Below are positions 1 to 64,000 of a stretch of 64,000 nucleotides of DNA, piece by piece (position 1 is the first letter of the stretch; the number at the start of each line of letters is the position of its first letter). The DNA lies in the NCBI RefSeq assembly GCF_900240285.1, contig NZ_OESS01000001.1:1426001-1490000 (forward strand). The letters run 5' to 3'. The position numbers and the translations under genes are program-made. The DNA is from Halobacillus sp. Marseille-P3879 (lineage in GTDB: Bacteria > Bacillota > Bacilli > Bacillales > Halobacillaceae). The notes under the pieces are model-generated. The model was not told the DNA's origin. It ran no database searches and worked only from the letters and a program-made list of their open reading frames with translations.

Positions 1-1054
1 CCAGGACTGGTACTAATAAGAAAAAGGCATTTCCTCCGCCAATGGTATTCAGCATTTCAGCAAAACGGTTGTATTGTTCGCTCTCTGGATCTGCTGAATT
101 AATTCCAAAGAAGAAGGAAATAGCAATAAGGATCCCACCTCCCACAACAAACGGGAGCATGTTGGATACACCATTCATTAAGTGCTTATAAATACCGGTC
201 CGCTGCTTACTGTCTCCTGCGGGTTCTGATCCTCCGCCTTCATGACGGTAGACAGGAGCGTCTTGATTTACAGCTTTAGTGATTAACTCTTTAGGCTCGT
301 GAATCGCTTTTGCTACTGGCACTTCTATTACAGGTTTTCCGTCAAAATCGCTCATATCTACATGAGTATCTGCGGCAACAATAATAGCACTGGCTTCTTC
401 AATATCTTCAGCTTTTAACTTGTTTTTTACTCCACTTGAACCGTTAGTTTGAACTTTAATATCGACGCCCATTTCTTTAGCTGTTTCTTTTAGTTTGTCG
501 GCTGCCATATAAGTGTGCGCGATTCCTGTTGGACAGGCTGTAACAGCAAGAACTTTTCCTGCTGAATCCGTTGATTCTTCTACGTCTTCGTCATTTTCTT
601 CAGCTTCTTTAGCATTAATCGCTTCAATGACGTCATCCTCTGTTTTAGCTGTCTCCAGTTTCTCGCGGAATTTCTTATCCATTAAGAATGAAGAAAGGCT
701 GGAAAGGGTTTCTAAGTGAGCCTGGTTAGCACCTTCTGATGCCGCTATCATGAAAAACAAGTTTGTAGGCTGGCCATCCAGGGATTCGTAATCCAAACCT
801 TCCTGAGATCGACCAAATGCAATAGCTGGCTCTTTAACGGCAGAGGTTTTTGCGTGTGGAATCGCAATCCCTTCGCCAATTCCGGTTGTACTTTGTTGTT
901 CGCGTTCCTCGATTGCCTGCTTATAACCATCGCGGTCATTCAACTTGCCTGCCTGATCAAGTTTGCCAATTAATTCGTCAATCGCTTCAGGTTTTGACGA
1001 AGCCGTCATATTTAATAAAATCGTATCTTTTGTTAATAGATCGGTAATTCTCAT
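1..1054 (-). CDS. fruA: PTS fructose transporter EIIABC (5' part, cut by window edge)
   Basis: This is the N-terminal 351 residues of the fructose-specific phosphotransferase permease, which imports fructose and phosphorylates it to fructose-1-phosphate. Domain order is visible: EIIA (about 1-150, phosphohistidine in GEGIAIPHAKT, His67), an acidic linker, EIIB (about 167-270, phosphocysteine in VTACPTGIAHTYMAA, Cys174), then the start of the membrane EIIC domain from about residue 285 (MNGVSNMLPFVVGGGILIAI). The gene runs off the left edge, so the C-terminus is not seen. Its ATG shares one base with the fruK stop (TAATG), so it is the third gene of a translationally coupled fruR-fruK-fruA operon. 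Recognition is by domain layout and context. Confidence 0.95.
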   Translation of the reverse strand, partial: MRITDLLTKDTILLNMTASSKPEAIDELIGKLDQAGKLNDRDGYKQAIEEREQQSTTGIGEGIAIPHAKTSAVKEPAIAFGRSQEGLDYESLDGQPTNLFFMIAASEGANQAHLETLSSLSSFLMDKKFREKLETAKTEDDVIEAINAKEAEENDEDVEESTDSAGKVLAVTACPTGIAHTYMAADKLKETAKEMGVDIKVQTNGSSGVKNKLKAEDIEEASAIIVAADTHVDMSDFDGKPVIEVPVAKAIHEPKELITKAVNQDAPVYRHEGGGSEPAGDSKQRTGIYKHLMNGVSNMLPFVVGGGILIAISFFFGINSADPESEQYNRFAEMLNTIGGGNAFFLLVPVL

Positions 1055-1983
1055 TATTGACCCTCCTTTATATGAATAGGGGTGATTTCAATCTCGTCCT
1101 TTAATCGTTCTGCATCTTCTTTGTGACATAGATCGTCCTGGAAAGCTGTGGCACTTCCTGCCGCCACGCCGCTAATAAAGGCTTCTTTTATATCTTTACC
1201 GTTATTGATCGAAGCAATAAATCCAGATACTACGGAATCACCGGCGCCTACTGAATTTTTAACCTCACCTTTAGGGACAGTAGCAAACAAATGCTCTTCT
1301 TTGCTGACGTATACTGCCCCTTTTCCTCCCATCGAAACGACCACATGCTCTGTACCCTGTTCAATCAGTTTACTTGCAAAGTAGGCTGCCTGTTCTTTTG
1401 TTTCAATTGTCGTATCGAACAGTTCTCCTAATTCATGATCATTCGGCTTTAAGAAATACACCGGCTTTCCAACTAATTGGCGAAGAGCATCCCCGGATGT
1501 ATCAGCCACAAAAAGGATATTCTTCGAAGAACAGAGATCAGCGACCTGCGAGTAAAAATCCTCAGGCAGGGAAGAAGGTACACTTCCTGCAAGAATGAAT
1601 ATATCGCCTGAATTCAATGATTTAATTTGGTCAAAAAGTGCTTCCAATTGCTCGTCCGTAACCTTTGGGCCGGGTCCGTTAATCTCGGATTCTTGTTCTC
1701 CTTTAAGCTTTACATTAATTCTCGTGTAATCGTTGGTATTTACAAAATGATGATGGATATTTTCTTTCTCCAGGAAGTCTGTTATAAATTGACCAGTAAA
1801 CTGACCAATAAATCCTAAAGCGGTCGTTGATACGCCGAGCCGTTTCATCACCCGTGAAACGTTGATTCCTTTCCCTCCTGGATAGTACATGGCTTTATTC
1901 GCTCTGGTAAGACCTCCTGGATGGAACTCATCTACATGCATGATGTAATCAATAGAAGGATTTAATGTACATGTATAAATCAT
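1054..1983 (-). CDS. fruK: 1-phosphofructokinase
   Basis: This 309-residue PfkB-family kinase converts fructose-1-phosphate to fructose-1,6-bisphosphate in the cytosol, the step after FruA. The N-terminal substrate signature GGKGINVSRV (about residue 37) and the C-terminal PfkB signature with the catalytic base (GAGDSVVSGFIA) are both present, and the length is normal for the family. The ATG overlaps the fruR stop by 4 nt (ATGA) and its own stop overlaps the fruA start, indicating tight translational coupling. The fruR/fruA neighbours distinguish it from tagatose-6-phosphate kinase, its closest relative. Confidence 0.95.
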   Translation of the reverse strand: MIYTCTLNPSIDYIMHVDEFHPGGLTRANKAMYYPGGKGINVSRVMKRLGVSTTALGFIGQFTGQFITDFLEKENIHHHFVNTNDYTRINVKLKGEQESEINGPGPKVTDEQLEALFDQIKSLNSGDIFILAGSVPSSLPEDFYSQVADLCSSKNILFVADTSGDALRQLVGKPVYFLKPNDHELGELFDTTIETKEQAAYFASKLIEQGTEHVVVSMGGKGAVYVSKEEHLFATVPKGEVKNSVGAGDSVVSGFIASINNGKDIKEAFISGVAAGSATAFQDDLCHKEDAERLKDEIEITPIHIKEGQ

Positions 1984-2729
1984 GATGTCACAACCTTTAT
2001 ATTCGTTATTTCTTCGATTTTGTTTACTAACGGTCCATTATAGTTTGTAATAATCTCTGCTTCAGCAATCGTACCAATATGTGAAAAAGTGACTTCATTA
2101 AACTTTGAAGAGTCGATCAGCATGTGTCTTTTTTGAGATAGCGAGAGAGTTGTTTTTTTAACTGCCGCTTCTTCTGGATCAGGTGTAGTATACCCATCAA
2201 CCATGCTTATACCATTGGCTCCCATAAAGCATTGATCAAAACGGTACTGCTTGAGGTTCTGAAGCGCACTGGCACCTACAACAGCTTGTGTCTTTTCTTT
2301 TACAAACCCTCCTAAAACATAAGTCGGGATACTATGAGCTGTTAATGCATTTAAATGCTGTAATCCATTGGTTACGACAGTGATTTTTTTTCCTGTGAGG
2401 TGAGGGATCATCTCATACGTTGTGGTTCCGGCATCTATATAAATAGATTGTCCGTCTCTGACTAACTGAGCAGCTTCTTTAGCAATTAACATTTTCTCGT
2501 GATGATGTTTGGACAGTTTTTCCCCTACGCTTGGCTCTTCGATGGCTGGTTTTCTTATGGAAGCTCCACCATGAATTCTGCGTAATTCCCCATACTGCTC
2601 TAACTGATCTAAGTCCCGGCGGATTGTTGACTCGGAGGCCCCTGTGAAATCGACAAGTTCTTTTAACTTAACGGTGTGCTGTCTGTTTAGAAGATCTAAA
2701 ATAAATCGATGACGTTCAGGAGTAAGCAA
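1980..2729 (-). CDS. fruR: DeoR-family transcriptional repressor of the fructose operon
   Basis: This 249-residue DeoR-family regulator has an N-terminal winged helix-turn-helix (about 1-57; TPERHRFILDLLNRQHTVK, then SESTIRRDLDQLE) and a C-terminal sugar-phosphate sensing domain (AGTTTYEMIPHL; VTNGLQHL; VGASAL). In this family the repressor senses fructose-1-phosphate or a related sugar phosphate and is induced from its own operon. It is the first gene of fruRKA, coupled to fruK by an ATGA overlap. Two repeats of the DeoR-like core TTTGATTGATTT lie upstream on its strand and are candidate operators. The ligand is inferred from the family. Confidence 0.92.
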   Translation of the reverse strand: MLTPERHRFILDLLNRQHTVKLKELVDFTGASESTIRRDLDQLEQYGELRRIHGGASIRKPAIEEPSVGEKLSKHHHEKMLIAKEAAQLVRDGQSIYIDAGTTTYEMIPHLTGKKITVVTNGLQHLNALTAHSIPTYVLGGFVKEKTQAVVGASALQNLKQYRFDQCFMGANGISMVDGYTTPDPEEAAVKKTTLSLSQKRHMLIDSSKFNEVTFSHIGTIAEAEIITNYNGPLVNKIEEITNIKVVTS

Positions 2730-2770
2730 CCAGCTGCCCCCTTTCGTAGAATCTTTAATCTTATTTTAAA

Positions 2771-2852
2771 GTAAGCCCTTACAGAAATCAATCAAAAACA
2801 TTCATGTTCGCCCAAAAACTTTCGTTATTTCTTTCAAAATCAATCAAAGAAG
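2771..2852 (-). promoter_or_regulatory. Candidate FruR operators and cre-like palindrome upstream of fruR
   Basis: Two direct copies of AATCAATCAAA (about 2787-2798 and 2841-2852; TTTGATTGATT on the gene strand) lie upstream of fruR, spaced by about five helical turns. TTGA-containing repeats are typical DeoR-family targets. Next to them GTAAGCCCTTAC (2771-2782) is palindromic and resembles a CcpA cre half-match, though the central CG is missing. Both are pattern matches only. Confidence 0.4.
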
Positions 2853-2941
2853 GCTTGGATTATTATGTAGTTGCCGTGCTCTTTGTTTTGTGCTACATTT
2901 AAAATAGTTTATTGTGCGTCTTTAGGAGGTGTCGGTACATC

Positions 2942-3175
2942 ATGGAAACACTTGCGATTACTTTGCTGGCTATTGATACGATCATCTTAATCGTGCTCGT
3001 CCTCCTGCAATCCGGAAAGAGTGCAGGGTTATCAGGGGCGATTTCTGGTGGTGCTGAGCAGTTGTTCGGAAAACAAAAAGCCAGAGGAATAGATGCGGTC
3101 TTACACAGGGCAACAGTCGTAACGGGAGTATTGTTTTTCGTTCTTGCATTTTTATCAGCTTATATTTTAGGGTAA
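2942..3175 (+). CDS. secG: Preprotein translocase subunit SecG
   Basis: This 77-residue SecG homologue is the small third subunit of the SecYEG protein-conducting channel in the cytoplasmic membrane. It shows the family plan of two transmembrane helices (about 4-22 and 52-76) around a conserved loop with the [24 protein letters not shown] block. The ATG at 2942 is chosen because an AGGAGGT ribosome binding site lies 12 nt upstream; the TTG at 2912 would precede that site. It starts the secG-est-rnr-smpB-ssrA order conserved in Bacillus and is followed by its own terminator. Confidence 0.95.
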
Positions 3176-3188
3176 ATTACAACTGTTT

Positions 3189-3213
3189 AAGCCGTGCAGC
3201 CTGCACGGCTTTT
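3189..3213 (+). terminator. Intrinsic terminator after secG
   Basis: An almost perfect 10-bp inverted repeat (AGCCGTGCAG / CTGCACGGCT) with a one-base centre is followed by TTTT, directly after the secG stop. Confidence 0.85.
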
Positions 3214-3356
3214 ATTATTGTTGAAAATCGCCTGGAATATGAAGAGGATTTGGGAACGATAGGAGCACTCTATATAGAAATAGGATTGGCACCAGGCGCC
3301 GGAGGGCATAATTAAAGAGCGCTAATTTTTATCATAGTAAAGGAGAATTGACACAA

Positions 3357-4100
3357 ATGAAAATCAAACAACCAGAACCGTTTACTTTTGAAGGCGGAGA
3401 TAAAGCAGTCCTTTTATTACATGGATTTACAGGCCACTCGGCAGATGTACGTATGCTGGGGCGTTTTTTACAAAAGAAGGGTTATTCCTCTCATGCTCCA
3501 ATCTATCGCGGGCATGGCAAAGAACCAGAAGCGCTTGCTGAGGCAACCCCTGAGCAGTGGTGGAGTGATGTCGTAGATGCCCTAAATCACCTTCGTGAGG
3601 AAGGATATGAAAAAATTGCCGTTGCTGGTTTATCTTTAGGGGGAGTTCTAGGATTAAAACTTGCATATTCTGAGCAGATTAAGGGTATTGTGACAATGTG
3701 CAGTCCTATGTTTTTCGATAACGAAGAGCAGTTGACCCAGGGATTTCGCTTTAAAGCTAAACAGTACAAGCAATTAGAAGGAAAAGATCAAGAGACGATT
3801 CGTCAGGAAGTGGAAGAATTGATGGATGAATCAAAAGATATGTTTAAGCAATTGGGTAACTTCATCACAAGCGTTCATGATGAAATTGATCAAATCTACA
3901 CGCCCACATTTGTTGTTCAAGCTGAACAAGACGAAATGATTAACACAGATAGCGCTACATACATTTATGAGAATGTAGAAGCGGATCACAAAAACATTAA
4001 ATGGTACAAAAACTCTGGCCACGTGATAACGATGGATAAAGAAAAGGAGCAGCTGCATGAAGATATACTCGAATTTCTCGAGTCGCTGGACTGGTCCTAA
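3357..4100 (+). CDS. est: Carboxylesterase of the Est30/YvaK family
   Basis: This 247-residue alpha/beta-hydrolase cleaves short to medium acyl esters; the family includes Geobacillus stearothermophilus Est30 and B. subtilis YvaK. The oxyanion-hole motif LLLHGFTGHSADVR (about 22-35), nucleophile elbow GLSLGG (Ser about 94), an acid in the QAEQDEMIN segment and the catalytic His in NSGHVITMD near the C-terminus are all visible. There is no signal peptide, so it should be cytosolic. ATG 3357 is preferred over TTG 3348 because the AGGAGA ribosome binding site ends only 2 nt before the TTG. It sits between secG and rnr as in other Bacillaceae; the physiological substrate is unknown. Confidence 0.9.
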   Translation: MKIKQPEPFTFEGGDKAVLLLHGFTGHSADVRMLGRFLQKKGYSSHAPIYRGHGKEPEALAEATPEQWWSDVVDALNHLREEGYEKIAVAGLSLGGVLGLKLAYSEQIKGIVTMCSPMFFDNEEQLTQGFRFKAKQYKQLEGKDQETIRQEVEELMDESKDMFKQLGNFITSVHDEIDQIYTPTFVVQAEQDEMINTDSATYIYENVEADHKNIKWYKNSGHVITMDKEKEQLHEDILEFLESLDWS

Positions 4101-4142
4101 AGCAGGTTAGAGTCTTGTTCCTTTAAATAAGGAGGAAAGGTA

Positions 4143-6431
4143 ATGAACCCAGAATTAAAACAACAAATATTACATTATTTTACTGAAGCAGCCTCAAAGC
4201 CTCTTTCTGTTCAAGAGCTGGAAGAGGTCCTGGAACTAAACGACTCTCAAGAAGTAAAAGTGTTGATGAAAGCATTAAATGAATTGGAAGAAGAAGGCGA
4301 ACTAGTGCGCACGCGTAAAAACAGATTTGGACTGCCGGAAAAAATGAATCTGATTCGCGGTAAAATTCAAATGCATGCGAAAGGATTTGCTTTTCTGATC
4401 CCGGATGATGATGCAAAGGACGATGTTTATCTGCATCATTCTGATCTAAACTCAGCAATGAACAATGATAAAGTATTGGTGCGTGTGGAGAAGAGAGATG
4501 AAGAAGGCAATCGTCCTGAAGGTACAGTTATCCGCATTTTAGAAAGGGCCACTACTCGCGTTGTCGGCACATATGAATCCAGCCGTAATTTTGGTTTTGT
4601 TGTTGCTGATGATAAACGGATACCACACGACATTTTTATACCTAAATCTCAGGCAAACGGAGCAGTGGATGGTCATAAAGTAATCGTTGAAATTACTAAA
4701 TTTCCTGAAGAGAGAATGAGTGCAGAAGGAGAAATTGTAGAGATACTAGGCCATAAGAATGATCCTGGTATCGATATTATATCCATTATCCATAAGCATG
4801 GGATAAAAACAGAATTCCCCGAAGAGGTTCTGGCCCAGGCTGGAGAGACCCCGGAGAAGATTTCCGAGGATGAGATCAAAAACCGGCGCGATTTACGGGA
4901 GGAAACGATTGTAACCATTGATGGAGCAGATGCTAAAGATTTAGACGATGCGGTAACCGTAAAAAAACTGGACAATGGCAATTACAAATTGGGTGTTCAT
5001 ATTGCTGATGTAACGTACTACGTGGAAGAGGGCTCACCTATTGATAAAGAAGCAAGAGAACGTGCAACGAGTGTCTATTTAGTTGACCGCGTGATTCCGA
5101 TGATCCCTCACCGCCTTTCGAACGGCATATGTTCATTAAACCCTCAAGTAGACCGTTTAACGCTTTCTTGTGAGATGGAGATCAATGCAGAAGGTGAAAT
5201 TGTAGGTCATGAAATTTTTCAAAGCGTTATTAAGACCAATGAAAGAATGACGTATAAAGATGTCAACTTAATACTGGAAGAAAACGATGAGGAATTAAAG
5301 GAGAAGTATAAAGATCTTGTCCCGATGTTCCAGGAGATGGAAGACCTGGCTGCCACTCTCCGCAAGAAAAGATTTGAAAGAGGGGCAATCGATTTTGATT
5401 TTAAGGAAGCTGGAGTTGTTGTAAACGAGGAAGGAAAGGCAGTAGACGTTAAATTAAGGGAACGGTCTGTGGCTGAACGTCTGATTGAAGAATTTATGCT
5501 GGCGGCTAATGAAACAGTAGCTGAGCATTTTCACTGGATGGACGTCCCGTTTATTCACCGTATTCACGAAGACCCAGATGAATCTAAACTTCAGAATTTC
5601 TTTGAGTTTGTTGCTAATCTCGGTTATTCTGTAAAAGGTTCAGCTGAAAACGTTCACCCACAGGCATTGCAGAATGTGTTGGAATCCGTTAAAGATACAC
5701 ATGAGGAAATGATTATATCAAAACTCATGCTCAGGTCGATGCAGCAGGCTAAATATGATCCACAAAGTCTGGGACACTTTGGTTTATCAACTGAATTCTA
5801 TACTCACTTCACTTCTCCTATACGCCGCTATCCGGATTTAATCGTTCATCGATTAATCCGTACGTATTTAGTAAATAAAGAAATGGATTATCAAACACGG
5901 AAGCATTGGAAGGACCAGCTTCCTGAGATAGCTAAGCATTCGTCTGAAATGGAAAGAGCAGCAGTGGATGCCGAACGGGAAACAGATGATTTGAAAAAAG
6001 CAGAGTATATGGAAGATAAAATTGGAGAAGAGTATGATGGTGTCATCAGCTCTGTTACCAGCTTTGGCTTATTTGTAGAACTGCCAAATACAGTAGAAGG
6101 CTTAGTGCATGTCAGTACGCTGACCGATGATTATTATAATTTCCAGGAAAAGCAGTTTGCTATGATTGGTGAACGTACGGGCAACATCTATCGAATCGGG
6201 GATGAAATTACGATTCGTGTTTCAAATGTGAATCTCGATGAGCGAGTCGTTGATTTCGAAATTGTAGGAATGAAGCCTCGCAAACAAAAAGAGCGCCCTG
6301 CACGGCCGAAACAAATTGATGCGAAAGGTCCGGAGAATAAAAAGAATAAGAAGAAAAAGAAACAAAAAGGGAATAAACCATTTTATCGAAACAAAGGGAT
6401 GCCGAAAAAAGGAAAGAAAAAGAAAAAATAA
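4143..6431 (+). CDS. rnr: Ribonuclease R
   Basis: This 762-residue 3'-5' exoribonuclease degrades structured RNA and works with SmpB/tmRNA on stalled mRNAs, whose genes lie downstream. Domain order: N-terminal winged helix (about 1-65), two cold-shock OB domains (about 70-235), the RNB catalytic domain (about 250-575) with the metal-binding aspartates in [12 protein letters not shown] and the [18 protein letters not shown] block, an S1 domain (about 635-720) and a very lysine-rich tail (after 720). The ATG follows an AAGGAGGAAAGG ribosome binding site. Length and order are normal for RNase R of Bacilli. Confidence 0.96.
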
Positions 6432-6471
6432 TAGAAAGAGGCTGCCCCAAAACTTGCCGATAATAGTAAAT

Positions 6472-6514
6472 AAGGGTTCCGGTCATCGAATTTTCGTGAC
6501 TGGAACCCTTTTGC
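6472..6514 (+). terminator. Intrinsic terminator after rnr
   Basis: AAGGGTTCCGGTCA pairs with TGACTGGAACCCTT across a short AT-rich loop (one G-U pair) and is followed by TTTTG. It is preceded by GAGGCTGCCCCAAAAC, which resembles the ends of a repeat family seen elsewhere in the window. Confidence 0.75.
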
Positions 6515-6843
6515 TGAATTAACCTCCTATTTGGTTTACGGTTTCCGTTTCCAGCCGTGTACTTCTTAAATTCACAGCGAGGAAGGTAAAACCCCCATTC
6601 ATTTTCCCCACACTCTTTGCCCCTCACGGTCATTTCGAGTCAAACATAAATTAGCCTTCAGAAATACAAAAACCGGTTCCACGTCCACCTTGAATTGTGT
6701 AGTAATTTTTATCACATGGTGCTCTTATTTTTACGGCGAATGAAATTGTCAACATCAATGGAGGAGCCCTATAAACCAATGTGGTTTGTAGGGCCCCTCT
6801 CTGTTTTAAAGACGGAGTTTTTTTATCAAGCTTCTTTTTACTA
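6515..6843. other. Intergenic region with a strong inverted repeat
   Basis: No gene is supported here. The only structure is a long inverted repeat at 6761-6800 (AGCCCTATAAACCA / TGGTTTGTAGGGC, flanked by GAGG/CCTC) lying beyond the 3' end of the minus-strand peptidase gene. It lacks a clear T-run on either strand, so it is a possible but non-canonical terminator for that gene. Confidence 0.5.
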
Positions 6844-8040
6844 TTAAATTCCTGGTCGATAAGATGTTTCTGGAATCTCTTCATAGCGTTGTGGATCAAG
6901 CTCATTTACTGAGCCGTCTGCTACACCCTCAATAATTGCTTGTAACCCTGTTTCTACAGCATTAACAAGCATTCCTTTTTTCTTTTGTCCCATGCTTTGT
7001 GTTTGTCCAGTAACTTCAAAAAGAACCGTTCCACTTCCGTTTAAAGCAAAAGAACCTAGCGCCGTACCCGGCAAGTCCAGGCCTTGACTGTACAACGTAA
7101 TATTGTCAAATGGTGAATTTCCCATAGATTGAAGAGCATCATAAGCGGCTAAATTTAGCTGACGGGAGAAATCGTAGTCATAGTTGTCTTCGTACTCTGT
7201 ATATTTAGCACCTGCTTCGCTTGAAGGATCAGGCACGAACTGTCCAGATAACGACAATGTGACAGGATCTGACGTCCCTTCCACGTAATAAAGTCCCTGG
7301 TGATGTAAGTCTACAAATACATCGACTTTACCGAATTCGTCTTCTAATCCTTTATACACATCTCGAACGGTTTGAGCTTCAGGAGTGATATACCAACCGG
7401 GTTCTGAAGAAGAACCAGGCACATCATCTGGTTCAGGAGTGTAGTCTAAGTCTGGATTGAAATCTCGGTTTACATCAAACCCAGGTTGAGAAGAATAGTC
7501 ATCTCCTTGCAAGGAGGAAGAATAGAAGTTCCACGTCGGACCATCTGCTCCCTCTAATTGAGGGAAGTCTTGTAGAACTTCATCCCACGACATGGCATTT
7601 CCGCGACGATCGAGTTCTGAAGCATCTGGGTTCATTTTAGGCAGCGTAACAAGCGTAACCTCTTCGAGCAAGGCTCTTACATCAGGAGAGCTGCTGGACC
7701 CTAAATGCTGAAGTAAATTTAAAATTGCCTCTGTCCCTGTTTTCTCATTGCCGTGTATTTCACTTTCGATTAAAATGACACGATCTCCCTCACCGACACG
7801 TGCCTGATGAATGTCTCGGCCGTTGTTGGATTGTCCTACAACTTCAACATCTACACGCCCCTGGCTTGATTGTTCAATCTTCTCAAGTTTCTTACCAAGC
7901 TGTTCATAGTCCGTAAAACCAGAGCTGTTGTAGTTTTGCTGATCAGGTGTACCTGGGTGGTTACCTGCTGCATATGTTGGCATTGCTAAACTTGTACAAA
8001 GGGCTAGAGTACTGACAAAAGTGAATACTTTATTCCTCAT
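6844..8040 (-). CDS. Secreted M14-family zinc carboxypeptidase
   Basis: This 398-residue exported metallopeptidase trims C-terminal residues from peptides outside the cell. The N-terminus is a Sec signal peptide (MRNKVFTFVSTLALCTSLAMPTYAAG, probable cleavage after TYA). M14 zinc ligands are visible as HGNE (His-x-x-Glu, in ESEIHGNEKTG) and a later His in VDLHHQG, with the catalytic Glu in VLFEVTGQ. The mature protein is strongly acidic, as expected for an exported protein of a halophile. ATG 8040 has a GAGGAG site 8 nt upstream; GTG 8049 would overlap that site. The gene is monocistronic and its substrate is unknown. Confidence 0.88.
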   Translation of the reverse strand: MRNKVFTFVSTLALCTSLAMPTYAAGNHPGTPDQQNYNSSGFTDYEQLGKKLEKIEQSSQGRVDVEVVGQSNNGRDIHQARVGEGDRVILIESEIHGNEKTGTEAILNLLQHLGSSSSPDVRALLEEVTLVTLPKMNPDASELDRRGNAMSWDEVLQDFPQLEGADGPTWNFYSSSLQGDDYSSQPGFDVNRDFNPDLDYTPEPDDVPGSSSEPGWYITPEAQTVRDVYKGLEDEFGKVDVFVDLHHQGLYYVEGTSDPVTLSLSGQFVPDPSSEAGAKYTEYEDNYDYDFSRQLNLAAYDALQSMGNSPFDNITLYSQGLDLPGTALGSFALNGSGTVLFEVTGQTQSMGQKKKGMLVNAVETGLQAIIEGVADGSVNELDPQRYEEIPETSYRPGI

Positions 8041-8280
8041 GTTTTCCACTCCTCAAATTTTGTTGTCTAGACCACTTCAACAATGAATATTAGACTTCCT
8101 TTTATTTTGAGGAAAATAATAACAAGTGACTAGATAAGGGTAGGTGATTAGAAGGGGAGAGTGTTAAATTTTTAGGACGATAGTACTGGATCGACGAGAT
8201 TGAAATTTTGGGTTAAATGACACAAAAAAGGTTGAACAATCATCATAATGACTCTTATTAAAGTCAATTCAGATGATTTA

Positions 8281-8445
8281 TGTGTCAGGAAAGGATTTTT
8301 ACCTTCGCTTCTCCAAAATACTTCCCTTTTCTTAGGAACGGACTCAGATTTCTCGAAAAGCTAAGAGCACATCCTGCGGGAGCTTCGACTCGCGCTGTTA
8401 TCAAATGAGTCTTAAGCATTTTGATTACGCTAATGCTCTCCTTTT
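8281..8445 (-). repeat. Diverged copy A of a dispersed ~275-bp intergenic repeat
   Basis: Read on the minus strand, this segment aligns with the repeats at 34728-35002 and 42484-42758. It shares the block GCGTARTCAAAATGCTTAAG, then GAGTCGAA..TCCCGCAGGA..GCTCTT, then TTTTG..GAGCGAWGGT.AAAATCCTTTC. It is more diverged than the other two and seems to lack their outer ends. The rest of the 8041-8482 gap shows nothing else clear. Confidence 0.75.
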
Positions 8446-8482
8446 AAACGAGTTGAATTTTTCATTTGTTTTTGACTCCTCC

Positions 8483-9346
8483 TTATGTCCATGAACCATA
8501 TAACATCCAGGGCTTCTGCACGTCGTAAGGAGTAAGATCAGGGATGTTTCTAAATCCCTGGTCTGAAAAATCAATCCAGCACCCGGTGTTTTGCGGGTTT
8601 TGGTGCCAATGTTGGAGAACGGTTTCAAAGAATCCGGGCTGTTCATAATGGTCATTCCAGAAATACTTGACATGGGAGTAATCATGCTTTTTTTGATCAT
8701 TTTTAATAAGTACTACTCGAGAATGTGATGAGTTCATGTATAAATGAGCATCGGCTAAATATTGATTGGTGAAGAAGGCCTCATCGTATGGGAAAGGGTA
8801 ATAACACTCATATGGGAATAATCCTAACTCGTTATTGTTTAGACTAGAAAGAATTTCACGTTTTTTCTGTGTGTCGGTTACTTCTTCCCATAAAAAACCT
8901 GGGGTGTGTTGAGTTAACGCTTGCTGATTAATTAATGTTAAGTAGTGAGTGACTTTCCATGGAGCGAGACCTGCTTTTTCAAGCAAGCGCCTTGCTGAGA
9001 GATTGTGGACTTGGGTGTTCGCTCCCATCCACTTCACTGTATTCAGCTTTTTAATATGGTCTGTGACGTGTGCAAGGAGTTCAGTTGCGTACCCCTGTGC
9101 TTGATACCGCAGGTCACTGCGCAGCCGGCCGATCATCGCAAACTGGCATTGTCCAAACAGGCTGTAGCCAGCAATAGAAATTAACTGTTTCTGTTTAAAG
9201 AGTCCAAACAATTTTTGTGTCGGTGATTCCATTAAACGATCGAAGATATGAATGACATAATCGTCTTTAATCCCTGTTTTCATTCTTTCTAAAGCAGGTA
9301 AGTCTTCTGGTGTTAATTGACGGACTTGAAGAAGTTGCTTCTCCAT
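8483..9346 (-). CDS. GNAT-family N-acetyltransferase
   Basis: This 287-residue cytosolic protein has a GNAT acetyltransferase fold in its first half: LEKAGLAPWK near residue 150 is the usual C-terminal GNAT helix-strand and RYQAQGYATELL is the acetyl-CoA binding region (Q/RxxGxG/A variant). The second half, about 130 residues with several aromatic clusters, has no motif I recognise, so the protein is larger than a simple GNAT. ATG 9346 follows GGAGGAGCTTAATTAC; more upstream in-frame starts lack such a site. It is a single gene; the acceptor substrate cannot be inferred. Confidence 0.7.
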   Translation of the reverse strand: MEKQLLQVRQLTPEDLPALERMKTGIKDDYVIHIFDRLMESPTQKLFGLFKQKQLISIAGYSLFGQCQFAMIGRLRSDLRYQAQGYATELLAHVTDHIKKLNTVKWMGANTQVHNLSARRLLEKAGLAPWKVTHYLTLINQQALTQHTPGFLWEEVTDTQKKREILSSLNNNELGLFPYECYYPFPYDEAFFTNQYLADAHLYMNSSHSRVVLIKNDQKKHDYSHVKYFWNDHYEQPGFFETVLQHWHQNPQNTGCWIDFSDQGFRNIPDLTPYDVQKPWMLYGSWT

Positions 9347-9491
9347 GTAATTAAGCTCCTCCATTTTATGTATTTTCAAAAAGTATATTCTCATATTCAT
9401 TCTCCCAATTCTATCAAAATAACCTCGTCAAAATTGGATTAGTCTTTCATTTTTGTTACAATAAATAAAGCTGAAATAGGAGGAAACCGCT

Positions 9492-9956
9492 ATGCCACGA
9501 GGTCAAGGAAAAACTATCGCACAAAATAAAAAAGCCGGACATGATTATTTTATAGAAGAAACCTTTGAAGCAGGAATTGTCTTACAGGGGACAGAAATAA
9601 AAGCGATTCGAGCCGGAAGGGTAAACTTAAAAGAGAGCTTTGCCCGTATCAGTAAAGGGGAAGTCTTTATTCACAACATGCACATTGCTCACTATGAGCA
9701 GGGCAATATTTATAACCATGAACCGACCCGAAGCCGTAAATTGCTGCTGCACCGAAAAGAAATTAATCAACTTATCGGAGCAACTCAGCAAAAAGGATAC
9801 GCCTTAGTGCCGTTAAAGCTGTACATTAAAAACGGTGTAGCTAAGCTTCTGATTGGGCTTGGCCGCGGTAAAAAGAAATATGACAAGCGTGAAGATCTAA
9901 AACAAAAGCAAGTGAAGCGTGAGATCGACCGCGCGATAAAAGACAGCCTTAGGTAA
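9492..9956 (+). CDS. smpB: SsrA-binding protein SmpB
   Basis: This 154-residue partner of tmRNA recruits it to stalled ribosomes for trans-translation. The hallmark blocks are present: [24 protein letters not shown] is split here by position (about residues 12-36), followed by [39 protein letters not shown] and a basic C-terminal tail ([12 protein letters not shown]...KREIDRAIK) that enters the mRNA channel. The start follows AGGAGG. It is immediately upstream of its RNA partner ssrA, as in most Firmicutes. Confidence 0.97.
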
Positions 9957-9963
9957 CGCGGGG

Positions 9964-9991
9964 TTGAAATTTACTGTGTTTGTGATATAAT
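9964..9991 (+). promoter_or_regulatory. Promoter of ssrA (tmRNA)
   Basis: TTGAAA (9964-9969) and TATAAT (9986-9991) are separated by 16 bp, just after the smpB stop and about 58 bp before the mature tmRNA 5' end. This fits a primary transcript that is later trimmed by RNase P. Confidence 0.7.
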
Positions 9992-10048
9992 TATTTATGT
10001 CGTTAAACTGATATCAATTGAGCTTGATGCTCTCTTTTTAATCCTAAC

Positions 10049-10411
10049 GGGGACGTTACGGATTCGACGGGGATAGGTCGAGCTCGGGTTGCAGGTCGAG
10101 GCGACGACTCGTACAACGTCATTTGCCTAAAATAACTGGCGAATCTAACGATAACCTAGCTGTAGCTGCGTAAGTAGACTATAGCTGATCCTTCCTGGCA
10201 TTGCCCGTGTGCCAGATTGAAGGGTCTCAAACTGAAGCGGGCTACGCGTTCTTCCACCACCTGAGGAAGGACGAAGAGACTAATCAGGTTAGCTGCTCGG
10301 AAGCCTGTTGATAGGCTGAAGAGTAAGCGAAAGATAATATATCAACTAAGCTTGTAGAAGCCCGAGTGCCGATATCTCCGGACGTGGGTTCGACTCCCAC
10401 CGTCTCCACCA
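10049..10411 (+). ncRNA. ssrA: Transfer-messenger RNA (tmRNA, ssrA)
   Basis: The 5' end GGGGACGTTACGGATTCGAC and 3' end with T-arm GGTTCGACTCCCACC and CGTCTCC-ACCA form the tRNA-like acceptor stem (GGGGACG pairs with CGTCTCC), and the CCA end is encoded. An internal frame starting at GGC (10138) and ending at TAA (10171-10173) encodes the proteolysis tag GESNDNLAVAA, so with the charged alanine the tag reads A-GESNDNLAVAA. This closely parallels the Staphylococcus tag (GKSNNNFAVAA). The length of 363 nt is normal. The exact resume codon is inferred from the usual G-start and tag length. Confidence 0.97.
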
Positions 10412-10433
10412 ATACATAATTGGTGGTTTTTTT
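10406..10433 (+). terminator. Intrinsic terminator of ssrA
   Basis: CCACCAAT / ATTGGTGG hairpin with a 5-nt loop followed by seven T. The 5' arm overlaps the CCA end of tmRNA, so the terminator hairpin and the mature acceptor end share bases. Confidence 0.85.
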
Positions 10434-10543
10434 ATATTTTAAGAATGTTTAATTTTGTTAAAGGACTATAGTATATTTGAGTTCATGTCAGTAAGTTTAT
10501 TGCCTGGTTTCGTATATCACGTCTTCATAATCGAACATTGAAA

Positions 10544-10581
10544 AATCCGTTCACTTCTCATAAGTGAACGGATTTTTTTTT
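10544..10581 (+). terminator. Intrinsic terminator or attenuator ahead of the OFA transporter gene
   Basis: AATCCGTTCACTT / AAGTGAACGGATT is a perfect 13-bp stem with a 5-nt loop followed by a long T-run. It lies about 110 bp after the ssrA terminator and 50 bp before the next gene. It could be a backup terminator for ssrA or an attenuator in the leader of the transporter operon. Confidence 0.75.
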
Positions 10582-10631
10582 AGGCAAAGGACACAATAAA
10601 AACTACTTATCCAGGAAAGGAGCTACGGTTA

Positions 10632-11888
10632 ATGGAAACAAACAAAAACAGGTGGTTGATTGCTTTATCAGCAGTTGCCATGCACTTGTCCATCGGTTCG
10701 GTTTATGCTTACAGCGTTTATAAGACTCCAATGTCTGAAGAGGTAGGTTGGAGTGGGACCGACGTTGCATTTGCTTTTACAATTGCTATATTCTTCCTCG
10801 GTCTGACGGCTGCATTTATGGGGAAATTTGTAGAAAACCAGGGACCCCGGAGGTCGGGTTTCCTTGCAGCAGGATTATTCAGTGGAGGGATGCTGCTTAC
10901 AGGCTTAATGGTACAGTTCGAATGGCTGTATGGATTTTATATTACGTACGGAGTTATTGGAGGAATAGGATTAGGGATTGGGTATATTGCACCGGTGTCC
11001 ACGCTTGTAAAATGGTTTCCTGACCGCCGTGGGCTGGCTACAGGAATGGCGGTGTTTGGGTTTGGAGCTGGAGCACTGATTGCTGGACCTACAGCTGAGT
11101 ACTTAAATAATACACTAGGGATCCATTGGTCTTTTTATATATTAGGAGCTTGTTATTTGATTCTTATGCTGCTCGGCTCTGCTTACATTACAGTGCCTCC
11201 GGAGAACTGGAAACCGGAAGGGTATGAACCTGGGAAGGAGAATGATAAAAACAAAGGGGATCTTGATCAGATGACGCGTGGCGAAGCTGTCAAAACAGCG
11301 CGTTTCTGGATGTTATGGTGGATGATGTTTATTAATATTTCGGCCGGAATAATGCTTATCTCTGTAGCTTCTCCGATGGGACAGGAAAAAGCGGGCATGT
11401 CTGAAGCAGCAGCTGCAACGATGGTTGGAATAATGGGGCTGTTTAATGGGGGCGGCCGGTTGGTTTGGGCTGCTTTATCAGATTATATTTCGAGAGCCTA
11501 TACGTATATTATCTTTTTCTCCATTCAAGTTGTTCTTTTTTTCTCTCTGCAATTTGTTACAAGTGATATTGTATTTCAGGTATTTATGTATATCATTGTA
11601 TCGATTTATGGCGGTGGATTCTCTAATTTGCCAGCCTTCATAGGAGATTTGTTTGGAACAAAACAACTGAGTGCCATTCACGGATATTTACTTACTTCCT
11701 GGGCGGCTGCAGGGGTGGTAGGCCCTATGGTGGTGTCTTTTATCAGAGAAACAACCAATAGTTATGAAGCTACGTTTATCATTTTTGGAGTCTTAATTGC
11801 CACGGCCCTTCTTACCGCCATAGCCATGAAAATACTCATCGTTCGTTATCGTAAAAAACAAGCAGAGCCTGAGCTCAGCCCTGCGTAA
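10632..11888 (+). CDS. OFA-family (oxalate/formate antiporter) MFS transporter
   Basis: This 418-residue membrane protein of the major facilitator superfamily shows about 12 hydrophobic segments. It carries OFA-family blocks such as the N-terminal SIGSVYAYSVYKTPM, GGIGLGIGYIAPVSTLVKWFPDRRGLATGMAVFGFGAGALIAGP (about 110-153, described by position) and AIHGYLLTSWAAAGVVGP. OxlT and YhjX belong to this family and exchange small carboxylates. It lies 70 bp upstream of a formate dehydrogenase in the same orientation with no terminator between them, so formate or oxalate/formate is a likely substrate. That assignment is inference from context. Confidence 0.85.
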   Translation: METNKNRWLIALSAVAMHLSIGSVYAYSVYKTPMSEEVGWSGTDVAFAFTIAIFFLGLTAAFMGKFVENQGPRRSGFLAAGLFSGGMLLTGLMVQFEWLYGFYITYGVIGGIGLGIGYIAPVSTLVKWFPDRRGLATGMAVFGFGAGALIAGPTAEYLNNTLGIHWSFYILGACYLILMLLGSAYITVPPENWKPEGYEPGKENDKNKGDLDQMTRGEAVKTARFWMLWWMMFINISAGIMLISVASPMGQEKAGMSEAAAATMVGIMGLFNGGGRLVWAALSDYISRAYTYIIFFSIQVVLFFSLQFVTSDIVFQVFMYIIVSIYGGGFSNLPAFIGDLFGTKQLSAIHGYLLTSWAAAGVVGPMVVSFIRETTNSYEATFIIFGVLIATALLTAIAMKILIVRYRKKQAEPELSPA

Positions 11889-11958
11889 AAAAGTATAGAT
11901 CTACCATATAAGGTAACACTTATGAATAATGCAACTTTTATATAGGCAGGTGAAGAGA

Positions 11959-14943
11959 ATGGCAGATGATAAAATCACGATTAATGGTGATTCTTATTCG
12001 TTCAATGAGGGAGAAACCATATTAGAGACAGTTCGAAATTTAGAAGTCTACGTTCCGGGTATCTGTTCCACACAGCCTGATCTTGGAATAGGTGTCATTC
12101 AGACGTGTGATACGTGTTACGTAGAAGTGAATGGAGAAATGAAGCGGGCATGCGCAACTAAATCCGCCCCGGGGATGCAGGTAAATACTCAATCTGGAAA
12201 AGTAAAGGAAGCGCAGCATGAAGCCATGTCTCGAATTCTTGAGAATCATGAGCTCTACTGCACTGTTTGTGATAATAATAATGGGAATTGCGAGGTTCAC
12301 AACGCGGCGGAGTATTTGGAAATAGAACATCAGGAATATGATTTTCGGCCAAAGCCTTATCCTCAAGATAACTCCCATCCTTTTTACCGCTATGAACCGG
12401 ATCAGTGTATTCTTTGCGGTATGTGCGTGGAAGCGTGTCAGGACTTACAGGTAAGCGAGGTCTTATCCATAGACTGGGAGCGGGAGATTCCAAGAGTGAT
12501 CTGGGATAATGATGTCCCTATTGATGAATCTTCATGTGTCTCTTGTGGACACTGTGTATCCGTTTGTCCATGCAATGCCCTTATGGAAAAATCGATGCTC
12601 GGTGAAGCGGGTTATATGACAGCCATCCCAAATGATGTTCTCGAACCAATGATCAATCTCACAAAAGAAGTAGAACCAGGTTATAGAGAAATTTTAACTA
12701 TTTCAAACATCGAAGCAACAATGAGGGAAGACCGTATTAAAAGAACGAAAACCGTGTGTACGTATTGTGGTGTCGGGTGCAGCTTCGAAGTATGGACGAA
12801 GGGGCGCCATATTCTTAAAATACAACCAGATGAAAAAGCACCTGTTAACGGGATTTCAACTTGTGTAAAAGGGAAGTTTGGCTGGGATTACGTGAACAGC
12901 GAGGAGCGTTTGACGACCCCTCTTATCCGAAAAGGTGAGAAATTTGTAGAAGCTACGTGGGAAGAAGCTCTTACGTTAATGGCTGAAAAAATGAAAGATC
13001 TTCAGAAGACATACGGAAACGACTCCATTGGTTTTATTGCTTCTTCAAAATGTTCAAATGAAGAAAACTATTTGTTTCAGAAATTAGCACGCACTGTATT
13101 CGGAACGAACAATATTGATAATTGTTCCCGCTACTGTCAAACACCTGCTTCTACCGGTTTGATGCGCACAGTGGGAATAGGAGGAGATGCGGGCACAATT
13201 AAAGACATTGAGAGCTCAGAGCTGGTTCTTGTCGTCGGTGCAAACCCGGCTGAATCCCACCCTGTATTAGCTACACGAATAAAACGAGCCCATAAACTAT
13301 TTGATCAGAAGCTTCTTGTATTTGACTTAAGAGAGAATGAATTGGCTCACAGAGCTGATATGTTCATTAGTCCAAAGCCAGGCACTGACCTCGTATGGCT
13401 GAATGCCATTACGAAATACATTATTGATAAAGATTGGCATGATAAGGACTTTATCGAGAAACGGGTGAATCATTTTCCTGAATTTGTTGAATCTTTATCA
13501 CAGTATACTCTGGAATACGCAGAAGAGAAAACAGGGCTAAGTAAAGAATTATTGATAAAAGTGGCAAACATTATCCACGAAGCTAAAAGTATGTGTGCTT
13601 TGTGGGCAATGGGAGTGACTCAGCACATTGGAGGTACGGATACGAGTACGGCGATTTCCAACCTCCTTCTCGTCACTGGAAATTACGGCAAGCCGGGGAC
13701 AGGCGGATATCCGTTGCGAGGCCATAATAACGTGCAAGGGGCGAGTGATTTTGGCACGATGCCAAACTATCTGCCTGGATATGAATCGATCGAAGATGAT
13801 GCTATACGAGCCAAATATGAAAAAGCGTGGGGCACAAAACTCCCGAAAGAGCCGGGTTACAACAACCATGAAGTTGTTGAGGCCATTCAAGATGGAAAAG
13901 TAAAAGCAATGTATTTGTTTGGCGAAGAAATGGGGCTTGTTGATTCTAACATTAATTATGTGCATACGGCTTTTGAAAAATTAGACTTCTTTGTCGTCCA
14001 GGACGTATTTTTTTCAAAGACTGCTCAGTTCGCAGATTTAGTGCTTCCTGCGGCACCAAGTCTAGAAAAAGACGGAACCTTTACAAACACAGAAAGAAGA
14101 ATTCAGCGTTTTCACAAAGTGTTCGAGCCATTAGGCCAGGCAAAAGCAGACTGGGAGATCTTTCAGGATCTGGCTAATAAAATGGGGGCCGATTGGAATT
14201 ATCAACACCCAGGTGAAATTATGGAGGAGGCAGCTTCTTTAGCTCCTGTCTTTGCCGGCGTAAGCTACGAGCGACTGGAAGGCTGGAAAAGTCAGGTTTG
14301 GCCGGTTCAACATGACGGCACTGATACACCGCTTCTTTATGAAGAAGAATTTGCTTTTGAGGATGGTAAGGCGAATTTATTTCCGGTTAAATGGTCCCCT
14401 CCATACCATCCAGGAGAAGAGTACGATCTCCATTTAAATAACGGTCGAATTCTGGAACATTTTCATGAGGGGAACATGACTTATCAATCCGAAGGTATTA
14501 CTCATAAAGTTCCTGAGCCGTGGTTGGAGGTTTCTCCTCAGCTTGCAGAAAAACGGGGAATAAAAACAGGATCACTTGTCCGATTGAAATCCCCTTATGG
14601 AGAAGCAGAAGTACGCGTCTGGGTTACTGATCAGGTAAAAGGAAATGAATTGTATTTTCCGATGCATACAATGGTTGAACAGAGTGCTGTAAACCGACTA
14701 ACGAGCAGTTATCATGATACGGTCACTCATACTCCTAACTATAAAGAAATGCATGTAAAAATGGAGGTAATAGAATTTAGAGGACCAAGTCCCATCCCGG
14801 ATCATAACCACCGATTTGGAAATCCTCAGCCGCAGGCAGGCGTGGAAGTGGAAAGGAAATGGAGTCGTCCTGAATTCACTACGATTGCAGAATTTATAAA
14901 GAGAAAGGGGTTTGACCATGGCGAAAGCGATCAAGCAAATTGA
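11959..14943 (+). CDS. fdhA: Formate dehydrogenase alpha subunit (Mo/W-bis-MGD, cysteine type)
   Basis: This 994-residue cytosolic molybdopterin oxidoreductase oxidises formate to CO2 (YjgC/YrhE type). Domain order: N-terminal [2Fe-2S] ferredoxin domain (Cys in PGICSTQ, QTCDTCYVEV, RACAT), a His-Cys [4Fe-4S] site (HELYCTVC...GNCEVH), two [4Fe-4S] ferredoxin motifs (CILCGMCVEAC and CVSCGHCVSVCPC), then the catalytic part with its own cluster (CTYCGVGC...STCVKGKFG) and the active-site segment SRYCQTPASTG. Cys393 takes the place of selenocysteine. ATG 11959 follows an AGGTGAAGAGA site; the upstream ATG at 11929 lacks a well-placed one. It overlaps the next gene by 26 nt. Confidence 0.93.
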   Translation: MADDKITINGDSYSFNEGETILETVRNLEVYVPGICSTQPDLGIGVIQTCDTCYVEVNGEMKRACATKSAPGMQVNTQSGKVKEAQHEAMSRILENHELYCTVCDNNNGNCEVHNAAEYLEIEHQEYDFRPKPYPQDNSHPFYRYEPDQCILCGMCVEACQDLQVSEVLSIDWEREIPRVIWDNDVPIDESSCVSCGHCVSVCPCNALMEKSMLGEAGYMTAIPNDVLEPMINLTKEVEPGYREILTISNIEATMREDRIKRTKTVCTYCGVGCSFEVWTKGRHILKIQPDEKAPVNGISTCVKGKFGWDYVNSEERLTTPLIRKGEKFVEATWEEALTLMAEKMKDLQKTYGNDSIGFIASSKCSNEENYLFQKLARTVFGTNNIDNCSRYCQTPASTGLMRTVGIGGDAGTIKDIESSELVLVVGANPAESHPVLATRIKRAHKLFDQKLLVFDLRENELAHRADMFISPKPGTDLVWLNAITKYIIDKDWHDKDFIEKRVNHFPEFVESLSQYTLEYAEEKTGLSKELLIKVANIIHEAKSMCALWAMGVTQHIGGTDTSTAISNLLLVTGNYGKPGTGGYPLRGHNNVQGASDFGTMPNYLPGYESIEDDAIRAKYEKAWGTKLPKEPGYNNHEVVEAIQDGKVKAMYLFGEEMGLVDSNINYVHTAFEKLDFFVVQDVFFSKTAQFADLVLPAAPSLEKDGTFTNTERRIQRFHKVFEPLGQAKADWEIFQDLANKMGADWNYQHPGEIMEEAASLAPVFAGVSYERLEGWKSQVWPVQHDGTDTPLLYEEEFAFEDGKANLFPVKWSPPYHPGEEYDLHLNNGRILEHFHEGNMTYQSEGITHKVPEPWLEVSPQLAEKRGIKTGSLVRLKSPYGEAEVRVWVTDQVKGNELYFPMHTMVEQSAVNRLTSSYHDTVTHTPNYKEMHVKMEVIEFRGPSPIPDHNHRFGNPQPQAGVEVERKWSRPEFTTIAEFIKRKGFDHGESDQAN

Positions 14944-15400
14944 TAGAAAAATACGAACCCCTGAAGATCGGCGGACGGAAGAGTTAAATGACATTTTGTC
15001 GTCTCTCGCCGAACAAAAAGAATCTTTGCTTCAGTTATTAGAAATAATTGAAGAACTTCGAAAAAGCGGCGTGCTGGATATGATTCAAGGTGTGCTTGCT
15101 ACGCGTCATAAGCTCGGATTACTTGCCATGGAGGAGCTTGATAAGCCAACTGTCCACGATCTTGTGAAAAGTGGGATAGGGGCATTTAATTTTTTAACTA
15201 AAATAGATCCCGCACAGCTTGATCGAATATTAAATGGAATGAGTGAAGGACTTAAACATTCATCGGAACAGCTGGATAAAGACGAGAAAATTGGTGTATG
15301 GGGAATGATGAAATCTGTTAAAGATCCAGCAGTAAATCGTTCTTTATCAACCTTCATTCACTTTCTCGAAGGCATGGGCAGCGGATTAAAGGCGAAGTAA
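14918..15400 (+). CDS. DUF1641 protein associated with formate dehydrogenase (YjgD-like)
   Basis: This 160-residue soluble, mainly helical protein belongs to the DUF1641 family (B. subtilis YjgD), whose genes regularly sit directly after yjgC-type formate dehydrogenases. A leucine-rich helical region (about 25-60) is followed by the conserved core VLDMIQGVLATRHKLGLLAMEELD and the block GIGAFNFLTKIDPAQL. No enzyme motif is visible, so an accessory or assembly role is plausible but unproven. ATG 14918 has an AAAGGGG site 7 nt upstream. It overlaps the end of fdhA by 26 nt, which implies translational coupling. Confidence 0.85.
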   Translation: MAKAIKQIDRKIRTPEDRRTEELNDILSSLAEQKESLLQLLEIIEELRKSGVLDMIQGVLATRHKLGLLAMEELDKPTVHDLVKSGIGAFNFLTKIDPAQLDRILNGMSEGLKHSSEQLDKDEKIGVWGMMKSVKDPAVNRSLSTFIHFLEGMGSGLKAK

Positions 15401-15412
15401 TGAGGTGGAAAA

Positions 15413-15619
15413 GTGAAGGAATTGGTAATTAAAATAGATGGAGTTAAGAGCTCAAGTGAAGAGTTGCTTTCAAAACACGTAGCTGCTGTGTGGGGAGTAA
15501 GAGAAACGAAAGTGAATTCAAAATTGGGGGAAGTCGCAGTCCTTTATAACGAAGAAGCAGCTTCTCCTATCGACATTGAGCAAGCCGTGATAGACAGCGG
15601 ATATACGATTAAAAAATAA
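15413..15619 (+). CDS. Small HMA-fold-like protein without the CxxC metal site
   Basis: This 68-residue protein has the beta-alpha-beta-beta-alpha-beta pattern and end motif (IDIEQAVIDSGYTIKK) of heavy-metal-associated domains such as CopZ. Where the metal loop GMTCxxC should be, it has GVKSSSEE, so it cannot bind copper in the usual way. It starts with GTG behind GAGGTGGAA, 12 nt after the DUF1641 gene, and is the last gene of the formate dehydrogenase operon before a terminator. A protein-interaction or cofactor-handling role in the FDH system is inference. Confidence 0.7.
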   Translation: MKELVIKIDGVKSSSEELLSKHVAAVWGVRETKVNSKLGEVAVLYNEEAASPIDIEQAVIDSGYTIKK

Positions 15620-15628
15620 ATGAACAAG

Positions 15629-15666
15629 AAGAAGAACGTCCAAATTTGGTCGTTCTTCTTTTTTTT
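15629..15666 (+). terminator. Intrinsic terminator of the formate dehydrogenase operon
   Basis: Perfect AAGAAGAACG / CGTTCTTCTT stem with a 12-nt loop (itself partly self-complementary, CCAAATTTGG) followed by TTTTTT. Confidence 0.9.
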
Positions 15667-15806
15667 AGGAGAAAGGTAGAAGTCTACTAGTATGGACAAA
15701 ACCCTTTTTTTAGCTTAATAGGGCGCTTTAGCCATTCATTTTAGCTGGTGGCGCATATGGTAGTTAAGAGACGTCTCCTAAAAGATGATAGAGGGAGGGG
15801 AAATAA

Positions 15807-15950
15807 ATGATTCTAACTACACTAGCTGCACTTTTGATTGTAGTTCTGCTGCTGCTAGCTTTACTAATTGCGCTTCTTCTTGGTTCCGAGGAACAAAGAG
15901 ACATTATTACTCAAGCAATTAGTGACATTCTTGGAACTATTGGTTGTTAA
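15807..15950 (+). CDS. Very small membrane protein (47 aa), unknown
   Basis: An ATG with a strong GGGAGGGG site 6 nt upstream opens a 47-codon frame. Residues about 3-26 are an uninterrupted, leucine-rich hydrophobic stretch, followed by a short amphipathic tail (SEEQRDIITQAISDILGTIGC) given here only to the position level: residues 27-47. The architecture is a single-pass small membrane protein with a C-terminal Cys. It sits alone between two terminators, so it is probably its own transcript. I do not recognise a family; toxin-like, sporulation or regulatory membrane peptides are all possible. Confidence 0.6.
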   Translation: MILTTLAALLIVVLLLLALLIALLLGSEEQRDIITQAISDILGTIGC

Positions 15951-15982
15951 TTTAATTAACCCCATGTGAGAGTCCCTCTCGT

Positions 15983-16023
15983 GTCCTCAAGGTAGCTGTA
16001 CCGGGCCGCTTTGAGGACTTTTA
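15983..16023 (+). terminator. Intrinsic terminator after the 47-aa membrane protein gene
   Basis: GTCCTCAA / TTGAGGAC stem around a GC-rich 20-nt loop, followed by TTTT. Confidence 0.65.
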
Positions 16024-16065
16024 ACTATAAGATATTCATTAAAAGCAGAAGGAGTGAATAAAGAA

Positions 16066-16389
16066 ATGGGTAAATCTAAAAAAGAAAATAAAGAGATGGA
16101 TGGAATTATGGAATTAGCGTCAAATTTGTTAGGGCAGCTTAACGATCCAAAAAATGTTGAAGCTTTAGAGGAAAAAGTGGAGCTTGAATCTGAAACTTTA
16201 AAAAAAGCTGAAAAGTCTATTAATTCCCTGTTGAATAACTACGAGGTTACAGGAGATTCAGCTAAATCCGGCGGCAATTTCATGATGGAAGTTCAAAAGT
16301 TTAATCAACAAGTTCAGGACCTGAAACAGCAGATGAATGAAGTTCGAGCTCAGTATACAAAAGTTTCAAAATTGATTAAGAAAAAATAG
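16066..16389 (+). CDS. Small coiled-coil protein, unknown
   Basis: This 107-residue, charged, cytosolic protein is predicted almost entirely helical, with heptad-like spacing at about 35-60 (VEALEEKVELESETLKKAEK) and about 80-107, and a Gly/Ser-rich break between them. No family is recognised. ATG 16066 is chosen because the AGAAGGAG site lies 11 nt upstream and would overlap the alternative GTG at 16054. It is a single gene ending in a strong terminator. Function cannot be inferred. Confidence 0.65.
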   Translation: MGKSKKENKEMDGIMELASNLLGQLNDPKNVEALEEKVELESETLKKAEKSINSLLNNYEVTGDSAKSGGNFMMEVQKFNQQVQDLKQQMNEVRAQYTKVSKLIKKK

Positions 16390-16405
16390 ACAATACTTCC
16401 TGGTT

Positions 16406-16443
16406 AAGAAAAGCATAAATGCTGCTCATTTATGCTTTTCTTA
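16406..16443 (+). terminator. Intrinsic terminator
   Basis: AAGAAAAGCATAAATG / CATTTATGCTTTTCTT forms a 16-bp perfect stem with a 5-nt loop. It separates the coiled-coil gene from the glp leader. Confidence 0.9.
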
Positions 16444-16488
16444 TTCATTGTGAAAACTATTAAATTAAATATTTATAGTGGAAAATAG

Positions 16489-16517
16489 TTGACAGCGCTT
16501 ACAATATAGTTTAGATT
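16489..16517 (+). promoter_or_regulatory. glpFK promoter with an embedded cre site
   Basis: TTGACA (16489-16494) and TAGATT (16512-16517) are 17 bp apart. TGACAGCGCTTACA (16490-16503) matches the Bacillus cre consensus TGWNANCGNTNNCA at every defined base and overlaps the -35, so CcpA binding should repress glycerol uptake when better sugars are present. Confidence 0.8.
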
Positions 16518-16550
16518 AATAACAACAAGTTAACTATGTGACGGAGATTA

Positions 16551-16620
16551 GGAGACTCACACGAAATTAAGTACTGCATACAAGCAGTTTACTTTATTTT
16601 TGTGTGGGTCTCTTTTTTTT
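16551..16620 (+). promoter_or_regulatory. glpF leader terminator, GlpP antitermination type
   Basis: GGAGACTCACAC pairs with GTGTGGGTCTC about 40 nt downstream and is followed by eight T, within the leader between the promoter and glpF. In B. subtilis glp leaders GlpP with glycerol-3-phosphate prevents such termination. The hairpin is seen directly; the protein involved is inferred, as glpP is not in this window. Confidence 0.75.
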
Positions 16621-16657
16621 ACCTTCATAGTTGACGGGATAAAAGGAGGAGAAAGCA

Positions 16658-17488
16658 ATGTCGGAATTCGCAGCAGAGGTCATTGGCACAATGATTCTTA
16701 TCATTTTTGGAGGAGGAGTCGTTGGAGGGGTTGTTCTCAAAGATTCTAAAGCAGAAGGTGCTGGATGGGTAGTCATTACGATCGGCTGGGGACTTGCAGT
16801 GGCAATGGGTGTATATGCTGTAGGGAATTTCTCCGGAGCGCATATTAACCCTGCTGTAACGTTAGGATTTGCAGCAATAGGAGAGTTCGACTGGGCTAAA
16901 GTACCGTTATATATTACAGCACAAATGATTGGTGCCTTTATAGGTGGTGTCATAGTATTTTTTAATTATTTGCCTCATTGGAAGAAAACGAGAGACCAGG
17001 GAGCAAAGCTTGCAGTTTTTTCAACAGATCCAGCGGTTCGAAGCCCATTTTCCAATTTAGTCAGTGAAATGGTTGGTACCTTCGTTTTACTTATGGGCCT
17101 ATTGTTTATCGGTGCGAATGAATTCACGGACGGTTTAAACCCTTTGATCGTAGGAGCTTTAATTGTGGCGATCGGTATGTCGCTTGGGGGAGCAACGGGC
17201 TATGCGATTAATCCTGCGCGAGACTTAGGACCACGGATTGCCCATGCTTTACTTCCTATCCCGGGAAAAGGAGGGTCAGACTGGGGGTATGCCTGGATTC
17301 CTGTAGTAGGCCCGATTCTTGGAGGAATTTACGGTGCAGTTTTTTATCGAGCCTTGTTTATAGGAGATTATACTCCTCTATTCTGGGGATTAAGCGTGAT
17401 TGTGGCTGTTATCTTAGTTGGAGCCGCTTCATCGGAATTGAAGAAAGGAGAAACTAAAGCGGATCAAATCGAAGAAAAAGTGGTTTAA
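16658..17488 (+). CDS. glpF: Glycerol uptake facilitator (aquaglyceroporin)
   Basis: This 276-residue MIP-family channel lets glycerol diffuse into the cell. Both pore half-helix motifs are present, HINPAVTLG (about residue 65) and AINPARDLGPR (about 190). The Asp after the second NPAR box and the extended GKGGSDWGYAWIPVVGPILGG loop are characteristic of glycerol rather than water channels. Six transmembrane segments are evident. The start follows AAGGAGGAG. It precedes glpK by 24 nt, and the pair shares the promoter and leader above. Confidence 0.96.
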   Translation: MSEFAAEVIGTMILIIFGGGVVGGVVLKDSKAEGAGWVVITIGWGLAVAMGVYAVGNFSGAHINPAVTLGFAAIGEFDWAKVPLYITAQMIGAFIGGVIVFFNYLPHWKKTRDQGAKLAVFSTDPAVRSPFSNLVSEMVGTFVLLMGLLFIGANEFTDGLNPLIVGALIVAIGMSLGGATGYAINPARDLGPRIAHALLPIPGKGGSDWGYAWIPVVGPILGGIYGAVFYRALFIGDYTPLFWGLSVIVAVILVGAASSELKKGETKADQIEEKVV

Positions 17489-19005
<1,517 letters not shown>

Positions 19006-19006
<1 letters not shown>

Positions 19007-19032
19007 AAAGGTGCCCGCGGGCACCTTTTTTA
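19006..19032. terminator. Bidirectional terminator between glpK and a convergent small gene
   Basis: AAAAGGTGCCCGCGGGCACCTTTT is perfectly palindromic with A- and T-runs on both sides, so it can stop transcription from glpK and from the minus-strand 78-aa gene. Confidence 0.9.
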
Positions 19033-19052
19033 TTATGTGTAAACGATCTGCA

Positions 19053-19289
19053 TCAGACCTTTAAATTTTTCAGTACATCGAGCAGCTGCATGCCTTCAGT
19101 AATAACGTTTGAGTTATTCATAATACCTGTTAGATCAGTAAGATCAACATTCATGAGTACAAGCACAGCGATCAAGAATAATAAAAAGTTATCTTCTTCA
19201 TTTTCTGTACCGTTTTCCAGTTCTTCCTTAAGCTCCTCAATTTGCGCTTCTAATTCATAGATTCGCTGGTACATATCATAAGCGGACAT
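19053..19289 (-). CDS. Small coiled-coil/hydrophobic protein, unknown
   Basis: This 78-residue protein has an N-terminal charged coiled coil (YQRIYELEAQIEELKEELEN, residues about 7-26), a hydrophobic stretch (NFLLFLIAVLVLMNVD, about 34-50) and an amphipathic tail. The hydrophobic part could be a membrane helix or a buried core. The ATG is preceded by AAGGGGG. It is separated from murB upstream by a terminator, so it is probably its own transcript. I do not recognise a family. Confidence 0.6.
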   Translation of the reverse strand: MSAYDMYQRIYELEAQIEELKEELENGTENEEDNFLLFLIAVLVLMNVDLTDLTGIMNNSNVITEGMQLLDVLKNLKV

Positions 19290-19378
19290 AGGAGAACCCC
19301 CTTTTCCTTTTTCTCTATCCTATGAAAGGGTCCTATTTAAAGAGAGGGTATATGTCCAGCCTTTTTAATAAAAGCAAA

Positions 19379-19402
19379 AGCCGGCTGAAAATTCAGCCGG
19401 CT
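19379..19402 (-). terminator. Intrinsic terminator of murB
   Basis: AGCCGGCTGA / TCAGCCGGCT with a 4-nt loop; on the minus strand it is followed by TTTGCTTTTA. It begins inside the murB stop codon. Confidence 0.85.
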
Positions 19403-20312
19403 AATCTTCTCCAATAATCCGCACTTCTCGTTCCAGGTCAACACCGAACTTCTCTTTTACCGTTTTTTGAACGTGTTCAATCAGGGAGATGTAGTCTGTT
19501 GTCGTAGCGTTATTTTTATTAACAATAAATCCCGCATGCTTTGTAGAAACTTCTGCCCCGCCAATGTTTGTCCCCTGGAGCTGGCTGTCCTGTATAAGTT
19601 TTCCCGCAAAGTAACCAGGAGGACGCTTAAACACACTGCCGCAGGAGGGATACTCTAACGGTTGTTTAGATTCTCGTTTATAAGTTAAATCGTCCATCAC
19701 TTCTTTAATATCTTGATACTTACCTGGTTTCAAGCTGAAAGTTGCTTCAATCACAATATCTTTCTGTTCTTCAATGTTACTTGTTCGATAATCAAGTTCG
19801 AGATCCGATGCCAATCGTTTTACTAAGTCACCGTTGCGGTCAACCACATACGCGTAATCAAGCACATCTTTAATTTCACCGCCATATGCTCCAGCGTTCA
19901 TGTAGAGTGCCCCTCCCACTGTCCCAGGAATGCCGCAGGCAAACTCTAATCCAGATAAGCTTTCCTTAAGGGCATGACGGGAGGCATCGATAATCCGAGC
20001 ACCGCTTTGGGCCACGATAGTATTACCGTCCGTAGAAATATCATCGAGGTTTTTAAGGCTGATTACGATTCCCCTGATGCCGCCGTCTTTAATGATAAGG
20101 TTTGAACCATTCCCCAGCAGGGTGAAGGGAATGTTCTCTTCATTTGAGAATTTCACTACGTTTTGAATTTCTTTATAATTTGTAGGTGTTATAAAAAAGT
20201 CTGCTTTGCCGCCAAGCTTTGTGTATAAATGATTTTTAAGTACTTCATCTGTCTTAACATTCTCTTTCTTAACGAGCTCCAGCAGTTTATTATAAATTCG
20301 CTTTTTCTCCAT
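19401..20312 (-). CDS. murB: UDP-N-acetylenolpyruvoylglucosamine reductase
   Basis: This 303-residue FAD-dependent reductase forms UDP-N-acetylmuramate for peptidoglycan. FAD-binding blocks are visible ([44 protein letters not shown], residues about 123-148), with the catalytic Ser in [10 protein letters not shown] and a C-terminal Glu in the [10 protein letters not shown] end. The absence of the extra loop marks it as the type II enzyme common in Gram-positives. It is transcribed alone, divergently from ilvD. Confidence 0.95.
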
Positions 20313-20528
20313 TCATATCATTCCTATTAAATAGTTTATTCCTTATGAAGTTTATAACAAAACAACTGCAATTCAAAGCATTTTAACAAAATTGTATTAT
20401 TTGTAAACTGCCTTAAAGGCATGTATTAATTGCTTTCTTGTACGTTTTCTTTCATTAGTATATGGATGTATGAGAAAAAGTTACACAAACAACAAACATG
20501 AAAGCGTTTTACTTAAGAGAAAGTTTCC

Positions 20529-20543
20529 TATTTTCAGAATATT
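20529..20543 (+). promoter_or_regulatory. Candidate CodY box upstream of ilvD
   Basis: TATTTTCAGAATATT matches the CodY consensus AATTTTCWGAAAATT at 13 of 15 positions and lies about 90 bp before the ilvD start, fitting repression of branched-chain amino acid synthesis by CodY. There is no T-box in this 320-bp divergent region. Confidence 0.5.
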
Positions 20544-20632
20544 GATTGCGATATTTAGTCGAAATCTGTATCATCATTGTAAGTAGCTAAATTTTACTCT
20601 TAATTGTATGGATATAAGGAAGGATGAGCTTA

Positions 20633-22327
20633 ATGGATGAGCAAAAAGATCTACGAATCAGAAGTAAAGTTATCAGTGAAGGAGTGAACCGTGTTCCGAA
20701 CCGTTCCATGCTGCGTGCGGTAGGCTTTAAAGATGAAGATTTTAAGAAGCCGATGATTGGGATCGCCAGTACTTGGAGTGAAGTAACGCCTTGTAACGTC
20801 CATATCGATGAATTAGCTAAAGAGGCTAAATCCGGCGCATCGAATAATGGTGGGGCACCCATGATTTTTAATACGATTACTGTTTCGGACGGAATCGCTA
20901 TGGGACATGAAGGAATGCATTATTCTCTGCCAAGCCGTGAAATTATTGCAGATTCCATTGAGACGGTATCTAACGCTGAGCGTTTGGATGGAGTAGTAGC
21001 GATAGGTGGCTGTGATAAAACGACTCCAGGGTGTTTGATGGCACTGGGCCGCATGAATATTCCATCCGTATATGTATATGGAGGAACTATTCAACCAGGT
21101 AAATTAAAAGGCAAAGATATTGATATCGTTTCATCCTTTGAAGCTGTTGGTCAGTATCATGAAGGAAATATGAATGATGAAGAACTACATCAGGTTGAAT
21201 GCCACGCGTGTCCAGGAGCAGGAGCATGCGGAGGTATGTATACGGCCAATACGATGGCCTCAGCAGTAGAAGCCCTTGGAATGAGTATCCCAGGCTCCTC
21301 TTCAACTCCAGCTGTTAATGATTATAAGGAACAGGAATGTAAGCAGGCAGGTGAGATGGTAGTAGAACTTCTGGAAAAAGGGATTTATCCTCGTGATATT
21401 ATGACCAAGAAAGCATTTGAAAATGCGATAACGGTTGTTATGGCTTTAGGCGGGTCGACAAACGCATTTTTACATCTGACAGCTATGGCACATTCTGCTG
21501 GTGTTGATTTGTCCCTGGATGATTTTGAACGTATTCGTCAAAACGTTCCCCACCTGGCAGATATGAAACCAAGTGGAAAATATGTCATGCAGGATCTTTA
21601 TGAAGTGGGCGGCGTACCTGCAGTGATGAAGGTGTTGCTTGAAGAAGGTCTGCTTCATGGTGACTGCCTGACGGTGACAGGAAAAACTCTGGCTGAGAAT
21701 TTAGCAGAAGCCGATCCTTTGAAAGAGGGACAAAAAGTCATTGTACCATTTGACGAACCGATTAAGCCGAACGGTCCACTTGTGCTTTTAAAAGGTAACT
21801 TAGCTCCTGAAGGCGCAGTAGCTAAAATGTCCGGCCAGAAAGCAAGCCGTTTTGAGGGGCCGGCCCGTGTATTTGACAGTGAAGCTGAAGCTACTACTGC
21901 AATTGTTGACAATAAGGTTAAAGAAGGAGACGTCGTAGTCATCCGCAATGTTGGACCAAAAGGCGGACCAGGAATGCCTGAAATGCTTTCGATAACAGCG
22001 ATGATTGTAGGTAAAGGACTCGGCGGCAAAGTTGCTCTTCTTACGGATGGCCGATTCTCTGGAGGATCTCACGGATTTGTTATTGGGCACGTAGCTCCTG
22101 AAGCAGCAGTCGGAGGACCGGTAGGACTGTTGAAAGAAGGAGATACCATAACAATAGATAGTGAAACCCAACAAATTAATTTTGATGTGACTGATGAGGA
22201 ACTTGAAAAAAGAAGCAGAGAATGGGTTAAACCAGAACCGAGGCATAAAACGGGTATGCTTGCTAAATATGCGAGACTTGTTTCTTCTTCTGCCAAAGGT
22301 GCGGTCACGGATCTAGATTTAGAATAA
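20633..22327 (+). CDS. ilvD: Dihydroxy-acid dehydratase
   Basis: This 564-residue iron-sulfur dehydratase performs the third common step in valine, isoleucine and leucine synthesis (and pantothenate supply). Cluster-binding cysteines are seen in [10 protein letters not shown] and [18 protein letters not shown], and the Mg/substrate region in [22 protein letters not shown] 20633 is preferred: AAGGAAGG lies 9 nt upstream, while ATG 20624 directly abuts that site. It is a stand-alone gene without ilvBHC or leu genes in the window, consistent with the scattered location of ilvD in Bacillus. Confidence 0.94.
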
Positions 22328-22409
22328 AATAATTGTTTTTACTGTGTAAAGTTAGTGAGAAATACCCCGTTTATATTACAGTTTAAAACGAATTAAAATA
22401 ACTTTGAGA

Positions 22410-22440
22410 AGAGACGCTGTTTCTGGCGTCTCTTTTTTTA
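22410..22440 (+). terminator. Intrinsic terminator after ilvD
   Basis: AGAGACGC / GCGTCTCT stem with an 8-nt loop followed by TTTTTTTA. Confidence 0.9.
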
Positions 22441-22548
22441 TGGCCGGAAATTGCAGGCTCCTCTTTGTCATTTATCGTAGTTGTATTTTCCTAAAAGAGA
22501 TATTTTTATTTCTTTTCATTAAATGGGAAGTGAGACCCAAGTATCATT

Positions 22549-22612
22549 GACAATGAAAATCATTATCAATTAAGCTGAAGTAGCACATTCATTGATAATG
22601 ATTTTCATTTAG
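22549..22612 (+). promoter_or_regulatory. Two Fur boxes in the siderophore operon promoter
   Basis: GACAATGAAAATCATTATC (22549-22567) matches the 19-bp Fur consensus at 17 positions. A second element starting GATAATGATTTTCATT (22594) matches at about 14. The first overlaps a TTGACA -35 (22548-22553), the second lies between promoter and start codon. Iron-loaded Fur should therefore shut the six-gene operon off. Confidence 0.85.
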
Positions 22613-22627
22613 AAAGGAAGATGTCAG

Positions 22628-23986
22628 ATGACAATAGATACAGCAACAAACCAGTCCTTACTTCAATCTCAATCAAAAAGGGAGTCAAATGCGAGGTCAT
22701 ATCCTCGGAGAATTCCAATTGCAATTGATAAAGCTCGGGGAATTCATGTTACAGATATGGATGGCAGGTCTTATATAGACTGCCTGGCCGGGGCCGGGAC
22801 GCTTGCTCTAGGACATAATCACCCTGTTGTAATTGAAGCGATGAAAAAAGTATTAGACGATGAAAGTCCATTGCATACGCTTGACATTACAACAGAAGTA
22901 AAAGAGAAATTTGTCAGTGAACTGTTTTCCAATGTACCTGAACCTCTAGCTTCTAGAGCAAAAATACAATTTTGTGGACCCACGGGCGGTGATGCTATAG
23001 AAGCGGCTCTTAAATTAGTGAAAACCGCAACGGGGAGAAGAGGGATAATTACATTCCATGGCGGCTATCACGGTTCGACCCACGGAACGATGTCGATCAG
23101 CGGAACAATTGGGCCAAAAGAAAAAGTGAACAGTCTCATGCCGGATACTTATTTTATGCCATATCCATATGAATACCGCTGTCCTTTTGGATTAGGGGGC
23201 AAACAATCTCATCAAGTAAGCAGTCAATATCTTGAGAATATGCTCGATGATCCTGAGAGCGGTATTCTTCCTCCTGCTGCAGTGATTCTAGAAGTAGTTC
23301 AAGGAGAAGGGGGTTCAGTGCCTGCCGATCTGGAGTGGCTGAAAGAAATTAGAAGGATAACGAAAGAGCGGGGCATTCCCTTAATAATCGACGAAATACA
23401 AACAGGTATTGGAAGAACAGGTGAGTTTTTTGCCTTCGAACATGCCTCCATTGTTCCTGACGTGATAGTCTCATCTAAAGCAATAGGAGGGAGTCTGCCT
23501 CTATCGGTAGTGATTTATGACAAAGAATTTGATCAATGGGGACCGGGAGCTCACATCGGAACCTTTAGAGGGAACCAGATGGCAATGGCAGCAGGAACAG
23601 CAACTATGAAATATATTAAAGAACATCGACTAACTGAGCATGCTGCTGAAATGGGAACCCGGTTAATGGATGCTCTCTCCCACGTTAAAAGTTCGATCCC
23701 GGAAATTGGTGATGTAAGAGGAAGAGGACTAATGATTGGAGTGGAAATGGTAAAACCTGAATTGAAACAGGCTAACAATGGAAGTCACCCGGCAAATCCG
23801 GAATTGGCAAGTACAATTCAAGCGGAGTGTCTTAAACGCGGACTAATTGTAGAAGTAGGCGGAAGGTATGGAGCTGTGATTCGGATTCTTCCTCCATTGA
23901 TTATTACGAAAGAAGAGGTAGATATAGTTGCCGGCATTTTAGAAGATTCTATTCAACAAGCTGTGAAAATGGAGGAAGGTTCATGA
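22628..23986 (+). CDS. Diaminobutyrate-2-oxoglutarate aminotransferase (siderophore pathway, RhbA-like)
   Basis: This 452-residue class III PLP aminotransferase converts aspartate semialdehyde to L-2,4-diaminobutyrate. The substrate/PLP features are LAGAGTLALGHNHP, GPTGGDAIEAALKL, HGGYHGSTHG, the Asp in LIIDEIQTGIGRTG and the Schiff-base Lys in VIVSSKAIGGSLP. It resembles RhbA of the rhizobactin 1021 pathway rather than the ectoine enzyme EctB, since the next gene is a diaminobutyrate decarboxylase. It starts 15 bp after the second Fur box and overlaps the decarboxylase by 4 nt. Confidence 0.93.
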   Translation: MTIDTATNQSLLQSQSKRESNARSYPRRIPIAIDKARGIHVTDMDGRSYIDCLAGAGTLALGHNHPVVIEAMKKVLDDESPLHTLDITTEVKEKFVSELFSNVPEPLASRAKIQFCGPTGGDAIEAALKLVKTATGRRGIITFHGGYHGSTHGTMSISGTIGPKEKVNSLMPDTYFMPYPYEYRCPFGLGGKQSHQVSSQYLENMLDDPESGILPPAAVILEVVQGEGGSVPADLEWLKEIRRITKERGIPLIIDEIQTGIGRTGEFFAFEHASIVPDVIVSSKAIGGSLPLSVVIYDKEFDQWGPGAHIGTFRGNQMAMAAGTATMKYIKEHRLTEHAAEMGTRLMDALSHVKSSIPEIGDVRGRGLMIGVEMVKPELKQANNGSHPANPELASTIQAECLKRGLIVEVGGRYGAVIRILPPLIITKEEVDIVAGILEDSIQQAVKMEEGS

Positions 23987-25518
23987 AGTGGGAAAATCAT
24001 CAAGCGCTTTATACAGACGAGGAAGATACGTTTGATCAATTATTTTTCCACGACGGACAGGAAGGGATTAAAGCTTTCGAAGAAGTGATCGAATTGGTTA
24101 TGAATCAATTGATAGACAGACAAATGGTTCACCATAAACCTTACTGTGGCAAACTCCCTGCTGAAGTTAAAGAAGCAGTGAAAGCAGTAAAGACTTCGAG
24201 TCACAAAGGAGAATCTCTTTCCCATTTCCTTAAGGAAATGGATCAGACCATTCTACGGAATAACATACAAATCACCAATCCAAAGACGATCGGGCATTTG
24301 CATTGCCCCCCTTTACTCACTGGGATAGCAGCAGAATTAATTGCTGCAGTCTACAATCAGTCTATGGATTCCTGGGATCAAAGTCCTTCAGCTAGTTTTA
24401 TGGAAGAAGAAATGATTCACTGGCTTACGGAGCAATTTCAGCTAGGGCGAGATTCGGGGGGCACCTTTTCAAGCGGTGGAACGCAATCAAACTACATGGG
24501 CCTTCTTCTGGCAAGGGATCATGTTTGCGAGAACAAATTTGGACATAATGTTCAGCAGGACGGCCTGCCCCCCCAATCGAATAAGTTGAAGATTCTGTGT
24601 TCTAAGGAAGCGCATTTTACAGTGAAAAAGTCAGCCTCCCAGCTTGGTCTGGGAGAGGGGGCGGTGGTAACCGTTGAAACGGATGACGATCATAGGATGT
24701 GCATCCACGATTTAACCAGTAAGGTTGATGAATTAAGGAAGAACGGGGATATACCTTTTGCCCTTGTTGCTACATGTGGCACAACAGATTTCGGAAGTGT
24801 AGATCCATTAAGCGAACTGGCGGACTACACAGCCGATAATCAACTCTGGTATCACGTAGACGCCGCCTATGGTGGAGCTCTTATACTAAGTGATTCCCAT
24901 AGAAATAAACTTACAGGCATTGAAAAGGCTGATTCGATTACTGTTGATTTTCACAAATTGTTTTATCAGCCGATCAGCTGTGGTGCTTTTCTCGTAAACA
25001 ATGAAAGTCATTTTAAATATCTAAATCATCATGCCGATTATTTAAACCCAAAGGAAGATGAGGATGAAGGCATCCCTCATTTAGTTAATAAAACTGTAGC
25101 TACTTCAAGACGCTTTGACGCGTTAAAGCTATGGATCTCCCTGCGTGTAGTAGGAACGGACAGGTTCCAGAAAATGATTGACCATACATTTTTGGTAGCT
25201 CAACAGGCAGCTGAGGTGATTGACGGATGGAAGGATCTTGAGGGAGCCAACCGGGTTCCAGAACTTAACACTGTACTGTTTCGTTTCAATTCAAAAGAGG
25301 TTCCAGAAGGAGAAGCAGATCAGTTGAATCGAGAAATTCAAAAAAATCTTTTCCACGAAGGTTCAGCTTTTGCAGCAAAAACGAAGGTAAACAATAATGT
25401 TTATTTAAAATTTACGATTCTTAACCCACGGACAACGCTGGCAGACGTAAAAGAAATTCTATCCGATGTGACACGAATAGGCATACAGGAATTAGAAAAA
25501 AGGAGGGTCTTATTATGA
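23983..25518 (+). CDS. L-2,4-diaminobutyrate decarboxylase (RhbB-like)
   Basis: This 511-residue group II PLP decarboxylase makes 1,3-diaminopropane from diaminobutyrate, giving the diamine backbone of the siderophore. Typical features: GGTQSNYMGLLLARD, CSKEAHFTVKKSASQLGLG, ATCGTTDFGSVDPL, HVDAAYGGALILS and the PLP-binding Lys in SITVDFHKLFYQPISCGAF. The start ATG overlaps the stop of the aminotransferase (ATGA) and its stop overlaps the next start, so the operon is translationally coupled throughout. Confidence 0.93.
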   Translation: MKWENHQALYTDEEDTFDQLFFHDGQEGIKAFEEVIELVMNQLIDRQMVHHKPYCGKLPAEVKEAVKAVKTSSHKGESLSHFLKEMDQTILRNNIQITNPKTIGHLHCPPLLTGIAAELIAAVYNQSMDSWDQSPSASFMEEEMIHWLTEQFQLGRDSGGTFSSGGTQSNYMGLLLARDHVCENKFGHNVQQDGLPPQSNKLKILCSKEAHFTVKKSASQLGLGEGAVVTVETDDDHRMCIHDLTSKVDELRKNGDIPFALVATCGTTDFGSVDPLSELADYTADNQLWYHVDAAYGGALILSDSHRNKLTGIEKADSITVDFHKLFYQPISCGAFLVNNESHFKYLNHHADYLNPKEDEDEGIPHLVNKTVATSRRFDALKLWISLRVVGTDRFQKMIDHTFLVAQQAAEVIDGWKDLEGANRVPELNTVLFRFNSKEVPEGEADQLNREIQKNLFHEGSAFAAKTKVNNNVYLKFTILNPRTTLADVKEILSDVTRIGIQELEKRRVLL

Positions 25519-27272
25519 AGAATGCAAAATCGTTAGCTGAAAAAGCGTCAATGCAAAGTTTTTTGAACTGTTATTTAAGAGAAACCGATAATTACCAATT
25601 CACAGAGGAAGAAGAAGGATTGGAACAAAAAGTGCAGGTTCATTTAAAAAATTTAGATCAGACCATTATTGCTCCTGTTAGATACTGGTCGCCTACAGGA
25701 AGGCATTCATTCAGCTTTCCTATTTATTTAAACAACAATCGATCAGTGATCGAGCTGGACTACGTTAGTTTTGTCTCGGCTGTTATTAAAGAGTTGTCCC
25801 TACAAAACAACCGTAAAGAGGCTGAGGATGAATTAATGCTGCGTGTCTTGTTAAGCTGTCAAAAAATACAGCAGTATATTGCTGAAAGACAACATGAATC
25901 TGAAGATCTTTTATCTTTAGATTTCACCTACATTGATGCTGAGCAGTCCCTGCTTCTCGGCCACCTCCTGCACCCAACACCAAAAAGTAAGCAGGGCTTG
26001 TCTGAACAGGAGGACCAGCTTTACTCTCCTGAACGACAGGGAGAGTTTCAACTCCACTATTTTAAAGTGAAAAATCATCTTCTTCTGCAGGATTCTTCCC
26101 TTGAGGAGTCAGCTGCACAAGGAGTAAAGAACCATTTATTAAAAGATCAAGCGGTAGATCAACGATGGTTAGAGAGCATCTCTGAAGAGCAGTATTCTTT
26201 CCTGCCTATTCATCCTCTGCAGGCGAAAGACATGCTCGAAAATGAGGAAGTAAATGAGATGATGGAGCACCGGGACTTATTTTACTTAGGACCTGTGGGT
26301 TCAAAATTTAAAGCTACTTCATCTTTCAGGACGGTATACAACGAAAAATCAGATTATATGTTTAAATTCTCGCTGCCAATAAAAATCACGAATTCCTTGC
26401 GAGGGAATCTGCAAAAAGAACTGGACCGCGGAGTGGAAATATCGCGATTGCTTCGTACGGAATTTGGAGATCAGGTCAAGCATTCGTTTCCTGGTTTTCA
26501 TGTAATCGAAGATCCTGCTTATATCAAGCTTAACGTCGGAAACTCAAAGATAGCGTATGATGCGGTCATGCGGGAAAATCCGTTTAAAGAGAATAACACT
26601 AGCGGGGTTACATTGATTGCCGGGCTTTGCCAGGAGCAAGTGTACTCAGGACATTCTCGTCTATATACCATTATTAATCAAATTGCTGCCAGCGAAGGAA
26701 GATCGACAGCAGAAGTAAGTAAAGACTGGTTTAGCAAATATCTATCCATTTCGCTCGACCCCATCCTTTGGTTATTCAAACGTTATGGACTCGCACTTGA
26801 AGCACACCAGCAGAATTCCTTAATTAAATTGTCATCAGGTTATCCAGCAGAATTTTATTATCGTGATAACCAGGGCTATTATTTTAGTGAATCTAAGGCA
26901 GATGAGCTGAAAGGTTACCTGCCCTCCTTGAATCATTCGAGCGACACAGTCTGTACAGATGAAATCGCCGTCGAACGACTTCGTTATTATTTCTTCTTCA
27001 ATCATTTATTTGGTTTGATTAACAGCTTTGGAAGTAACGGTCTAGTGAGCGAATATGACCTGCTCGGTATTCTTCGGGAGAAATTGGAGTTGGATGATGT
27101 CCACTTAACGTTAATTAATAGTCTGTTAAATGAAGACAAGCTGCCGTGTAAGGCAAATTTGTTAACACGATTTCATGATATGGATGAACTACAGGGGTCA
27201 TTAGCTACCCAGTCCGTTTATAAAAAAGTGAACAATCCTTTAGCGAGTAAGGTTGGTTGCTATGAAGCATAA
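25515..27272 (+). CDS. IucA/IucC-family siderophore synthetase (RhbC-like)
   Basis: This 585-residue NRPS-independent siderophore (NIS) synthetase uses ATP to join citrate and an amine. Family features are the ATP-binding RYWSPTGRHSFSFP region, HPLQAKDM (the conserved IHPLQ box), SFRTVYNEKSDYMFKFSLPIKITNSLRG (about 274-301) and the C-terminal FERIC-like region. With RhbF-like it is one of two synthetases in the operon; which one attaches the first or second diamine to citrate cannot be told from sequence. It follows an AGGAGG site inside the previous gene's end. Confidence 0.9.
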   Translation: MKNAKSLAEKASMQSFLNCYLRETDNYQFTEEEEGLEQKVQVHLKNLDQTIIAPVRYWSPTGRHSFSFPIYLNNNRSVIELDYVSFVSAVIKELSLQNNRKEAEDELMLRVLLSCQKIQQYIAERQHESEDLLSLDFTYIDAEQSLLLGHLLHPTPKSKQGLSEQEDQLYSPERQGEFQLHYFKVKNHLLLQDSSLEESAAQGVKNHLLKDQAVDQRWLESISEEQYSFLPIHPLQAKDMLENEEVNEMMEHRDLFYLGPVGSKFKATSSFRTVYNEKSDYMFKFSLPIKITNSLRGNLQKELDRGVEISRLLRTEFGDQVKHSFPGFHVIEDPAYIKLNVGNSKIAYDAVMRENPFKENNTSGVTLIAGLCQEQVYSGHSRLYTIINQIAASEGRSTAEVSKDWFSKYLSISLDPILWLFKRYGLALEAHQQNSLIKLSSGYPAEFYYRDNQGYYFSESKADELKGYLPSLNHSSDTVCTDEIAVERLRYYFFFNHLFGLINSFGSNGLVSEYDLLGILREKLELDDVHLTLINSLLNEDKLPCKANLLTRFHDMDELQGSLATQSVYKKVNNPLASKVGCYEA

Positions 27273-27822
27273 GGTGATCGATACAGAAGTAAAAAGAGAG
27301 ATTTCTTTTAAGCCGTTTACTATGGAAGATGATTTCCAGAAGATCTATCGCTGGATGCATGAGCCCCATGTCATTCCATACTGGCAATTAAATTTGCCAA
27401 AGGAAAAGTTAAAGAAACACATGAAAAAAGCCAGCACGGACTCCCATCAAACCTTATATATAGGCTTTATTAACGAAGACCCAATGAGCTATTGGGAAGC
27501 TTATTGGGTTCAAGGGGACATAGTAGAGAAATATTACGATCCCGCTCCATATGACCAGGGTATCCACTTATTAATTGGAGACCCTTCCTACCTTGGGAAG
27601 GGACTGGCCCTGCCCCTTCTCAAGGAGATGGCGGCATTCCAGTTCAAATGGAGTAAAACAACAAAACTTATAGCTGAACCAGATCATCGAAATGAAAAAA
27701 TGATTCATGTATTTGAACAATGCGGGTTTAAAAAAGAAAAAAAGATTAATTTGCCGGACAAAACAGCATGGCTTATGTTTTGTGAACGCGAAGATTTTGA
27801 AAAGAGGTGCAGAGATGAGTAA
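27262..27822 (+). CDS. Siderophore N-acetyltransferase (RhbD/IucB-like)
   Basis: This 186-residue GNAT-type protein should acetylate the N-hydroxy-diaminopropane. It has the IucB-like opening (SFKPFTMEDDFQKIYRWMHEPHVIPYW, positions about 14-40), then GIHLLIGDPSYLGKGLALPLLKEM with the acetyl-CoA loop, and EPDHRNEKMIHVFEQCGFKKE. ATG 27262 is chosen over TTG 27253 because of AGTAAGGT upstream. It overlaps the previous gene by 11 nt and the next by 8 nt. Confidence 0.87.
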   Translation: MKHKVIDTEVKREISFKPFTMEDDFQKIYRWMHEPHVIPYWQLNLPKEKLKKHMKKASTDSHQTLYIGFINEDPMSYWEAYWVQGDIVEKYYDPAPYDQGIHLLIGDPSYLGKGLALPLLKEMAAFQFKWSKTTKLIAEPDHRNEKMIHVFEQCGFKKEKKINLPDKTAWLMFCEREDFEKRCRDE

Positions 27823-29146
27823 GCAAATCTATGATGTCATAGGAGTAGGCCTAGGCCCATTTAATTTAGGGCTGGCGGCTCTTTCGGAAGAGAGCGGGGA
27901 GATAAGGAGCTTGTTTTTCGAAAAAGAAAATGAATTTAATTGGCATCCGGGAATGATGATCGAAGGCACTACCCTTCAAGTTCCTTTCTTTGCTGATCTC
28001 GTCAGCATGGCGAATGTGAGAAGCGAATTCAGCTTTCTTAATTATTTACAGAAAAATGGACGCATGTATCAATTTTACTTCCTGGAAAAATTCCATGTCT
28101 CAAGAAAAGAATACAACGCTTACTGCCAATGGGTTTCTACTCGTTTAGAAAATTGTCAGTTCGGCAGGGAAGTGACGGGGGTATATGTCGTGGATGACCG
28201 TGAAGAGCAGTTGTATGAAGTATGCGTGCATAACCTTGCCACTCAGCAAGCAGAAAGCTATTATGCTAAAAATCTTGCAGTTGGAATAGGAACCATTCCT
28301 TCTGTGCCTGAGCACTTGCGCGGAACTCTTGGTGAATCAGTGTTTCATTCATCGGATTATTTATATAAGAAGGGGTCAGTTGCTCATGCTGAATCTATAA
28401 CCGTCATCGGTTCGGGCCAGAGCTCGGCAGAAATTTTTCTTGATTTATTAAAGGAAAAAGGAACGAGCGCTGATCTTCATTGGTATACACGCTCGAATGG
28501 CTTCTTTCCTATGGAATACTCAAAACTTGGGCTGGAGCATTTCTCGCCTGAATATACGCAGTTCTTTTATCAGCTGCCTCAAGTGAAAAAAGATGAACTT
28601 CTAAAACAACAAGATTTACTTTACAAAGGTATAAGTGCCGAAACAATCGCTGAAATCTATGATGCCCTTTATGAAGGAACCGTGGACAATGAGCCTTTAA
28701 ATGTGCACCTTCAAGCTATGTCTGAAATTGAAAACCTCGAAGCTGAAGGAGAGCAATGGAGATTGCTCGGAAAGCAGCTTGTAAATGGAGAGAAGTTCGA
28801 GCGGAACAGTGAGGTCGTGATACTAGGCACAGGCTATGAACAGGCAAAACCGGACTTCCTGTCTCCGATCAGTCATTGCCTTACTGGAGATCGTTATGGC
28901 AGATACAGAGTTGAAGAGAACTATGCAGTTGAAAGCGAATTGGATGCAGATATTTATGTTCAGAACGGGGAAATGCATACTCATGGCGTAGGTGCTCCCG
29001 ACCTGGGGCTAGGAGCTTATAGAAATAGTATTATCATTAACAGCATAGCCGGCAGAGAAGTATACCCTCTACAGGAAGACTACGTTTTCCAAACTTTTGG
29101 GGTGCAAAAAACAAATAGAAAGAAGGCGACTTATGCTATACGCTGA
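27815..29146 (+). CDS. Lysine/ornithine/diamine N-monooxygenase (RhbE/IucD-like)
   Basis: This 443-residue flavin N-hydroxylase makes the hydroxamate nitrogen by hydroxylating diaminopropane. The FAD site is DVIGVGLGPFNLGLAAL, the NADPH site ITVIGSGQSSAEIFLDLL (about 195-212) and the C-terminal substrate motif is HGVGAPDLGLGAYRNSII. Flavin and NADPH sites match IucD and RhbE; the diamine substrate is inferred from the decarboxylase in the operon. ATG 27815 has an AGAGGTG site; longer upstream extensions would run through the acetyltransferase gene in another frame. Confidence 0.92.
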   Translation: MSKQIYDVIGVGLGPFNLGLAALSEESGEIRSLFFEKENEFNWHPGMMIEGTTLQVPFFADLVSMANVRSEFSFLNYLQKNGRMYQFYFLEKFHVSRKEYNAYCQWVSTRLENCQFGREVTGVYVVDDREEQLYEVCVHNLATQQAESYYAKNLAVGIGTIPSVPEHLRGTLGESVFHSSDYLYKKGSVAHAESITVIGSGQSSAEIFLDLLKEKGTSADLHWYTRSNGFFPMEYSKLGLEHFSPEYTQFFYQLPQVKKDELLKQQDLLYKGISAETIAEIYDALYEGTVDNEPLNVHLQAMSEIENLEAEGEQWRLLGKQLVNGEKFERNSEVVILGTGYEQAKPDFLSPISHCLTGDRYGRYRVEENYAVESELDADIYVQNGEMHTHGVGAPDLGLGAYRNSIIINSIAGREVYPLQEDYVFQTFGVQKTNRKKATYAIR

Positions 29147-30929
29147 ACAAATCGAAACAGTACTTCAACGAAATGAATGGACAAAAGTAAATCAAAAACT
29201 GCTTGCAAAAATGATTTCTGAATACATGTATGAAGACATGATCAAACCAGAGTTAATTGAAAGTAAAGAGTGGTCAAGTTACAAACTCAGGATCACAGAG
29301 CAAAAATGCTATAAATACAAAGCTAAAGCTCGATACTTTGACAGTTATCAGGTAGATGAGACCTCTATTACTGTTAGAGAAGGGAATGAAGAGAGAAGAG
29401 CCACCAGTGCGATTGAATTTTTGCTGGATATTCAGCCGCAGATAGGAATGTCCTCGGAAACTGCCGGGCATCTAGTCAAAGAATTAAATCATACACTGCT
29501 GGCCGATGCCCATATGCTTAAGGAAGCTTCAACCCCTTCAGATCAGTTAATCTCTCAAGACTATGCTCAACTGGAGGGAGAAATGGCCGGCCACCCATGG
29601 ATTACGTATAACAAAGGGCGTATAGGATTCGGATATGATGATTATTTACAGTATGCTCCTGAACAGCAGAAGCCGGTAAGATTATTATGGATTGCAGTTC
29701 ATCGAAAATTGGCAAGCTTTCAATCTGTCCAGGACTTAACGTTTGAGGACCTTGTCTATGAAGAGCTGAGTCCTGATGAAAGAGAAAGACTGTATCATAA
29801 ACTAGAAATATATGATGCGGCACTGGAAGACTATTTTATCATGCCGGTCCATGAATGGCAGTGGAAGAAGGTGATCATCCAACAATATTCCGAGGATCTG
29901 GCTAATCGGTTGATCATCCCTTTAGAAACCGGAGATGATGAATATTTGCCTCAGCAATCAATCCGAACGTTTGTCAATCAGGATTATCCTTTGAAAAAGC
30001 ATGTTAAAGTCCCTATGAGCATATTGAATACGCTTGTATATAGAGGGCTTCCAGCAGAACGAACCTTAATTGCACCGCAAATTACTGAGTTTATTAAGGG
30101 AATTTATGAAGCAGATTCGTTTTTAAGTAAGGAGTGCCGTGTCATCCTGCCAGGAGAAGTAGCGAGCATCAATGTGCCGCAAAAACATTATGAGCAGTTA
30201 AAGAATGCGCCCTATCAATACCTGGAAATGCTTGGGGTCATTTGGAGAGAGAGCATTTATGGATATCTGGAAGATGGGGAGCAGGCGATTACACTCGCTG
30301 CACTGCTTCACGAAGATGTTGAAGGGAAACCGTATGTTCAAAGCTTAATTGATAAGTCAGGTTTACCTGTAGAAGAATGGGTAGACCAGCTGTTTAAAGT
30401 TATTATGGAACCTTTGCTGCATTTTCTTTATCAATATGGAACAGTGTTCTCCCCTCATGGTCAGAATACAATTGTTGTGTTAAAGGACTACAAGCCGCAC
30501 CGGCTCGCAGTAAAAGACTTTGTGGACGATGTTAATATAAGTGATCAGCCTTTTGAGGAGTTAGATCAGTTGACAAGTGAGATAAAAAGCGTGTTACGAA
30601 GCGAGCCGCCGGAAGGCTTAACCCAATTTATTTTCACTGGCCTGTTTATTTGCCATCTAAGGTATTTAGCCCGTCTATTAGATGATCATACACGTATGGA
30701 TGAAAAAGATTTCTGGCACGCCCTGGCCAAGTCAATTCATAACTATCAGGAAAAATTTCCTCATCTTAAAGAGAGATTTAAAGTTTTTGATTTCTTCAAG
30801 GAAGAATTTACAAAGCTTTGCTTAAATCGAAATCGAATGGTTGACTATGGATATGAAGATGGAGATGACCGCCCTCATGCATCTGAATATGGAAAGGTAA
30901 AAAATGTCCTTTCCTTATGGAAAAAGTAA
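29133..30929 (+). CDS. IucA/IucC-family siderophore synthetase (RhbF-like)
   Basis: This 598-residue second NIS synthetase completes the siderophore. It carries GHPWITYNKGRIGFGYDDYLQYAPE (about 163-187), the HEWQWKKVI box that replaces HPLQ in this subgroup, SIRTFVNQDYPLKKHVKVPMS and GTVFSPHGQNTIVVLKDYKP. It ends the rhb-type order A-B-C-D-E-F. ATG 29133 follows AGAAGGCG and overlaps the hydroxylase gene by 14 nt. Together the six enzymes predict a citrate bis-hydroxamate such as schizokinen, known from Bacillus megaterium; no acyltransferase for lipid addition or uptake gene is present here. Confidence 0.9.
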   Translation: MLYAEQIETVLQRNEWTKVNQKLLAKMISEYMYEDMIKPELIESKEWSSYKLRITEQKCYKYKAKARYFDSYQVDETSITVREGNEERRATSAIEFLLDIQPQIGMSSETAGHLVKELNHTLLADAHMLKEASTPSDQLISQDYAQLEGEMAGHPWITYNKGRIGFGYDDYLQYAPEQQKPVRLLWIAVHRKLASFQSVQDLTFEDLVYEELSPDERERLYHKLEIYDAALEDYFIMPVHEWQWKKVIIQQYSEDLANRLIIPLETGDDEYLPQQSIRTFVNQDYPLKKHVKVPMSILNTLVYRGLPAERTLIAPQITEFIKGIYEADSFLSKECRVILPGEVASINVPQKHYEQLKNAPYQYLEMLGVIWRESIYGYLEDGEQAITLAALLHEDVEGKPYVQSLIDKSGLPVEEWVDQLFKVIMEPLLHFLYQYGTVFSPHGQNTIVVLKDYKPHRLAVKDFVDDVNISDQPFEELDQLTSEIKSVLRSEPPEGLTQFIFTGLFICHLRYLARLLDDHTRMDEKDFWHALAKSIHNYQEKFPHLKERFKVFDFFKEEFTKLCLNRNRMVDYGYEDGDDRPHASEYGKVKNVLSLWKK

Positions 30930-30957
30930 AGTCCTCGCCCTGGTGAGGGCTTTTTCC
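30930..30957 (+). terminator. Intrinsic terminator of the siderophore operon
   Basis: AGTCCTCGCC / GGTGAGGGCT with two wobble pairs and a tiny loop, followed by TTTTTCC. Confidence 0.75.
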
Positions 30958-30992
30958 TATGGTAAAATATGGGGAGTGAGGGAGGGGTTTAT

Positions 30993-31565
30993 ATGAGAAT
31001 CGGTTTTATTAGACATGGCACTACTTCCTGGAATAAATCGGGAAGAGCACAAGGACATTCTGATGTACCTTTAGATGAACAAGGATACAAAGATGCCAGG
31101 GCGCTGGCAAAAAAACTAAGCAGGGAAAAATGGTCTTATATTTACAGCAGTGACCTGAGCCGTGCCAGTCAGACAGCTCAGGCGCTTATTGATGAAGGAT
31201 TGATAAACAACGTAATTCATGATCATCGTTTGCGCGAGCTTGGCGGCGGTCAAATTGAAGGCACTACGGAAGACGAACGACTGAACAAGTGGGGGCGGGG
31301 ATGGAGAGAGCTGGAACTCGGTCTAGAAACGAAAGAGGAGGCTCTAAAACGAGCACTGGCTTTTCTTTCTGATATAACCGATTGTCATCTTAAGGATGAT
31401 ATTCTAATTGTCAGTCATGGTTCTTTCTTAAAACACTTAATTGGTGAGCTAACAGGGAAGAAAATCGAACAATCGTTAGAGAATACTTCCTTAACCATTT
31501 TAGAACTGAAAGACGGAGAATGGAAAGTTGAAGTTTTAAATGATGTGAGCCATTTACATGCATAA
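30993..31565 (+). CDS. Histidine phosphatase family protein (phosphoglycerate mutase-like)
   Basis: This 190-residue branch-1 histidine phosphatase has the catalytic RHGTTSWN motif at residues 7-14 (His8), the SSDLSRASQTA segment, RLRELGGGQIEG and the second catalytic His in IVSHGSFLKHL. It is similar to B. subtilis PhoE/YhfR-type broad phosphatases; the substrate is not predictable. ATG 30993 has a GGAGGGG site 5 nt upstream, so the ATG at 30969 is not used. It is a single gene just after the siderophore operon terminator. Confidence 0.88.
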   Translation: MRIGFIRHGTTSWNKSGRAQGHSDVPLDEQGYKDARALAKKLSREKWSYIYSSDLSRASQTAQALIDEGLINNVIHDHRLRELGGGQIEGTTEDERLNKWGRGWRELELGLETKEEALKRALAFLSDITDCHLKDDILIVSHGSFLKHLIGELTGKKIEQSLENTSLTILELKDGEWKVEVLNDVSHLHA

Positions 31566-31630
31566 AGTTTGGTTTATCCAAAACGTGGTAATAGGATTAT
31601 GTGACTAAAACCAAAGAGAGGGATGAAGGG

Positions 31631-32563
31631 ATGCATAAGCAAATCAAACTTGGAAAGTCGGATATAACAGTCAATCCTATTGGTCTTGGAACGAATGCCG
31701 TGGGCGGTCATAATATTTATCCAAACCTTGATGAGGAAATCGGTAAGGACGTAGTCAGAGAAGCTATTTATAACGGAATAAACTTTCTCGATACAGCATA
31801 TATATACGGCCCGGAACGCTCGGAAGAACTGGTAGGCGAAGTCGTTAAAGAGACTGGTCGACGGGAAGATATAGTCATTGCTACGAAAGGCGCTCATCAA
31901 TTTAAAGGAGAAGAAGTCATCTTTAACAACACTCCAGGTTTTTTGAAAGAATCTGTGGAGCAGAGTTTAAACAGATTGGGGACAGACTATATTGATCTGT
32001 ACTACATTCACTTCCCTGACGAAGATACACCTAAGGATGAAGCTGTGGGTGCATTAAAAGATTTAAAAGATGAAGGAAAAATTCGTTCGATCGGTGTTTC
32101 AAACTTTTCTTTAGACCAGTTAAAAGAAGCAAATAAAGATGGGTACGTTGATGTGGTTCAGTCTGAGTATAATTTGTTTAAGAGAGAGGCGGAGAGAGAC
32201 CTTCTGCCATATACAGCAGCTAATCAAATCACTTTTGTCCCTTATTTTCCATTAGCATCTGGTCTGCTGGCAGGCAAGTATAATGAGAATTCTACCTTTG
32301 ACGATATTCGAGCAAAAAATCCGCTTTTTCAAGGGGAAACGTATAGACGTAATTTGGAAAAAGTCGATCAAATCCGCAGTTTGGCTGACTCTAAAGGGAT
32401 AGAGGTTGCCCATCTGGTGCTCGCCTGGTATTTAACTCAGGATTCTGTGGATGCAATTATACCCGGGGCGAAAAGAAAAGAGCAGGTCATCGATAATCTT
32501 CGTACTCTAGAAGTAGAATTATCGCAAGGGGAAGTCCATGAGATTGACCGTATTTTTAAATAA
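31631..32563 (+). CDS. Aldo/keto reductase
   Basis: This 310-residue NADPH-dependent oxidoreductase of the aldo/keto reductase superfamily (IolS/YccK-like) has the catalytic tetrad regions [15 protein letters not shown] (Asp, Tyr), IATKGAHQF (Lys) and [11 protein letters not shown] (His), and the cofactor-binding end [23 protein letters not shown] 31631 is chosen because AGAGAGG lies 8 nt upstream; the GTG at 31601 has none. It is transcribed alone with a strong terminator. Physiological substrate unknown. Confidence 0.9.
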
Positions 32564-32575
32564 ATCAAAATGAAG

Positions 32576-32603
32576 AACCCCGCCGGATCAGGCGGGGTTT
32601 TTA
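32576..32603 (+). terminator. Intrinsic terminator after the aldo/keto reductase gene
   Basis: AACCCCGCC / GGCGGGGTT stem with a 6-nt loop, then TTTT. Confidence 0.9.
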
Positions 32604-32806
32604 CTTTAAAAATGTTTAACTTTGTAAAAAGATAAGAAACTTCCTCCATTGGACGTGGCGTAAGCTAAGTTTTCTAATGTTGGAAAGTTAATTAAATGTG
32701 AAGAACTATATTTTGATATCCTTATTTTTCTAATTAAAAGTTTTTTGCTGAAGGCTTGAGACGGCGGGCATTCTAATTAAAAATTCAAAAAAATCAAAAT
32801 TAGGGG

Positions 32807-32872
32807 TTGCATTTTCAAAAGAAGCATCGTAGACTGTTTTATAACAGAAATTAAACATTTAAATCTGTTATA
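32807..32872 (+). promoter_or_regulatory. Promoter and inverted-repeat operator of the zinc-ribbon peptide gene
   Basis: TTGCAT (32807-32812) and TAGACT (32830-32835) are 17 bp apart. Directly downstream lies a perfect 9-bp inverted repeat, TATAACAGA (32840-32848) / TCTGTTATA (32864-32872), which could be an operator or a leader hairpin. A third copy of TCTGTTATA follows the gene at 33031-33039. Confidence 0.55.
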
Positions 32873-32891
32873 TAAAAAGGAGGAGAAACAA

Positions 32892-33017
32892 ATGAAAAAC
32901 AATCAAACACGTAGAAATGTAGGCGTTCCTTGCCCTCAATGCGGATCAGATATTGAAGGTGGTAATTATACCTATATGATGGAATGTAACCGCTGTCTTG
33001 CCAAAAAAGAAGAGTAA
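32892..33017 (+). CDS. YhfH-like zinc-ribbon micro-protein (41 aa)
   Basis: This 41-codon gene has a strong AAGGAGGAG site 8 nt before ATG. Two CxxC knuckles, PCPQCGSD (Cys14, Cys17) and ECNRCLA (Cys32, Cys35), separated by 14 residues, form a rubredoxin-like zinc ribbon. The layout (CxxCG...Y.MECxRC) matches the short YhfH family of Bacillus. It has its own promoter with an inverted repeat. Function is unknown; a nucleic-acid or protein adaptor is possible. Confidence 0.75.
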   Translation: MKNNQTRRNVGVPCPQCGSDIEGGNYTYMMECNRCLAKKEE

Positions 33018-33089
33018 TTTTTATGAGATTTCTGTTATATAACATTAAATTATAAAAGTTTTTAATATATAACAATAGAGGGGGTGATT

Positions 33090-33381
33090 AATGAGTGAGG
33101 ATAAATTTACATGAGGGCCGCTAAAGAAAGTTGGTTTAAATAAGAAGGTCTAGATAGCTCGAGCATCTGCACCTTACCATTGCACTGATGAAAGATGATA
33201 TTTTAGGGCTTAAGATTCCACAGTTTATGAAAGCCTGACCCTTGTTACTGAACCTATCGAAATGACATCAATCAGCGACCAGCGTTATAACAATGATCCA
33301 TTATCCGATGAATTCCTAATAAGTAACACTAGAATTATGATGAACAAGACGGGACATGATCAGCCCGCCCGGGCATAATGG
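33090..33381 (+). pseudogene. Decayed coding remnant(s) upstream of aceA
   Basis: A good ribosome binding site (GAGGGGGTG) precedes ATG 33090, but the frame closes after seven codons (MSEDKFT). Coding-like stretches then continue in other frames, such as GPLKKVGLNKKV, IARASAPYHCTDER and, at about 33219-33380, a 50-codon open stretch without a start beginning DSTVYESLTLVTEPIEM. This pattern suggests a gene broken by several frameshifts and stops. I could not identify the parent family, and it does not look like malate synthase, the usual aceA partner. Confidence 0.4.
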
Positions 33382-33427
33382 GTACCGCGCCAGACGCGAA
33401 GATTATCTATATTAAGGAGGAACAAAA

Positions 33428-34720
33428 ATGAGAAATGAAAGAATTGAAGCGTTGCGTAACGATTGGGAAAACAATGAGCGTTGGGAAGGGATTACGCGTC
33501 CTTACGAACCAGAGGATGTTATTAGACTTCGTGGCTCGATTGATGTTCAGCACACATTGGCTGAACTCGGGTCAAGTAAGCTTTGGGAACTTCTACATAA
33601 GGAGGATTATGTTCACGCATTGGGAGCCTTAACTGGTAACCAGGCTATGCAGCAAGTAAAAGCAGGACTAAAAGCAATTTACTTAAGCGGTTGGCAGGTG
33701 GCTGCAGATGCAAACCTTTCGGGGCATATGTATCCTGACCAAAGCTTATATCCGGCTAACAGTGTTCCACAAGTAGTAAAGCGAATCAATCAAGCATTAC
33801 AAAGAGCTGATCAAATTCATTATATGGAAGGAAAAGATGAAATTGATTGGTTTGCTCCAATAGTTGCTGATGCGGAAGCTGGTTTTGGGGGACAGCTCAA
33901 TGTATTTGAGCTCATGAAAGGAATGATTGAAGCGGGAGCAGCTGCAGTACACTTTGAAGATCAGCTGTCTTCAGAAAAGAAATGCGGTCACCTGGGCGGA
34001 AAAGTACTGCTCCCTACTCAAACTGCCGTTCGAAATTTAATCTCAGCGAGGTTTGCAGCTGACACGATGGGAGTACCTACTATTATTATTGCACGGACAG
34101 ATGCCAATGCTGCTAATTTGATAACGAGTGATATTGATCCTATAGATAAGGAATTTATTACGGGTGAAAGAACTGCAGAAGGGTTTTACAAAACAAGAGC
34201 AGGAATTGACCAGGCGATAGCGAGAGGACTTGCGTATGCTCCATATGCTGACTTGATTTGGTGTGAAACATCTGAGCCGAATATTGAGGAAGCCAAGAAA
34301 TTCGCTGATGCAATTCATAAAGAATTTCCTGATAAATTGCTGGCCTATAATTGCTCTCCATCATTCAATTGGAAAAGTAAACTGAATGACCAAACAATTG
34401 CTTCGTTCCAGAAACAGCTTGCGGAAATGGGATACAAGTTCCAATTCGTTACACTGGCTGGTTTTCATGCTTTAAATCACGGCATGTTCGAGCTAGCGAG
34501 ACAATATAAAGATCGAGGAATGGAAGCTTATTCCGAACTTCAGCAAGCTGAATTTGCCAGTGAGCAGTATGGATATTCAGCGACCAGGCACCAAAGAGAA
34601 GTTGGAACTGGATATTTTGATGAAGTGGCACAAGTAATTTCAGGAGGTACATCTTCCACTACTGCTCTTGAGAATTCAACAGAATCCGATCAGTTTAAAA
34701 GCCAAACTATTAAATCCTGA
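33428..34720 (+). CDS. aceA: Isocitrate lyase
   Basis: This 430-residue glyoxylate-shunt enzyme splits isocitrate into succinate and glyoxylate, allowing growth on acetate or fatty acids (a fad operon lies downstream in the window). The catalytic signature [11 protein letters not shown] (Cys186) and the Mg-binding regions ([29 protein letters not shown]) are present; length is normal. The start follows AAGGAGGAAC. No malate synthase gene is adjacent, unlike the common aceBA arrangement; the upstream segment is degenerate DNA. Confidence 0.95.
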
Positions 34721-34727
34721 TTCAAAC

Positions 34728-35002
34728 GAGGCTGAGACATAAGCTCAACAATAAAAATTGAATAATATAAACGCAGATCATTGAGCGTAGTCAAAATGCT
34801 TAAGACTCCTGTGGGAAACACGAGTCGAAAATCCCGCAGGAAAGCGCTCTTTGCTTTATCGAGGAAGCTTAAGGCCGTGCCAACGAAAAAGCGAAGAGTT
34901 TTGACGGAGCGATGGTCAAAATCCTTTCTTGGCAAATAGCTAATCCGAACTGATTTCAACAGAATCGTTCGGATTATTTTATGCTTTATTCAGTTTTGCC
35001 CC
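34728..35002 (+). repeat. Copy B of a dispersed ~275-bp intergenic repeat
   Basis: This segment matches 42484-42758 in inverted orientation over its full length, with shared blocks ATAAACGCAGATCAT, GCGTAGTCAAAAT, GACTCCTGTGGGAA, CAGGAAAGCG.TCTTTGCTT, AAGGCCGTGCC and a terminal hairpin AATCCGAACTGATTTC...TTCGGATT. The ends carry imperfect inverted repeats of the form GGCTGAGACATAAG versus GGGCAAAACTGAATAAA. It contains no reading frame, so it resembles a non-autonomous (MITE-like) or REP-like element. It occupies most of the gap between aceA and the HpaB-type gene. Confidence 0.85.
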
Positions 35003-35083
35003 AATCGTTATTTTAGTGTAGACACTTTTTCTATACCTGGCCATAAACTGTAGTAGTGACTTTTAAAGGAGCAGGGATAATTA

Positions 35084-36523
35084 ATGGCTATTATTACAGG
35101 GGCTGAATACTTAGAAAGAATCAATCATTTAGGAACGGAAACTTGGGTATCTGGTGAAAAGATAAAAGGACCAGTTTCAGAGCACCCTGCATTTAAGGGA
35201 GTGATGAAAAGCCAGGCGGAGCTGTATGATATGCAGCACAATAATGAGGCGGCGGAATGGATGACTCACCTTTATAATGGAGAACGGATAGGCTCTTCCT
35301 ATTTAATTCCAAAATCGAGAGAAGATTTAGAAAAAAGAAGAAGAATGATTCAAACCTGGGCCAGCCATACAGGAGGATTAATGGGGCGGAGCCCTGATTA
35401 TATGAATACCGCCGTGGCTGCATTTGCGAGTTCCGTTTATTTGTTGGAAAACCAACCTAATTGTTTTCCTGAACATTTGAATGCTTTTTATGAATATGCA
35501 GTGTCAAAGGATTTATCGTTTACACATACATTTATAAACCCTCAGAATAATAGATCAGCTTTAAATTATTTAAATGAAGATACAACAAACGCACGAGTCG
35601 TTAAAAGAATAGAAGAGGGTATTGTAATTAAGGGTGCTAAACTGCTTGCTACACAAGGGGGTATTACGGATGAACTTATAGTGTTTTCAGCTCCGGGCAT
35701 CCAGGATTCTTCTCATGCATTTGCTTTTTCTATACCGAGCAACACTAAAGGAGTAAAGTTTGTCTGCCGGAAATCTTTCGTTATAGATGAGTCTCCTTAT
35801 ACTTCTCCCCTTAGCTCCCGGTTTGAAGAAATGGATAGCACGGTAATTTTTGATAATGTTTTAGTACCGTGGGATCGTGTGTTTTTTTACGATAACCTTA
35901 AAGTGGCAAATGATTTTTACAAAAAAGGAAACTTCATACCATTTAATCTTCATCAAATTGTCTGCAGGCAGGTGGTAAAGACAGAATTCACGCTGGGTGT
36001 CGCAAAATTAATCGTTGATACGATTAACATTAATGAATTCCAACATGTACAAACTAAGATGGCTGAAATAATAAAAACACTTGAAAGCACAAAAGCTTTA
36101 CTGGTGGCTTCAGAGATTCAAGCCGAAAAAGATCAATATGGCGTAATGGTACCTGACCGCACCCCTTTGTATGTAGCTGTGAATCAGTTTCAAGAACTCT
36201 ATCCCCGCATTACAGAAATCATTCAACTGCTGGGCGCCAGTGGTATGGTTAATCTGCCGGAAGAAGAACAGTTTACTTCAAAAATTGGCCAAGAGGTTAA
36301 TCATTATTTACAAGGATTTGAAGTTAGTGGAAAAGACCGGGTCCAGCTATTTCAGCTTGCTTTTGACCTCTGTATGAGCAGTTTTGGTTCCAGACAGACA
36401 TTGTATGAACGCTTTTTCTTTGGTGATCCCGTTCGACTATCACAAATGATTTATCAGACATATAATTTAGAGCCATCCGTTGCTTTAGCAAAAGGGAAAC
36501 TCTTAACGAAGAAAGCTGACTGA
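35084..36523 (+). CDS. 4-hydroxyphenylacetate 3-monooxygenase family protein (HpaB/YoaI-like)
   Basis: This 479-residue FADH2-dependent aromatic hydroxylase belongs to the HpaB family with an acyl-CoA-dehydrogenase-like fold. Visible blocks are GRSPDYMNTAVAAFASSVYLL, FTHTFINPQNNR (flavin/substrate loop), LLATQGGITDELIVFS, DSTVIFDNVLVPWDRVFFYD and QLLGASGMVNLPEEEQF. The enzyme needs a separate flavin reductase, which is not adjacent. AGGAGCAGGG lies before ATG 35084. A 4-hydroxyphenylacetate or other phenolic substrate is likely from family, not proven. Confidence 0.88.
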   Translation: MAIITGAEYLERINHLGTETWVSGEKIKGPVSEHPAFKGVMKSQAELYDMQHNNEAAEWMTHLYNGERIGSSYLIPKSREDLEKRRRMIQTWASHTGGLMGRSPDYMNTAVAAFASSVYLLENQPNCFPEHLNAFYEYAVSKDLSFTHTFINPQNNRSALNYLNEDTTNARVVKRIEEGIVIKGAKLLATQGGITDELIVFSAPGIQDSSHAFAFSIPSNTKGVKFVCRKSFVIDESPYTSPLSSRFEEMDSTVIFDNVLVPWDRVFFYDNLKVANDFYKKGNFIPFNLHQIVCRQVVKTEFTLGVAKLIVDTININEFQHVQTKMAEIIKTLESTKALLVASEIQAEKDQYGVMVPDRTPLYVAVNQFQELYPRITEIIQLLGASGMVNLPEEEQFTSKIGQEVNHYLQGFEVSGKDRVQLFQLAFDLCMSSFGSRQTLYERFFFGDPVRLSQMIYQTYNLEPSVALAKGKLLTKKAD

Positions 36524-36538
36524 AGCCAGTCAGCTTTT
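36514..36538. terminator. Terminator between HpaB-like gene and a convergent small gene
   Basis: AGCTGACTG / CAGTCAGCT stem with a 3-5 nt loop followed by TTTT; it overlaps the HpaB-like stop codon and abuts the stop of the minus-strand 45-aa gene. Confidence 0.8.
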
Positions 36539-36674
36539 ACATTTTTTTATTATGTTTTTTCGCCTCTTGTTCGAGTTGAGAATCAGGTTGCTGATCAGCG
36601 ATATCCTCAGATAATCCCTGCCGATTCACCGTTTTAGGATTTTTACTCTTATTTGCATTGCTTTTCTTGCTCAA
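36537..36674 (-). CDS. Small hydrophilic protein (45 aa), possibly spore-associated
   Basis: A 45-codon frame starts with TTG (36674) behind a perfect AGGAGGTGG site 6 nt upstream and ends at 36537. The product (MSKKSNANKSKNPKTVNRQG, then an acidic middle and a KKHNKKM end) is extremely hydrophilic, rich in Lys, Asn and Gln and lacks hydrophobic core residues, like the minor small acid-soluble spore proteins and other short disordered Bacillus proteins. No family is recognised with certainty. Confidence 0.6.
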   Translation of the reverse strand: MSKKSNANKSKNPKTVNRQGLSEDIADQQPDSQLEQEAKKHNKKM

Positions 36675-36759
36675 ATTTACCACCTCCTGATGGTAGTATG
36701 GAACGTGTATTACCTACTTTATTCAGGGATTATATTTGTTTCTTTAATTTTAACCATCC

Positions 36760-36948
36760 TCAGACAATAACACTTGCCGGCATAAACAAAAGATGAAGCT
36801 GAGTATTTGCATGTAATACTTCTTCCTGAACAGGCAGCCGTTCATAATAATCTCCCTGTTTCATGCAGCATCTTTCGATTTCCTTCTTAAGTCCTTTTAA
36901 GTAGCGGAATTGGACAGGCCCATAGTTACACAAAAAGAATGGTTCCAA
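36760..36948 (-). CDS. Hypothetical small protein, doubtful
   Basis: An open frame of 62 codons starts at TTG and has protein-like composition (a charged helical middle, KGLKKEIERCC, and QLHLLFMPASVIV at the end). No ribosome binding site lies at a proper distance, and three stop codons immediately precede the TTG. It could be a 3' fragment of a lost gene. A TATAAT-like hexamer and GGAGGGGG upstream on the same strand (about 36970-37000) suggest that some transcript begins here. Confidence 0.3.
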   Translation of the reverse strand: MEPFFLCNYGPVQFRYLKGLKKEIERCCMKQGDYYERLPVQEEVLHANTQLHLLFMPASVIV

Positions 36949-37140
36949 TTATTATTAGAAATGTCCAAATATTAACCCCCTCCATATAAGGTAGATTATA
37001 CTGGTTGACGATAAAATTAATATTAATGAATTGGTTGCAATAAACTCAGGTTTAATGACTCCTTTACTCCAATATCGTAGCCTCTGTTATACCACACCCT
37101 AATGGATAATCCTCAGGCATTTCACTTATAGGAGATCTCT

Positions 37141-37191
37141 ATGTTTATTCAATCGGAAATTGCAAATAAATATAATAAGAGGAGGTTATAA
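37141..37191 (+). CDS. Possible 16-aa leader peptide
   Basis: ATG 37141 has AGGAG six nt upstream and opens a 16-codon frame (MFIQSEIANKYNKRRL) whose last codons contain the AGAGGAGGT ribosome binding site of the next gene, with its stop 1 nt before that ATG. Translation through this frame would unmask or block the downstream site. It may be coincidental. Confidence 0.3.
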   Translation: MFIQSEIANKYNKRRL

Positions 37192-37192
37192 T

Positions 37193-37411
37193 ATGAAGAG
37201 AGAAGAAAGAAAAACGATAGGTGATCGAAAATATGAAGCCGCTGATTATGAACGTAATGATGAAACTTCAAAAGGACTGGCAGACACACACGAACAAGTG
37301 TCTGATACTCTGACTGAGGGAACATATGATGCTAAAATCGATGAAGTAGATGAAGACGGCCACTTAATCACTCATAAAGGAAAGGATATTCAAAGCGATA
37401 AAAGAAAGTAA
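37193..37411 (+). CDS. Small acidic protein, YozQ-like (DUF4025)
   Basis: This 72-residue, very hydrophilic protein contains a YEAADYERNDETSKGLADTHEQVSDTLTEGTYD core (residues about 11-43). The ADYE...GLA.THEQVSD.Y/L.EGT arrangement recalls the DUF4025/YozQ family of Bacillus, of unknown function. ATG 37193 has AAGAGGAGGT 5 nt upstream, so in-frame codons before it are not part of the protein. It is convergent with the Fur-controlled gene, with a shared terminator between them. Confidence 0.6.
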   Translation: MKREERKTIGDRKYEAADYERNDETSKGLADTHEQVSDTLTEGTYDAKIDEVDEDGHLITHKGKDIQSDKRK

Positions 37412-37412
37412 A

Positions 37413-37451
37413 CAAAAACCCTGCTGTCTAGTTTTAGGCAACGGGGTTTTT
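37413..37451. terminator. Bidirectional terminator of convergent small genes
   Basis: AAAAACCC / GGGTTTTT arms flank a 20-nt loop that contains the stop codon of the minus-strand gene; T-runs exist on both strands. Confidence 0.6.
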
Positions 37452-37826
37452 GTTCTCTCCATAAGAAGAAAGCAGCATTTCAATTTCGTTTAATTGAGAA
37501 GCATACAATGAAAAATGATCTTTATCATGAACATCCAAAGATTGATTTACTTTGTATTGTAAATAGTTTCTCTTTAATATAAGGTCATCGTAAGTTGTCA
37601 CATATCCTTCTCTATAGTATTCCTCCAATTTATCAGAAGACATATGAAATGTGGTGGTACTATTAACTAAAGGTATATACCAGCCAACTGGATCTATATA
37701 ATGTGGAGATCCATTAAGAGAAATTGTTTCAAATTTATGAAAGGGTATCGATTGTCGAAGCTCAGGAAAAGCTGCATTTTGCACGTGATTGAAAGCTTGG
37801 GTCACAATTAATGACTGTTGCTGCAT
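37434..37826 (-). CDS. Iron-regulated small protein with an IDEAL-like C-terminal segment
   Basis: This 130-residue soluble protein has an N-terminal part rich in aromatic and polar residues (HYIDPVGWYIPLVN, about 41-54) and a C-terminal helical hairpin, LQYKVNQSLDVHDKDHFSLYASQLNEIE, whose spacing (I/V-N-x-S/A-L...D...F....L..I) recalls the IDEAL domain found in small Bacillus adaptor proteins. That match is tentative. ATG 37826 follows GAGGTGAATAAGG. Its promoter is fully covered by a perfect Fur box, so it should be made only under iron starvation. Function unknown. Confidence 0.7.
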   Translation of the reverse strand: MQQQSLIVTQAFNHVQNAAFPELRQSIPFHKFETISLNGSPHYIDPVGWYIPLVNSTTTFHMSSDKLEEYYREGYVTTYDDLILKRNYLQYKVNQSLDVHDKDHFSLYASQLNEIEMLLSSYGENKNPVA

Positions 37827-37857
37827 CCTTATTCACCTCATTATCAGGTTTTCTCTT

Positions 37858-37887
37858 ATTTTAATTGATAATGATTATCAATGTCAA
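37858..37887 (-). promoter_or_regulatory. Promoter with a Fur box between -35 and -10
   Basis: On the minus strand TTGACA (37887-37882) and TAAAAT (37863-37858) are 18 bp apart, and the spacer holds the perfect 7-1-7 Fur box TGATAATCATTATCA (37866-37880). It lies about 35-60 bp before the start of the gene at 37826. Fur binding here must block RNA polymerase. Confidence 0.88.
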
Positions 37888-38015
37888 TAAAGAAGTTGTA
37901 TATTTCAAAAAATAATTCTCAAAGAAGCTGTATTAAAATTAACTACCACTGATGGCATTGAGAATAGTTTGTTATTCTTCTTCACAAGCTAAATAACGAA
38001 AAGGAGGAAAACTCT

Positions 38016-38168
38016 ATGACGAAAAGAAGAAAAGGGCCAAAGCAGAAGGATCATCCAGATTTACCTCAAAGCCCAAAGCAGGGTTATGGTGAAAAAATGG
38101 AGGGCTCGCATAAAGTAAAGCAAGCCAACCACAGCCGACAAAATCAACATTCTGATCATGATCTATAA
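38016..38168 (+). CDS. Small acid-soluble spore protein P-like (50 aa)
   Basis: A 50-codon gene behind AAGGAGGAAA encodes a disordered, Lys/His/Gln-rich protein. Its second half, PKQGYGEKMEGSHKVKQANH followed by SRQNQHSDHDL (residues about 20-50), parallels the end of SspP ([23 protein letters not shown]), a minor small acid-soluble spore protein made in the forespore. The match is from memory of the family, so the label is tentative. It is monocistronic with a terminator. Confidence 0.6.
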   Translation: MTKRRKGPKQKDHPDLPQSPKQGYGEKMEGSHKVKQANHSRQNQHSDHDL

Positions 38169-38178
38169 CACAGTTCTT

Positions 38179-38210
38179 AAACCGCTTAACACTTGTTGGC
38201 GGTTTTTTTA
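38179..38210 (+). terminator. Intrinsic terminator after the SspP-like gene
   Basis: AAACCGC / GCGGTTT stem with a 13-nt loop followed by a T-run. Confidence 0.8.
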
Positions 38211-38320
38211 TGTAGGAATAATCAAATAAACTATATAACGGATTTCATTTTCAATAAAATCATTATTTTTAGATAAATTTTGCTATAATGGGGAAAAGAA
38301 GTTCTGTAGAGGGGATGACC

Positions 38321-38926
38321 ATGAAAACGAAAAACATTGCTGAATTAGTTCAGGATGTTCGGTTTGTTGATCAAAAAGTGAAGAATATTCCTGAGGAGTT
38401 TTCGTTAATTGGGCAGGGAAGAAGCGCGGCAGTATTTAAGGTGACGGGGTTCAGGTCCCTGGCAATTAAGGTATTCTATCCTGAATACAAGGATTTGGCT
38501 TTCAAAGAAGCGGCTATTTACTTAAAGCTGGAGGATCACACCTATTACCCTGAACTTATTGAATATGGGGAAGGTTATTTAGTAATGGAATACTTAAAGG
38601 GTATTACTTTTTATGACTGTCTAGTGAATGGAACTCCTATTACACCCAGTATGGTAGCAATGGTAGATGAAGCTCTAAATTATGCAAGAGCGCGCGGGCT
38701 GAACCCTTCAGATACTCACTTAAAAAATATTATCCTTACAGAAGATCATAATATTAAAGTAATTGACGTTGTGCGTTTTACCCAGTCTGAAGAATGTCCG
38801 CATTGGTCTGATCTCAAGAAAGCTTATTACAGTTATTATCAGAAGCGCTATTTTCCTAAACGGTTTGCTCCGTTATTTATCGAACTGATTATTCGTCTAT
38901 ACCGCAAGCGATTATTACCTATTTAG
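38321..38926 (+). CDS. Atypical serine/threonine kinase-like protein (YrzF/YbdM type)
   Basis: This 201-residue protein is a minimal kinase-fold protein: glycine loop GQGRSAAVFKV, ATP-lysine in LAIKVFYPE, hinge LVMEYLKG, an altered catalytic loop NPSDTHLKNIIL (Asp and Asn kept) and VIDVVRFT in place of DFG. A TATAAT at 38284-38289 and AGAGGGG at 38308-38314 place the start at ATG 38321; the upstream ATG overlaps the -10. The basic C-terminus (YRKRLLPI) may touch membrane or RNA. Similar small kinases occur in B. subtilis, with unknown targets. Confidence 0.75.
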   Translation: MKTKNIAELVQDVRFVDQKVKNIPEEFSLIGQGRSAAVFKVTGFRSLAIKVFYPEYKDLAFKEAAIYLKLEDHTYYPELIEYGEGYLVMEYLKGITFYDCLVNGTPITPSMVAMVDEALNYARARGLNPSDTHLKNIILTEDHNIKVIDVVRFTQSEECPHWSDLKKAYYSYYQKRYFPKRFAPLFIELIIRLYRKRLLPI

Positions 38927-38998
38927 TACGCTCGTAACGTTTTACCCACTGAATTCCTGGGAATTGTTATTCAAAAGGAAAAGAAAGGTGGGGAAAAG

Positions 38999-39238
38999 AT
39001 GTCACAATACCGTCTTGATAACGTAGAGGTCGGGAAGAATTACTCTGCCAAAGAGTTAGACAGCTTTGTGAGTACAACAGATGTAGTGCTTCTCGCCAAT
39101 AATGAATCACAGCTTTTTACAGATCCAGATAGAGAATATAAAGTCACAGATGTATTTGAAGGTTTTTTTGAGCATTCCTCAGAGAATGGAGAAAAATACT
39201 TTCGAGAGAAAAAAGCCTACGTAGTGGAAAAGGCATAA
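38999..39238 (+). CDS. Small acidic protein, unknown
   Basis: This 79-residue acidic protein has alternating strands and a central VVLLANNESQLFT segment. No motif is recognised. ATG 38999 follows AAAGGTGGGG. It sits between the kinase-like gene (72 bp upstream) and a bidirectional terminator, so it may be cotranscribed with the kinase. Confidence 0.6.
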   Translation: MSQYRLDNVEVGKNYSAKELDSFVSTTDVVLLANNESQLFTDPDREYKVTDVFEGFFEHSSENGEKYFREKKAYVVEKA

Positions 39239-39244
39239 GGCTTT

Positions 39245-39276
39245 AAAGACTCCCGCACAGCAGGGGGTCTTTTTTA
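39245..39276. terminator. Terminator shared with the convergent TrmB-family gene
   Basis: AAAGACTCCC / GGGGGTCTTT stem around GCACAGCA, followed by TTTTTT. Confidence 0.75.
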
Positions 39277-40032
39277 ATACCTTAATCTCATTAACAGCTT
39301 CTTAATCTCTTCATCTTCAAGGAGAGTTTTTTCATATTTTTTTGTAATAGTAGTTAAAGCTACATCGTGCTGAAAGAACTCAATAAAGAATTTAACGAGA
39401 GGTTTTGCCTTCGTAGTTATACCCTGCCATAAGTCTTGTTCGACACCAGCAAAAATTATTTCTTCTTCATCAATAATGACAAGTTGATACTGTTCTAACG
39501 CTTCGTGCTTTTCATTTGGATGTAAGACGTGCAAGTTTGGAAGTTCGGTTTCTAAAGCACCGACTGAAAGGATCTCAACTTCCACTCCTTTATCCTTTTT
39601 AGTTTCTAGGGTTTTTAGAACAGATTTTAAGTCATGATTCCAACCAGATAATTGGATAGAACTTTCAGCCTCCAGAAGCTTATCATTCATTAACGAGTCA
39701 ATGCTTTGTTTGTTTTGTAAGGTCCATACACGTTCATCACCGGGCGGCAAAGAATATTTTTTTTCTTTCAATTCCTGAATATGGGATTCAAATTCTAATG
39801 TTAACTTTTCAATTGTTATCTCAAGGGGAAGGGCACGATAAAGCTTCTTATTTTTTTGAAAAGAAGTCAGGAGGAGTCCTTTTTCAACCAATCGATTTAA
39901 CACTTCATAAACCTTCGACTTGGGAACACCAGAATACTTAACAATCGAAGTGGCGTCTAATGGTTCAGGACTGCTCGTTAAGGCTTCAAATACTTGACTT
40001 TCGTACTGCGTAAATCCAAATTTTTGTAACAT
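39274..40032 (-). CDS. TrmB-family transcriptional regulator
   Basis: This 252-residue regulator has an N-terminal winged helix (FGFTQYESQVFEALTSSPEP, then VPKSKVYEVLNRLVEKGLL; about 4-60), a coiled-coil linker (about 75-95) and a PLD-like effector domain from about 105 (ESSIQLSGWNHDLKSVLKTL; VEVEIL), the TrmB architecture of sugar-responsive regulators. It is divergent from an MFS exporter gene, and a GGTTACC inverted repeat sits between them, so it probably controls that exporter. The ligand is unknown. Confidence 0.85.
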   Translation of the reverse strand: MLQKFGFTQYESQVFEALTSSPEPLDATSIVKYSGVPKSKVYEVLNRLVEKGLLLTSFQKNKKLYRALPLEITIEKLTLEFESHIQELKEKKYSLPPGDERVWTLQNKQSIDSLMNDKLLEAESSIQLSGWNHDLKSVLKTLETKKDKGVEVEILSVGALETELPNLHVLHPNEKHEALEQYQLVIIDEEEIIFAGVEQDLWQGITTKAKPLVKFFIEFFQHDVALTTITKKYEKTLLEDEEIKKLLMRLRY

Positions 40033-40119
40033 AAATCCTTCCTTCCTTTCCGTCTTCTCTTGTATTCAGCATACCGTAAATTTTCTTTTCGTAAAATGGT
40101 TGTCTTTTTCTGTTTATAA

Positions 40120-40141
40120 GGTTACCCTTGTAGTGGTAACC
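40120..40141 (+). promoter_or_regulatory. Inverted repeat operator candidate between trmB-like and MFS genes
   Basis: GGTTACC (40120-40126) and GGTAACC (40135-40141) form a perfect 7-bp dyad with an 8-bp spacer, 20 bp before the MFS start and about 90 bp from the regulator start. Position and symmetry fit a binding site for the divergently encoded TrmB-family protein. Confidence 0.55.
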
Positions 40142-40161
40142 CTATAAAAAGGAGGAAGAGA

Positions 40162-41328
40162 ATGAATAAAAAAGTTTATATGTTAGCGGTTGTGTCTTTT
40201 GTTGTGGGGACGGTTGAACTCATAATTGGCGGTACACTGGATTTAGTTGCGAATGATTTGGGTGTCAGCATCGGACAGGCTGGTTTATTAATTACTATAT
40301 TTTCACTGGTATTTGCCATCGCATCGCCTATTCTATTAACCATGACCGCGAATATCGAAAGAAAAAAATTAACTTTGATATCACTGTTCGTCTTCTTCTT
40401 AGGTAATCTGCTTGCTTTCTGGAGTCCCACATACTCTGTAATATTATTAGCCAGAATCATATCAGCAGCAAGTGGATCTCTTCTCGTAGTCCTTGGAATT
40501 ACAATTGCTTCATCCATCGTCCAAAAAGAATTTCAGGCCCGCGCCATCGGCATTATTTATATGGGAATCAGTGGTTCCTTAGTACTTGGTGTACCCATTG
40601 GTCTTACTTTAAGTAATGCTTTTGGCTGGCGCTCGCCTTTTTTATTAGTTGCTGTTCTTACAGTGGCTTCAATGATAGGTGTTACGTTCTTATTAGAGAA
40701 AATAGAACCTAAACCTGCTCTGCCTGTAAAACAGCAAATTCGCACATTAAAAAACAGTAAAGTATTCTCGGCCCAGCTTACTTCATTTCTATTTCTTACC
40801 GGGCATTTAACTTTGTATGCTTATTTAACACCTTTTTTAAAAACAATGCTAGGGCTCAATGGAACGTGGGTTAGTATTGTATATTTCATATTCGGCGTGG
40901 CGGCCGTATCGGGTGGAGGGATTGGTGGTTTAATATCAGACAAATGGGGAAGAGAGCGCAGTATTTTAGCGATAATTGGATCTTTTGCTGCTGCTATTTT
41001 TCTTATTCCGTTTGTAACCTTCTCTTTTCCTTTGTTTTTAATCGTTATGGTGGTATGGAGTATGTTAAGCTGGGCTATTACCCCTGCTCAACAGAGCTAT
41101 CTTATTGCATCTGCACCAGAAACTTCTGACATACAGCAAAGTTTGAATAATTCAGCGCTTCATTTTGGAATTGCCATGGGGTCAACAGTGGGAGCGGTAG
41201 TCATTGAACAATCCTCAGTCATTCACAATGCTTCCATTGGAGGTTTGTTTGTATTGCTCGCGTTAGGTACGGCTTATTTCTCAATCACTCGAACCCAGGA
41301 ATCTCTGGCTGCTGAGAATGCAGGTTGA
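40162..41328 (+). CDS. MFS transporter, DHA1/AraJ-like efflux type
   Basis: This 388-residue, 12-segment major facilitator protein has the family loop motif GGGIGGLISDKWGRERS (between TM8 and TM9), the N-half QAGLLITIFSLVFAIASPIL and GVPIGLTLSNAFGWRSPF (TM5 antiporter-like region). The arrangement resembles sugar- or drug-efflux transporters of the DHA1 group. The start follows AAAAGGAGGAAGAG. It is divergent from the TrmB regulator. Substrate unknown; sugar efflux is a possibility because TrmB regulators often sense sugars. Confidence 0.85.
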   Translation: MNKKVYMLAVVSFVVGTVELIIGGTLDLVANDLGVSIGQAGLLITIFSLVFAIASPILLTMTANIERKKLTLISLFVFFLGNLLAFWSPTYSVILLARIISAASGSLLVVLGITIASSIVQKEFQARAIGIIYMGISGSLVLGVPIGLTLSNAFGWRSPFLLVAVLTVASMIGVTFLLEKIEPKPALPVKQQIRTLKNSKVFSAQLTSFLFLTGHLTLYAYLTPFLKTMLGLNGTWVSIVYFIFGVAAVSGGGIGGLISDKWGRERSILAIIGSFAAAIFLIPFVTFSFPLFLIVMVVWSMLSWAITPAQQSYLIASAPETSDIQQSLNNSALHFGIAMGSTVGAVVIEQSSVIHNASIGGLFVLLALGTAYFSITRTQESLAAENAG

Positions 41329-41476
41329 AAACAAACAGGGTTACTCTTTGTATAAAAGGGCGATCCTGTTTTTTATTTAACAAATTCTTCATGAAAGGTC
41401 TATCGTTTACAGCGGATAAGTAATCTTCTCCTTTATGATAAAATAAATGACAAGGACATTTTTGAGGAGGGATTAA

Positions 41477-42091
41477 ATGTTTAAGAAAATGGCAACCGAT
41501 GCTTTAGGTTTAAGTGATATAGGTAGTGTGATTTCTCCTGAAGACTATGACAAAGTGGATGCAGACGATTATGTAATGCATGAGGATGGAGAGAAAATTT
41601 ATTTTTTAATTAAATCTAAAGCTGATGAGTACTGCTTTACAAATAAGGCGCTCATTCACGTTGATGGCACAAGTGCCACCAGTAAAAAACGTACATTGAG
41701 AAGATACCCTTACTATACTCATACGTTTTCAAGTATCGAATTAGAGACGGCAGGCACGATCGATTTAGATGTTGAAATAAAATTTAATCTAGGCAGTGAA
41801 GAATTTGATATTGATGTGCATAAGAAGTTTATTGAGGAAGTTAAAGATCTGTATAAATCACTTCTGAAAATCGCCGAAATTTCTGAAGAGAACCAGGTGT
41901 TTACGGAATATGCAAATCAAAGTCTGAATACAGCTTCAGTAACCCTTCAAAACAGCCGTACCCATGAAACACGCCTTTCTCACGAATTCAGGGATATTAA
42001 TGAGACGACGTTTAATTGGTTGTTGGAAGCGAAAAACCAATACCATATAAAAGATTTCGGTCATGTATTTGAATTATTTATAAAGAATTAA
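41477..42091 (+). CDS. PH-domain protein of the YvbH-like family
   Basis: This 204-residue soluble protein has a bacterial pleckstrin-homology-like beta domain (about 20-125; IYFLIKSKADEYCFTNKALIHVDG, TSKKRTLRRYPYYTHTFS, ETAGTIDLDVEIKFNLG by position) followed by a helical YvbH-extension (about 130-204). The family is found in Bacillus with unknown function. Ribosome binding site GAGGAGGG precedes ATG. Single gene, followed by a terminator. Confidence 0.75.
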   Translation: MFKKMATDALGLSDIGSVISPEDYDKVDADDYVMHEDGEKIYFLIKSKADEYCFTNKALIHVDGTSATSKKRTLRRYPYYTHTFSSIELETAGTIDLDVEIKFNLGSEEFDIDVHKKFIEEVKDLYKSLLKIAEISEENQVFTEYANQSLNTASVTLQNSRTHETRLSHEFRDINETTFNWLLEAKNQYHIKDFGHVFELFIKN

Positions 42092-42133
42092 GCAGGAAAA
42101 AAGGGGCTTAAAAAGCCTTATAAAAGTAAAGGG

Positions 42134-42171
42134 AAACCCACAGAGAAGTAAAACTTTCTGTGGGTTTTTTT
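42134..42171 (+). terminator. Intrinsic terminator after the YvbH-like gene
   Basis: AAACCCACAGA(GA)AGT / ACTTTCTGTGGGTTT stem followed by TTTTTT. Confidence 0.85.
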
Positions 42172-42280
42172 AAGTTTAAAAATCCCTCCGTTTGAATAAC
42201 TGGAGTAAAATTTGCTTCGAAAGAATAAGAACTATTTAATGACAAATCATAGTAAAGAAAAATACAGAAGGAGGGTAACC

Positions 42281-42475
42281 ATGGGCAGAGATGAGCATAA
42301 GAAATCAAACGCCAGAAAACAGCAAAAATTATCTCAAACACCTAAGCGTGAAAAACATGATGGATTAGATGTAGAATTCTCTCAGGATATGGCTGACCAT
42401 GATGACATGGAAGCAATGAAACGCAGCGAAGCAGCTGACCGTCGTGCCAATCACGAACAAAAAAGAAGACGTTAA
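42281..42475 (+). CDS. YfhD-family small protein
   Basis: This 64-residue, highly charged, disordered protein has the YfhD layout: an N-terminal MGRDEHKKSNARKQQKLSQTPK, then DGLDVEFSQDMAD, and the repeated Ala/Arg region EAADRRANHEQKRRR. ATG 42281 is preceded by AGAAGGAGGG. YfhD is a short Bacillus protein of unknown function, often found in sporulating species. It is monocistronic. Confidence 0.7.
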   Translation: MGRDEHKKSNARKQQKLSQTPKREKHDGLDVEFSQDMADHDDMEAMKRSEAADRRANHEQKRRR

Positions 42476-42483
42476 GAAATAAA

Positions 42484-42758
42484 CCAGGCTGAAACAAAAA
42501 TGAATAAATCATAAAATAATCCGAATGATTCTGTAGAAATCAGTTCGGATTATTTATGTTAAAGAGAATTCACACCATTGCTCCGTTAAAATACTCCGCT
42601 TTTAAGTGGGCACGGCCTTAAGCAAAGAACGCTTTCCTGAGGCATCTTCCGCTCGATCTATTCCCACAGGAGTCTACGTATTTTGACTACGCGGATGATC
42701 TGCGTTTATAAGAAAGTTCGTTTTTTGACATCACTGCTTTACTTATGTCGCAGTCCTG
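42484..42758 (-). repeat. Copy C of the dispersed ~275-bp repeat (inverted relative to copy B)
   Basis: On the minus strand this segment aligns end to end with 34728-35002. The hairpin-bearing end is AATCCGAA...TTCGGATT (about 42518-42557 on the plus strand). The outer ends AGGCTGAAACAAAAA (42486-42500) and CGACATAAGT...(complement of 42741-42758, CAGGACTGCGACATAAG on the minus strand) form imperfect terminal inverted repeats. It fills the gap between the YfhD-like gene and the betaine-binding protein gene. Confidence 0.85.
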
Positions 42759-42894
42759 TTTTCTATAAGAAGAATATTCAGTTTCATTTTTTTGTACAGT
42801 TTAAATTGTTTTAACTTTCGACAATTTATGATATACTTCGTAACTGTGTTGAAAAATCATTGTAATATTCAAAAAAGTAGAGGGGGAAATACTT

Positions 42895-43785
42895 ATGCAA
42901 CGTGTACGTAAATGGCTTCCAGCTGTTTTATTAGGTTCTTCTTTAGTGCTAGCAGCATGTGGAAACGATTCTGACTCAGATTCATCAGGTGACGGTGGCG
43001 GAGAATCTTCAGGGAGCAAGGAAGTAAGTATTGGGATGAACAACTGGGCTGAAAACATTGCAGTCTCCAACATGTGGAAAATTGTTCTTGAAGAAGAAGG
43101 ATATGATGTAGAACTTGAGCAAGTTGAAAAAGGCGTATTATACGAAGCCCTGTCTGAAGGAGACCTTGATATCGGTATGGAAATATGGCTTCCAAATACG
43201 GATGCATCTTTCTACGAAGAATATGAAGAAGAAATTGACTGGCGTGAAACTTGGTATGAAGGAACAGAGTTGGGTCTCGTTGTACCTTCTTATATGGAAG
43301 ATATTAATTCAATTGAAGACTTAAACGATCACGTGGATGAATTTGACGGACAAATTGTTGGGATTGATTCTGGAGCAAGTATTATGTCTCTTACAGATGA
43401 TGCAATTGAAGAGTATGATCTTGACTACACATTAGCTGCCTCGTCTGAAGGTTCAATGATGACGGAATTGACAGGGGCAGTTGAAAACGAAGATCCAATT
43501 GTGGTTACCCACTGGACTCCGCACTGGGCATTCTCAGAAATGGACCTTAAGTTCTTAGAAGATCCGGAGAATGTTTATGGCGACTCGGAGGATATATCTT
43601 ATGCAGCCAGACTAGATCTTGAGGAAGATAACCCTGAACTCGTTGAAATGTTTGATAAGTTCATGTTGGATGATCAACAGTTAGGAGAACTTATGTCTTC
43701 CATAAATGAAGCAGATTCAGAAGAAGAAGGTGCTCAAGCGTGGGTTGACGAGAATCAGGATGTCATTGATGAATGGATAGAATAA
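42895..43785 (+). CDS. Glycine betaine/proline ABC transporter substrate-binding lipoprotein (orphan)
   Basis: This 296-residue lipoprotein has a signal peptide ending in the lipobox LAAC (Cys22), then a Ser/Asp/Gly-rich linker and an OpuAC-type domain. Betaine-cage tryptophan motifs are visible: MNNWAEN, MEIWLPN, VVTHWTPHWAF. The mature protein is extremely acidic, typical for surface proteins of halophiles. No permease or ATPase gene is adjacent, so it must serve a transporter encoded elsewhere. Ribosome binding site AGAGGGGG precedes ATG. It is preceded by repeat copy C. Confidence 0.9.
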   Translation: MQRVRKWLPAVLLGSSLVLAACGNDSDSDSSGDGGGESSGSKEVSIGMNNWAENIAVSNMWKIVLEEEGYDVELEQVEKGVLYEALSEGDLDIGMEIWLPNTDASFYEEYEEEIDWRETWYEGTELGLVVPSYMEDINSIEDLNDHVDEFDGQIVGIDSGASIMSLTDDAIEEYDLDYTLAASSEGSMMTELTGAVENEDPIVVTHWTPHWAFSEMDLKFLEDPENVYGDSEDISYAARLDLEEDNPELVEMFDKFMLDDQQLGELMSSINEADSEEEGAQAWVDENQDVIDEWIE

Positions 43786-43804
43786 AATTTGTAGAAAACA
43801 GTCT

Positions 43805-43838
43805 GCCCTTATAAGCAGGCTGTTTTTTAATGTCTGGA
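43805..43838 (+). terminator. Intrinsic terminator after the betaine-binding protein gene
   Basis: AACAGTCTGC / GCAGGCTGTT stem with an AT-rich loop followed by TTTTTT. Confidence 0.85.
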
Positions 43839-43953
43839 AATAGGAGAGGCAAGACAAGTGAAAAAGCAAAGAGAGAATGAAGTTTAACATCACTCCGTAG
43901 AGGAAACATAGTAACTAGAACAGATAAAGCAGAAAAAGGAGTCGATGTAGTTT

Positions 43954-44766
43954 ATGGATTTAAATAAGGAAATTAAGAAACTAGAGAATATACATTTAGA
44001 AAAGCCTCAGCAAGTGTTCACTATGTACTTGAACACAGATCCTTCTGACCCTGAGCAGCAAGGAGGAGAATGGAAGATCCATTTAAAGAACGGCTTAAAT
44101 AATTTTGAAGCCTATCTAAAGGAAGACGGTGATTCAGAAGAAAAAAGAAACTTTTGGGCCGTCAAAGAGAAAGTCCAGACTTTCATTGAAGAAAATGAAC
44201 AGAACTTTGCTAAAAGTGCAGTAGTGATTGCGTCTGCTGATGATACCGTTTGGTTTGCGGAACGGTTTCAGATGCCAGTAGAAAGTGAGTTTTATTGGGA
44301 ATCTGAGCCGGTACTTGATCAATTAAAACAAATGCGTGAAAAATTTCCAAAAACAGGAATTATTTTAACTCAAAAAAACCAAATTAAATGTATTGATGCT
44401 AATCTAGGAATGGTTAACGATACTCAACTATTTGAATTAGATTTAGATACTGAAGATTGGAGACAGCATCAAGGGCCCCACCGTGCGGATGCTTCCATGG
44501 GATCTGGCGGAGCTAAAAATACGAAACAGGATCAATTTCAAGAGCGCTTTGAAGCCAACCGCTACCGCTGGTACAAGAGTGTAGCACCGAAATTAGATAA
44601 GCTCGCAAAGGATAACGAATGGGAGCGGATTTATATGGTGGGAGATAAAGAAGAGCTTAAAGACTTAGAAGACAACATGAACAAACAGGTGGACGACTTT
44701 GTGAATAAGAATTTATTGGACCATGAAGAGACTAAAGTGGTAAACGAGATTGTCCAACATTTATAA
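43954..44766 (+). CDS. Bacterial eRF1-like (baeRF/VLRF1-type) protein, tentative
   Basis: This 270-residue soluble protein starts with QQVFTMYLNTDPSDPEQQGG, a segment typical of bacterial proteins related to archaeal/eukaryotic release factor aeRF1. The central part has AVVIASADDTVWFAERFQMP and GIILTQKNQIKCIDANLGMV (an actin-like/RNase H-type beta block), followed by MGSGGAKNTKQDQFQERFEA at about 183-202, where a release factor GGQ loop would be, and a C-terminal ribosomal-L7Ae-like end. Such proteins are thought to rescue ribosomes or cleave tRNA. The GGQ itself is absent (GGA). ATG 43954 follows AAAAAGGAG. Confidence 0.6.
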   Translation: MDLNKEIKKLENIHLEKPQQVFTMYLNTDPSDPEQQGGEWKIHLKNGLNNFEAYLKEDGDSEEKRNFWAVKEKVQTFIEENEQNFAKSAVVIASADDTVWFAERFQMPVESEFYWESEPVLDQLKQMREKFPKTGIILTQKNQIKCIDANLGMVNDTQLFELDLDTEDWRQHQGPHRADASMGSGGAKNTKQDQFQERFEANRYRWYKSVAPKLDKLAKDNEWERIYMVGDKEELKDLEDNMNKQVDDFVNKNLLDHEETKVVNEIVQHL

Positions 44767-44783
44767 AAATATATTAAAATAAT

Positions 44784-44814
44784 AAAAGGGCTGAACAAGA
44801 GTTCAGCCCTTTTA
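44784..44814 (+). terminator. Intrinsic terminator
   Basis: AAAAGGGCTGAAC / GTTCAGCCCTTTT perfect stem with a 5-nt loop. Confidence 0.9.
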
Positions 44815-44927
44815 TAGTGGTTTTATCAAATCCTTCTATGTTAAGTGGATGGCTGCAGGTTATCACCTGATCCAACAATATGATAGAATAATATTCAGTA
44901 GAAATTAACGAAGAGGAGCTTTAAGCT

Positions 44928-45233
44928 ATGTATGTTGTAGATTCAACTGTTGTGGTACCTGATCATAAAGCAGATGAGTTAATTTCCATTTATCAAAATC
45001 GGTCCCGGCTGGTTGATGGAGCAGATGGATTTTTATCCTTTCAATTACTGCAGAACGAACGAAAACCAGGAGAGTTAACTGTCCATATGGAATGGAAAGA
45101 TAAATCATATTATTTAAATTGGGCCCGCAGTGAACAGTTCAAGAAAATTCACGAATTAGAAAAGAACTACCCGGATCAGGAATTGCAAGGGATCGTACCT
45201 CATGTAAAAAAATATGAGGTAGTGGCCCAGTGA
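44928..45233 (+). CDS. Antibiotic biosynthesis monooxygenase/heme-degrading monooxygenase-like protein (HmoA-like)
   Basis: This 101-residue dimeric ferredoxin-like ABM-fold protein resembles Bacillus HmoA/HmoB and IsdG: the opening YVVDSTVVVPDHKADELISIYQNRSRLVDGADGFLSFQLL (about 2-41 by position), the W in MEWKDKSYYLNWARSEQFKKIHE and the conserved His at about 79 that can bind heme iron. It may degrade heme or act on a quinone-like molecule. AGAGGAG precedes ATG. Its stop overlaps the GTG start of the next gene, making it the first gene of a four-gene operon with the B12/STAS proteins. Confidence 0.75.
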   Translation: MYVVDSTVVVPDHKADELISIYQNRSRLVDGADGFLSFQLLQNERKPGELTVHMEWKDKSYYLNWARSEQFKKIHELEKNYPDQELQGIVPHVKKYEVVAQ

Positions 45234-45586
45234 ACCCTAATGAAAGAGACACATTAGTTGATCAGGTCGTAACGGAAATATATGATGCTTACCCCTGGCT
45301 GTGGGCTGAGTTTGGCCAGCACGGCCGTGAACGGACTAAAGAAGACAACTATCATCATATTGATCATTTATATACTGCTTACGAAATGAAAAGCGCTGTC
45401 TTTTTTATAGATTATACCTTGTGGCTGCAAAATGTCTTAACATCTCGTGGTATAGGCAATAAATTAATAATTGATAATTATGAACGGCTGATTCAAAATC
45501 TGGAGATGATGGAATGGGAATCTAAAGCAGAAAAGCATTCATTCGTTCATCATTTGAAACTGGCGCTTGGAAGTCTTCGTGACTGA
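45230..45586 (+). CDS. Small helical protein upstream of the B12-binding gene, unknown
   Basis: This 118-residue soluble protein is predicted all-helical. It carries a His-rich segment YHHIDHLYTAYEMK (about 41-54) and FIDYTLWLQNVLTSRGIG (about 58-75). Such W...HH..H...F.dY..Wl..vL.sRG patterns occur, to my memory, in front of the B12-binding domain in some fused bacterial proteins, so this may be a split-off sensor domain; this is tentative. It starts with GTG overlapping the previous stop (GTGA), and ends 21 nt before the next start. Confidence 0.6.
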   Translation: MNPNERDTLVDQVVTEIYDAYPWLWAEFGQHGRERTKEDNYHHIDHLYTAYEMKSAVFFIDYTLWLQNVLTSRGIGNKLIIDNYERLIQNLEMMEWESKAEKHSFVHHLKLALGSLRD

Positions 45587-45607
45587 TAGCAATTAGGGGT
45601 GAAATCT

Positions 45608-46267
45608 TTGACGCAGCATCATGAAAAATTAGCTCACTATTTCTTAGATGGTGATGAGGAGAAAGCTTTGACTTATATAGAGGACCGGTTGTTAAACCAT
45701 CCAAGGCTTTATCTTTATGAGGATATTATCACCCCCGCGATGTATTATATAGGAGAACTTTGGGAGAACAATGAGATCTCTGTGGCTGATGAGCATCTTG
45801 CTACTGCAATTTGTGATTTTGTTTTATCAAAGATAGATGCCGAAGCAACTTATATTCGTGGGGATCATCAGAAGAGTTTTAAAGCTATTTTATTTGGAGT
45901 AGAAAAAGAACAACATTATATAGGATTGAAAATGGTGGCTGATTCATTTAAGGAACAAGGGTGGAGAGTGCGTTACTTAGGGCCGGATCTGGGTATGGAA
46001 CACTCTCTTACTCAAATTCACCGCTATAAGCCGCACGTCATTGGAGTATCTGCAGCTCTTTCTTATCGTCTCCCCACTTTAAAAAAACTTGTGCAGAAAT
46101 TCTGTTCACTGGAATGGAAACCTTTAATTATGATTGGAGGAAGAATGGCGAGGAAATTTGATCTAAAAGAATTTGAGTCTGATCAGGTTATAATTATTAA
46201 GGATCTAAATCATTTAAATAAATGGTTTATGGATGGAAGGGCAGGAGTAGTTAATGAAACAAGCTGA
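45608..46267 (+). CDS. Stand-alone cobalamin (B12)-binding sensor protein with CarH-type cap
   Basis: This 219-residue protein has a helical cap domain (about 1-85) followed by a Rossmann-type B12-binding domain. The cap carries W52-x9-E62-H63 (ELWENNEISVADEHLATAI), the motif that packs over adenosylcobalamin in CarH/LitR photoreceptors. The lower-ligand motif is E-x-H-x-x-G (EKEQHYIG, His103) with Glu for the usual Asp, then SAALS and IGGR for the tail. No DNA-binding domain is attached. TTG 45608 is preferred because AGGGGTG lies 6-7 nt upstream; a GTG at 45599 lacks a site. It overlaps the STAS gene by 14 nt. Confidence 0.82.
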   Translation: MTQHHEKLAHYFLDGDEEKALTYIEDRLLNHPRLYLYEDIITPAMYYIGELWENNEISVADEHLATAICDFVLSKIDAEATYIRGDHQKSFKAILFGVEKEQHYIGLKMVADSFKEQGWRVRYLGPDLGMEHSLTQIHRYKPHVIGVSAALSYRLPTLKKLVQKFCSLEWKPLIMIGGRMARKFDLKEFESDQVIIIKDLNHLNKWFMDGRAGVVNETS

Positions 46268-47015
46268 CCGAACTCTCCCGCTCCCTTTCTACAAGATTAA
46301 CAAAAACTTTACCGTCCAGGCTTATTCAGAAGAGGCTATGAAACTCGGGAAGATCCCAGAAAACCTCTTGGAGATTATAGATGATGGAAGCGTGGAAAAA
46401 GTTAAGAAATGGGTATCATCTGATATCTATAAATCAGTCCTGGAAATTCATCTGAAACCTTTAGAAGAACAAGCTGATCCGATAACAGCGGATATGTATG
46501 TCGTATGGAATAACGACTTGTATGCAGAAGTTATTCTTATGATAAAAGATGAAAAGCTGATACAGGTAACTAATAGGTTATCTCAACTTCGCTCGCGGCT
46601 GAATGAAACCAACTTTGAATTACTCGAAGAAAAAGAAAAGCTTGAAGAAGCCATTGAACAAAATAATAGGCTTTCCGCCCCTTTTATTGAACTAACTAAA
46701 GATACAGCTTTAGTACCTTTGTTCGGAGATTTAACTTCAGATAAAATGCAAGCAGTAGAAGACTACTTGTTAAAGGCTTCCCAAAAAGAGGAGATCGACC
46801 AATTGTTATTTGATTTTACTGCAGTTGGTGAGATAAACAGAGAGGGTATTTATATGCTGGTCAACCTGATAACCTCACTATTTTATATGGGCATAGAGAT
46901 TATCATCACTGGAGTAAGGCCTAAACAGGCTAAAATGCTGCACGAGCTTAATCTTCCTCTTCAAGTAAGCTTTATTCATTCCCTGCAACAAGCAATTGCC
47001 AAATATTGTACGTAA
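46254..47015 (+). CDS. PAS-like/STAS domain protein (RsbR-type, stressosome-like)
   Basis: This 253-residue protein has an N-terminal PAS-like segment (about 8-100; FYKINKNFTVQAYSEEAMKL), a coiled coil (about 103-137; SQLRSRLNETNFELLEEKEK) and a C-terminal STAS domain (about 140-253; LLFDFTAVGEINREGIYMLV, IIITGVRPKQAKML). This is the order of RsbR paralogues that build the stressosome with RsbS and RsbT. The site that in RsbR usually carries D-T(-S) is N-R here, so phosphorylation may differ. It is translationally coupled to the B12-binding protein, which suggests that protein controls it. Confidence 0.8.
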   Translation: MKQADRTLPLPFYKINKNFTVQAYSEEAMKLGKIPENLLEIIDDGSVEKVKKWVSSDIYKSVLEIHLKPLEEQADPITADMYVVWNNDLYAEVILMIKDEKLIQVTNRLSQLRSRLNETNFELLEEKEKLEEAIEQNNRLSAPFIELTKDTALVPLFGDLTSDKMQAVEDYLLKASQKEEIDQLLFDFTAVGEINREGIYMLVNLITSLFYMGIEIIITGVRPKQAKMLHELNLPLQVSFIHSLQQAIAKYCT

Positions 47016-47045
47016 ACCGGCTCACAATCTGAGCCGGTTTTTTTA
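47014..47045 (+). terminator. Intrinsic terminator of the B12/STAS operon
   Basis: AAACCGGCTC / GAGCCGGTTT with an 8-nt loop followed by TTTT. Confidence 0.9.
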
Positions 47046-47075
47046 GTGCGAAGCAGAATAGTTTCATTTTATACG

Positions 47076-47087
47076 ATACCCGGGTAT
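47076..47087 (+). promoter_or_regulatory. Candidate CsoR operator
   Basis: ATACCCGGGTAT is a perfect 12-bp palindrome followed by AGTATATATAAG, about 40 bp before csoR. CsoR sites are GC-centred dyads of the TACCC...GGGTA type, so autoregulation of csoR-copA-copZ by copper is likely. Confidence 0.7.
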
Positions 47088-47128
47088 AGTATATATAAGA
47101 AATACATCGAAAAGGATGGGAGTTACCA

Positions 47129-47440
47129 ATGAGTCAATTACCTGACCACAGTGGAAAGCAGCCAGTAAAGAAAAGAACGGAGGATGAGAAAACCCAGGTT
47201 ATTAATCGCCTAAGGAGGATAGAAGGCCAGGTAAGAGGTATACAAAGCATGATTGAAGAGGATAGATATTGTGTAGACGTTTTAGTTCAGCTTTCTGCCA
47301 TCGATTCAGCTTTAAAAAAGGTTGGTTATTCTCTCATGGAAAGACATGCGAAGCATTGTGTAAGCGATGCTGTCCGCTCTGGTAATGGGGAAGAGGCAAT
47401 GGATGAATTAATTAAAGTAATGAAGCAATTCAGTAAATAA
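47129..47440 (+). CDS. csoR: Copper-sensing transcriptional repressor CsoR
   Basis: This 103-residue four-helix DUF156/CsoR protein releases DNA upon Cu(I) binding. The three copper ligands are in place: Cys in DRYCVDVL (about 51), and His and Cys in [10 protein letters not shown] (about 76-80). The conserved [20 protein letters not shown] helix contacts DNA and the tetramer interface. It is the first gene of csoR-copA-copZ, 14 nt before copA, and a palindromic operator lies upstream. Confidence 0.95.
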
Positions 47441-47454
47441 GGAGTGAATCGAAT

Positions 47455-49833
47455 ATGAGGCAGCAATTATCACTTCCTATTGAAGGAATGACATGCTCTG
47501 CGTGTTCCTCACGGATTGAGAACGCATTAAACAAACAAGAAGGACTCACAGCTGCTGTTAATTTAACTTTAGAAAGGGCCAGTGTAACTTATGACGATCA
47601 ACAAACGAACTTAAGTGATATTGTAAATCAGATAGAACAAATGGGTTATAATGTTCCTTCACAGAAAAAGGAATTTAGGATTTCAGGAATGACTTGCGCA
47701 GCGTGCTCTACCCGAATTGAAAAAGTTCTTCAGAAAACGGATGGTATTGATACAGCTTCAGTTAACCTCACAAATGAAACTGCAGCGGTTACCTATAAAG
47801 AAGGGATTATTGATGTAAATACGATTATTGATACAGTTCACCAACTTGGCTATGAAGCGAAGGAGCGTGAAAGTGAGGAGATATCGGGTAAAAGAAAAGA
47901 AAAGGAATTATCTCATAAAAAGAACTATGTGATTATCTCTTCAATTCTTTCGTTTCCTTTACTCCTTACAATGCTTGATCACCTGCTGCAAATAGATGTG
48001 CCGATGATTCTTATGAATCCCTGGGTGCAATTTGCATTAGCGACCCCTGTGCAATTTGTGATGGGGTGGCAGTTTTATCGCGGGGCCTATCATACGTTAA
48101 AAAACAAAAGTGCTAATATGGATGTTTTAGTAGCCCTGGGTACAAGTGCTGCCTATTTTTATAGTTTAACTGAAGCGATTCGAAGCAGTACTGGCGGAAA
48201 CGGAGAAATTCATCTGTATTTTGAGACAAGTGCAATTCTTATCACACTAGTTCTACTTGGTAAGTATTTCGAAACTAGAGCCAAAGGCCGTACAACTCAA
48301 GCTTTGTCCGCTCTTCTAAATTTACAGGCAAAAGAAGCAAGAGTACTGCGAGACGGAAAAGAAACAACTATTCCACTTCAGGAGGTTGAAGTAGAGGACA
48401 TTGTTATAGTTAAACCTGGTGAAAAAATTCCGGTAGATGGAATGGTACTCAGTGGGGAAACTTATGTTGACGAGTCTATGGTGACGGGAGAATCAATTCC
48501 AGTTTCTAAGAAACAGGGGGAAGAAGTCATTGGTGCAACATTAAATAAAAATGGCTCGATTCAAATGAAAGCAACTAAAGTAGGTAAAGATACGGCTTTA
48601 GCTTCAATTGTAAGAATTGTAGAAGAAGCTCAGGCTTCCAAAGCCCCTATTCAGCGCATGGCTGATGTAATATCAGGTTATTTTGTCCCGGTTGTTGTAG
48701 CCGTTTCCGTGTTGACATTTCTCGTTTGGATCAGCTTCATTGATCCTGGAGCGACCACACCTGCCCTGGTAGCAGCTATTGCTGTCCTGGTTATTGCCTG
48801 CCCGTGTGCACTGGGCTTGGCGACCCCAACTTCAATAATGGTTGGAACTGGTAAAGGGGCAGAGCAGGGAATTTTATTTAAGGGTGGAGAACACCTTGAA
48901 AAAGCTCAAGGAGTAGATACAGTAATATTCGATAAAACCGGAACGATAACTAAAGGCAAACCCGAAGTTACAGATTTCACAGGGGATAAAGAAACATTAG
49001 AGTTAGCAGCTAGTGCCGAAAAATTATCAGAACACCCCCTGGCAGAAGCCATTACCGCATATGGTGAATCTTATGGAGTAGAGTTTCATGATGTTAGTCA
49101 ATTTGAGGCGGTTACCGGCCACGGTATAAAAGCAGTAATAGAACAACAATCCGTATTAATTGGGACCAGGAAGTTATTTAATGAGGTAAATGTGGAATAC
49201 AACAAATATGAAAGCCGCATGACTGAATTAGAAAATGAAGGCAAAACCGTAATGCTTATTGGTGTTAATGGTGAAGCTAGAGGTCTAATTGCTGTTATGG
49301 ATACAATTAAAGAATCAGCAAGACCAGCATTACAGCAGCTGAAACAACAAGGAGTTCAGTTAGTACTACTGACGGGAGATAATTGGCGTACAGCACGTTA
49401 CATTGCTGAGCAGGCTGGAATTGATCAAGTAATTGCCGAGGTACTGCCGGAGCAAAAAGCAGAAGAGGTAGAGGATATGCGCAGGAAAGGCCATGTAGTA
49501 GCCATGGTTGGAGATGGAATAAATGATGCCCCTGCATTAGCTGTAAGTGACCTGGGCATCGCTATAGGAACAGGTACAGATGTCGCAATAGAAGCTGCCG
49601 ACGTAACCATTCTTGGTGGAGACTTAAATCTTATCCCAAAGGCTTTTCAACTGAGTCAAAAAACAATGAGGAATATCCGTCAGAATTTGTTTTGGGCTTT
49701 AGCTTATAATACAGCGGGGATTCCTATCGCGGCAATAGGATTACTTGCTCCCTGGATTGCGGGAGCTGCCATGGCCTTTAGTTCAGTTAGTGTGGTATCT
49801 AATTCATTAAGGTTGAAAAAAATAAAATTGTAA
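47455..49833 (+). CDS. copA: Copper-exporting P1B-type ATPase
   Basis: This 792-residue membrane ATPase pumps Cu(I) out. It has two N-terminal metal-binding HMA domains ([12 protein letters not shown] and [12 protein letters not shown]), membrane helices from about 155, the actuator TGES ([11 protein letters not shown]), the CPC metal path ([12 protein letters not shown]), the phosphorylated Asp in [12 protein letters not shown], the SEHPLAEAI His-Pro box, [10 protein letters not shown], and the C-terminal YN...[15 protein letters not shown] helices. All catalytic elements are intact. It sits between csoR and copZ as in B. subtilis. Confidence 0.97.
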
Positions 49834-49852
49834 TAGAAAGGTGAGATTGTTC

Positions 49853-50059
49853 ATGCAATTAACTTTAGAAGTAAACGGAATGAGTTGTGAACATTGTGAA
49901 AAATCAGTAAAAAATTCCTTGAATGCGTTGGAAGGCGTTCATGGTGTGAATGTAGACTTAACAAGTGGAAAAGTTGACGTTACGTTTGATGAGGCATATG
50001 TAACAAAATCAATGATGAAAGAAGCAATCGAAGCCCAGGGATATGAGCCTGTGGGATAA
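49853..50059 (+). CDS. copZ: Copper chaperone CopZ
   Basis: This 68-residue HMA-fold chaperone carries Cu(I) to CopA. The metal loop is GMSCEHCEKSV (Cys12, Cys15), followed by the DLTSGKVDVTFDE strand pair and EAIEAQGYEPVG end. ATG 49853 follows AAAGGTGAG; the GTG at 49841 overlaps that site. It lies 19 nt after copA and ends the operon. Confidence 0.95.
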   Translation: MQLTLEVNGMSCEHCEKSVKNSLNALEGVHGVNVDLTSGKVDVTFDEAYVTKSMMKEAIEAQGYEPVG

Positions 50060-50060
50060 A

Positions 50061-50099
50061 AAATAGGTCCAATTCGTTTTTCGAATTGGACCTATTTTT
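50061..50099. terminator. Bidirectional terminator between copZ and the cotF-like genes
   Basis: AAATAGGTCCAATTCG / CGAATTGGACCTATTT perfect 16-bp stem with a T5 loop and A/T tracts on both sides. The stop of the convergent gene lies in its end. Confidence 0.9.
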
Positions 50100-50433
50100 A
50101 TTGCACTGCATACGGAAACTGGTTTTTATAGCCTGAGAACTGCTGGTAAGAATTTTGGACTTTTGTTTGTTCTGCTTGCTCTACGGAATACCAGCCGTTT
50201 TTAAACATTAAATTATATAAGTTGCGCTGGCAGTCCTGCGTTTCCTTGAAAATGGTGGCAATATCTTGATAAAGTGTCTGGTTACTAGCTTCATTAAGGG
50301 CTACATTATACGCACTAGTCATGTATTTTTCCGTCGTCAATAAATCATTAACGAAATCACGTTCATTCATTTGAGGGGTCTTTGGAACTTGAGTTTCTGG
50401 GTTTTGAATTTTATTTGTCTGATTTTGCGGCAT
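50098..50433 (-). CDS. Spore coat protein, CotF domain
   Basis: This 111-residue protein has a Pro/Gln/Asn-rich N-terminus (about 1-25) followed by a ferritin-like helical CotF domain: ERDFVNDLLTTEKYMTSAYN, EASNQTLYQDIATIFKETQD and CQRNLYNLMFKNGWYSVEQA. CotF-type proteins are assembled in the spore coat. ATG 50433 follows AAGGAGTG. It is directly downstream of a second CotF-like gene (12 bp apart), so the two form an operon and probably partner in the coat. Confidence 0.85.
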   Translation of the reverse strand: MPQNQTNKIQNPETQVPKTPQMNERDFVNDLLTTEKYMTSAYNVALNEASNQTLYQDIATIFKETQDCQRNLYNLMFKNGWYSVEQAEQTKVQNSYQQFSGYKNQFPYAVQ

Positions 50434-50445
50434 GATCTGCACTCC

Positions 50446-50709
50446 TTAGTTCATGTTTTGGGGGCTTGTATTTAAGTGCTCTAAAATCTTATTGTAGTGG
50501 CGTTGATGCATTTGTCCGGCATTCTCCAGAGCCTGCTGCAATTCAGGGGTCTGGCATTGTTCTGCAAAGAAATGGGCTTTCTTACAAGCGTTCAAATTCC
50601 AAGACAGCATATCCGTAATATACAGCTGATCTTTCGTGCTCACGATCTCAGGCACCTGAGCCATAGGCTGGGATGACTGAATATTAGGGTTCGGGTTCTG
50701 TTGTTGCAT
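50446..50709 (-). CDS. Spore coat protein, CotF-like
   Basis: This 87-residue protein has a Gln/Asn/Pro-rich head (MQQQNPNPNIQSSQPMAQVP) and a single helical hairpin (DQLYITDMLSWNLNACKKAH, then FFAEQCQTPELQQALENAGQ) typical of shortened CotF-family coat proteins. ATG 50709 has a perfect AAGGAGGATG site. It precedes the second CotF-like gene, and expression late in sporulation is expected though no sigma factor site was located. Confidence 0.8.
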   Translation of the reverse strand: MQQQNPNPNIQSSQPMAQVPEIVSTKDQLYITDMLSWNLNACKKAHFFAEQCQTPELQQALENAGQMHQRHYNKILEHLNTSPQNMN

Positions 50710-50939
50710 GAGTGCATCCTCCTTTAATAAATTCATTTTTAATATGTCCTAATAATTGTCGAATATGCCGGATACAACATGTAGAATAATTAATAATTTA
50801 TACGAATTTATACCCAATTTTGTAAACTGGTGATAAAATATAAGGAGGCGTTACCGCTTACAAACAAAGTATTCCTGTTATTAATAGAGGAGAGCCGCTG
50901 AAGTATAAAGATTAGCTTATTTTTGGGGGTAGGGTTTGC

Positions 50940-51857
50940 ATGGAACAACTACTAAGAAACTTTTTCCTGTTTTTATCTAAAAATAAATTTTTTACAAAAT
51001 TGGCAAGAAAGTATGGACTTCGGTTTGGAGCTGGACGGTTTGTAGCTGGGGAAACCATACCAAATGCTGTGGAGACTATACAAAAATTAAACAACCAGGG
51101 TATGAGTGTCACGATTGATCACTTAGGAGAGTTCATTGACACAGAAGAAGAGGCTAAGGAGGCAGCTGAGGAATGTATAGAAGCTGTTAAAGCTATTGCT
51201 GAGCATCGCCTTGATTCGCAGCTGTCTCTTAAATTAACTTCAATGGGACTGGACATTTCTTATGAGCTGGCTCTGGAAAACATGAAGAAAATTTTAAAGG
51301 CAGCTGAGGAAAATGATGTTTTTATTACAATTGATATGGAAGATTTCGAACGCTGTCAAACAACGATAAAACTTTTCAAAGAATTAAAAGCCGAATATAA
51401 GAACATTGGAACCGTTATTCAGTCTTACTTATACAGAGCAGTAGAAGATATTGAAGATTTAAATCAGTATAATCCCAACTTGAGGCTGGTAAAAGGAGCC
51501 TATAAAGAATCACCAAAAGTAGCTTTTCCAGACAAGAAAGATGTGGATGAGAACTTTAAACGTATTATAAAAATGCATTTACTGAATGGCAATTATACGG
51601 CTGTCGCTACTCATGATGATGCAATGATCGAATATACCTTAAATATAGTGGAAGAACATAATATTCCTCTTCAACAATTCGAGTTCCAAATGCTTTACGG
51701 CATCAGGGTTGAACGTCAGGAGGAATTAGTCAAAGAAGGTTACAAAATGAGAGTATACGTCCCTTATGGCACTGACTGGTATGGTTACTTTATGAGACGT
51801 TTGGCTGAACGGCCGGCGAACGTAGCATTTGTGTTAAAAGGTGTAGTGGGGAAATAA
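50940..51857 (+). CDS. fadM: Proline dehydrogenase
   Basis: This 305-residue flavoenzyme (PutB/YusM type) oxidises proline to pyrroline-5-carboxylate at the membrane. TIM-barrel blocks are visible: MSVTIDHLGEF, SLKLTSMGLDISYELALENM, FITIDMEDF, VIQSYLYRAVEDIEDL, LRLVKGAYKESPKVAFPDK, VATHDD, FEFQMLYGIR and the substrate-binding YVPYGTDWYGYFMRRLAERP. It sits before fadN as B. subtilis yusM does (named fadM there). Halophiles use proline as an osmolyte, which could explain its presence, but that is inference. Confidence 0.9.
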   Translation: MEQLLRNFFLFLSKNKFFTKLARKYGLRFGAGRFVAGETIPNAVETIQKLNNQGMSVTIDHLGEFIDTEEEAKEAAEECIEAVKAIAEHRLDSQLSLKLTSMGLDISYELALENMKKILKAAEENDVFITIDMEDFERCQTTIKLFKELKAEYKNIGTVIQSYLYRAVEDIEDLNQYNPNLRLVKGAYKESPKVAFPDKKDVDENFKRIIKMHLLNGNYTAVATHDDAMIEYTLNIVEEHNIPLQQFEFQMLYGIRVERQEELVKEGYKMRVYVPYGTDWYGYFMRRLAERPANVAFVLKGVVGK

Positions 51858-51882
51858 AAAAGTACGTTTTACAAATTGCTCA

Positions 51883-51921
51883 GCTTGTAGAGAAATTTCT
51901 GTTTTTCTGCAAGCATTTTTA
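51883..51921 (+). terminator. Intrinsic terminator after the proline dehydrogenase gene
   Basis: GCTTGTAGA / TCTGCAAGC stem (one G-U) with a 14-nt loop followed by ATTTTT. The rest of 51922-52277 contains no supported gene. Confidence 0.6.
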
Positions 51922-52277
51922 TATTTTCGAGTTAAAGGGGTATTAAGTGCTCTTCGATCAAAATAAAAAGGGGGATGGTACCGGGCGGGGGAAATAAAGG
52001 ATTTAAGAAGCGATTTGATTTCCGTTGCTTGCATTGACTTCCTCAGGCTTCACCATGTTTGCATCCAACCTTGCTTGTTTTTACGTTTTCTTAAACTTTG
52101 ATATGAAAGAACTAAAGAATAACAAGTGTCGGTCCTTCAATTTTTAAAATCATAAACAAGCATCCTGGTTATTTAATGAAGGAGCAAAATCGGTCCTCTG
52201 AATTGGTTTCCTTTAAACAGCGTTTGTCAAAGCTTTAATCTATAATTTTAGAAAATGTCTTTCTGGTTTTTTTATTA

Positions 52278-52316
52278 TTGAAAACGATTGCGAAATATCT
52301 GAATATAATTTATAGT
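52278..52316 (+). promoter_or_regulatory. fadN promoter region with cre-like site
   Basis: TTGCGA (52288-52293) and TATAGT (52311-52316) are 17 bp apart. TTGAAAACGATTGCG (52278-52292) matches the cre consensus at all but the last base and overlaps the -35, suggesting CcpA control of fatty-acid oxidation. Confidence 0.5.
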
Positions 52317-52364
52317 ATAGACAGAAACCAATATTTGCTCCACAATATTTTTTTATCCACAAAA

Positions 52365-52382
52365 TGAATGAGTATTCATTCA
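52365..52382 (+). promoter_or_regulatory. FadR operator upstream of fadNAE
   Basis: TGAATGAGTATTCATTCA is a perfect match to the Bacillus FadR consensus TGAATGANTANTCATTCA and lies 22 bp before the fadN start, downstream of the promoter. Long-chain acyl-CoA should relieve repression. Confidence 0.9.
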
Positions 52383-52403
52383 AAAATGATAGGGGGATAA
52401 CTC

Positions 52404-54803
52404 ATGAATCAGAAAATCAAGCGTGCTGCAGTGTTGGGCTCTGGGGTAATGGGGGCCGGTATTGCTGCTCACTTGGCAAATGTAGGGATACCAACATTAA
52501 TGTTAGACATGGCACCTCGTGAACTTAATGATGCAGAAAAGAATAAAGGATTAAGCCTGGAAGATCCTGCTGTGAGAAATCGAATTGTTTCTGCAAATAA
52601 AGAAGCATTAAAAAAACATAAACCTTCACCATTAACAAGCCGTAAAAATCTTGACTTAATTGAAGTTGGGAATTTCTCGGACGATATGGATAAGCTTGGA
52701 GAAGTGGATTGGGTAATCGAGGTCGTTGTAGAGAACTTAGAAATTAAAAAGGAAGTTCTCGCTAAAGTGGACCACTACCGCAAGGATGGAAGTATTATAA
52801 GCTCGAATACATCAGGAATTTCGATAGAGGCCATGGCAGAAGATTGCAGTGAAGATTTCCGAAAGCACTTCTTAGGCACACATTTTTTTAATCCTCCACG
52901 CTACCTGAAGCTCCTGGAGGTTATACCTACGAAAGATACAGATGACAACGTATTGCAGTTCATGAAGCGTTTTGGTGAAGACACGCTTGGTAAGGGAGTC
53001 GTTGAAGCAAAAGATACCCCTAATTTTATTGCTAATCGGATAGGAACGTACGGTTTATTGATTACTGTAAAGGAAATGCTGAAAAACGGATATAGTGTTG
53101 GCGAGGTAGATTCTGTTACAGGTCCTTTAATTGGTCGCCCGAAAAGTGCAACTTTCCGAACATTGGACGTGGTCGGATTAGATACATTTATCCACGTAGC
53201 CAGGAATGTTTATGATCAAGTAGAAGGCAAAGAAAAGGAAGCATTTGAAGTCCCTGAATTCATGAAAGCCATGCAGGAAAATGGCTGGTTGGGGGCTAAG
53301 ACAGGGCAGGGATTTTTCTTGAAGAAAAAAGGGCAGGAAGGAAGTCAAATTCTTCAATTAAATCCTGACACCATGGATTATGAACCAAACGAAAAACTAA
53401 AGTCTAAAGCAGTGGAGCTCGCAAAACAGGAAAAGGATTCAAGACGTAAATTAAAGGTGCTGGCAGCAGCTGAAGGTGACCGGGCAGGAGATTTGATATG
53501 GTCAATTGTAAAACCAGTACTTATTTACTCTGCTGAGCTGCTCGGTGAAATAGCAGATGATATTCCTTCGATCGATGAAGCGATGCGATGGGGATTCGGC
53601 TGGGAATTAGGACCTTTTGAGATGTGGGATGCAATAGGTGTAAAAGAGTCAGTTACTCGTATGAAGAAAGATGGCGAAACGATCCCGCAATGGATTGATA
53701 ACATGATCGATCAAGGCTTTGAAAGTTTTTATAAACAAGAGAACGGCAGCGTTTTCTATTATGATAATGGAAGCTATGAGCCTCAAGCATTCAACCCTAA
53801 AGCTATTAATGTAAAAAGGTTGAAGCAGACAAGTGAAGTAATAAAGAAAAATGCTGGAGCGAGTCTGATTGATTTAGGGGATGGAGTTGCCGGGCTAGAA
53901 TTTCATTCGCAGAGTAACGCTATAGGGCTGGACATTATCCAGATGATTAACTATGCCTTAGAAGAAGTAGATGCTCACTATGAGGGGCTCGTTATCGGCA
54001 ATCAAGGTAAAAATTTCTGCGTTGGTGCTAACCTTGGAATGATTTTAATGGAAGCCCAGGACTTTAACTTTTTTGAAATTGAAATGGTGGTTAAACATTT
54101 TCAAGATGCAGCTATGCGTATTAAGTATTCCGATAAACCAGTTGTAGCGGCTCCATTTGCTATGACACTAGGTGGAGGAGCAGAAGTTTGTCTTCCTGCT
54201 TCGTCCATTCAAGCATCTTCTGAGACTTACATGGGACTTGTAGAGGCGGGAGTCGGCTTAATCCCTGGAGGAGGCGGAAATAAAGAATTATATATAAAGC
54301 ATTTACGCAACATTCCAAAAGGCGTGGACTTTGATCTGCAGAAAGTTGCTAACAGCGTATTTGAGAAGATTGCCATGGCTAAAGTTTCTACATCCGCTGA
54401 AGAAGCAAGAGAAAATGGTTTTCTCGATAGCCAGGATGCAATAAGCACAAACCAGGATCATTTGTTACATGATGCAAAACAAAAGGTTCTCGGGCTAGCT
54501 CATTCAGGCTACCAGGCACCTAAACGTACGAGAGTACCAGTTGTAGGTGAGCAAGGTTATGCAACTATGCTCCTTGGTGCAAAATCACTGGCTCTGAGTG
54601 GTTATGCCAGTGAGCATGATTTAAAGATTGCTGAAAAACTTGCGTTTGTATTGGCAGGAGGACGTGTGCAGGAAGGTTCGGTAGTAGATGAACAATATTT
54701 ATTAGATTTGGAGAGAGAGGCTTTCTTAAGTCTAGTAGGTGAAGCTAAATCTCAGCAGCGAATGCAGCACATGTTAATGAAAGGAAAACCATTAAGAAAC
54801 TAA
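52404..54803 (+). CDS. fadN: 3-hydroxyacyl-CoA dehydrogenase/enoyl-CoA hydratase
   Basis: This 799-residue bifunctional beta-oxidation enzyme has an N-terminal NAD-binding site (VLGSGVMGAGIAAHLANVGI), the HAD signature region FFNPPRYLKLLEVIP and NFIANRIG, two dehydrogenase C-terminal domains (about 190-440), and a C-terminal crotonase domain with oxyanion blocks GNQGKNFCVGANLGMILMEA and PFAMTLGGGAEVCLPAS. The fusion in the order dehydrogenase-hydratase is typical of Bacillus FadN (YusL). It is first in fadN-fadA-fadE under FadR. Confidence 0.95.
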   Translation: MNQKIKRAAVLGSGVMGAGIAAHLANVGIPTLMLDMAPRELNDAEKNKGLSLEDPAVRNRIVSANKEALKKHKPSPLTSRKNLDLIEVGNFSDDMDKLGEVDWVIEVVVENLEIKKEVLAKVDHYRKDGSIISSNTSGISIEAMAEDCSEDFRKHFLGTHFFNPPRYLKLLEVIPTKDTDDNVLQFMKRFGEDTLGKGVVEAKDTPNFIANRIGTYGLLITVKEMLKNGYSVGEVDSVTGPLIGRPKSATFRTLDVVGLDTFIHVARNVYDQVEGKEKEAFEVPEFMKAMQENGWLGAKTGQGFFLKKKGQEGSQILQLNPDTMDYEPNEKLKSKAVELAKQEKDSRRKLKVLAAAEGDRAGDLIWSIVKPVLIYSAELLGEIADDIPSIDEAMRWGFGWELGPFEMWDAIGVKESVTRMKKDGETIPQWIDNMIDQGFESFYKQENGSVFYYDNGSYEPQAFNPKAINVKRLKQTSEVIKKNAGASLIDLGDGVAGLEFHSQSNAIGLDIIQMINYALEEVDAHYEGLVIGNQGKNFCVGANLGMILMEAQDFNFFEIEMVVKHFQDAAMRIKYSDKPVVAAPFAMTLGGGAEVCLPASSIQASSETYMGLVEAGVGLIPGGGGNKELYIKHLRNIPKGVDFDLQKVANSVFEKIAMAKVSTSAEEARENGFLDSQDAISTNQDHLLHDAKQKVLGLAHSGYQAPKRTRVPVVGEQGYATMLLGAKSLALSGYASEHDLKIAEKLAFVLAGGRVQEGSVVDEQYLLDLEREAFLSLVGEAKSQQRMQHMLMKGKPLRN

Positions 54804-54823
54804 TTTTTAAAGGGGGAAAAATC

Positions 54824-55999
54824 GTGAAAGAAGCAGTCATTGTTGCAGGAGCTAGAACCCCTGTCGGCCGTGCGAAAAAAGGGTCACTAGCCAATACTAG
54901 ACCAGATGATCTAGCTGCCATAACGATAAAAGAAACTCTAAAAAGAGCCGGTAATTATGAAGGAAACATAGATGATGTAATCATTGGTTGTGCAATGCCA
55001 GAGGCAGAGCAGGGAATGAACATGGCTCGAAATATTGCAGGGCTGGCCGGCCTTCACTATAAAGTTCCAGCTATTACAATTAATCGGTATTGTTCTTCTG
55101 GCTTGCAAAGTATTGCTTATGCTGCTGAAAAAATTATGCTGGGCCATAGCGACACTGCGATAGCAGGCGGGGCTGAATCAATGAGTTTAATCCCGATGGG
55201 TGGGCATGTCATTAAACCTAATGTACAGCTTGTAGAAAATGCACCGGAATATTATATGTCCATGGGCCATACGGCTGAAGAAGTAGCAAATCGTTTTAAA
55301 ATTTCAAGGGCGGACCAGGACGAATTTGCAGCTCAAAGCCATAGAAGAGCAGAAGCTGCAATAAAAGAAGGAAAGTTTCAAGACGAAGTAGTACCTGTGG
55401 AAGTGACTTCACGTACTGTAGCAAGTGATAACAAGGTTTATGAGTCTGTGAGTACCTTTTCTATGGACGAAGGAGTCCGACCGGGGACAACGGTAGATGT
55501 ACTAGGTAAATTAAAACCTGCTTTCTCAGTTACTGGTTCCGTAACAGCTGGAAATTCTTCGCAAATGAGTGATGGGGCTGCAACTGTCCTGGTTATGGAA
55601 CAGGAAAAAGCGAAGGCTGAAGGACTAACTCCTTTAGTGAAATTTCGCTCCTTTGCTGTAGCCGGAGTGGAACCGGAAGTGATGGGAGTTGGTCCTATAG
55701 AAGCTGTACCTAAAGCATTAAAAATTGCAGGTTTACAGCTGGAAGATATCGGGTTGTTTGAATTAAATGAAGCATTTGCTTCCCAATCCCTCCAAGTAAT
55801 TAGAGAACTAGGGCTTGATATAAACAAAGTGAATGTGAATGGAGGAGCGATTGCGTTAGGTCACCCTCTTGGGTGTACAGGTACAAAACTGACATTAAGC
55901 TTAATCCATGAAATGAAACGAAGAAATGAACAATTTGGTGTAGTTACGATGTGTATTGGCGGCGGAATGGGAGCTGCGGGAGTTTTTGAATTAATATAA
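54824..55999 (+). CDS. fadA: Acetyl-CoA acyltransferase (3-ketoacyl-CoA thiolase)
   Basis: This 391-residue thiolase cleaves 3-ketoacyl-CoA in the last step of the cycle. The acylated Cys lies in INRYCSSGLQSIA (about 90), the His in NVNGGAIALGHPLGCTG (about 346) and the second Cys in VTMCIGGGMGAAGVF (about 377). It starts with GTG behind AAAGGGGG, 20 nt after fadN, and precedes fadE by 19 nt. Confidence 0.96.
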   Translation: MKEAVIVAGARTPVGRAKKGSLANTRPDDLAAITIKETLKRAGNYEGNIDDVIIGCAMPEAEQGMNMARNIAGLAGLHYKVPAITINRYCSSGLQSIAYAAEKIMLGHSDTAIAGGAESMSLIPMGGHVIKPNVQLVENAPEYYMSMGHTAEEVANRFKISRADQDEFAAQSHRRAEAAIKEGKFQDEVVPVEVTSRTVASDNKVYESVSTFSMDEGVRPGTTVDVLGKLKPAFSVTGSVTAGNSSQMSDGAATVLVMEQEKAKAEGLTPLVKFRSFAVAGVEPEVMGVGPIEAVPKALKIAGLQLEDIGLFELNEAFASQSLQVIRELGLDINKVNVNGGAIALGHPLGCTGTKLTLSLIHEMKRRNEQFGVVTMCIGGGMGAAGVFELI

Positions 56000-56018
56000 T
56001 CCAGGGAGGAACTAGAAG

Positions 56019-57800
56019 ATGAGTGAAATAAAAGAGATGGTTAAAGGTGGAGGGTTTTTAGTAGAAGACTTAGCAGCAGCTGACGTGATTACACCAGAAG
56101 ACTTTACAGACGAACATAAAATGATTGCAAAAACTACAGAAGATTTTGTATTGGGGGAAGTTGTTCCTAAAATTGATAACCTCGAAAATCACGAGTTCGA
56201 GCATTCAGTAGATTTATTAAAAAAAGCTGGCGAATTGGGCCTCTTAGGTGCAGATGTGCCAGAAGAATATGGAGGACTTCAACTCGATAAAATCAGTTCT
56301 TCATTAATTACAGAAAAATTTTCCCGGGCGGGCGGGTTTTCAGTTACCCATGGGGCTCACGTTGGAATAGGCTCCCTTCCTATTGTATTTTTCGGAAATG
56401 AGGAACAGAAGCAAAAGTATCTACCGGTTCTGGCCACCGGGGAAAAGATTGCGGCTTATGCTTTAACAGAGCCGGGGTCGGGCTCCGATGCACTCGGGGC
56501 TAAGACTACAGCAAAATTAAATGAAGCAGGCACCCATTATATTCTAAACGGGGAAAAGCAGTGGATTACCAATTCGGCATTTGCTGATGTGTTTGTCGTC
56601 TATGCAAAAATTGATGGAGAGAAATTTACCGCCTTTATTGTTGAGAGAGACTTCAAGGGTGTATCTACAGGACCTGAGGAGAAGAAGATGGGAATTAAGA
56701 GCTCTTCGACCCGCACTTTGGTTCTTGAAGATGCGGAAGTACCTGTTGAAAATGTACTTGGTGAGGCAGGGAGAGGCCATGTGATTGCGTTCAATATATT
56801 AAACGTTGGACGATACAAGCTTGCAATCGGCGGAGTCGGCGGATCTAAGCGTGCATTAGAGCTGGCTGTTAAATATGCGAATGAAAGAAAACAGTTTAAA
56901 ACCCCGATCTCTAGTTTTCCACTCATTCAGGAAAAGCTTGCTTCTATAGCAGCTAACACGTATGCGAATGAAAGCTCGGTTTATCGCACAGTTGGTTTGT
57001 TTGAACAAAGTATGGGTAAGCTGTCACAAGAGCAATTAAATGACGGAAAAGAAGTCGCCAAAGTGATTGCGGAATATGCAATAGAATGTTCATTAAATAA
57101 AGTATTCGGCACAGAACTACTGGACTTTGCTGCCGATGAAGCTGTACAAATCCATGGTGGTTACGGTTTTATGCAAGAGTATGAAGTAGAAAGAATATAC
57201 CGTGACTCAAGGATTAATCGCATATTTGAAGGTACGAATGAAATCAATAGAATGATTGTTCCCGGAACACTGCTTAAAAAAGCGATGAAAGGAGAGCTGC
57301 CTTTACTCCAAAAAGCACAGAAGCTTCAGGAAGAATTAATGACTCTTATGCCTGAAGAGCCGGGGGATGAGGCTTTGGAGCAGGAGAAGTACCTGCTTAA
57401 AAATGCCAAGAAGATTGCACTGCTTGCAGCTGGATTAGCTGCACAAAAGTACGGTGAAAAACTAGAAAATGAACAGGAGCTATTAGTAAATATAGCTGAT
57501 ATTACTGGAGAACTCTATAATATGGAATCTGCGGTTCTGAGAACTGAGAAAGCTATATTAAAAGACGGGGAAGAAAAGAACGCCCAAAAGCTCCTTTATA
57601 CTCAAATCTATGTTCAGGAAGCTTTCAACCGAATTGAAGCTCATGCTAAGGAAACGTTAATTGCTGCTGAATCTGGTGATTCGTTACGTATGATGCTGGG
57701 AGCCTTACGAAAGCTGACTCGTCACACTCCAACAAACGTCATAAGGAAAAAACGAGAAGCGGCACAAACATTAATCACAGCACAGAAGTATATAGTTTAA
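56019..57800 (+). CDS. fadE: Acyl-CoA dehydrogenase
   Basis: This 593-residue FAD enzyme performs the first beta-oxidation step. The acyl-CoA dehydrogenase signatures YALTEPGSGSDALGAKTTA, GEKQWITNSAFADVFVVYAK, NERKQFKTPISSFPLIQEKL and QIHGGYGFMQEYEVERIYRD are visible, followed by an extra C-terminal helical domain (about 420-593), as in the long FadE (YusJ) of Bacillus. It is last in the operon and ends in a strong terminator. Confidence 0.95.
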   Translation: MSEIKEMVKGGGFLVEDLAAADVITPEDFTDEHKMIAKTTEDFVLGEVVPKIDNLENHEFEHSVDLLKKAGELGLLGADVPEEYGGLQLDKISSSLITEKFSRAGGFSVTHGAHVGIGSLPIVFFGNEEQKQKYLPVLATGEKIAAYALTEPGSGSDALGAKTTAKLNEAGTHYILNGEKQWITNSAFADVFVVYAKIDGEKFTAFIVERDFKGVSTGPEEKKMGIKSSSTRTLVLEDAEVPVENVLGEAGRGHVIAFNILNVGRYKLAIGGVGGSKRALELAVKYANERKQFKTPISSFPLIQEKLASIAANTYANESSVYRTVGLFEQSMGKLSQEQLNDGKEVAKVIAEYAIECSLNKVFGTELLDFAADEAVQIHGGYGFMQEYEVERIYRDSRINRIFEGTNEINRMIVPGTLLKKAMKGELPLLQKAQKLQEELMTLMPEEPGDEALEQEKYLLKNAKKIALLAAGLAAQKYGEKLENEQELLVNIADITGELYNMESAVLRTEKAILKDGEEKNAQKLLYTQIYVQEAFNRIEAHAKETLIAAESGDSLRMMLGALRKLTRHTPTNVIRKKREAAQTLITAQKYIV

Positions 57801-57803
57801 CCC

Positions 57804-57838
57804 AAAAACCGGCTGCCATAAAGGCGGCTGGTTTTTTA
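57804..57838 (+). terminator. Intrinsic terminator of fadNAE
   Basis: AAAACCGGCTGCC / GGCGGCTGGTTTT stem (with one internal mismatch) followed by TTTT. Confidence 0.85.
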
Positions 57839-57926
57839 AATAGAGAAGTTACCGAATTCAAATGAATTGAGGGAGTTGAGTATGGTAAAATAAGAATCAA
57901 CCTAGTAAAAGAAGGGTATGATAATC

Positions 57927-58283
57927 ATGTCGTTAACCTTTTATTGGTATCCAAACTGCGGAACCTGTAAAAAAGCAAAAAAATACCTGGACGACAATAA
58001 CATCTCTTACACTCCGGTACATATAGTGGATTCTCCCCCGAGTGAAGAGGAGTTGTCAGTACTTATTCAAAACAGCGGCTTATCCGCCCGGAAATTCTTT
58101 AATACAAGCGGTAAAAAGTATAGAGAATTAAACATGAAAGATAAACTGCGTGATGCCACAGAGCAGGACATGATTAAATGGCTCGCTTCTGAGGGAATGC
58201 TGATCAAGAGACCTATCGTCACGGATGGGGAGAAGGTAACAATTGGATTTAAAGAGGAACAGTTTAAAGATTACTGGGATTAG
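57927..58283 (+). CDS. Spx/ArsC-family protein (YusI-like)
   Basis: This 118-residue thioredoxin-fold protein of the ArsC/Spx family has an N-terminal CxxC (YPNCGTCKKAKKYL, Cys10 and Cys13) and the family block KDKLRDATEQDMIKWLASEG, MLIKRPIVTDG. The second Cys distinguishes it from true arsenate reductases. ATG 57927 has AGAAGGG ten nt upstream; ATG 57918 is too close. It lies between fadE and gcvH as yusI does in B. subtilis; function is unknown but thiol redox is likely. Confidence 0.85.
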   Translation: MSLTFYWYPNCGTCKKAKKYLDDNNISYTPVHIVDSPPSEEELSVLIQNSGLSARKFFNTSGKKYRELNMKDKLRDATEQDMIKWLASEGMLIKRPIVTDGEKVTIGFKEEQFKDYWD

Positions 58284-58366
58284 TGAGCAGAACATTGGAA
58301 ATAAAAGCGGAAAGCTTTTATGTTTATAATTGTTGTTTATATTAATTTTAATCTGGAGGGATATTA

Positions 58367-58750
58367 ATGAGTTTACCAAATGAATTGCTTTATTCTGAAG
58401 AACATGAATGGGTTAAAAAAGAAGGCGAAAAAGTTCGCGTAGGAATTACTGACTTTGCGCAATCGGAATTGGGAGACATTGTTTTTGTGGAATTGCCTGA
58501 AGAAGGCGATGAAGTAGAAGCGGATGAGCCATTTGGAAGTGTAGAATCGGTGAAGACTGTTTCTGAGCTTTATGCACCGGTAAGTGGGAAAGTTGTTGAA
58601 ATCAATGAAGAGCTTGAAGACAGCCCTGAGTTTGTTAATGAGTCTCCTTACGAAAAAGCCTGGATGATTGTTGTAGAACCAAGTGACTCTTCCGAACTGG
58701 ATGAATTGATGTCTGCTGATGAATATAAAGAAATGATTGATGAAGACTAA
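58367..58750 (+). CDS. gcvH: Glycine cleavage system H protein
   Basis: This 127-residue lipoyl carrier has the lipoylation site in [15 protein letters not shown] (Lys about 63) and the usual opening [20 protein letters not shown]. It shuttles the methylamine group in glycine cleavage and, in Bacillus, carries lipoate for transfer to other enzymes. It is separate from gcvT-gcvPA-gcvPB, as in B. subtilis. Ribosome binding site GGAGGG precedes ATG. Confidence 0.96.
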
Positions 58751-58867
58751 ACAGATTTAATGATGTCATGTACGTATCAGATTACATAGGTGCATGACAG
58801 TTATGGTCTAATTACAAGATACAGGCCGTGCTTAACAGCATGGTCTGTTTCTGTATAGTAGGTGACT

Positions 58868-59218
58868 ATGATGATGGATGATAAAATTTTGATCGTTGAA
58901 GGAATTACCGATAAGAAGCAAATTAATAAAGTGCTGCAGGCACCCGTTGAGATTTTGTGTACCCACGGAACTCTGGGAATTGAGCGTATGGAAGAACTAA
59001 TTATGGACTTTAACCTGGACCACAGGCCTGTCTTCATTTTAGTTGATGAAGATGACTCAGGAAATAAATTAAGAAAACAACTAACAGCCGAACTTCCACA
59101 TGCAGAACATATATACATCGATAAAATGTTTAGAGAGGTGGCTGCTACACCTGAATCTGAGTTAGCTCGAGCATTACTAAGCCACCACTTTAAAGTGAAA
59201 TCCATTTATCTTACCTAA
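58868..59218 (+). CDS. Toprim-domain protein (YusF-like)
   Basis: This 116-residue protein is a Toprim fold: ILIVEGITDKKQINKVL (conserved Glu), HGTLGIERMEEL and FILVDEDDSGNKLRKQL (DxD metal site). Toprim proteins of this small RNase M5-like group act on nucleic acids. Three ATGs occur in a row (58868, 58871, 58874) after AGGTG, so the start is uncertain by a few codons. Order gcvH-yusF-yusE is conserved with B. subtilis; target unknown. Confidence 0.82.
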   Translation: MMMDDKILIVEGITDKKQINKVLQAPVEILCTHGTLGIERMEELIMDFNLDHRPVFILVDEDDSGNKLRKQLTAELPHAEHIYIDKMFREVAATPESELARALLSHHFKVKSIYLT

Positions 59219-59233
59219 TGCAGGGGGACTATT

Positions 59234-59542
59234 TTGCAAGTAATCGAAAGATCTGAAATAGTTGAAGTTGCTCAGAAAGAATTGGCATTAACATATATAT
59301 ATACTCCATTTTGCGGGACCTGTAATCTCGCCAGGACGATACTCGAAACTATTGAGCATGCATTTGGACGCACAGTATATTATGAAATGAATGCATCATT
59401 ACACCCGGGTTTTATGCAGAGTTATCAAATTGAAAGCGTACCGTGTTTATTAGTAACGAAGAACGGTGAAATAATTGAAAAAGTTTATGCCTTTCATTCC
59501 GTTTCACATATGTATGAAAAAACAAAAGAATATGTTTTATAA
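59234..59542 (+). CDS. Thioredoxin-like protein (YusE-like)
   Basis: This 102-residue thioredoxin-fold protein has CGTC in TPFCGTCNLARTIL (about residues 26-39) and the cis-Pro segment ESVPCLLVTKNGEII. It starts with TTG behind GGGGGAC, 15 nt after the yusF-like gene, and is the last gene of gcvH-yusF-yusE. The redox partner is unknown. Confidence 0.85.
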   Translation: MQVIERSEIVEVAQKELALTYIYTPFCGTCNLARTILETIEHAFGRTVYYEMNASLHPGFMQSYQIESVPCLLVTKNGEIIEKVYAFHSVSHMYEKTKEYVL

Positions 59543-59593
59543 TAGCGTCATTTCCCGGGAAATGGCGAAAGATTTTTAACAGGAATATAAAGG

Positions 59594-59645
59594 AAAACCC
59601 TCCTTTGTTGCAGAAGTAATAGATAATGCATAAGAGGAGGGTTTT
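59594..59645 (+). promoter_or_regulatory. Hairpin sequestering the ribosome binding site of the yusD-like gene
   Basis: AAAACCCTCCT (59594-59604) is perfectly complementary to AGGAGGGTTTT (59635-59645), which contains the AGGAGG ribosome binding site, two nt before ATG 59648. The stem could act as a terminator for the upstream genes or as a translational switch for the downstream gene. Confidence 0.75.
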
Positions 59646-59647
59646 GT

Positions 59648-59965
59648 ATGGAAACTGTTCTTGAGTGGATGAATAATGTAAACGAGCGGCCTGATTTACT
59701 TCCTTTGTGGAAAGAGAGACCTATTGTGATTTTCATTGAGGAAGAAGAGGGAGTGGTACCGCTAACCGTAAATTCCAACGAAATTAAAATAGATTATGAT
59801 TACGAGTTTCATCGTCAAGTTTACATTCAAGGCAATTCTCGTGTTATTAAAAAAATTCTAGAAGGGGAGGTGAAATTGACCTCCCTTGGAAAAGATAATG
59901 GCAGTGTCAAAGGAAAGCTTAGAGACCTTTTATATGTGGAATCATTATTCTTGCTTGCTAAATAA
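59648..59965 (+). CDS. YusD-like small protein
   Basis: This 105-residue soluble protein has the pattern of small SCP2/YusD-type proteins: LEWMNNVNERPDLLPLWKER, VIFIEEEEGVVPLTVNSNEI, and an amphipathic end GNSRVIKKILEGEVKLTSLG. It is at the position of yusD in the conserved yus order. Function unknown; lipid binding has been proposed for the SCP2 fold. Its ribosome binding site lies in a hairpin, and its 3' end overlaps the convergent TlpA-like gene by 8 nt. Confidence 0.7.
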   Translation: METVLEWMNNVNERPDLLPLWKERPIVIFIEEEEGVVPLTVNSNEIKIDYDYEFHRQVYIQGNSRVIKKILEGEVKLTSLGKDNGSVKGKLRDLLYVESLFLLAK

Positions 59966-60374
59966 CTTTCCCTATTGCTTCTACAATTTCCAAAAATTCA
60001 GATTTATCACCGAAGCGATTTGTGATAAATCCTTCCTTATTGATTATAACAGTAGTGGGTACGCCTTGAGCTTTAAAGTTGGAATAGGTTTCAATTCCGT
60101 TATCCACTAAAGTTAATTCCCGTAAATGACTTTGGTAAAAGTCAACGGCATCCTCGGAATAGCGTTCTCTGCCTGCAACATTTATTGTGATCATTTCTAC
60201 CTTTTCGGTATTTAATGTCTGGTAGAGATGTTCTTTTTTAGGTAAATCCTTTTGGCAATCCGGACACCACGAAGTCCAAAACGTTAATATTACTGCTTTA
60301 CCTAGAAAGTCTTCCAATTGATAAAATGTATTTGATTGAATTTGTGGCAGTCTAAAGTTTGGGGCTTTTTCCAT
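59958..60374 (-). CDS. TlpA/ResA-like thiol-disulfide oxidoreductase
   Basis: This 138-residue peroxiredoxin/TlpA-type thioredoxin has FWTSWCPDCQKDLP (CPDC active site, about 36-42) and the cis-Pro in AQGVPTTVIINKEG. It has no signal peptide or transmembrane anchor, unlike ResA, so it should be cytosolic. ATG 60374 follows AGGAGTG; the GTG at 60383 overlaps that site. It is an insertion relative to the B. subtilis yusD-metN order and convergent with the yusD-like gene. Confidence 0.82.
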   Translation of the reverse strand: MEKAPNFRLPQIQSNTFYQLEDFLGKAVILTFWTSWCPDCQKDLPKKEHLYQTLNTEKVEMITINVAGRERYSEDAVDFYQSHLRELTLVDNGIETYSNFKAQGVPTTVIINKEGFITNRFGDKSEFLEIVEAIGKVI

Positions 60375-60395
60375 TGTATTCACTCCTGCTATTTA

Positions 60396-60424
60396 TTGAC
60401 GTCTCTAATGAACAATGCTAACAT
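60396..60424 (+). promoter_or_regulatory. Promoter of the first SAM riboswitch
   Basis: TTGACG (60396-60401) and TAACAT (60419-60424) are 17 bp apart, about 28 bp upstream of the first S-box. Confidence 0.5.
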
Positions 60425-60452
60425 ATAAGATAATTTCATAGCGACATCTTCA

Positions 60453-60601
60453 CTTATCCAGAGAGGCGGAGGGGACTGGCCCTTTGAAGCCCAGCAACCG
60501 GTTTAAATCGCACGGTGCTACTTCCAGCAAAGCAGAAGCTGCTTTGAAAGATGAGAAGAGATAGCAGGTACTGCTCTTCTTTAATGTGAAGAGTTTTTTT
60601 G
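60453..60601 (+). promoter_or_regulatory. SAM-I (S-box) riboswitch 1 with terminator
   Basis: The aptamer begins CTTATCCAGAGAGGCGGAGG and continues with GGACTGGCCCTTTGAAGCCC, AGCAACC and GATGAGAAGAG. The expression platform is a terminator CTCTTC/GAAGAG (60574-60593) with T8, whose 5' arm can instead pair with AGAAGAG (60554-60560) as antiterminator. It should stop transcription when S-adenosylmethionine is abundant. Confidence 0.93.
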
Positions 60602-60631
60602 TGGGTAAAATTCTTTGATTGTATCACGGAG

Positions 60632-60660
60632 TTGACAGCTTTACGAGCGGGTGCTAAAAT
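60632..60660 (+). promoter_or_regulatory. Internal promoter between the two riboswitches
   Basis: TTGACA (60632-60637) and TAAAAT (60655-60660) are 17 bp apart, a near-consensus sigma-A promoter placed between the first terminator and the second S-box. Confidence 0.8.
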
Positions 60661-60714
60661 CCATTCTGGTATATTAATTGTTTAGTGCATTAATAAATTA
60701 AAATACAAATTTAC

Positions 60715-60878
60715 CTCTTATCCAGAGAGGCGGAGGGACTGGCCCGTTGATGCCCGGCAACCGTCAAGTAAATTACGCTTGAAAAGGTGCCAAATCCTGC
60801 AAAGAGTCAATCTTTGATAGATGAGAGAACAGATATGAAGTCCACGCTTTTCTGTTCTTATGCAGAGAAGCGTTTTTA
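60715..60878 (+). promoter_or_regulatory. SAM-I (S-box) riboswitch 2 with terminator
   Basis: A second full S-box starts CTTATCCAGAGAGGCGGAGG, GGACTGGCCCGTTGATGCCC, GGCAACC, a P3 arm and GATGAGAGAACAG, and ends in a terminator ACGCTTTTCTG/CAGAGAAGCGT (60844-60873) with a T-run, 18 nt before metN. It controls metNPQ directly. Confidence 0.94.
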
Positions 60879-60895
60879 TTTAGGAGGAAAGATTC

Positions 60896-61921
60896 ATGAT
60901 TTCAATAAATAACTTATCAAAGGTCTTTCACACGAAAGATCAGGACGTTCGAGCTGTCGATGAGTTAAACCTATCTATAGATAAAGGTGAAATCTTTGGA
61001 GTGATCGGATATAGTGGTGCGGGTAAAAGTACTTTTATTCGATTGCTCAATCGACTGGAAGAACCGACAAGCGGTAATATCGAGCTAAACGATCAGGAGA
61101 TAACAAGCCTCAAAAAAGGTGAACTAAGAGTAGCCCGTCAGGAAATCGGGATGATCTTCCAACACTTTAATTTGTTATGGTCAAGGACTGTATTCGATAA
61201 CATTGCGTTTCCTCTGGAGATAGCGGGTGTTTCTAAAGCAAAAAGAGAGGAGCGAGTCAATGAACTTATCGAATTGGTCGGCTTATCCGGACGCGGCGGC
61301 TCTTATCCTTCTCAATTAAGTGGAGGACAGAAACAGCGAGTTGGAATTGCTAGAGCGTTAGCTAATAATCCAAAGGTACTTCTTTGTGATGAAGCTACTT
61401 CTGCTCTGGACCCGGAGACCACGGATTCAATTCTTGATTTGCTTGTAGATATTAATGAACAGTTAGGGCTTACTATTGTGCTCATCACTCATGAGATGCA
61501 CGTCATCAGAAAAATTTGTCATCGTGTTGCAGTTATGGAGAAGGGGAAAGTCGTTGAGGATGGAGATGTTCTGGACGTCTTCCTTCACCCAAAAGAAAAA
61601 GTAACCAAACGTTTTGTTGATCAGGTAATGGGTGATCCTGACCGTGAAGAATCATTACACCTCATACAGGAGAATTATCGTTCTGGAGAAGTCGTGCAGC
61701 TCCATTTCATAGGAGAAAACACGAACCAGGCTCTCATCAGTGAAGTTTCAAGGAAGTTTAATCTTGATGTTAATATCCTTCACGGTAAAATTACACAAAC
61801 TCAAAAAGGGGCATATGGTACAATGCTTGTCCAGCTGGTTGGGGATGCGGAAGTTGTGAATCAAGCCATTGCTTTCATCCGAACAACTTCAGTAGAAGTG
61901 GAGGTGAGTCCGGATGCTTGA
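60896..61921 (+). CDS. metN: Methionine ABC transporter ATP-binding protein
   Basis: This 341-residue ATPase drives methionine import. Walker A GYSGAGKSTFIR, signature LSGGQKQRVGIARAL, Walker B VLLCDEATSALDP and the H-loop LITHEMHV are present, and the C-terminal NIL domain (about 265-341; VVQLHFIGENTNQALISEVS) gives allosteric inhibition by methionine. The gene follows the second S-box and overlaps metP by 8 nt. Confidence 0.96.
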   Translation: MISINNLSKVFHTKDQDVRAVDELNLSIDKGEIFGVIGYSGAGKSTFIRLLNRLEEPTSGNIELNDQEITSLKKGELRVARQEIGMIFQHFNLLWSRTVFDNIAFPLEIAGVSKAKREERVNELIELVGLSGRGGSYPSQLSGGQKQRVGIARALANNPKVLLCDEATSALDPETTDSILDLLVDINEQLGLTIVLITHEMHVIRKICHRVAVMEKGKVVEDGDVLDVFLHPKEKVTKRFVDQVMGDPDREESLHLIQENYRSGEVVQLHFIGENTNQALISEVSRKFNLDVNILHGKITQTQKGAYGTMLVQLVGDAEVVNQAIAFIRTTSVEVEVSPDA

Positions 61922-62582
61922 GGCATTGATTCCGAATGTAAAAACTGAAGACATGATTGAAGCGACAAATGAAACACTATATATGACCTCAGTGTCTGTT
62001 ATAGGAACGTTTATTTTAGGGTTATTACTTGGTTTACTCCTGTATCTTTCAGGTCCAGGCGGTTTATGGGAGAACAAACTGCTGAATTGGATTACCGCAT
62101 CAGTAGTTAATGTGTTTAGGGCAATTCCTTTTATTATTTTAATCTTATTACTCTTTCCATTTACCGACTTTTTAATGGGCACTATACGCGGCCCGGGTGC
62201 TGCATTACCCGCTCTCATTATAGGGGGGGCACCGTTTTACGCGAGGTTAGTTGAAATTGCGCTCAAGGAAGTGGATAAAGGTGTCATAGAAGCAGCAAAA
62301 GCTATGGGAGCTAAATACCGAACCATAATATTTAAGGTTCTTCTTCCTGAATCTATGCCGGCCCTCGTATCAGGGATCACAGTAACAGCTATTGCTTTAA
62401 TCAGCTATACGGCAGTTGCGGGAGTTATTGGAGCCGGCGGTCTTGGTGACTTCGCATATTTCTATGGTTTTCAGCGCAGAGATTTCGACGTTGTAGCTGT
62501 ATGTACTATTTTAATCGTCATTATTGTGTTTATTTTTCAATTTATTGGAGACTTTGTTTCCCGTAAATTGGATAAAAGATAA
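61914..62582 (+). CDS. metP: Methionine ABC transporter permease
   Basis: This 222-residue permease has five or six membrane segments and the EAA coupling loop VEIALKEVDKGVIEAAKAMGAKYRTIIFKVLLPES (about 110-145 by position). ATG 61914 follows GTGGAGGTG inside the end of metN. Together with MetN and MetQ it forms the methionine uptake system. Confidence 0.95.
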   Translation: MLEALIPNVKTEDMIEATNETLYMTSVSVIGTFILGLLLGLLLYLSGPGGLWENKLLNWITASVVNVFRAIPFIILILLLFPFTDFLMGTIRGPGAALPALIIGGAPFYARLVEIALKEVDKGVIEAAKAMGAKYRTIIFKVLLPESMPALVSGITVTAIALISYTAVAGVIGAGGLGDFAYFYGFQRRDFDVVAVCTILIVIIVFIFQFIGDFVSRKLDKR

Positions 62583-62612
62583 TAATACTAATATAAAAAA
62601 GGGGTAAGTATC

Positions 62613-63449
62613 ATGAAAAAAATTTGGTCAAGTTTAATATTTACAGTTTTAATACTTGTTTTAGCAGCGTGTGGAACTTCAGAAGAGGAAGGCTCTTCAG
62701 ATGATGGAGAGGACCAGTCAGAAATTACAGTAGGGGCTTCAAGTACCCCGCACTCTGAAATTTTAGAGGAAGCTCAGCCGCTTCTAGAAGAAGAGGGAAT
62801 CACATTAAATGTCGAAGAATACCAGGACTATGTATTACCTAACCGAGATTTAGAGGAAGGTGAAATTGATGCCAACTATTTCCAGCACATTCCTTATTTA
62901 GAAGAACAGGAAGAGCAGAATGGCTACGACTTTGCTAATCTTGGAGGAATTCATATTGAACCTATGGGAATTTACTCTAAAGACTTTGAAAGTCTGGATG
63001 AAGTAAAAGACGGTACTACGGTTTTAATGAGCAACTCTACAGCTGACCATGGACGAATCCTTTCTCTATTAGAAAAAGAAGGATTAATTACACTAGATGA
63101 AGATGTGAATAAAGTGGATGCTACAGTAGATGATATTGCGGAGAATCCAAAGAATTTAGAGTTTGATACCGGTATTGATGCAGCGCTTCTTCCTGAGAAT
63201 TACGAGCGTGAGGACAATGTATTAGTAGCAATTAATACAAACTATGCAATTGAAGCAGACTTAAACCCAAGTGAAGATGCACTTATTTTAGAGGGCTCGG
63301 ATTCCCCATATGTAAACGTTATTGCCGCTCAAAGTGATGACGAGGATAATGAAGCGTTAAATAAGCTTGTTGAAGTTCTTCGTTCTGAAGAAATTCAAAC
63401 GTTTATCGAAGAAGAATATGAAGGAGCAGTCGTTCCTGTAGACGAGTAA
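62613..63449 (+). CDS. metQ: Methionine-binding lipoprotein
   Basis: This 278-residue solute-binding lipoprotein has the lipobox LAACGT (Cys20) followed by an acidic linker and the NlpA/MetQ domain: ITVGASSTPHSEILEEAQPL, LPNRDLEEGEIDANYFQHIP and AINTNYAIEADL. It delivers D/L-methionine to MetNP. The acidic composition again suggests a halophile. A terminator follows. Confidence 0.95.
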   Translation: MKKIWSSLIFTVLILVLAACGTSEEEGSSDDGEDQSEITVGASSTPHSEILEEAQPLLEEEGITLNVEEYQDYVLPNRDLEEGEIDANYFQHIPYLEEQEEQNGYDFANLGGIHIEPMGIYSKDFESLDEVKDGTTVLMSNSTADHGRILSLLEKEGLITLDEDVNKVDATVDDIAENPKNLEFDTGIDAALLPENYEREDNVLVAINTNYAIEADLNPSEDALILEGSDSPYVNVIAAQSDDEDNEALNKLVEVLRSEEIQTFIEEEYEGAVVPVDE

Positions 63450-63455
63450 TATGAA

Positions 63456-63502
63456 TGAAATCCATCGTGTGGTTGATACTAACCTCATGATGGATTTTTT
63501 TA
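63456..63502 (+). terminator. Intrinsic terminator of metNPQ
   Basis: AAATCCATCGTG pairs with CATGATGGATTT around a 20-nt loop, followed by a T-run. Confidence 0.7.
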
Positions 63503-63520
63503 TTGGAAGGAGTTTAAGTA

Positions 63521-63886
63521 GTGGAAATGGAAAATACCGAAATTAATCTCGCAGAAGCTTATTTACAGGAATACAAACATGGAATGGGTGTATTCTCTGA
63601 AAAAATGCCTCATGTTTCCCATGCTTTTAGTGAGTTTTCTGAAGCTTGCTTTAGAGAGGGAGAACTTTCTAAAAAGGCAAAGCAGTTAATGGCCTTAAGT
63701 ATTAGTGTTGTAGCTCAAGATGAATATTGTATTGTTTATCATACAAAGGGTTGTATAGATCAAGGGGCAACTGAACAAGAGTTAATGGAAGCATGCGGTG
63801 TTGCAGCTGCGTTTGGAGGAGGTGCTGCTCTTAGTCAGGCGGTAACTCTGGTTCAAGAAGCGGTCTCAGATTTAAAGCATCATTAA
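63521..63886 (+). CDS. Carboxymuconolactone decarboxylase family protein (YurZ-like)
   Basis: This 121-residue AhpD-like protein has the CMD helical fold with AKQLMALSISVVAQDEYCIVYHTKGCIDQGATEQEL (about 48-82 by position): the Cys...His-x(3)-Cys arrangement YCIVYHTKGC corresponds to the AhpD redox site ECxxCxxxH region, in a modified form. It starts with GTG behind AAGGAG. In B. subtilis yurZ lies between metNPQ and sufC. Function unknown. Confidence 0.85.
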   Translation: MEMENTEINLAEAYLQEYKHGMGVFSEKMPHVSHAFSEFSEACFREGELSKKAKQLMALSISVVAQDEYCIVYHTKGCIDQGATEQELMEACGVAAAFGGGAALSQAVTLVQEAVSDLKHH

Positions 63887-64000
63887 CTGAAAAGTTAGAA
63901 AATAAAAGCATGTATTAGTAATAAGGATAAAATCAAAGGTACAATCGCTTACATCCGATATATAAACTATAAAATCGAGCAGAAAAGTCTTTAAAGGAGT
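63887..64000 (+). promoter_or_regulatory. Leader region probably preceding sufC (window edge)
   Basis: AT-rich sequence ending in AAAGGAGT, a ribosome binding site at the very window end. By comparison with B. subtilis the next gene would be sufC. No terminator was seen between the yurZ-like gene and this point. Confidence 0.4.

Follow-up and report, generated by a model that had tools for sequence, protein, structure and literature searches.

The window analysed here is a stretch of 64,000 nucleotides from Halobacillus sp. Marseille-P3879 (contig NZ_OESS01000001.1, positions 1,426,001 to 1,490,000), whose 4.17-Mb genome belongs to the Halobacillus group. Positions 44928–47015 hold an operon of four overlapping or adjoining genes in the order ABM, globin, B12 and PAS-like–STAS, bounded by two terminators. 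Its features are as follows:

44782..44815, + strand: intrinsic-terminator-like hairpin of 15 pairs (pattern match scored on both strands)
44860..44889, + strand: candidate sigma-70-like promoter, TTATCA-18-TAGAAT with a TG before the -10, 5' of the ABM gene (pattern match)
44928..45233, + strand: ABM-domain protein, 101 aa, IsdG/HmoB-like
45230..45586, + strand: predicted stand-alone photoglobin, a 118-aa five-helix phycobiliprotein-type globin
45599..46267, + strand: stand-alone cobalamin-binding protein of CarH/photocobilin type, with a probable start at TTG 45608 (219 aa)
46254..47015, + strand: PAS-like N-terminal domain, coiled-coil-like linker and YtvA/RsbR-type STAS domain, 253 aa
47014..47040, + strand: intrinsic terminator, 11 pairs followed by a T run, directly 3' of the STAS gene and forming the 3' border (pattern match)

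A first-pass annotation of the same DNA had described three coupled genes, which we find at 45230–45586, 45599–46267 and 46254–47015; it had missed the fourth, the ABM gene at 44928–45233, which overlaps the globin gene by 4 nt. The overlap between the B12 and PAS-like–STAS genes is 14 nt. Transcription from upstream probably stops at the hairpin 44782..44815, which would form the 5' border of the operon. The promoter candidate is weak because the region contains seven such sites, against 8.3 expected in shuffles. A SigB-dependent promoter 5' of the operon was considered and rejected, as no such site was found in any of 70 upstream regions (shuffles gave a mean of 2.25), and no Rfam element, cobalamin riboswitches included, was detected between 40000 and 50000.

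Directly 5' of the first hairpin lies a gene for a baeRF family 5 protein (43954–44766) with weak similarity to a ribosome-hibernation-factor model. Immediately on the other side (47129–50059), the gene of a CsoR/RicR-like repressor is followed by genes that we read as encoding a P-type ATPase of the copper type and a small protein that binds heavy metals, which together would form an ordinary copper operon. In the operons of G003, G014, G022, G094 and G126, B12, globin or ABM genes appear interrupted, in each case in a single genome, which may reflect recent loss.

The B12 protein comprises 222 aa when counted from GTG 45599, the numbering used here; TTG 45608 appears to fit a Shine–Dalgarno sequence better and is the probable start. 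Pfam finds both B12 domains (1.2e-14 and 1.5e-14) and nothing else, so that the product is, as first annotated, a stand-alone CarH-class module lacking the MerR-type DNA-binding domain. The adenosyl-cap motif given earlier as W52-x9-E62-H63, numbered from the TTG, is real and reads G52-x-x-W55-x9-E65-H66 from the GTG; the lower-ligand motif likewise noted is E104-x-H106-x-x-G109. In an alignment of 49 B12 rows that we picked among the fetched loci (A2), G52, W55, E65, H66, H106 and G109 are identical throughout. The residue after Trp55 is Glu in the window (Glu56) and in 40 of the 49 rows, and His in two; the equivalent of CarH His132, the residue needed for the bis-His light state, is thus missing, as had been pointed out, and SasPcob has Gln at the same position. 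An additional co-evolving contact, His135 (SasPcob His137), was dismissed as not discriminating, with His in 26/49 rows.

The best PDB relatives of the B12 protein are SasPcob (2e-13) and the putative cobalamin-binding protein 8jbs (9e-12), followed by AbPcob (4e-7) and CarH (6e-7). The corrinoid proteins of methyltransferase systems share this fold, and NCBIfam models for MtgC, MtaC, MtbC and others match weakly (6e-8 to 9e-5), all below cut-off. However, the CarH model and the photocobilins score better, the genes conserved next to the B12 gene encode a globin and a signalling protein with a PAS-like domain, and W-x9-EH is invariant; we rejected a methyltransferase role as highly improbable. 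SignatureFinder defines light-responsive cobalamin-binding domains by four motifs, GxxW, EH, GxxH and GxxxP (PMC11796333). The window protein lacks two of these and only 17 of the 49 rows have all four, which may explain why such B12 proteins have been overlooked. The host genome encodes two PF01923 cobalamin adenosyltransferases. We infer that the protein binds adenosylcobalamin (AdoCbl) and responds to light.

The 118-aa product of 45230–45586 had been described as an anonymous helical His-rich protein. Helical it is, with five predicted helices, but profile and structure model identify it as a phycobiliprotein-type globin, or photoglobin. Searched as a profile against the PDB, it matches phycocyanin and the bilin domain of the photocobilin SasPcob best, and the model (pLDDT 96) matches phycobiliproteins; the absence of SasPcob among the 50 fold matches listed says nothing either way. 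By sequence as well as by fold, its nearest relatives are bilin proteins and not heme globins.

Alignment places globin Asp39 at phycocyanin Asp87 (numbered by count along the chain) and SasPcob Asp270, and Trp65 at SasPcob Trp296. In the SasPcob chain 8j2w the B12 motif reads W55, E65-H66, which the paper numbers Trp61, Glu71-His72; the offset is six, and therefore the paper's Asp270 and Trp296 are chain residues D264 and W290. Asp270 is described as interacting with the A, B and C rings of the bilin, and Trp296 as contacting both chromophores (PMC10979010). Both residues are identical in all 34 stand-alone globins (alignment A1, a subset that we picked from 62 globin loci) and in all six fused globins. 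The position of phycocyanin Cys84, to which bilin is covalently attached, is Thr36 in the window. Cys occupies it in 11 of the 34 rows (L045, L057, L062, L065, L069, L071, L072, L080, L099, L119 and L122), and covalent bilin attachment is therefore possible in about one-third of the globins compared. All 34 stand-alone globins share His42 and His43, a pair that is not conserved in the six fused ones and could point to another chromophore or to contact with heme.

The ABM protein resembles IsdG and HmoB. The catalytic residues of IsdG are Asn7, Trp67 and His77, of which the Asn has been called critical (PMC6018153). The window protein keeps the Trp and the His (Trp65 and His75) and has Ser6 in place of the Asn, and so lacks the complete triad of an IsdG-type heme oxygenase. 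Trp and His are present in 27/27 ABM rows, with Ser at the Asn position in at least 90%. Alignments A3 (27 rows) and A4 (40 rows) are, like A1 and A2, subsets that we picked. A canonical heme oxygenase (PF01126) was found neither in the host genome nor in any of 150 relatives, and was discarded as a bilin source. Two further ABM proteins are encoded in the host genome, one of them HmoB-like with the Asn kept. The operon's ABM protein may produce an unusual bilin or act only as a bilin carrier.

The invariant His42 and His43 of the stand-alone globins, together with the retained Trp65 and His75 of the ABM protein, would also suit a sensor of tetrapyrrole, oxygen or redox state instead of light: the ABM–globin pair would handle heme or its breakdown products, the B12 protein would sense B12 supply or redox, and both would feed the PAS-like–STAS protein. 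We consider this quite unlikely, given that the globin is closest to bilin proteins rather than to heme globins and that the residues of the adenosine pocket that mark photoreceptors (W55, E65, H66) are invariant in the B12 protein.

Globin and B12 genes travel together. Among the 150 relatives, 72 carry both, six the B12 gene only, six the globin only and 66 neither; i.e. 72 of the 78 genomes with a B12 ortholog also have the globin (Fisher 6e-28; outside the own family the four counts are 33, 6, 6 and 61, with 2e-15; neither P value accounts for shared ancestry). Orthologs were delimited at E 2.6e-17, a gap chosen after inspecting the matches, as 136/150 genomes have some B12-domain match at 1e-3. 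In the phylum at large, the globin was found in 14 of 398 sampled genomes.

Gene order is conserved as well. After removal of duplicates, 69 of 76 globin loci have an ABM gene as the immediate upstream neighbour of the globin gene, 62 of them with the same 4-nt overlap, and in 56 of the 62 loci with both globin and B12 genes the globin gene immediately precedes the B12 gene (the interrupted fusion L100 counted in). The six exceptions have either another gene order (L045, L069, L080) or an interrupted B12 gene (L053, L099, L103). Where the globin stands apart from the B12 gene (14 fetched loci, L125–L138), ABM is beside it in 11, in two of these as a weak, altered match. The counts thus show two linked pairs, ABM with globin and B12 with the PAS-like protein. 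For these counts, duplicates L031–L041, L044 and L047 as well as L106–L118 and L124 were excluded, and L054, L056, L073, L076 and L077 were replaced by L119–L123.

In ten retrieved loci (L143–L147, L149–L152 and L154) globin and B12 protein form one chain of 352–375 aa, with the globin N-terminal and the B12-profile match C-terminal, a domain order opposite to that of SasPcob; in L153 the globin sits in a 202-aa frame that lacks a B12 match. The genomes with fusions belong to the same class or phylum and are presumably Paenibacillus-like and clostridia-like. One fusion (L145) has an ABM gene directly upstream, and several are followed by genes resembling sensor or GGDEF-type proteins. Because the pair is fused elsewhere, the sensor is closer in kind to a photocobilin than to CarH, and the missing His132 equivalent fits this as well.

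Alternatively, the B12 protein could be the only light sensor, CarH-like or photocobilin-like but free of bilin, with the globin serving as a chromophore-free dimer or docking partner. AbDPcob keeps its globin at approximately 20% bilin occupancy (PMC10979010), PF01126 is missing from all 150 relatives, and six genomes have the B12 gene and no detected globin. Against this, AbPcob binds bilin less well when the residue corresponding to Asp39 is lost, and Asp39 is present in 34/34 and 6/6 rows; moreover, an IsdG-like gene accompanies the globin in 69/76 loci. On balance we regard a bilin-free sensor as unlikely.

The fourth protein has a PAS-like domain (approximately residues 8–112), a coiled-coil-like linker and a STAS domain (approximately 136–250; Pfam 7.4e-9), in agreement with the STAS assignment and the gene overlap reported earlier. 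Profile comparison with the PDB ranks YtvA (2.9e-19) and RsbR (1e-15) ahead of SpoIIAA (7e-6). For the N-terminal domain, PAS_9 was detected in 4 of 32 rows (alignment A5, picked by us; best 4e-5), and the seven PDB matches are weak, the best being an engineered protein (0.022) and the other six KCNH1 (from 0.048), in a region that we take to be the KCNH1 N-terminal PAS domain; we accordingly call it PAS-like on weak evidence. The phosphorylatable Thr residues of Listeria RsbR are Thr175 and Thr209. In alignment these correspond to Ser162 and Arg196, and YtvA has Glu at the second position.

This PAS-like domain is common to 83 ORFs, of which 65 end in STAS (five of them, L011, L013, L016, L018 and L062, assigned by length and sequence), six in a histidine kinase and 12 in a short tail. 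Together with the YtvA and RsbR scores, the gene neighbourhoods bear out the proposed link of the B12 protein to a YtvA/RsbR-type STAS protein, with the qualification that a kinase or short protein replaces STAS in part of the family. The six loci in which the B12 and PAS-like pair has a histidine kinase in place of STAS comprise L045, L069 and L096, with HisKA–HATPase by Pfam, and L046, L067 and L080, which we read likewise; in L045, L069 and L080 the ABM–globin pair lies 3' of the kinase gene. Frequent exchange of outputs was rejected, since a quick B12 tree (64 rows, 62 labelled) needs only two changes; this tree additionally excluded 18 close Halobacillus rows, L053, L097–L105 and rows < 150 aa.

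The host genome has sigB with neighbouring STAS genes, which by position fit rsbV, rsbS and rsbR. In five of the 78 genomes with a B12 ortholog (G062, G088, G125, G105 and G138, from two genera, the last two without globin), the B12–STAS genes and rsbR share a strand, with rsbR 4.7–6.5 kb further downstream, beyond genes that we read as acpS-, alr- and mazEF-like. This proximity of the operon to rsbR–sigB, and the STAS profile ranking YtvA and RsbR first, argue against the same sensor acting through a separate partner-switching route outside the σB stressosome. Such an output would accommodate the different output domains among lineages (STAS, HisKA–HATPase or short tail) and the lack of SigB-like promoters in the 70 upstream regions, yet we judge it distinctly unlikely.

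Taken together, comparison of sequences and models establishes the two sensor families and their residues, the fusion of the pair elsewhere, the conserved gene order and the YtvA/RsbR class of the STAS domain. Our preferred reading, which we hold to be moderately probable, is that the four genes specify a split photocobilin that signals to the stressosome. In this view the B12 protein would bind AdoCbl base-off/His-on via H106, with W55 and E65-H66 holding the adenosyl group; the separate globin would bind a linear tetrapyrrole via Asp39 and dock on the B12 protein, with its Trp65 between the two chromophores, and the ABM protein would supply, modify or hand over the tetrapyrrole. Green light directly, or red light via the bilin, would then break the Co–C bond and alter the B12–globin assembly. 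Photocobilins bind AdoCbl and biliverdin, and green and red light cleave their Co–C bond. In them, bilin excitation drives AdoCbl cleavage (PMC10979010), and by analogy the globin would widen the range of a B12 sensor for green light to include red. The neighbouring STAS protein may read the changed assembly by docking to it with its PAS-like domain and, sitting in stressosomes like YtvA, would alter RsbT release and so σB. The original interpretation as a light or redox sensor coupled to an RsbR-like protein is, as a whole, partly supported; light sensing and σB output are its conditional elements.

The earlier remark that no characterised system with this design was known has to be qualified, because photocobilins have been characterised (PMC10979010) and clusters of globin and B12 genes have been described in Myxococcales (PMC10151467). 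Like the operon, SasPcob and AbDPcob combine a CarH-type B12 module, which has W and EH but lacks a His132 equivalent, with a bilin-type globin of five helices; its Trp is the same and, in SasPcob, so is the Asp. A STAS/SpoIIE link was predicted for SasPcob from a PPI network (PMC10979010, Zhang et al. 2024). Both are single chains, whereas the Halobacillus globin and B12 protein are encoded separately, in an operon that also has an IsdG-like gene and a PAS-like–STAS partner of its own; this makes it a split relative and not a photocobilin in the strict sense. The BBAG-2 clusters, mainly of Myxococcales, likewise encode a bilin-binding globin and a B12-binding protein in separate genes of one cluster (PMC10151467, PNAS 2023). 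They differ in containing a bilin reductase (pre-PcyA), in genomes with a true heme oxygenase, while PF01126 was not found in the Halobacillus genome; the word STAS does not occur in the main text of PMC10151467.

Of the more distant systems, CarH/LitR (TtCarH; PDB 5c8a, 3whp, 5c8d) shares the four-helix and Rossmann B12 module, W-x9-EH and the lower-ligand His. In the Halobacillus protein, which has neither the DNA-binding domain nor the His132 equivalent, partner proteins would replace DNA. Phycobiliproteins share the globin fold and the bilin-binding Asp of CxRD (Asp39), but the window globin lacks the attachment Cys (Thr36). The stressosome sensors YtvA and RsbR (2mwg, 6qcm, 7b0u), the best PDB matches of the STAS protein, share its linker and STAS domain; unlike them, it carries a PAS-like sensor domain for which no cofactor is recognised and which apparently receives its signal from sensor proteins encoded separately. 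An analogue of this last arrangement is RsbQ, proposed to signal to the PAS domain of RsbP, PAS domains being joined to outputs as diverse as phosphatase, kinase and cyclase (PMC3183031); RsbQ is an alpha/beta hydrolase and no relative of the Halobacillus proteins.

Photocobilins, photoglobins, globin–B12 gene clusters and a predicted STAS link for SasPcob are therefore already in print. Schneider et al. 2022 reportedly defined the globin family in photoglobin–B12 proteins and its tie to B12 light-sensor domains, and our novelty claim is limited because that work may already show part of the Bacilli operon. Among the literature matches listed, mostly titles and abstract beginnings, none described the four-gene Bacilli operon or a B12 input to the stressosome, and the split, stress-linked form of a B12–bilin sensor looks new. 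More specifically, and only tentatively, since we think it rather unlikely in all its parts, AdoCbl and a bilin made by an IsdG-type enzyme instead of a canonical heme oxygenase may form a two-protein receptor that gives non-photosynthetic Bacilli green-to-red control of the stressosome and σB, the same receptor driving a histidine kinase elsewhere through the shared PAS-like adaptor.

If true, our preferred reading of a split photocobilin would connect two fields, that of B12/bilin photoreceptors and that of the stressosome, for which the LOV protein YtvA is the well-established source of light signals. In B. subtilis, σB is activated by red light (PMC3019169); in relatives carrying the operon, red light could reach σB through the bilin–B12 receptor, which would be a concrete candidate for that role. 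The ABM–globin pair raises the question of whether an IsdG-like enzyme can make the chromophore of a photoreceptor, and the natural split between globin and B12 protein would offer a two-component optogenetic part. The swapped outputs behind one PAS-like adaptor would provide an example of how a sensor is re-plugged within a family.
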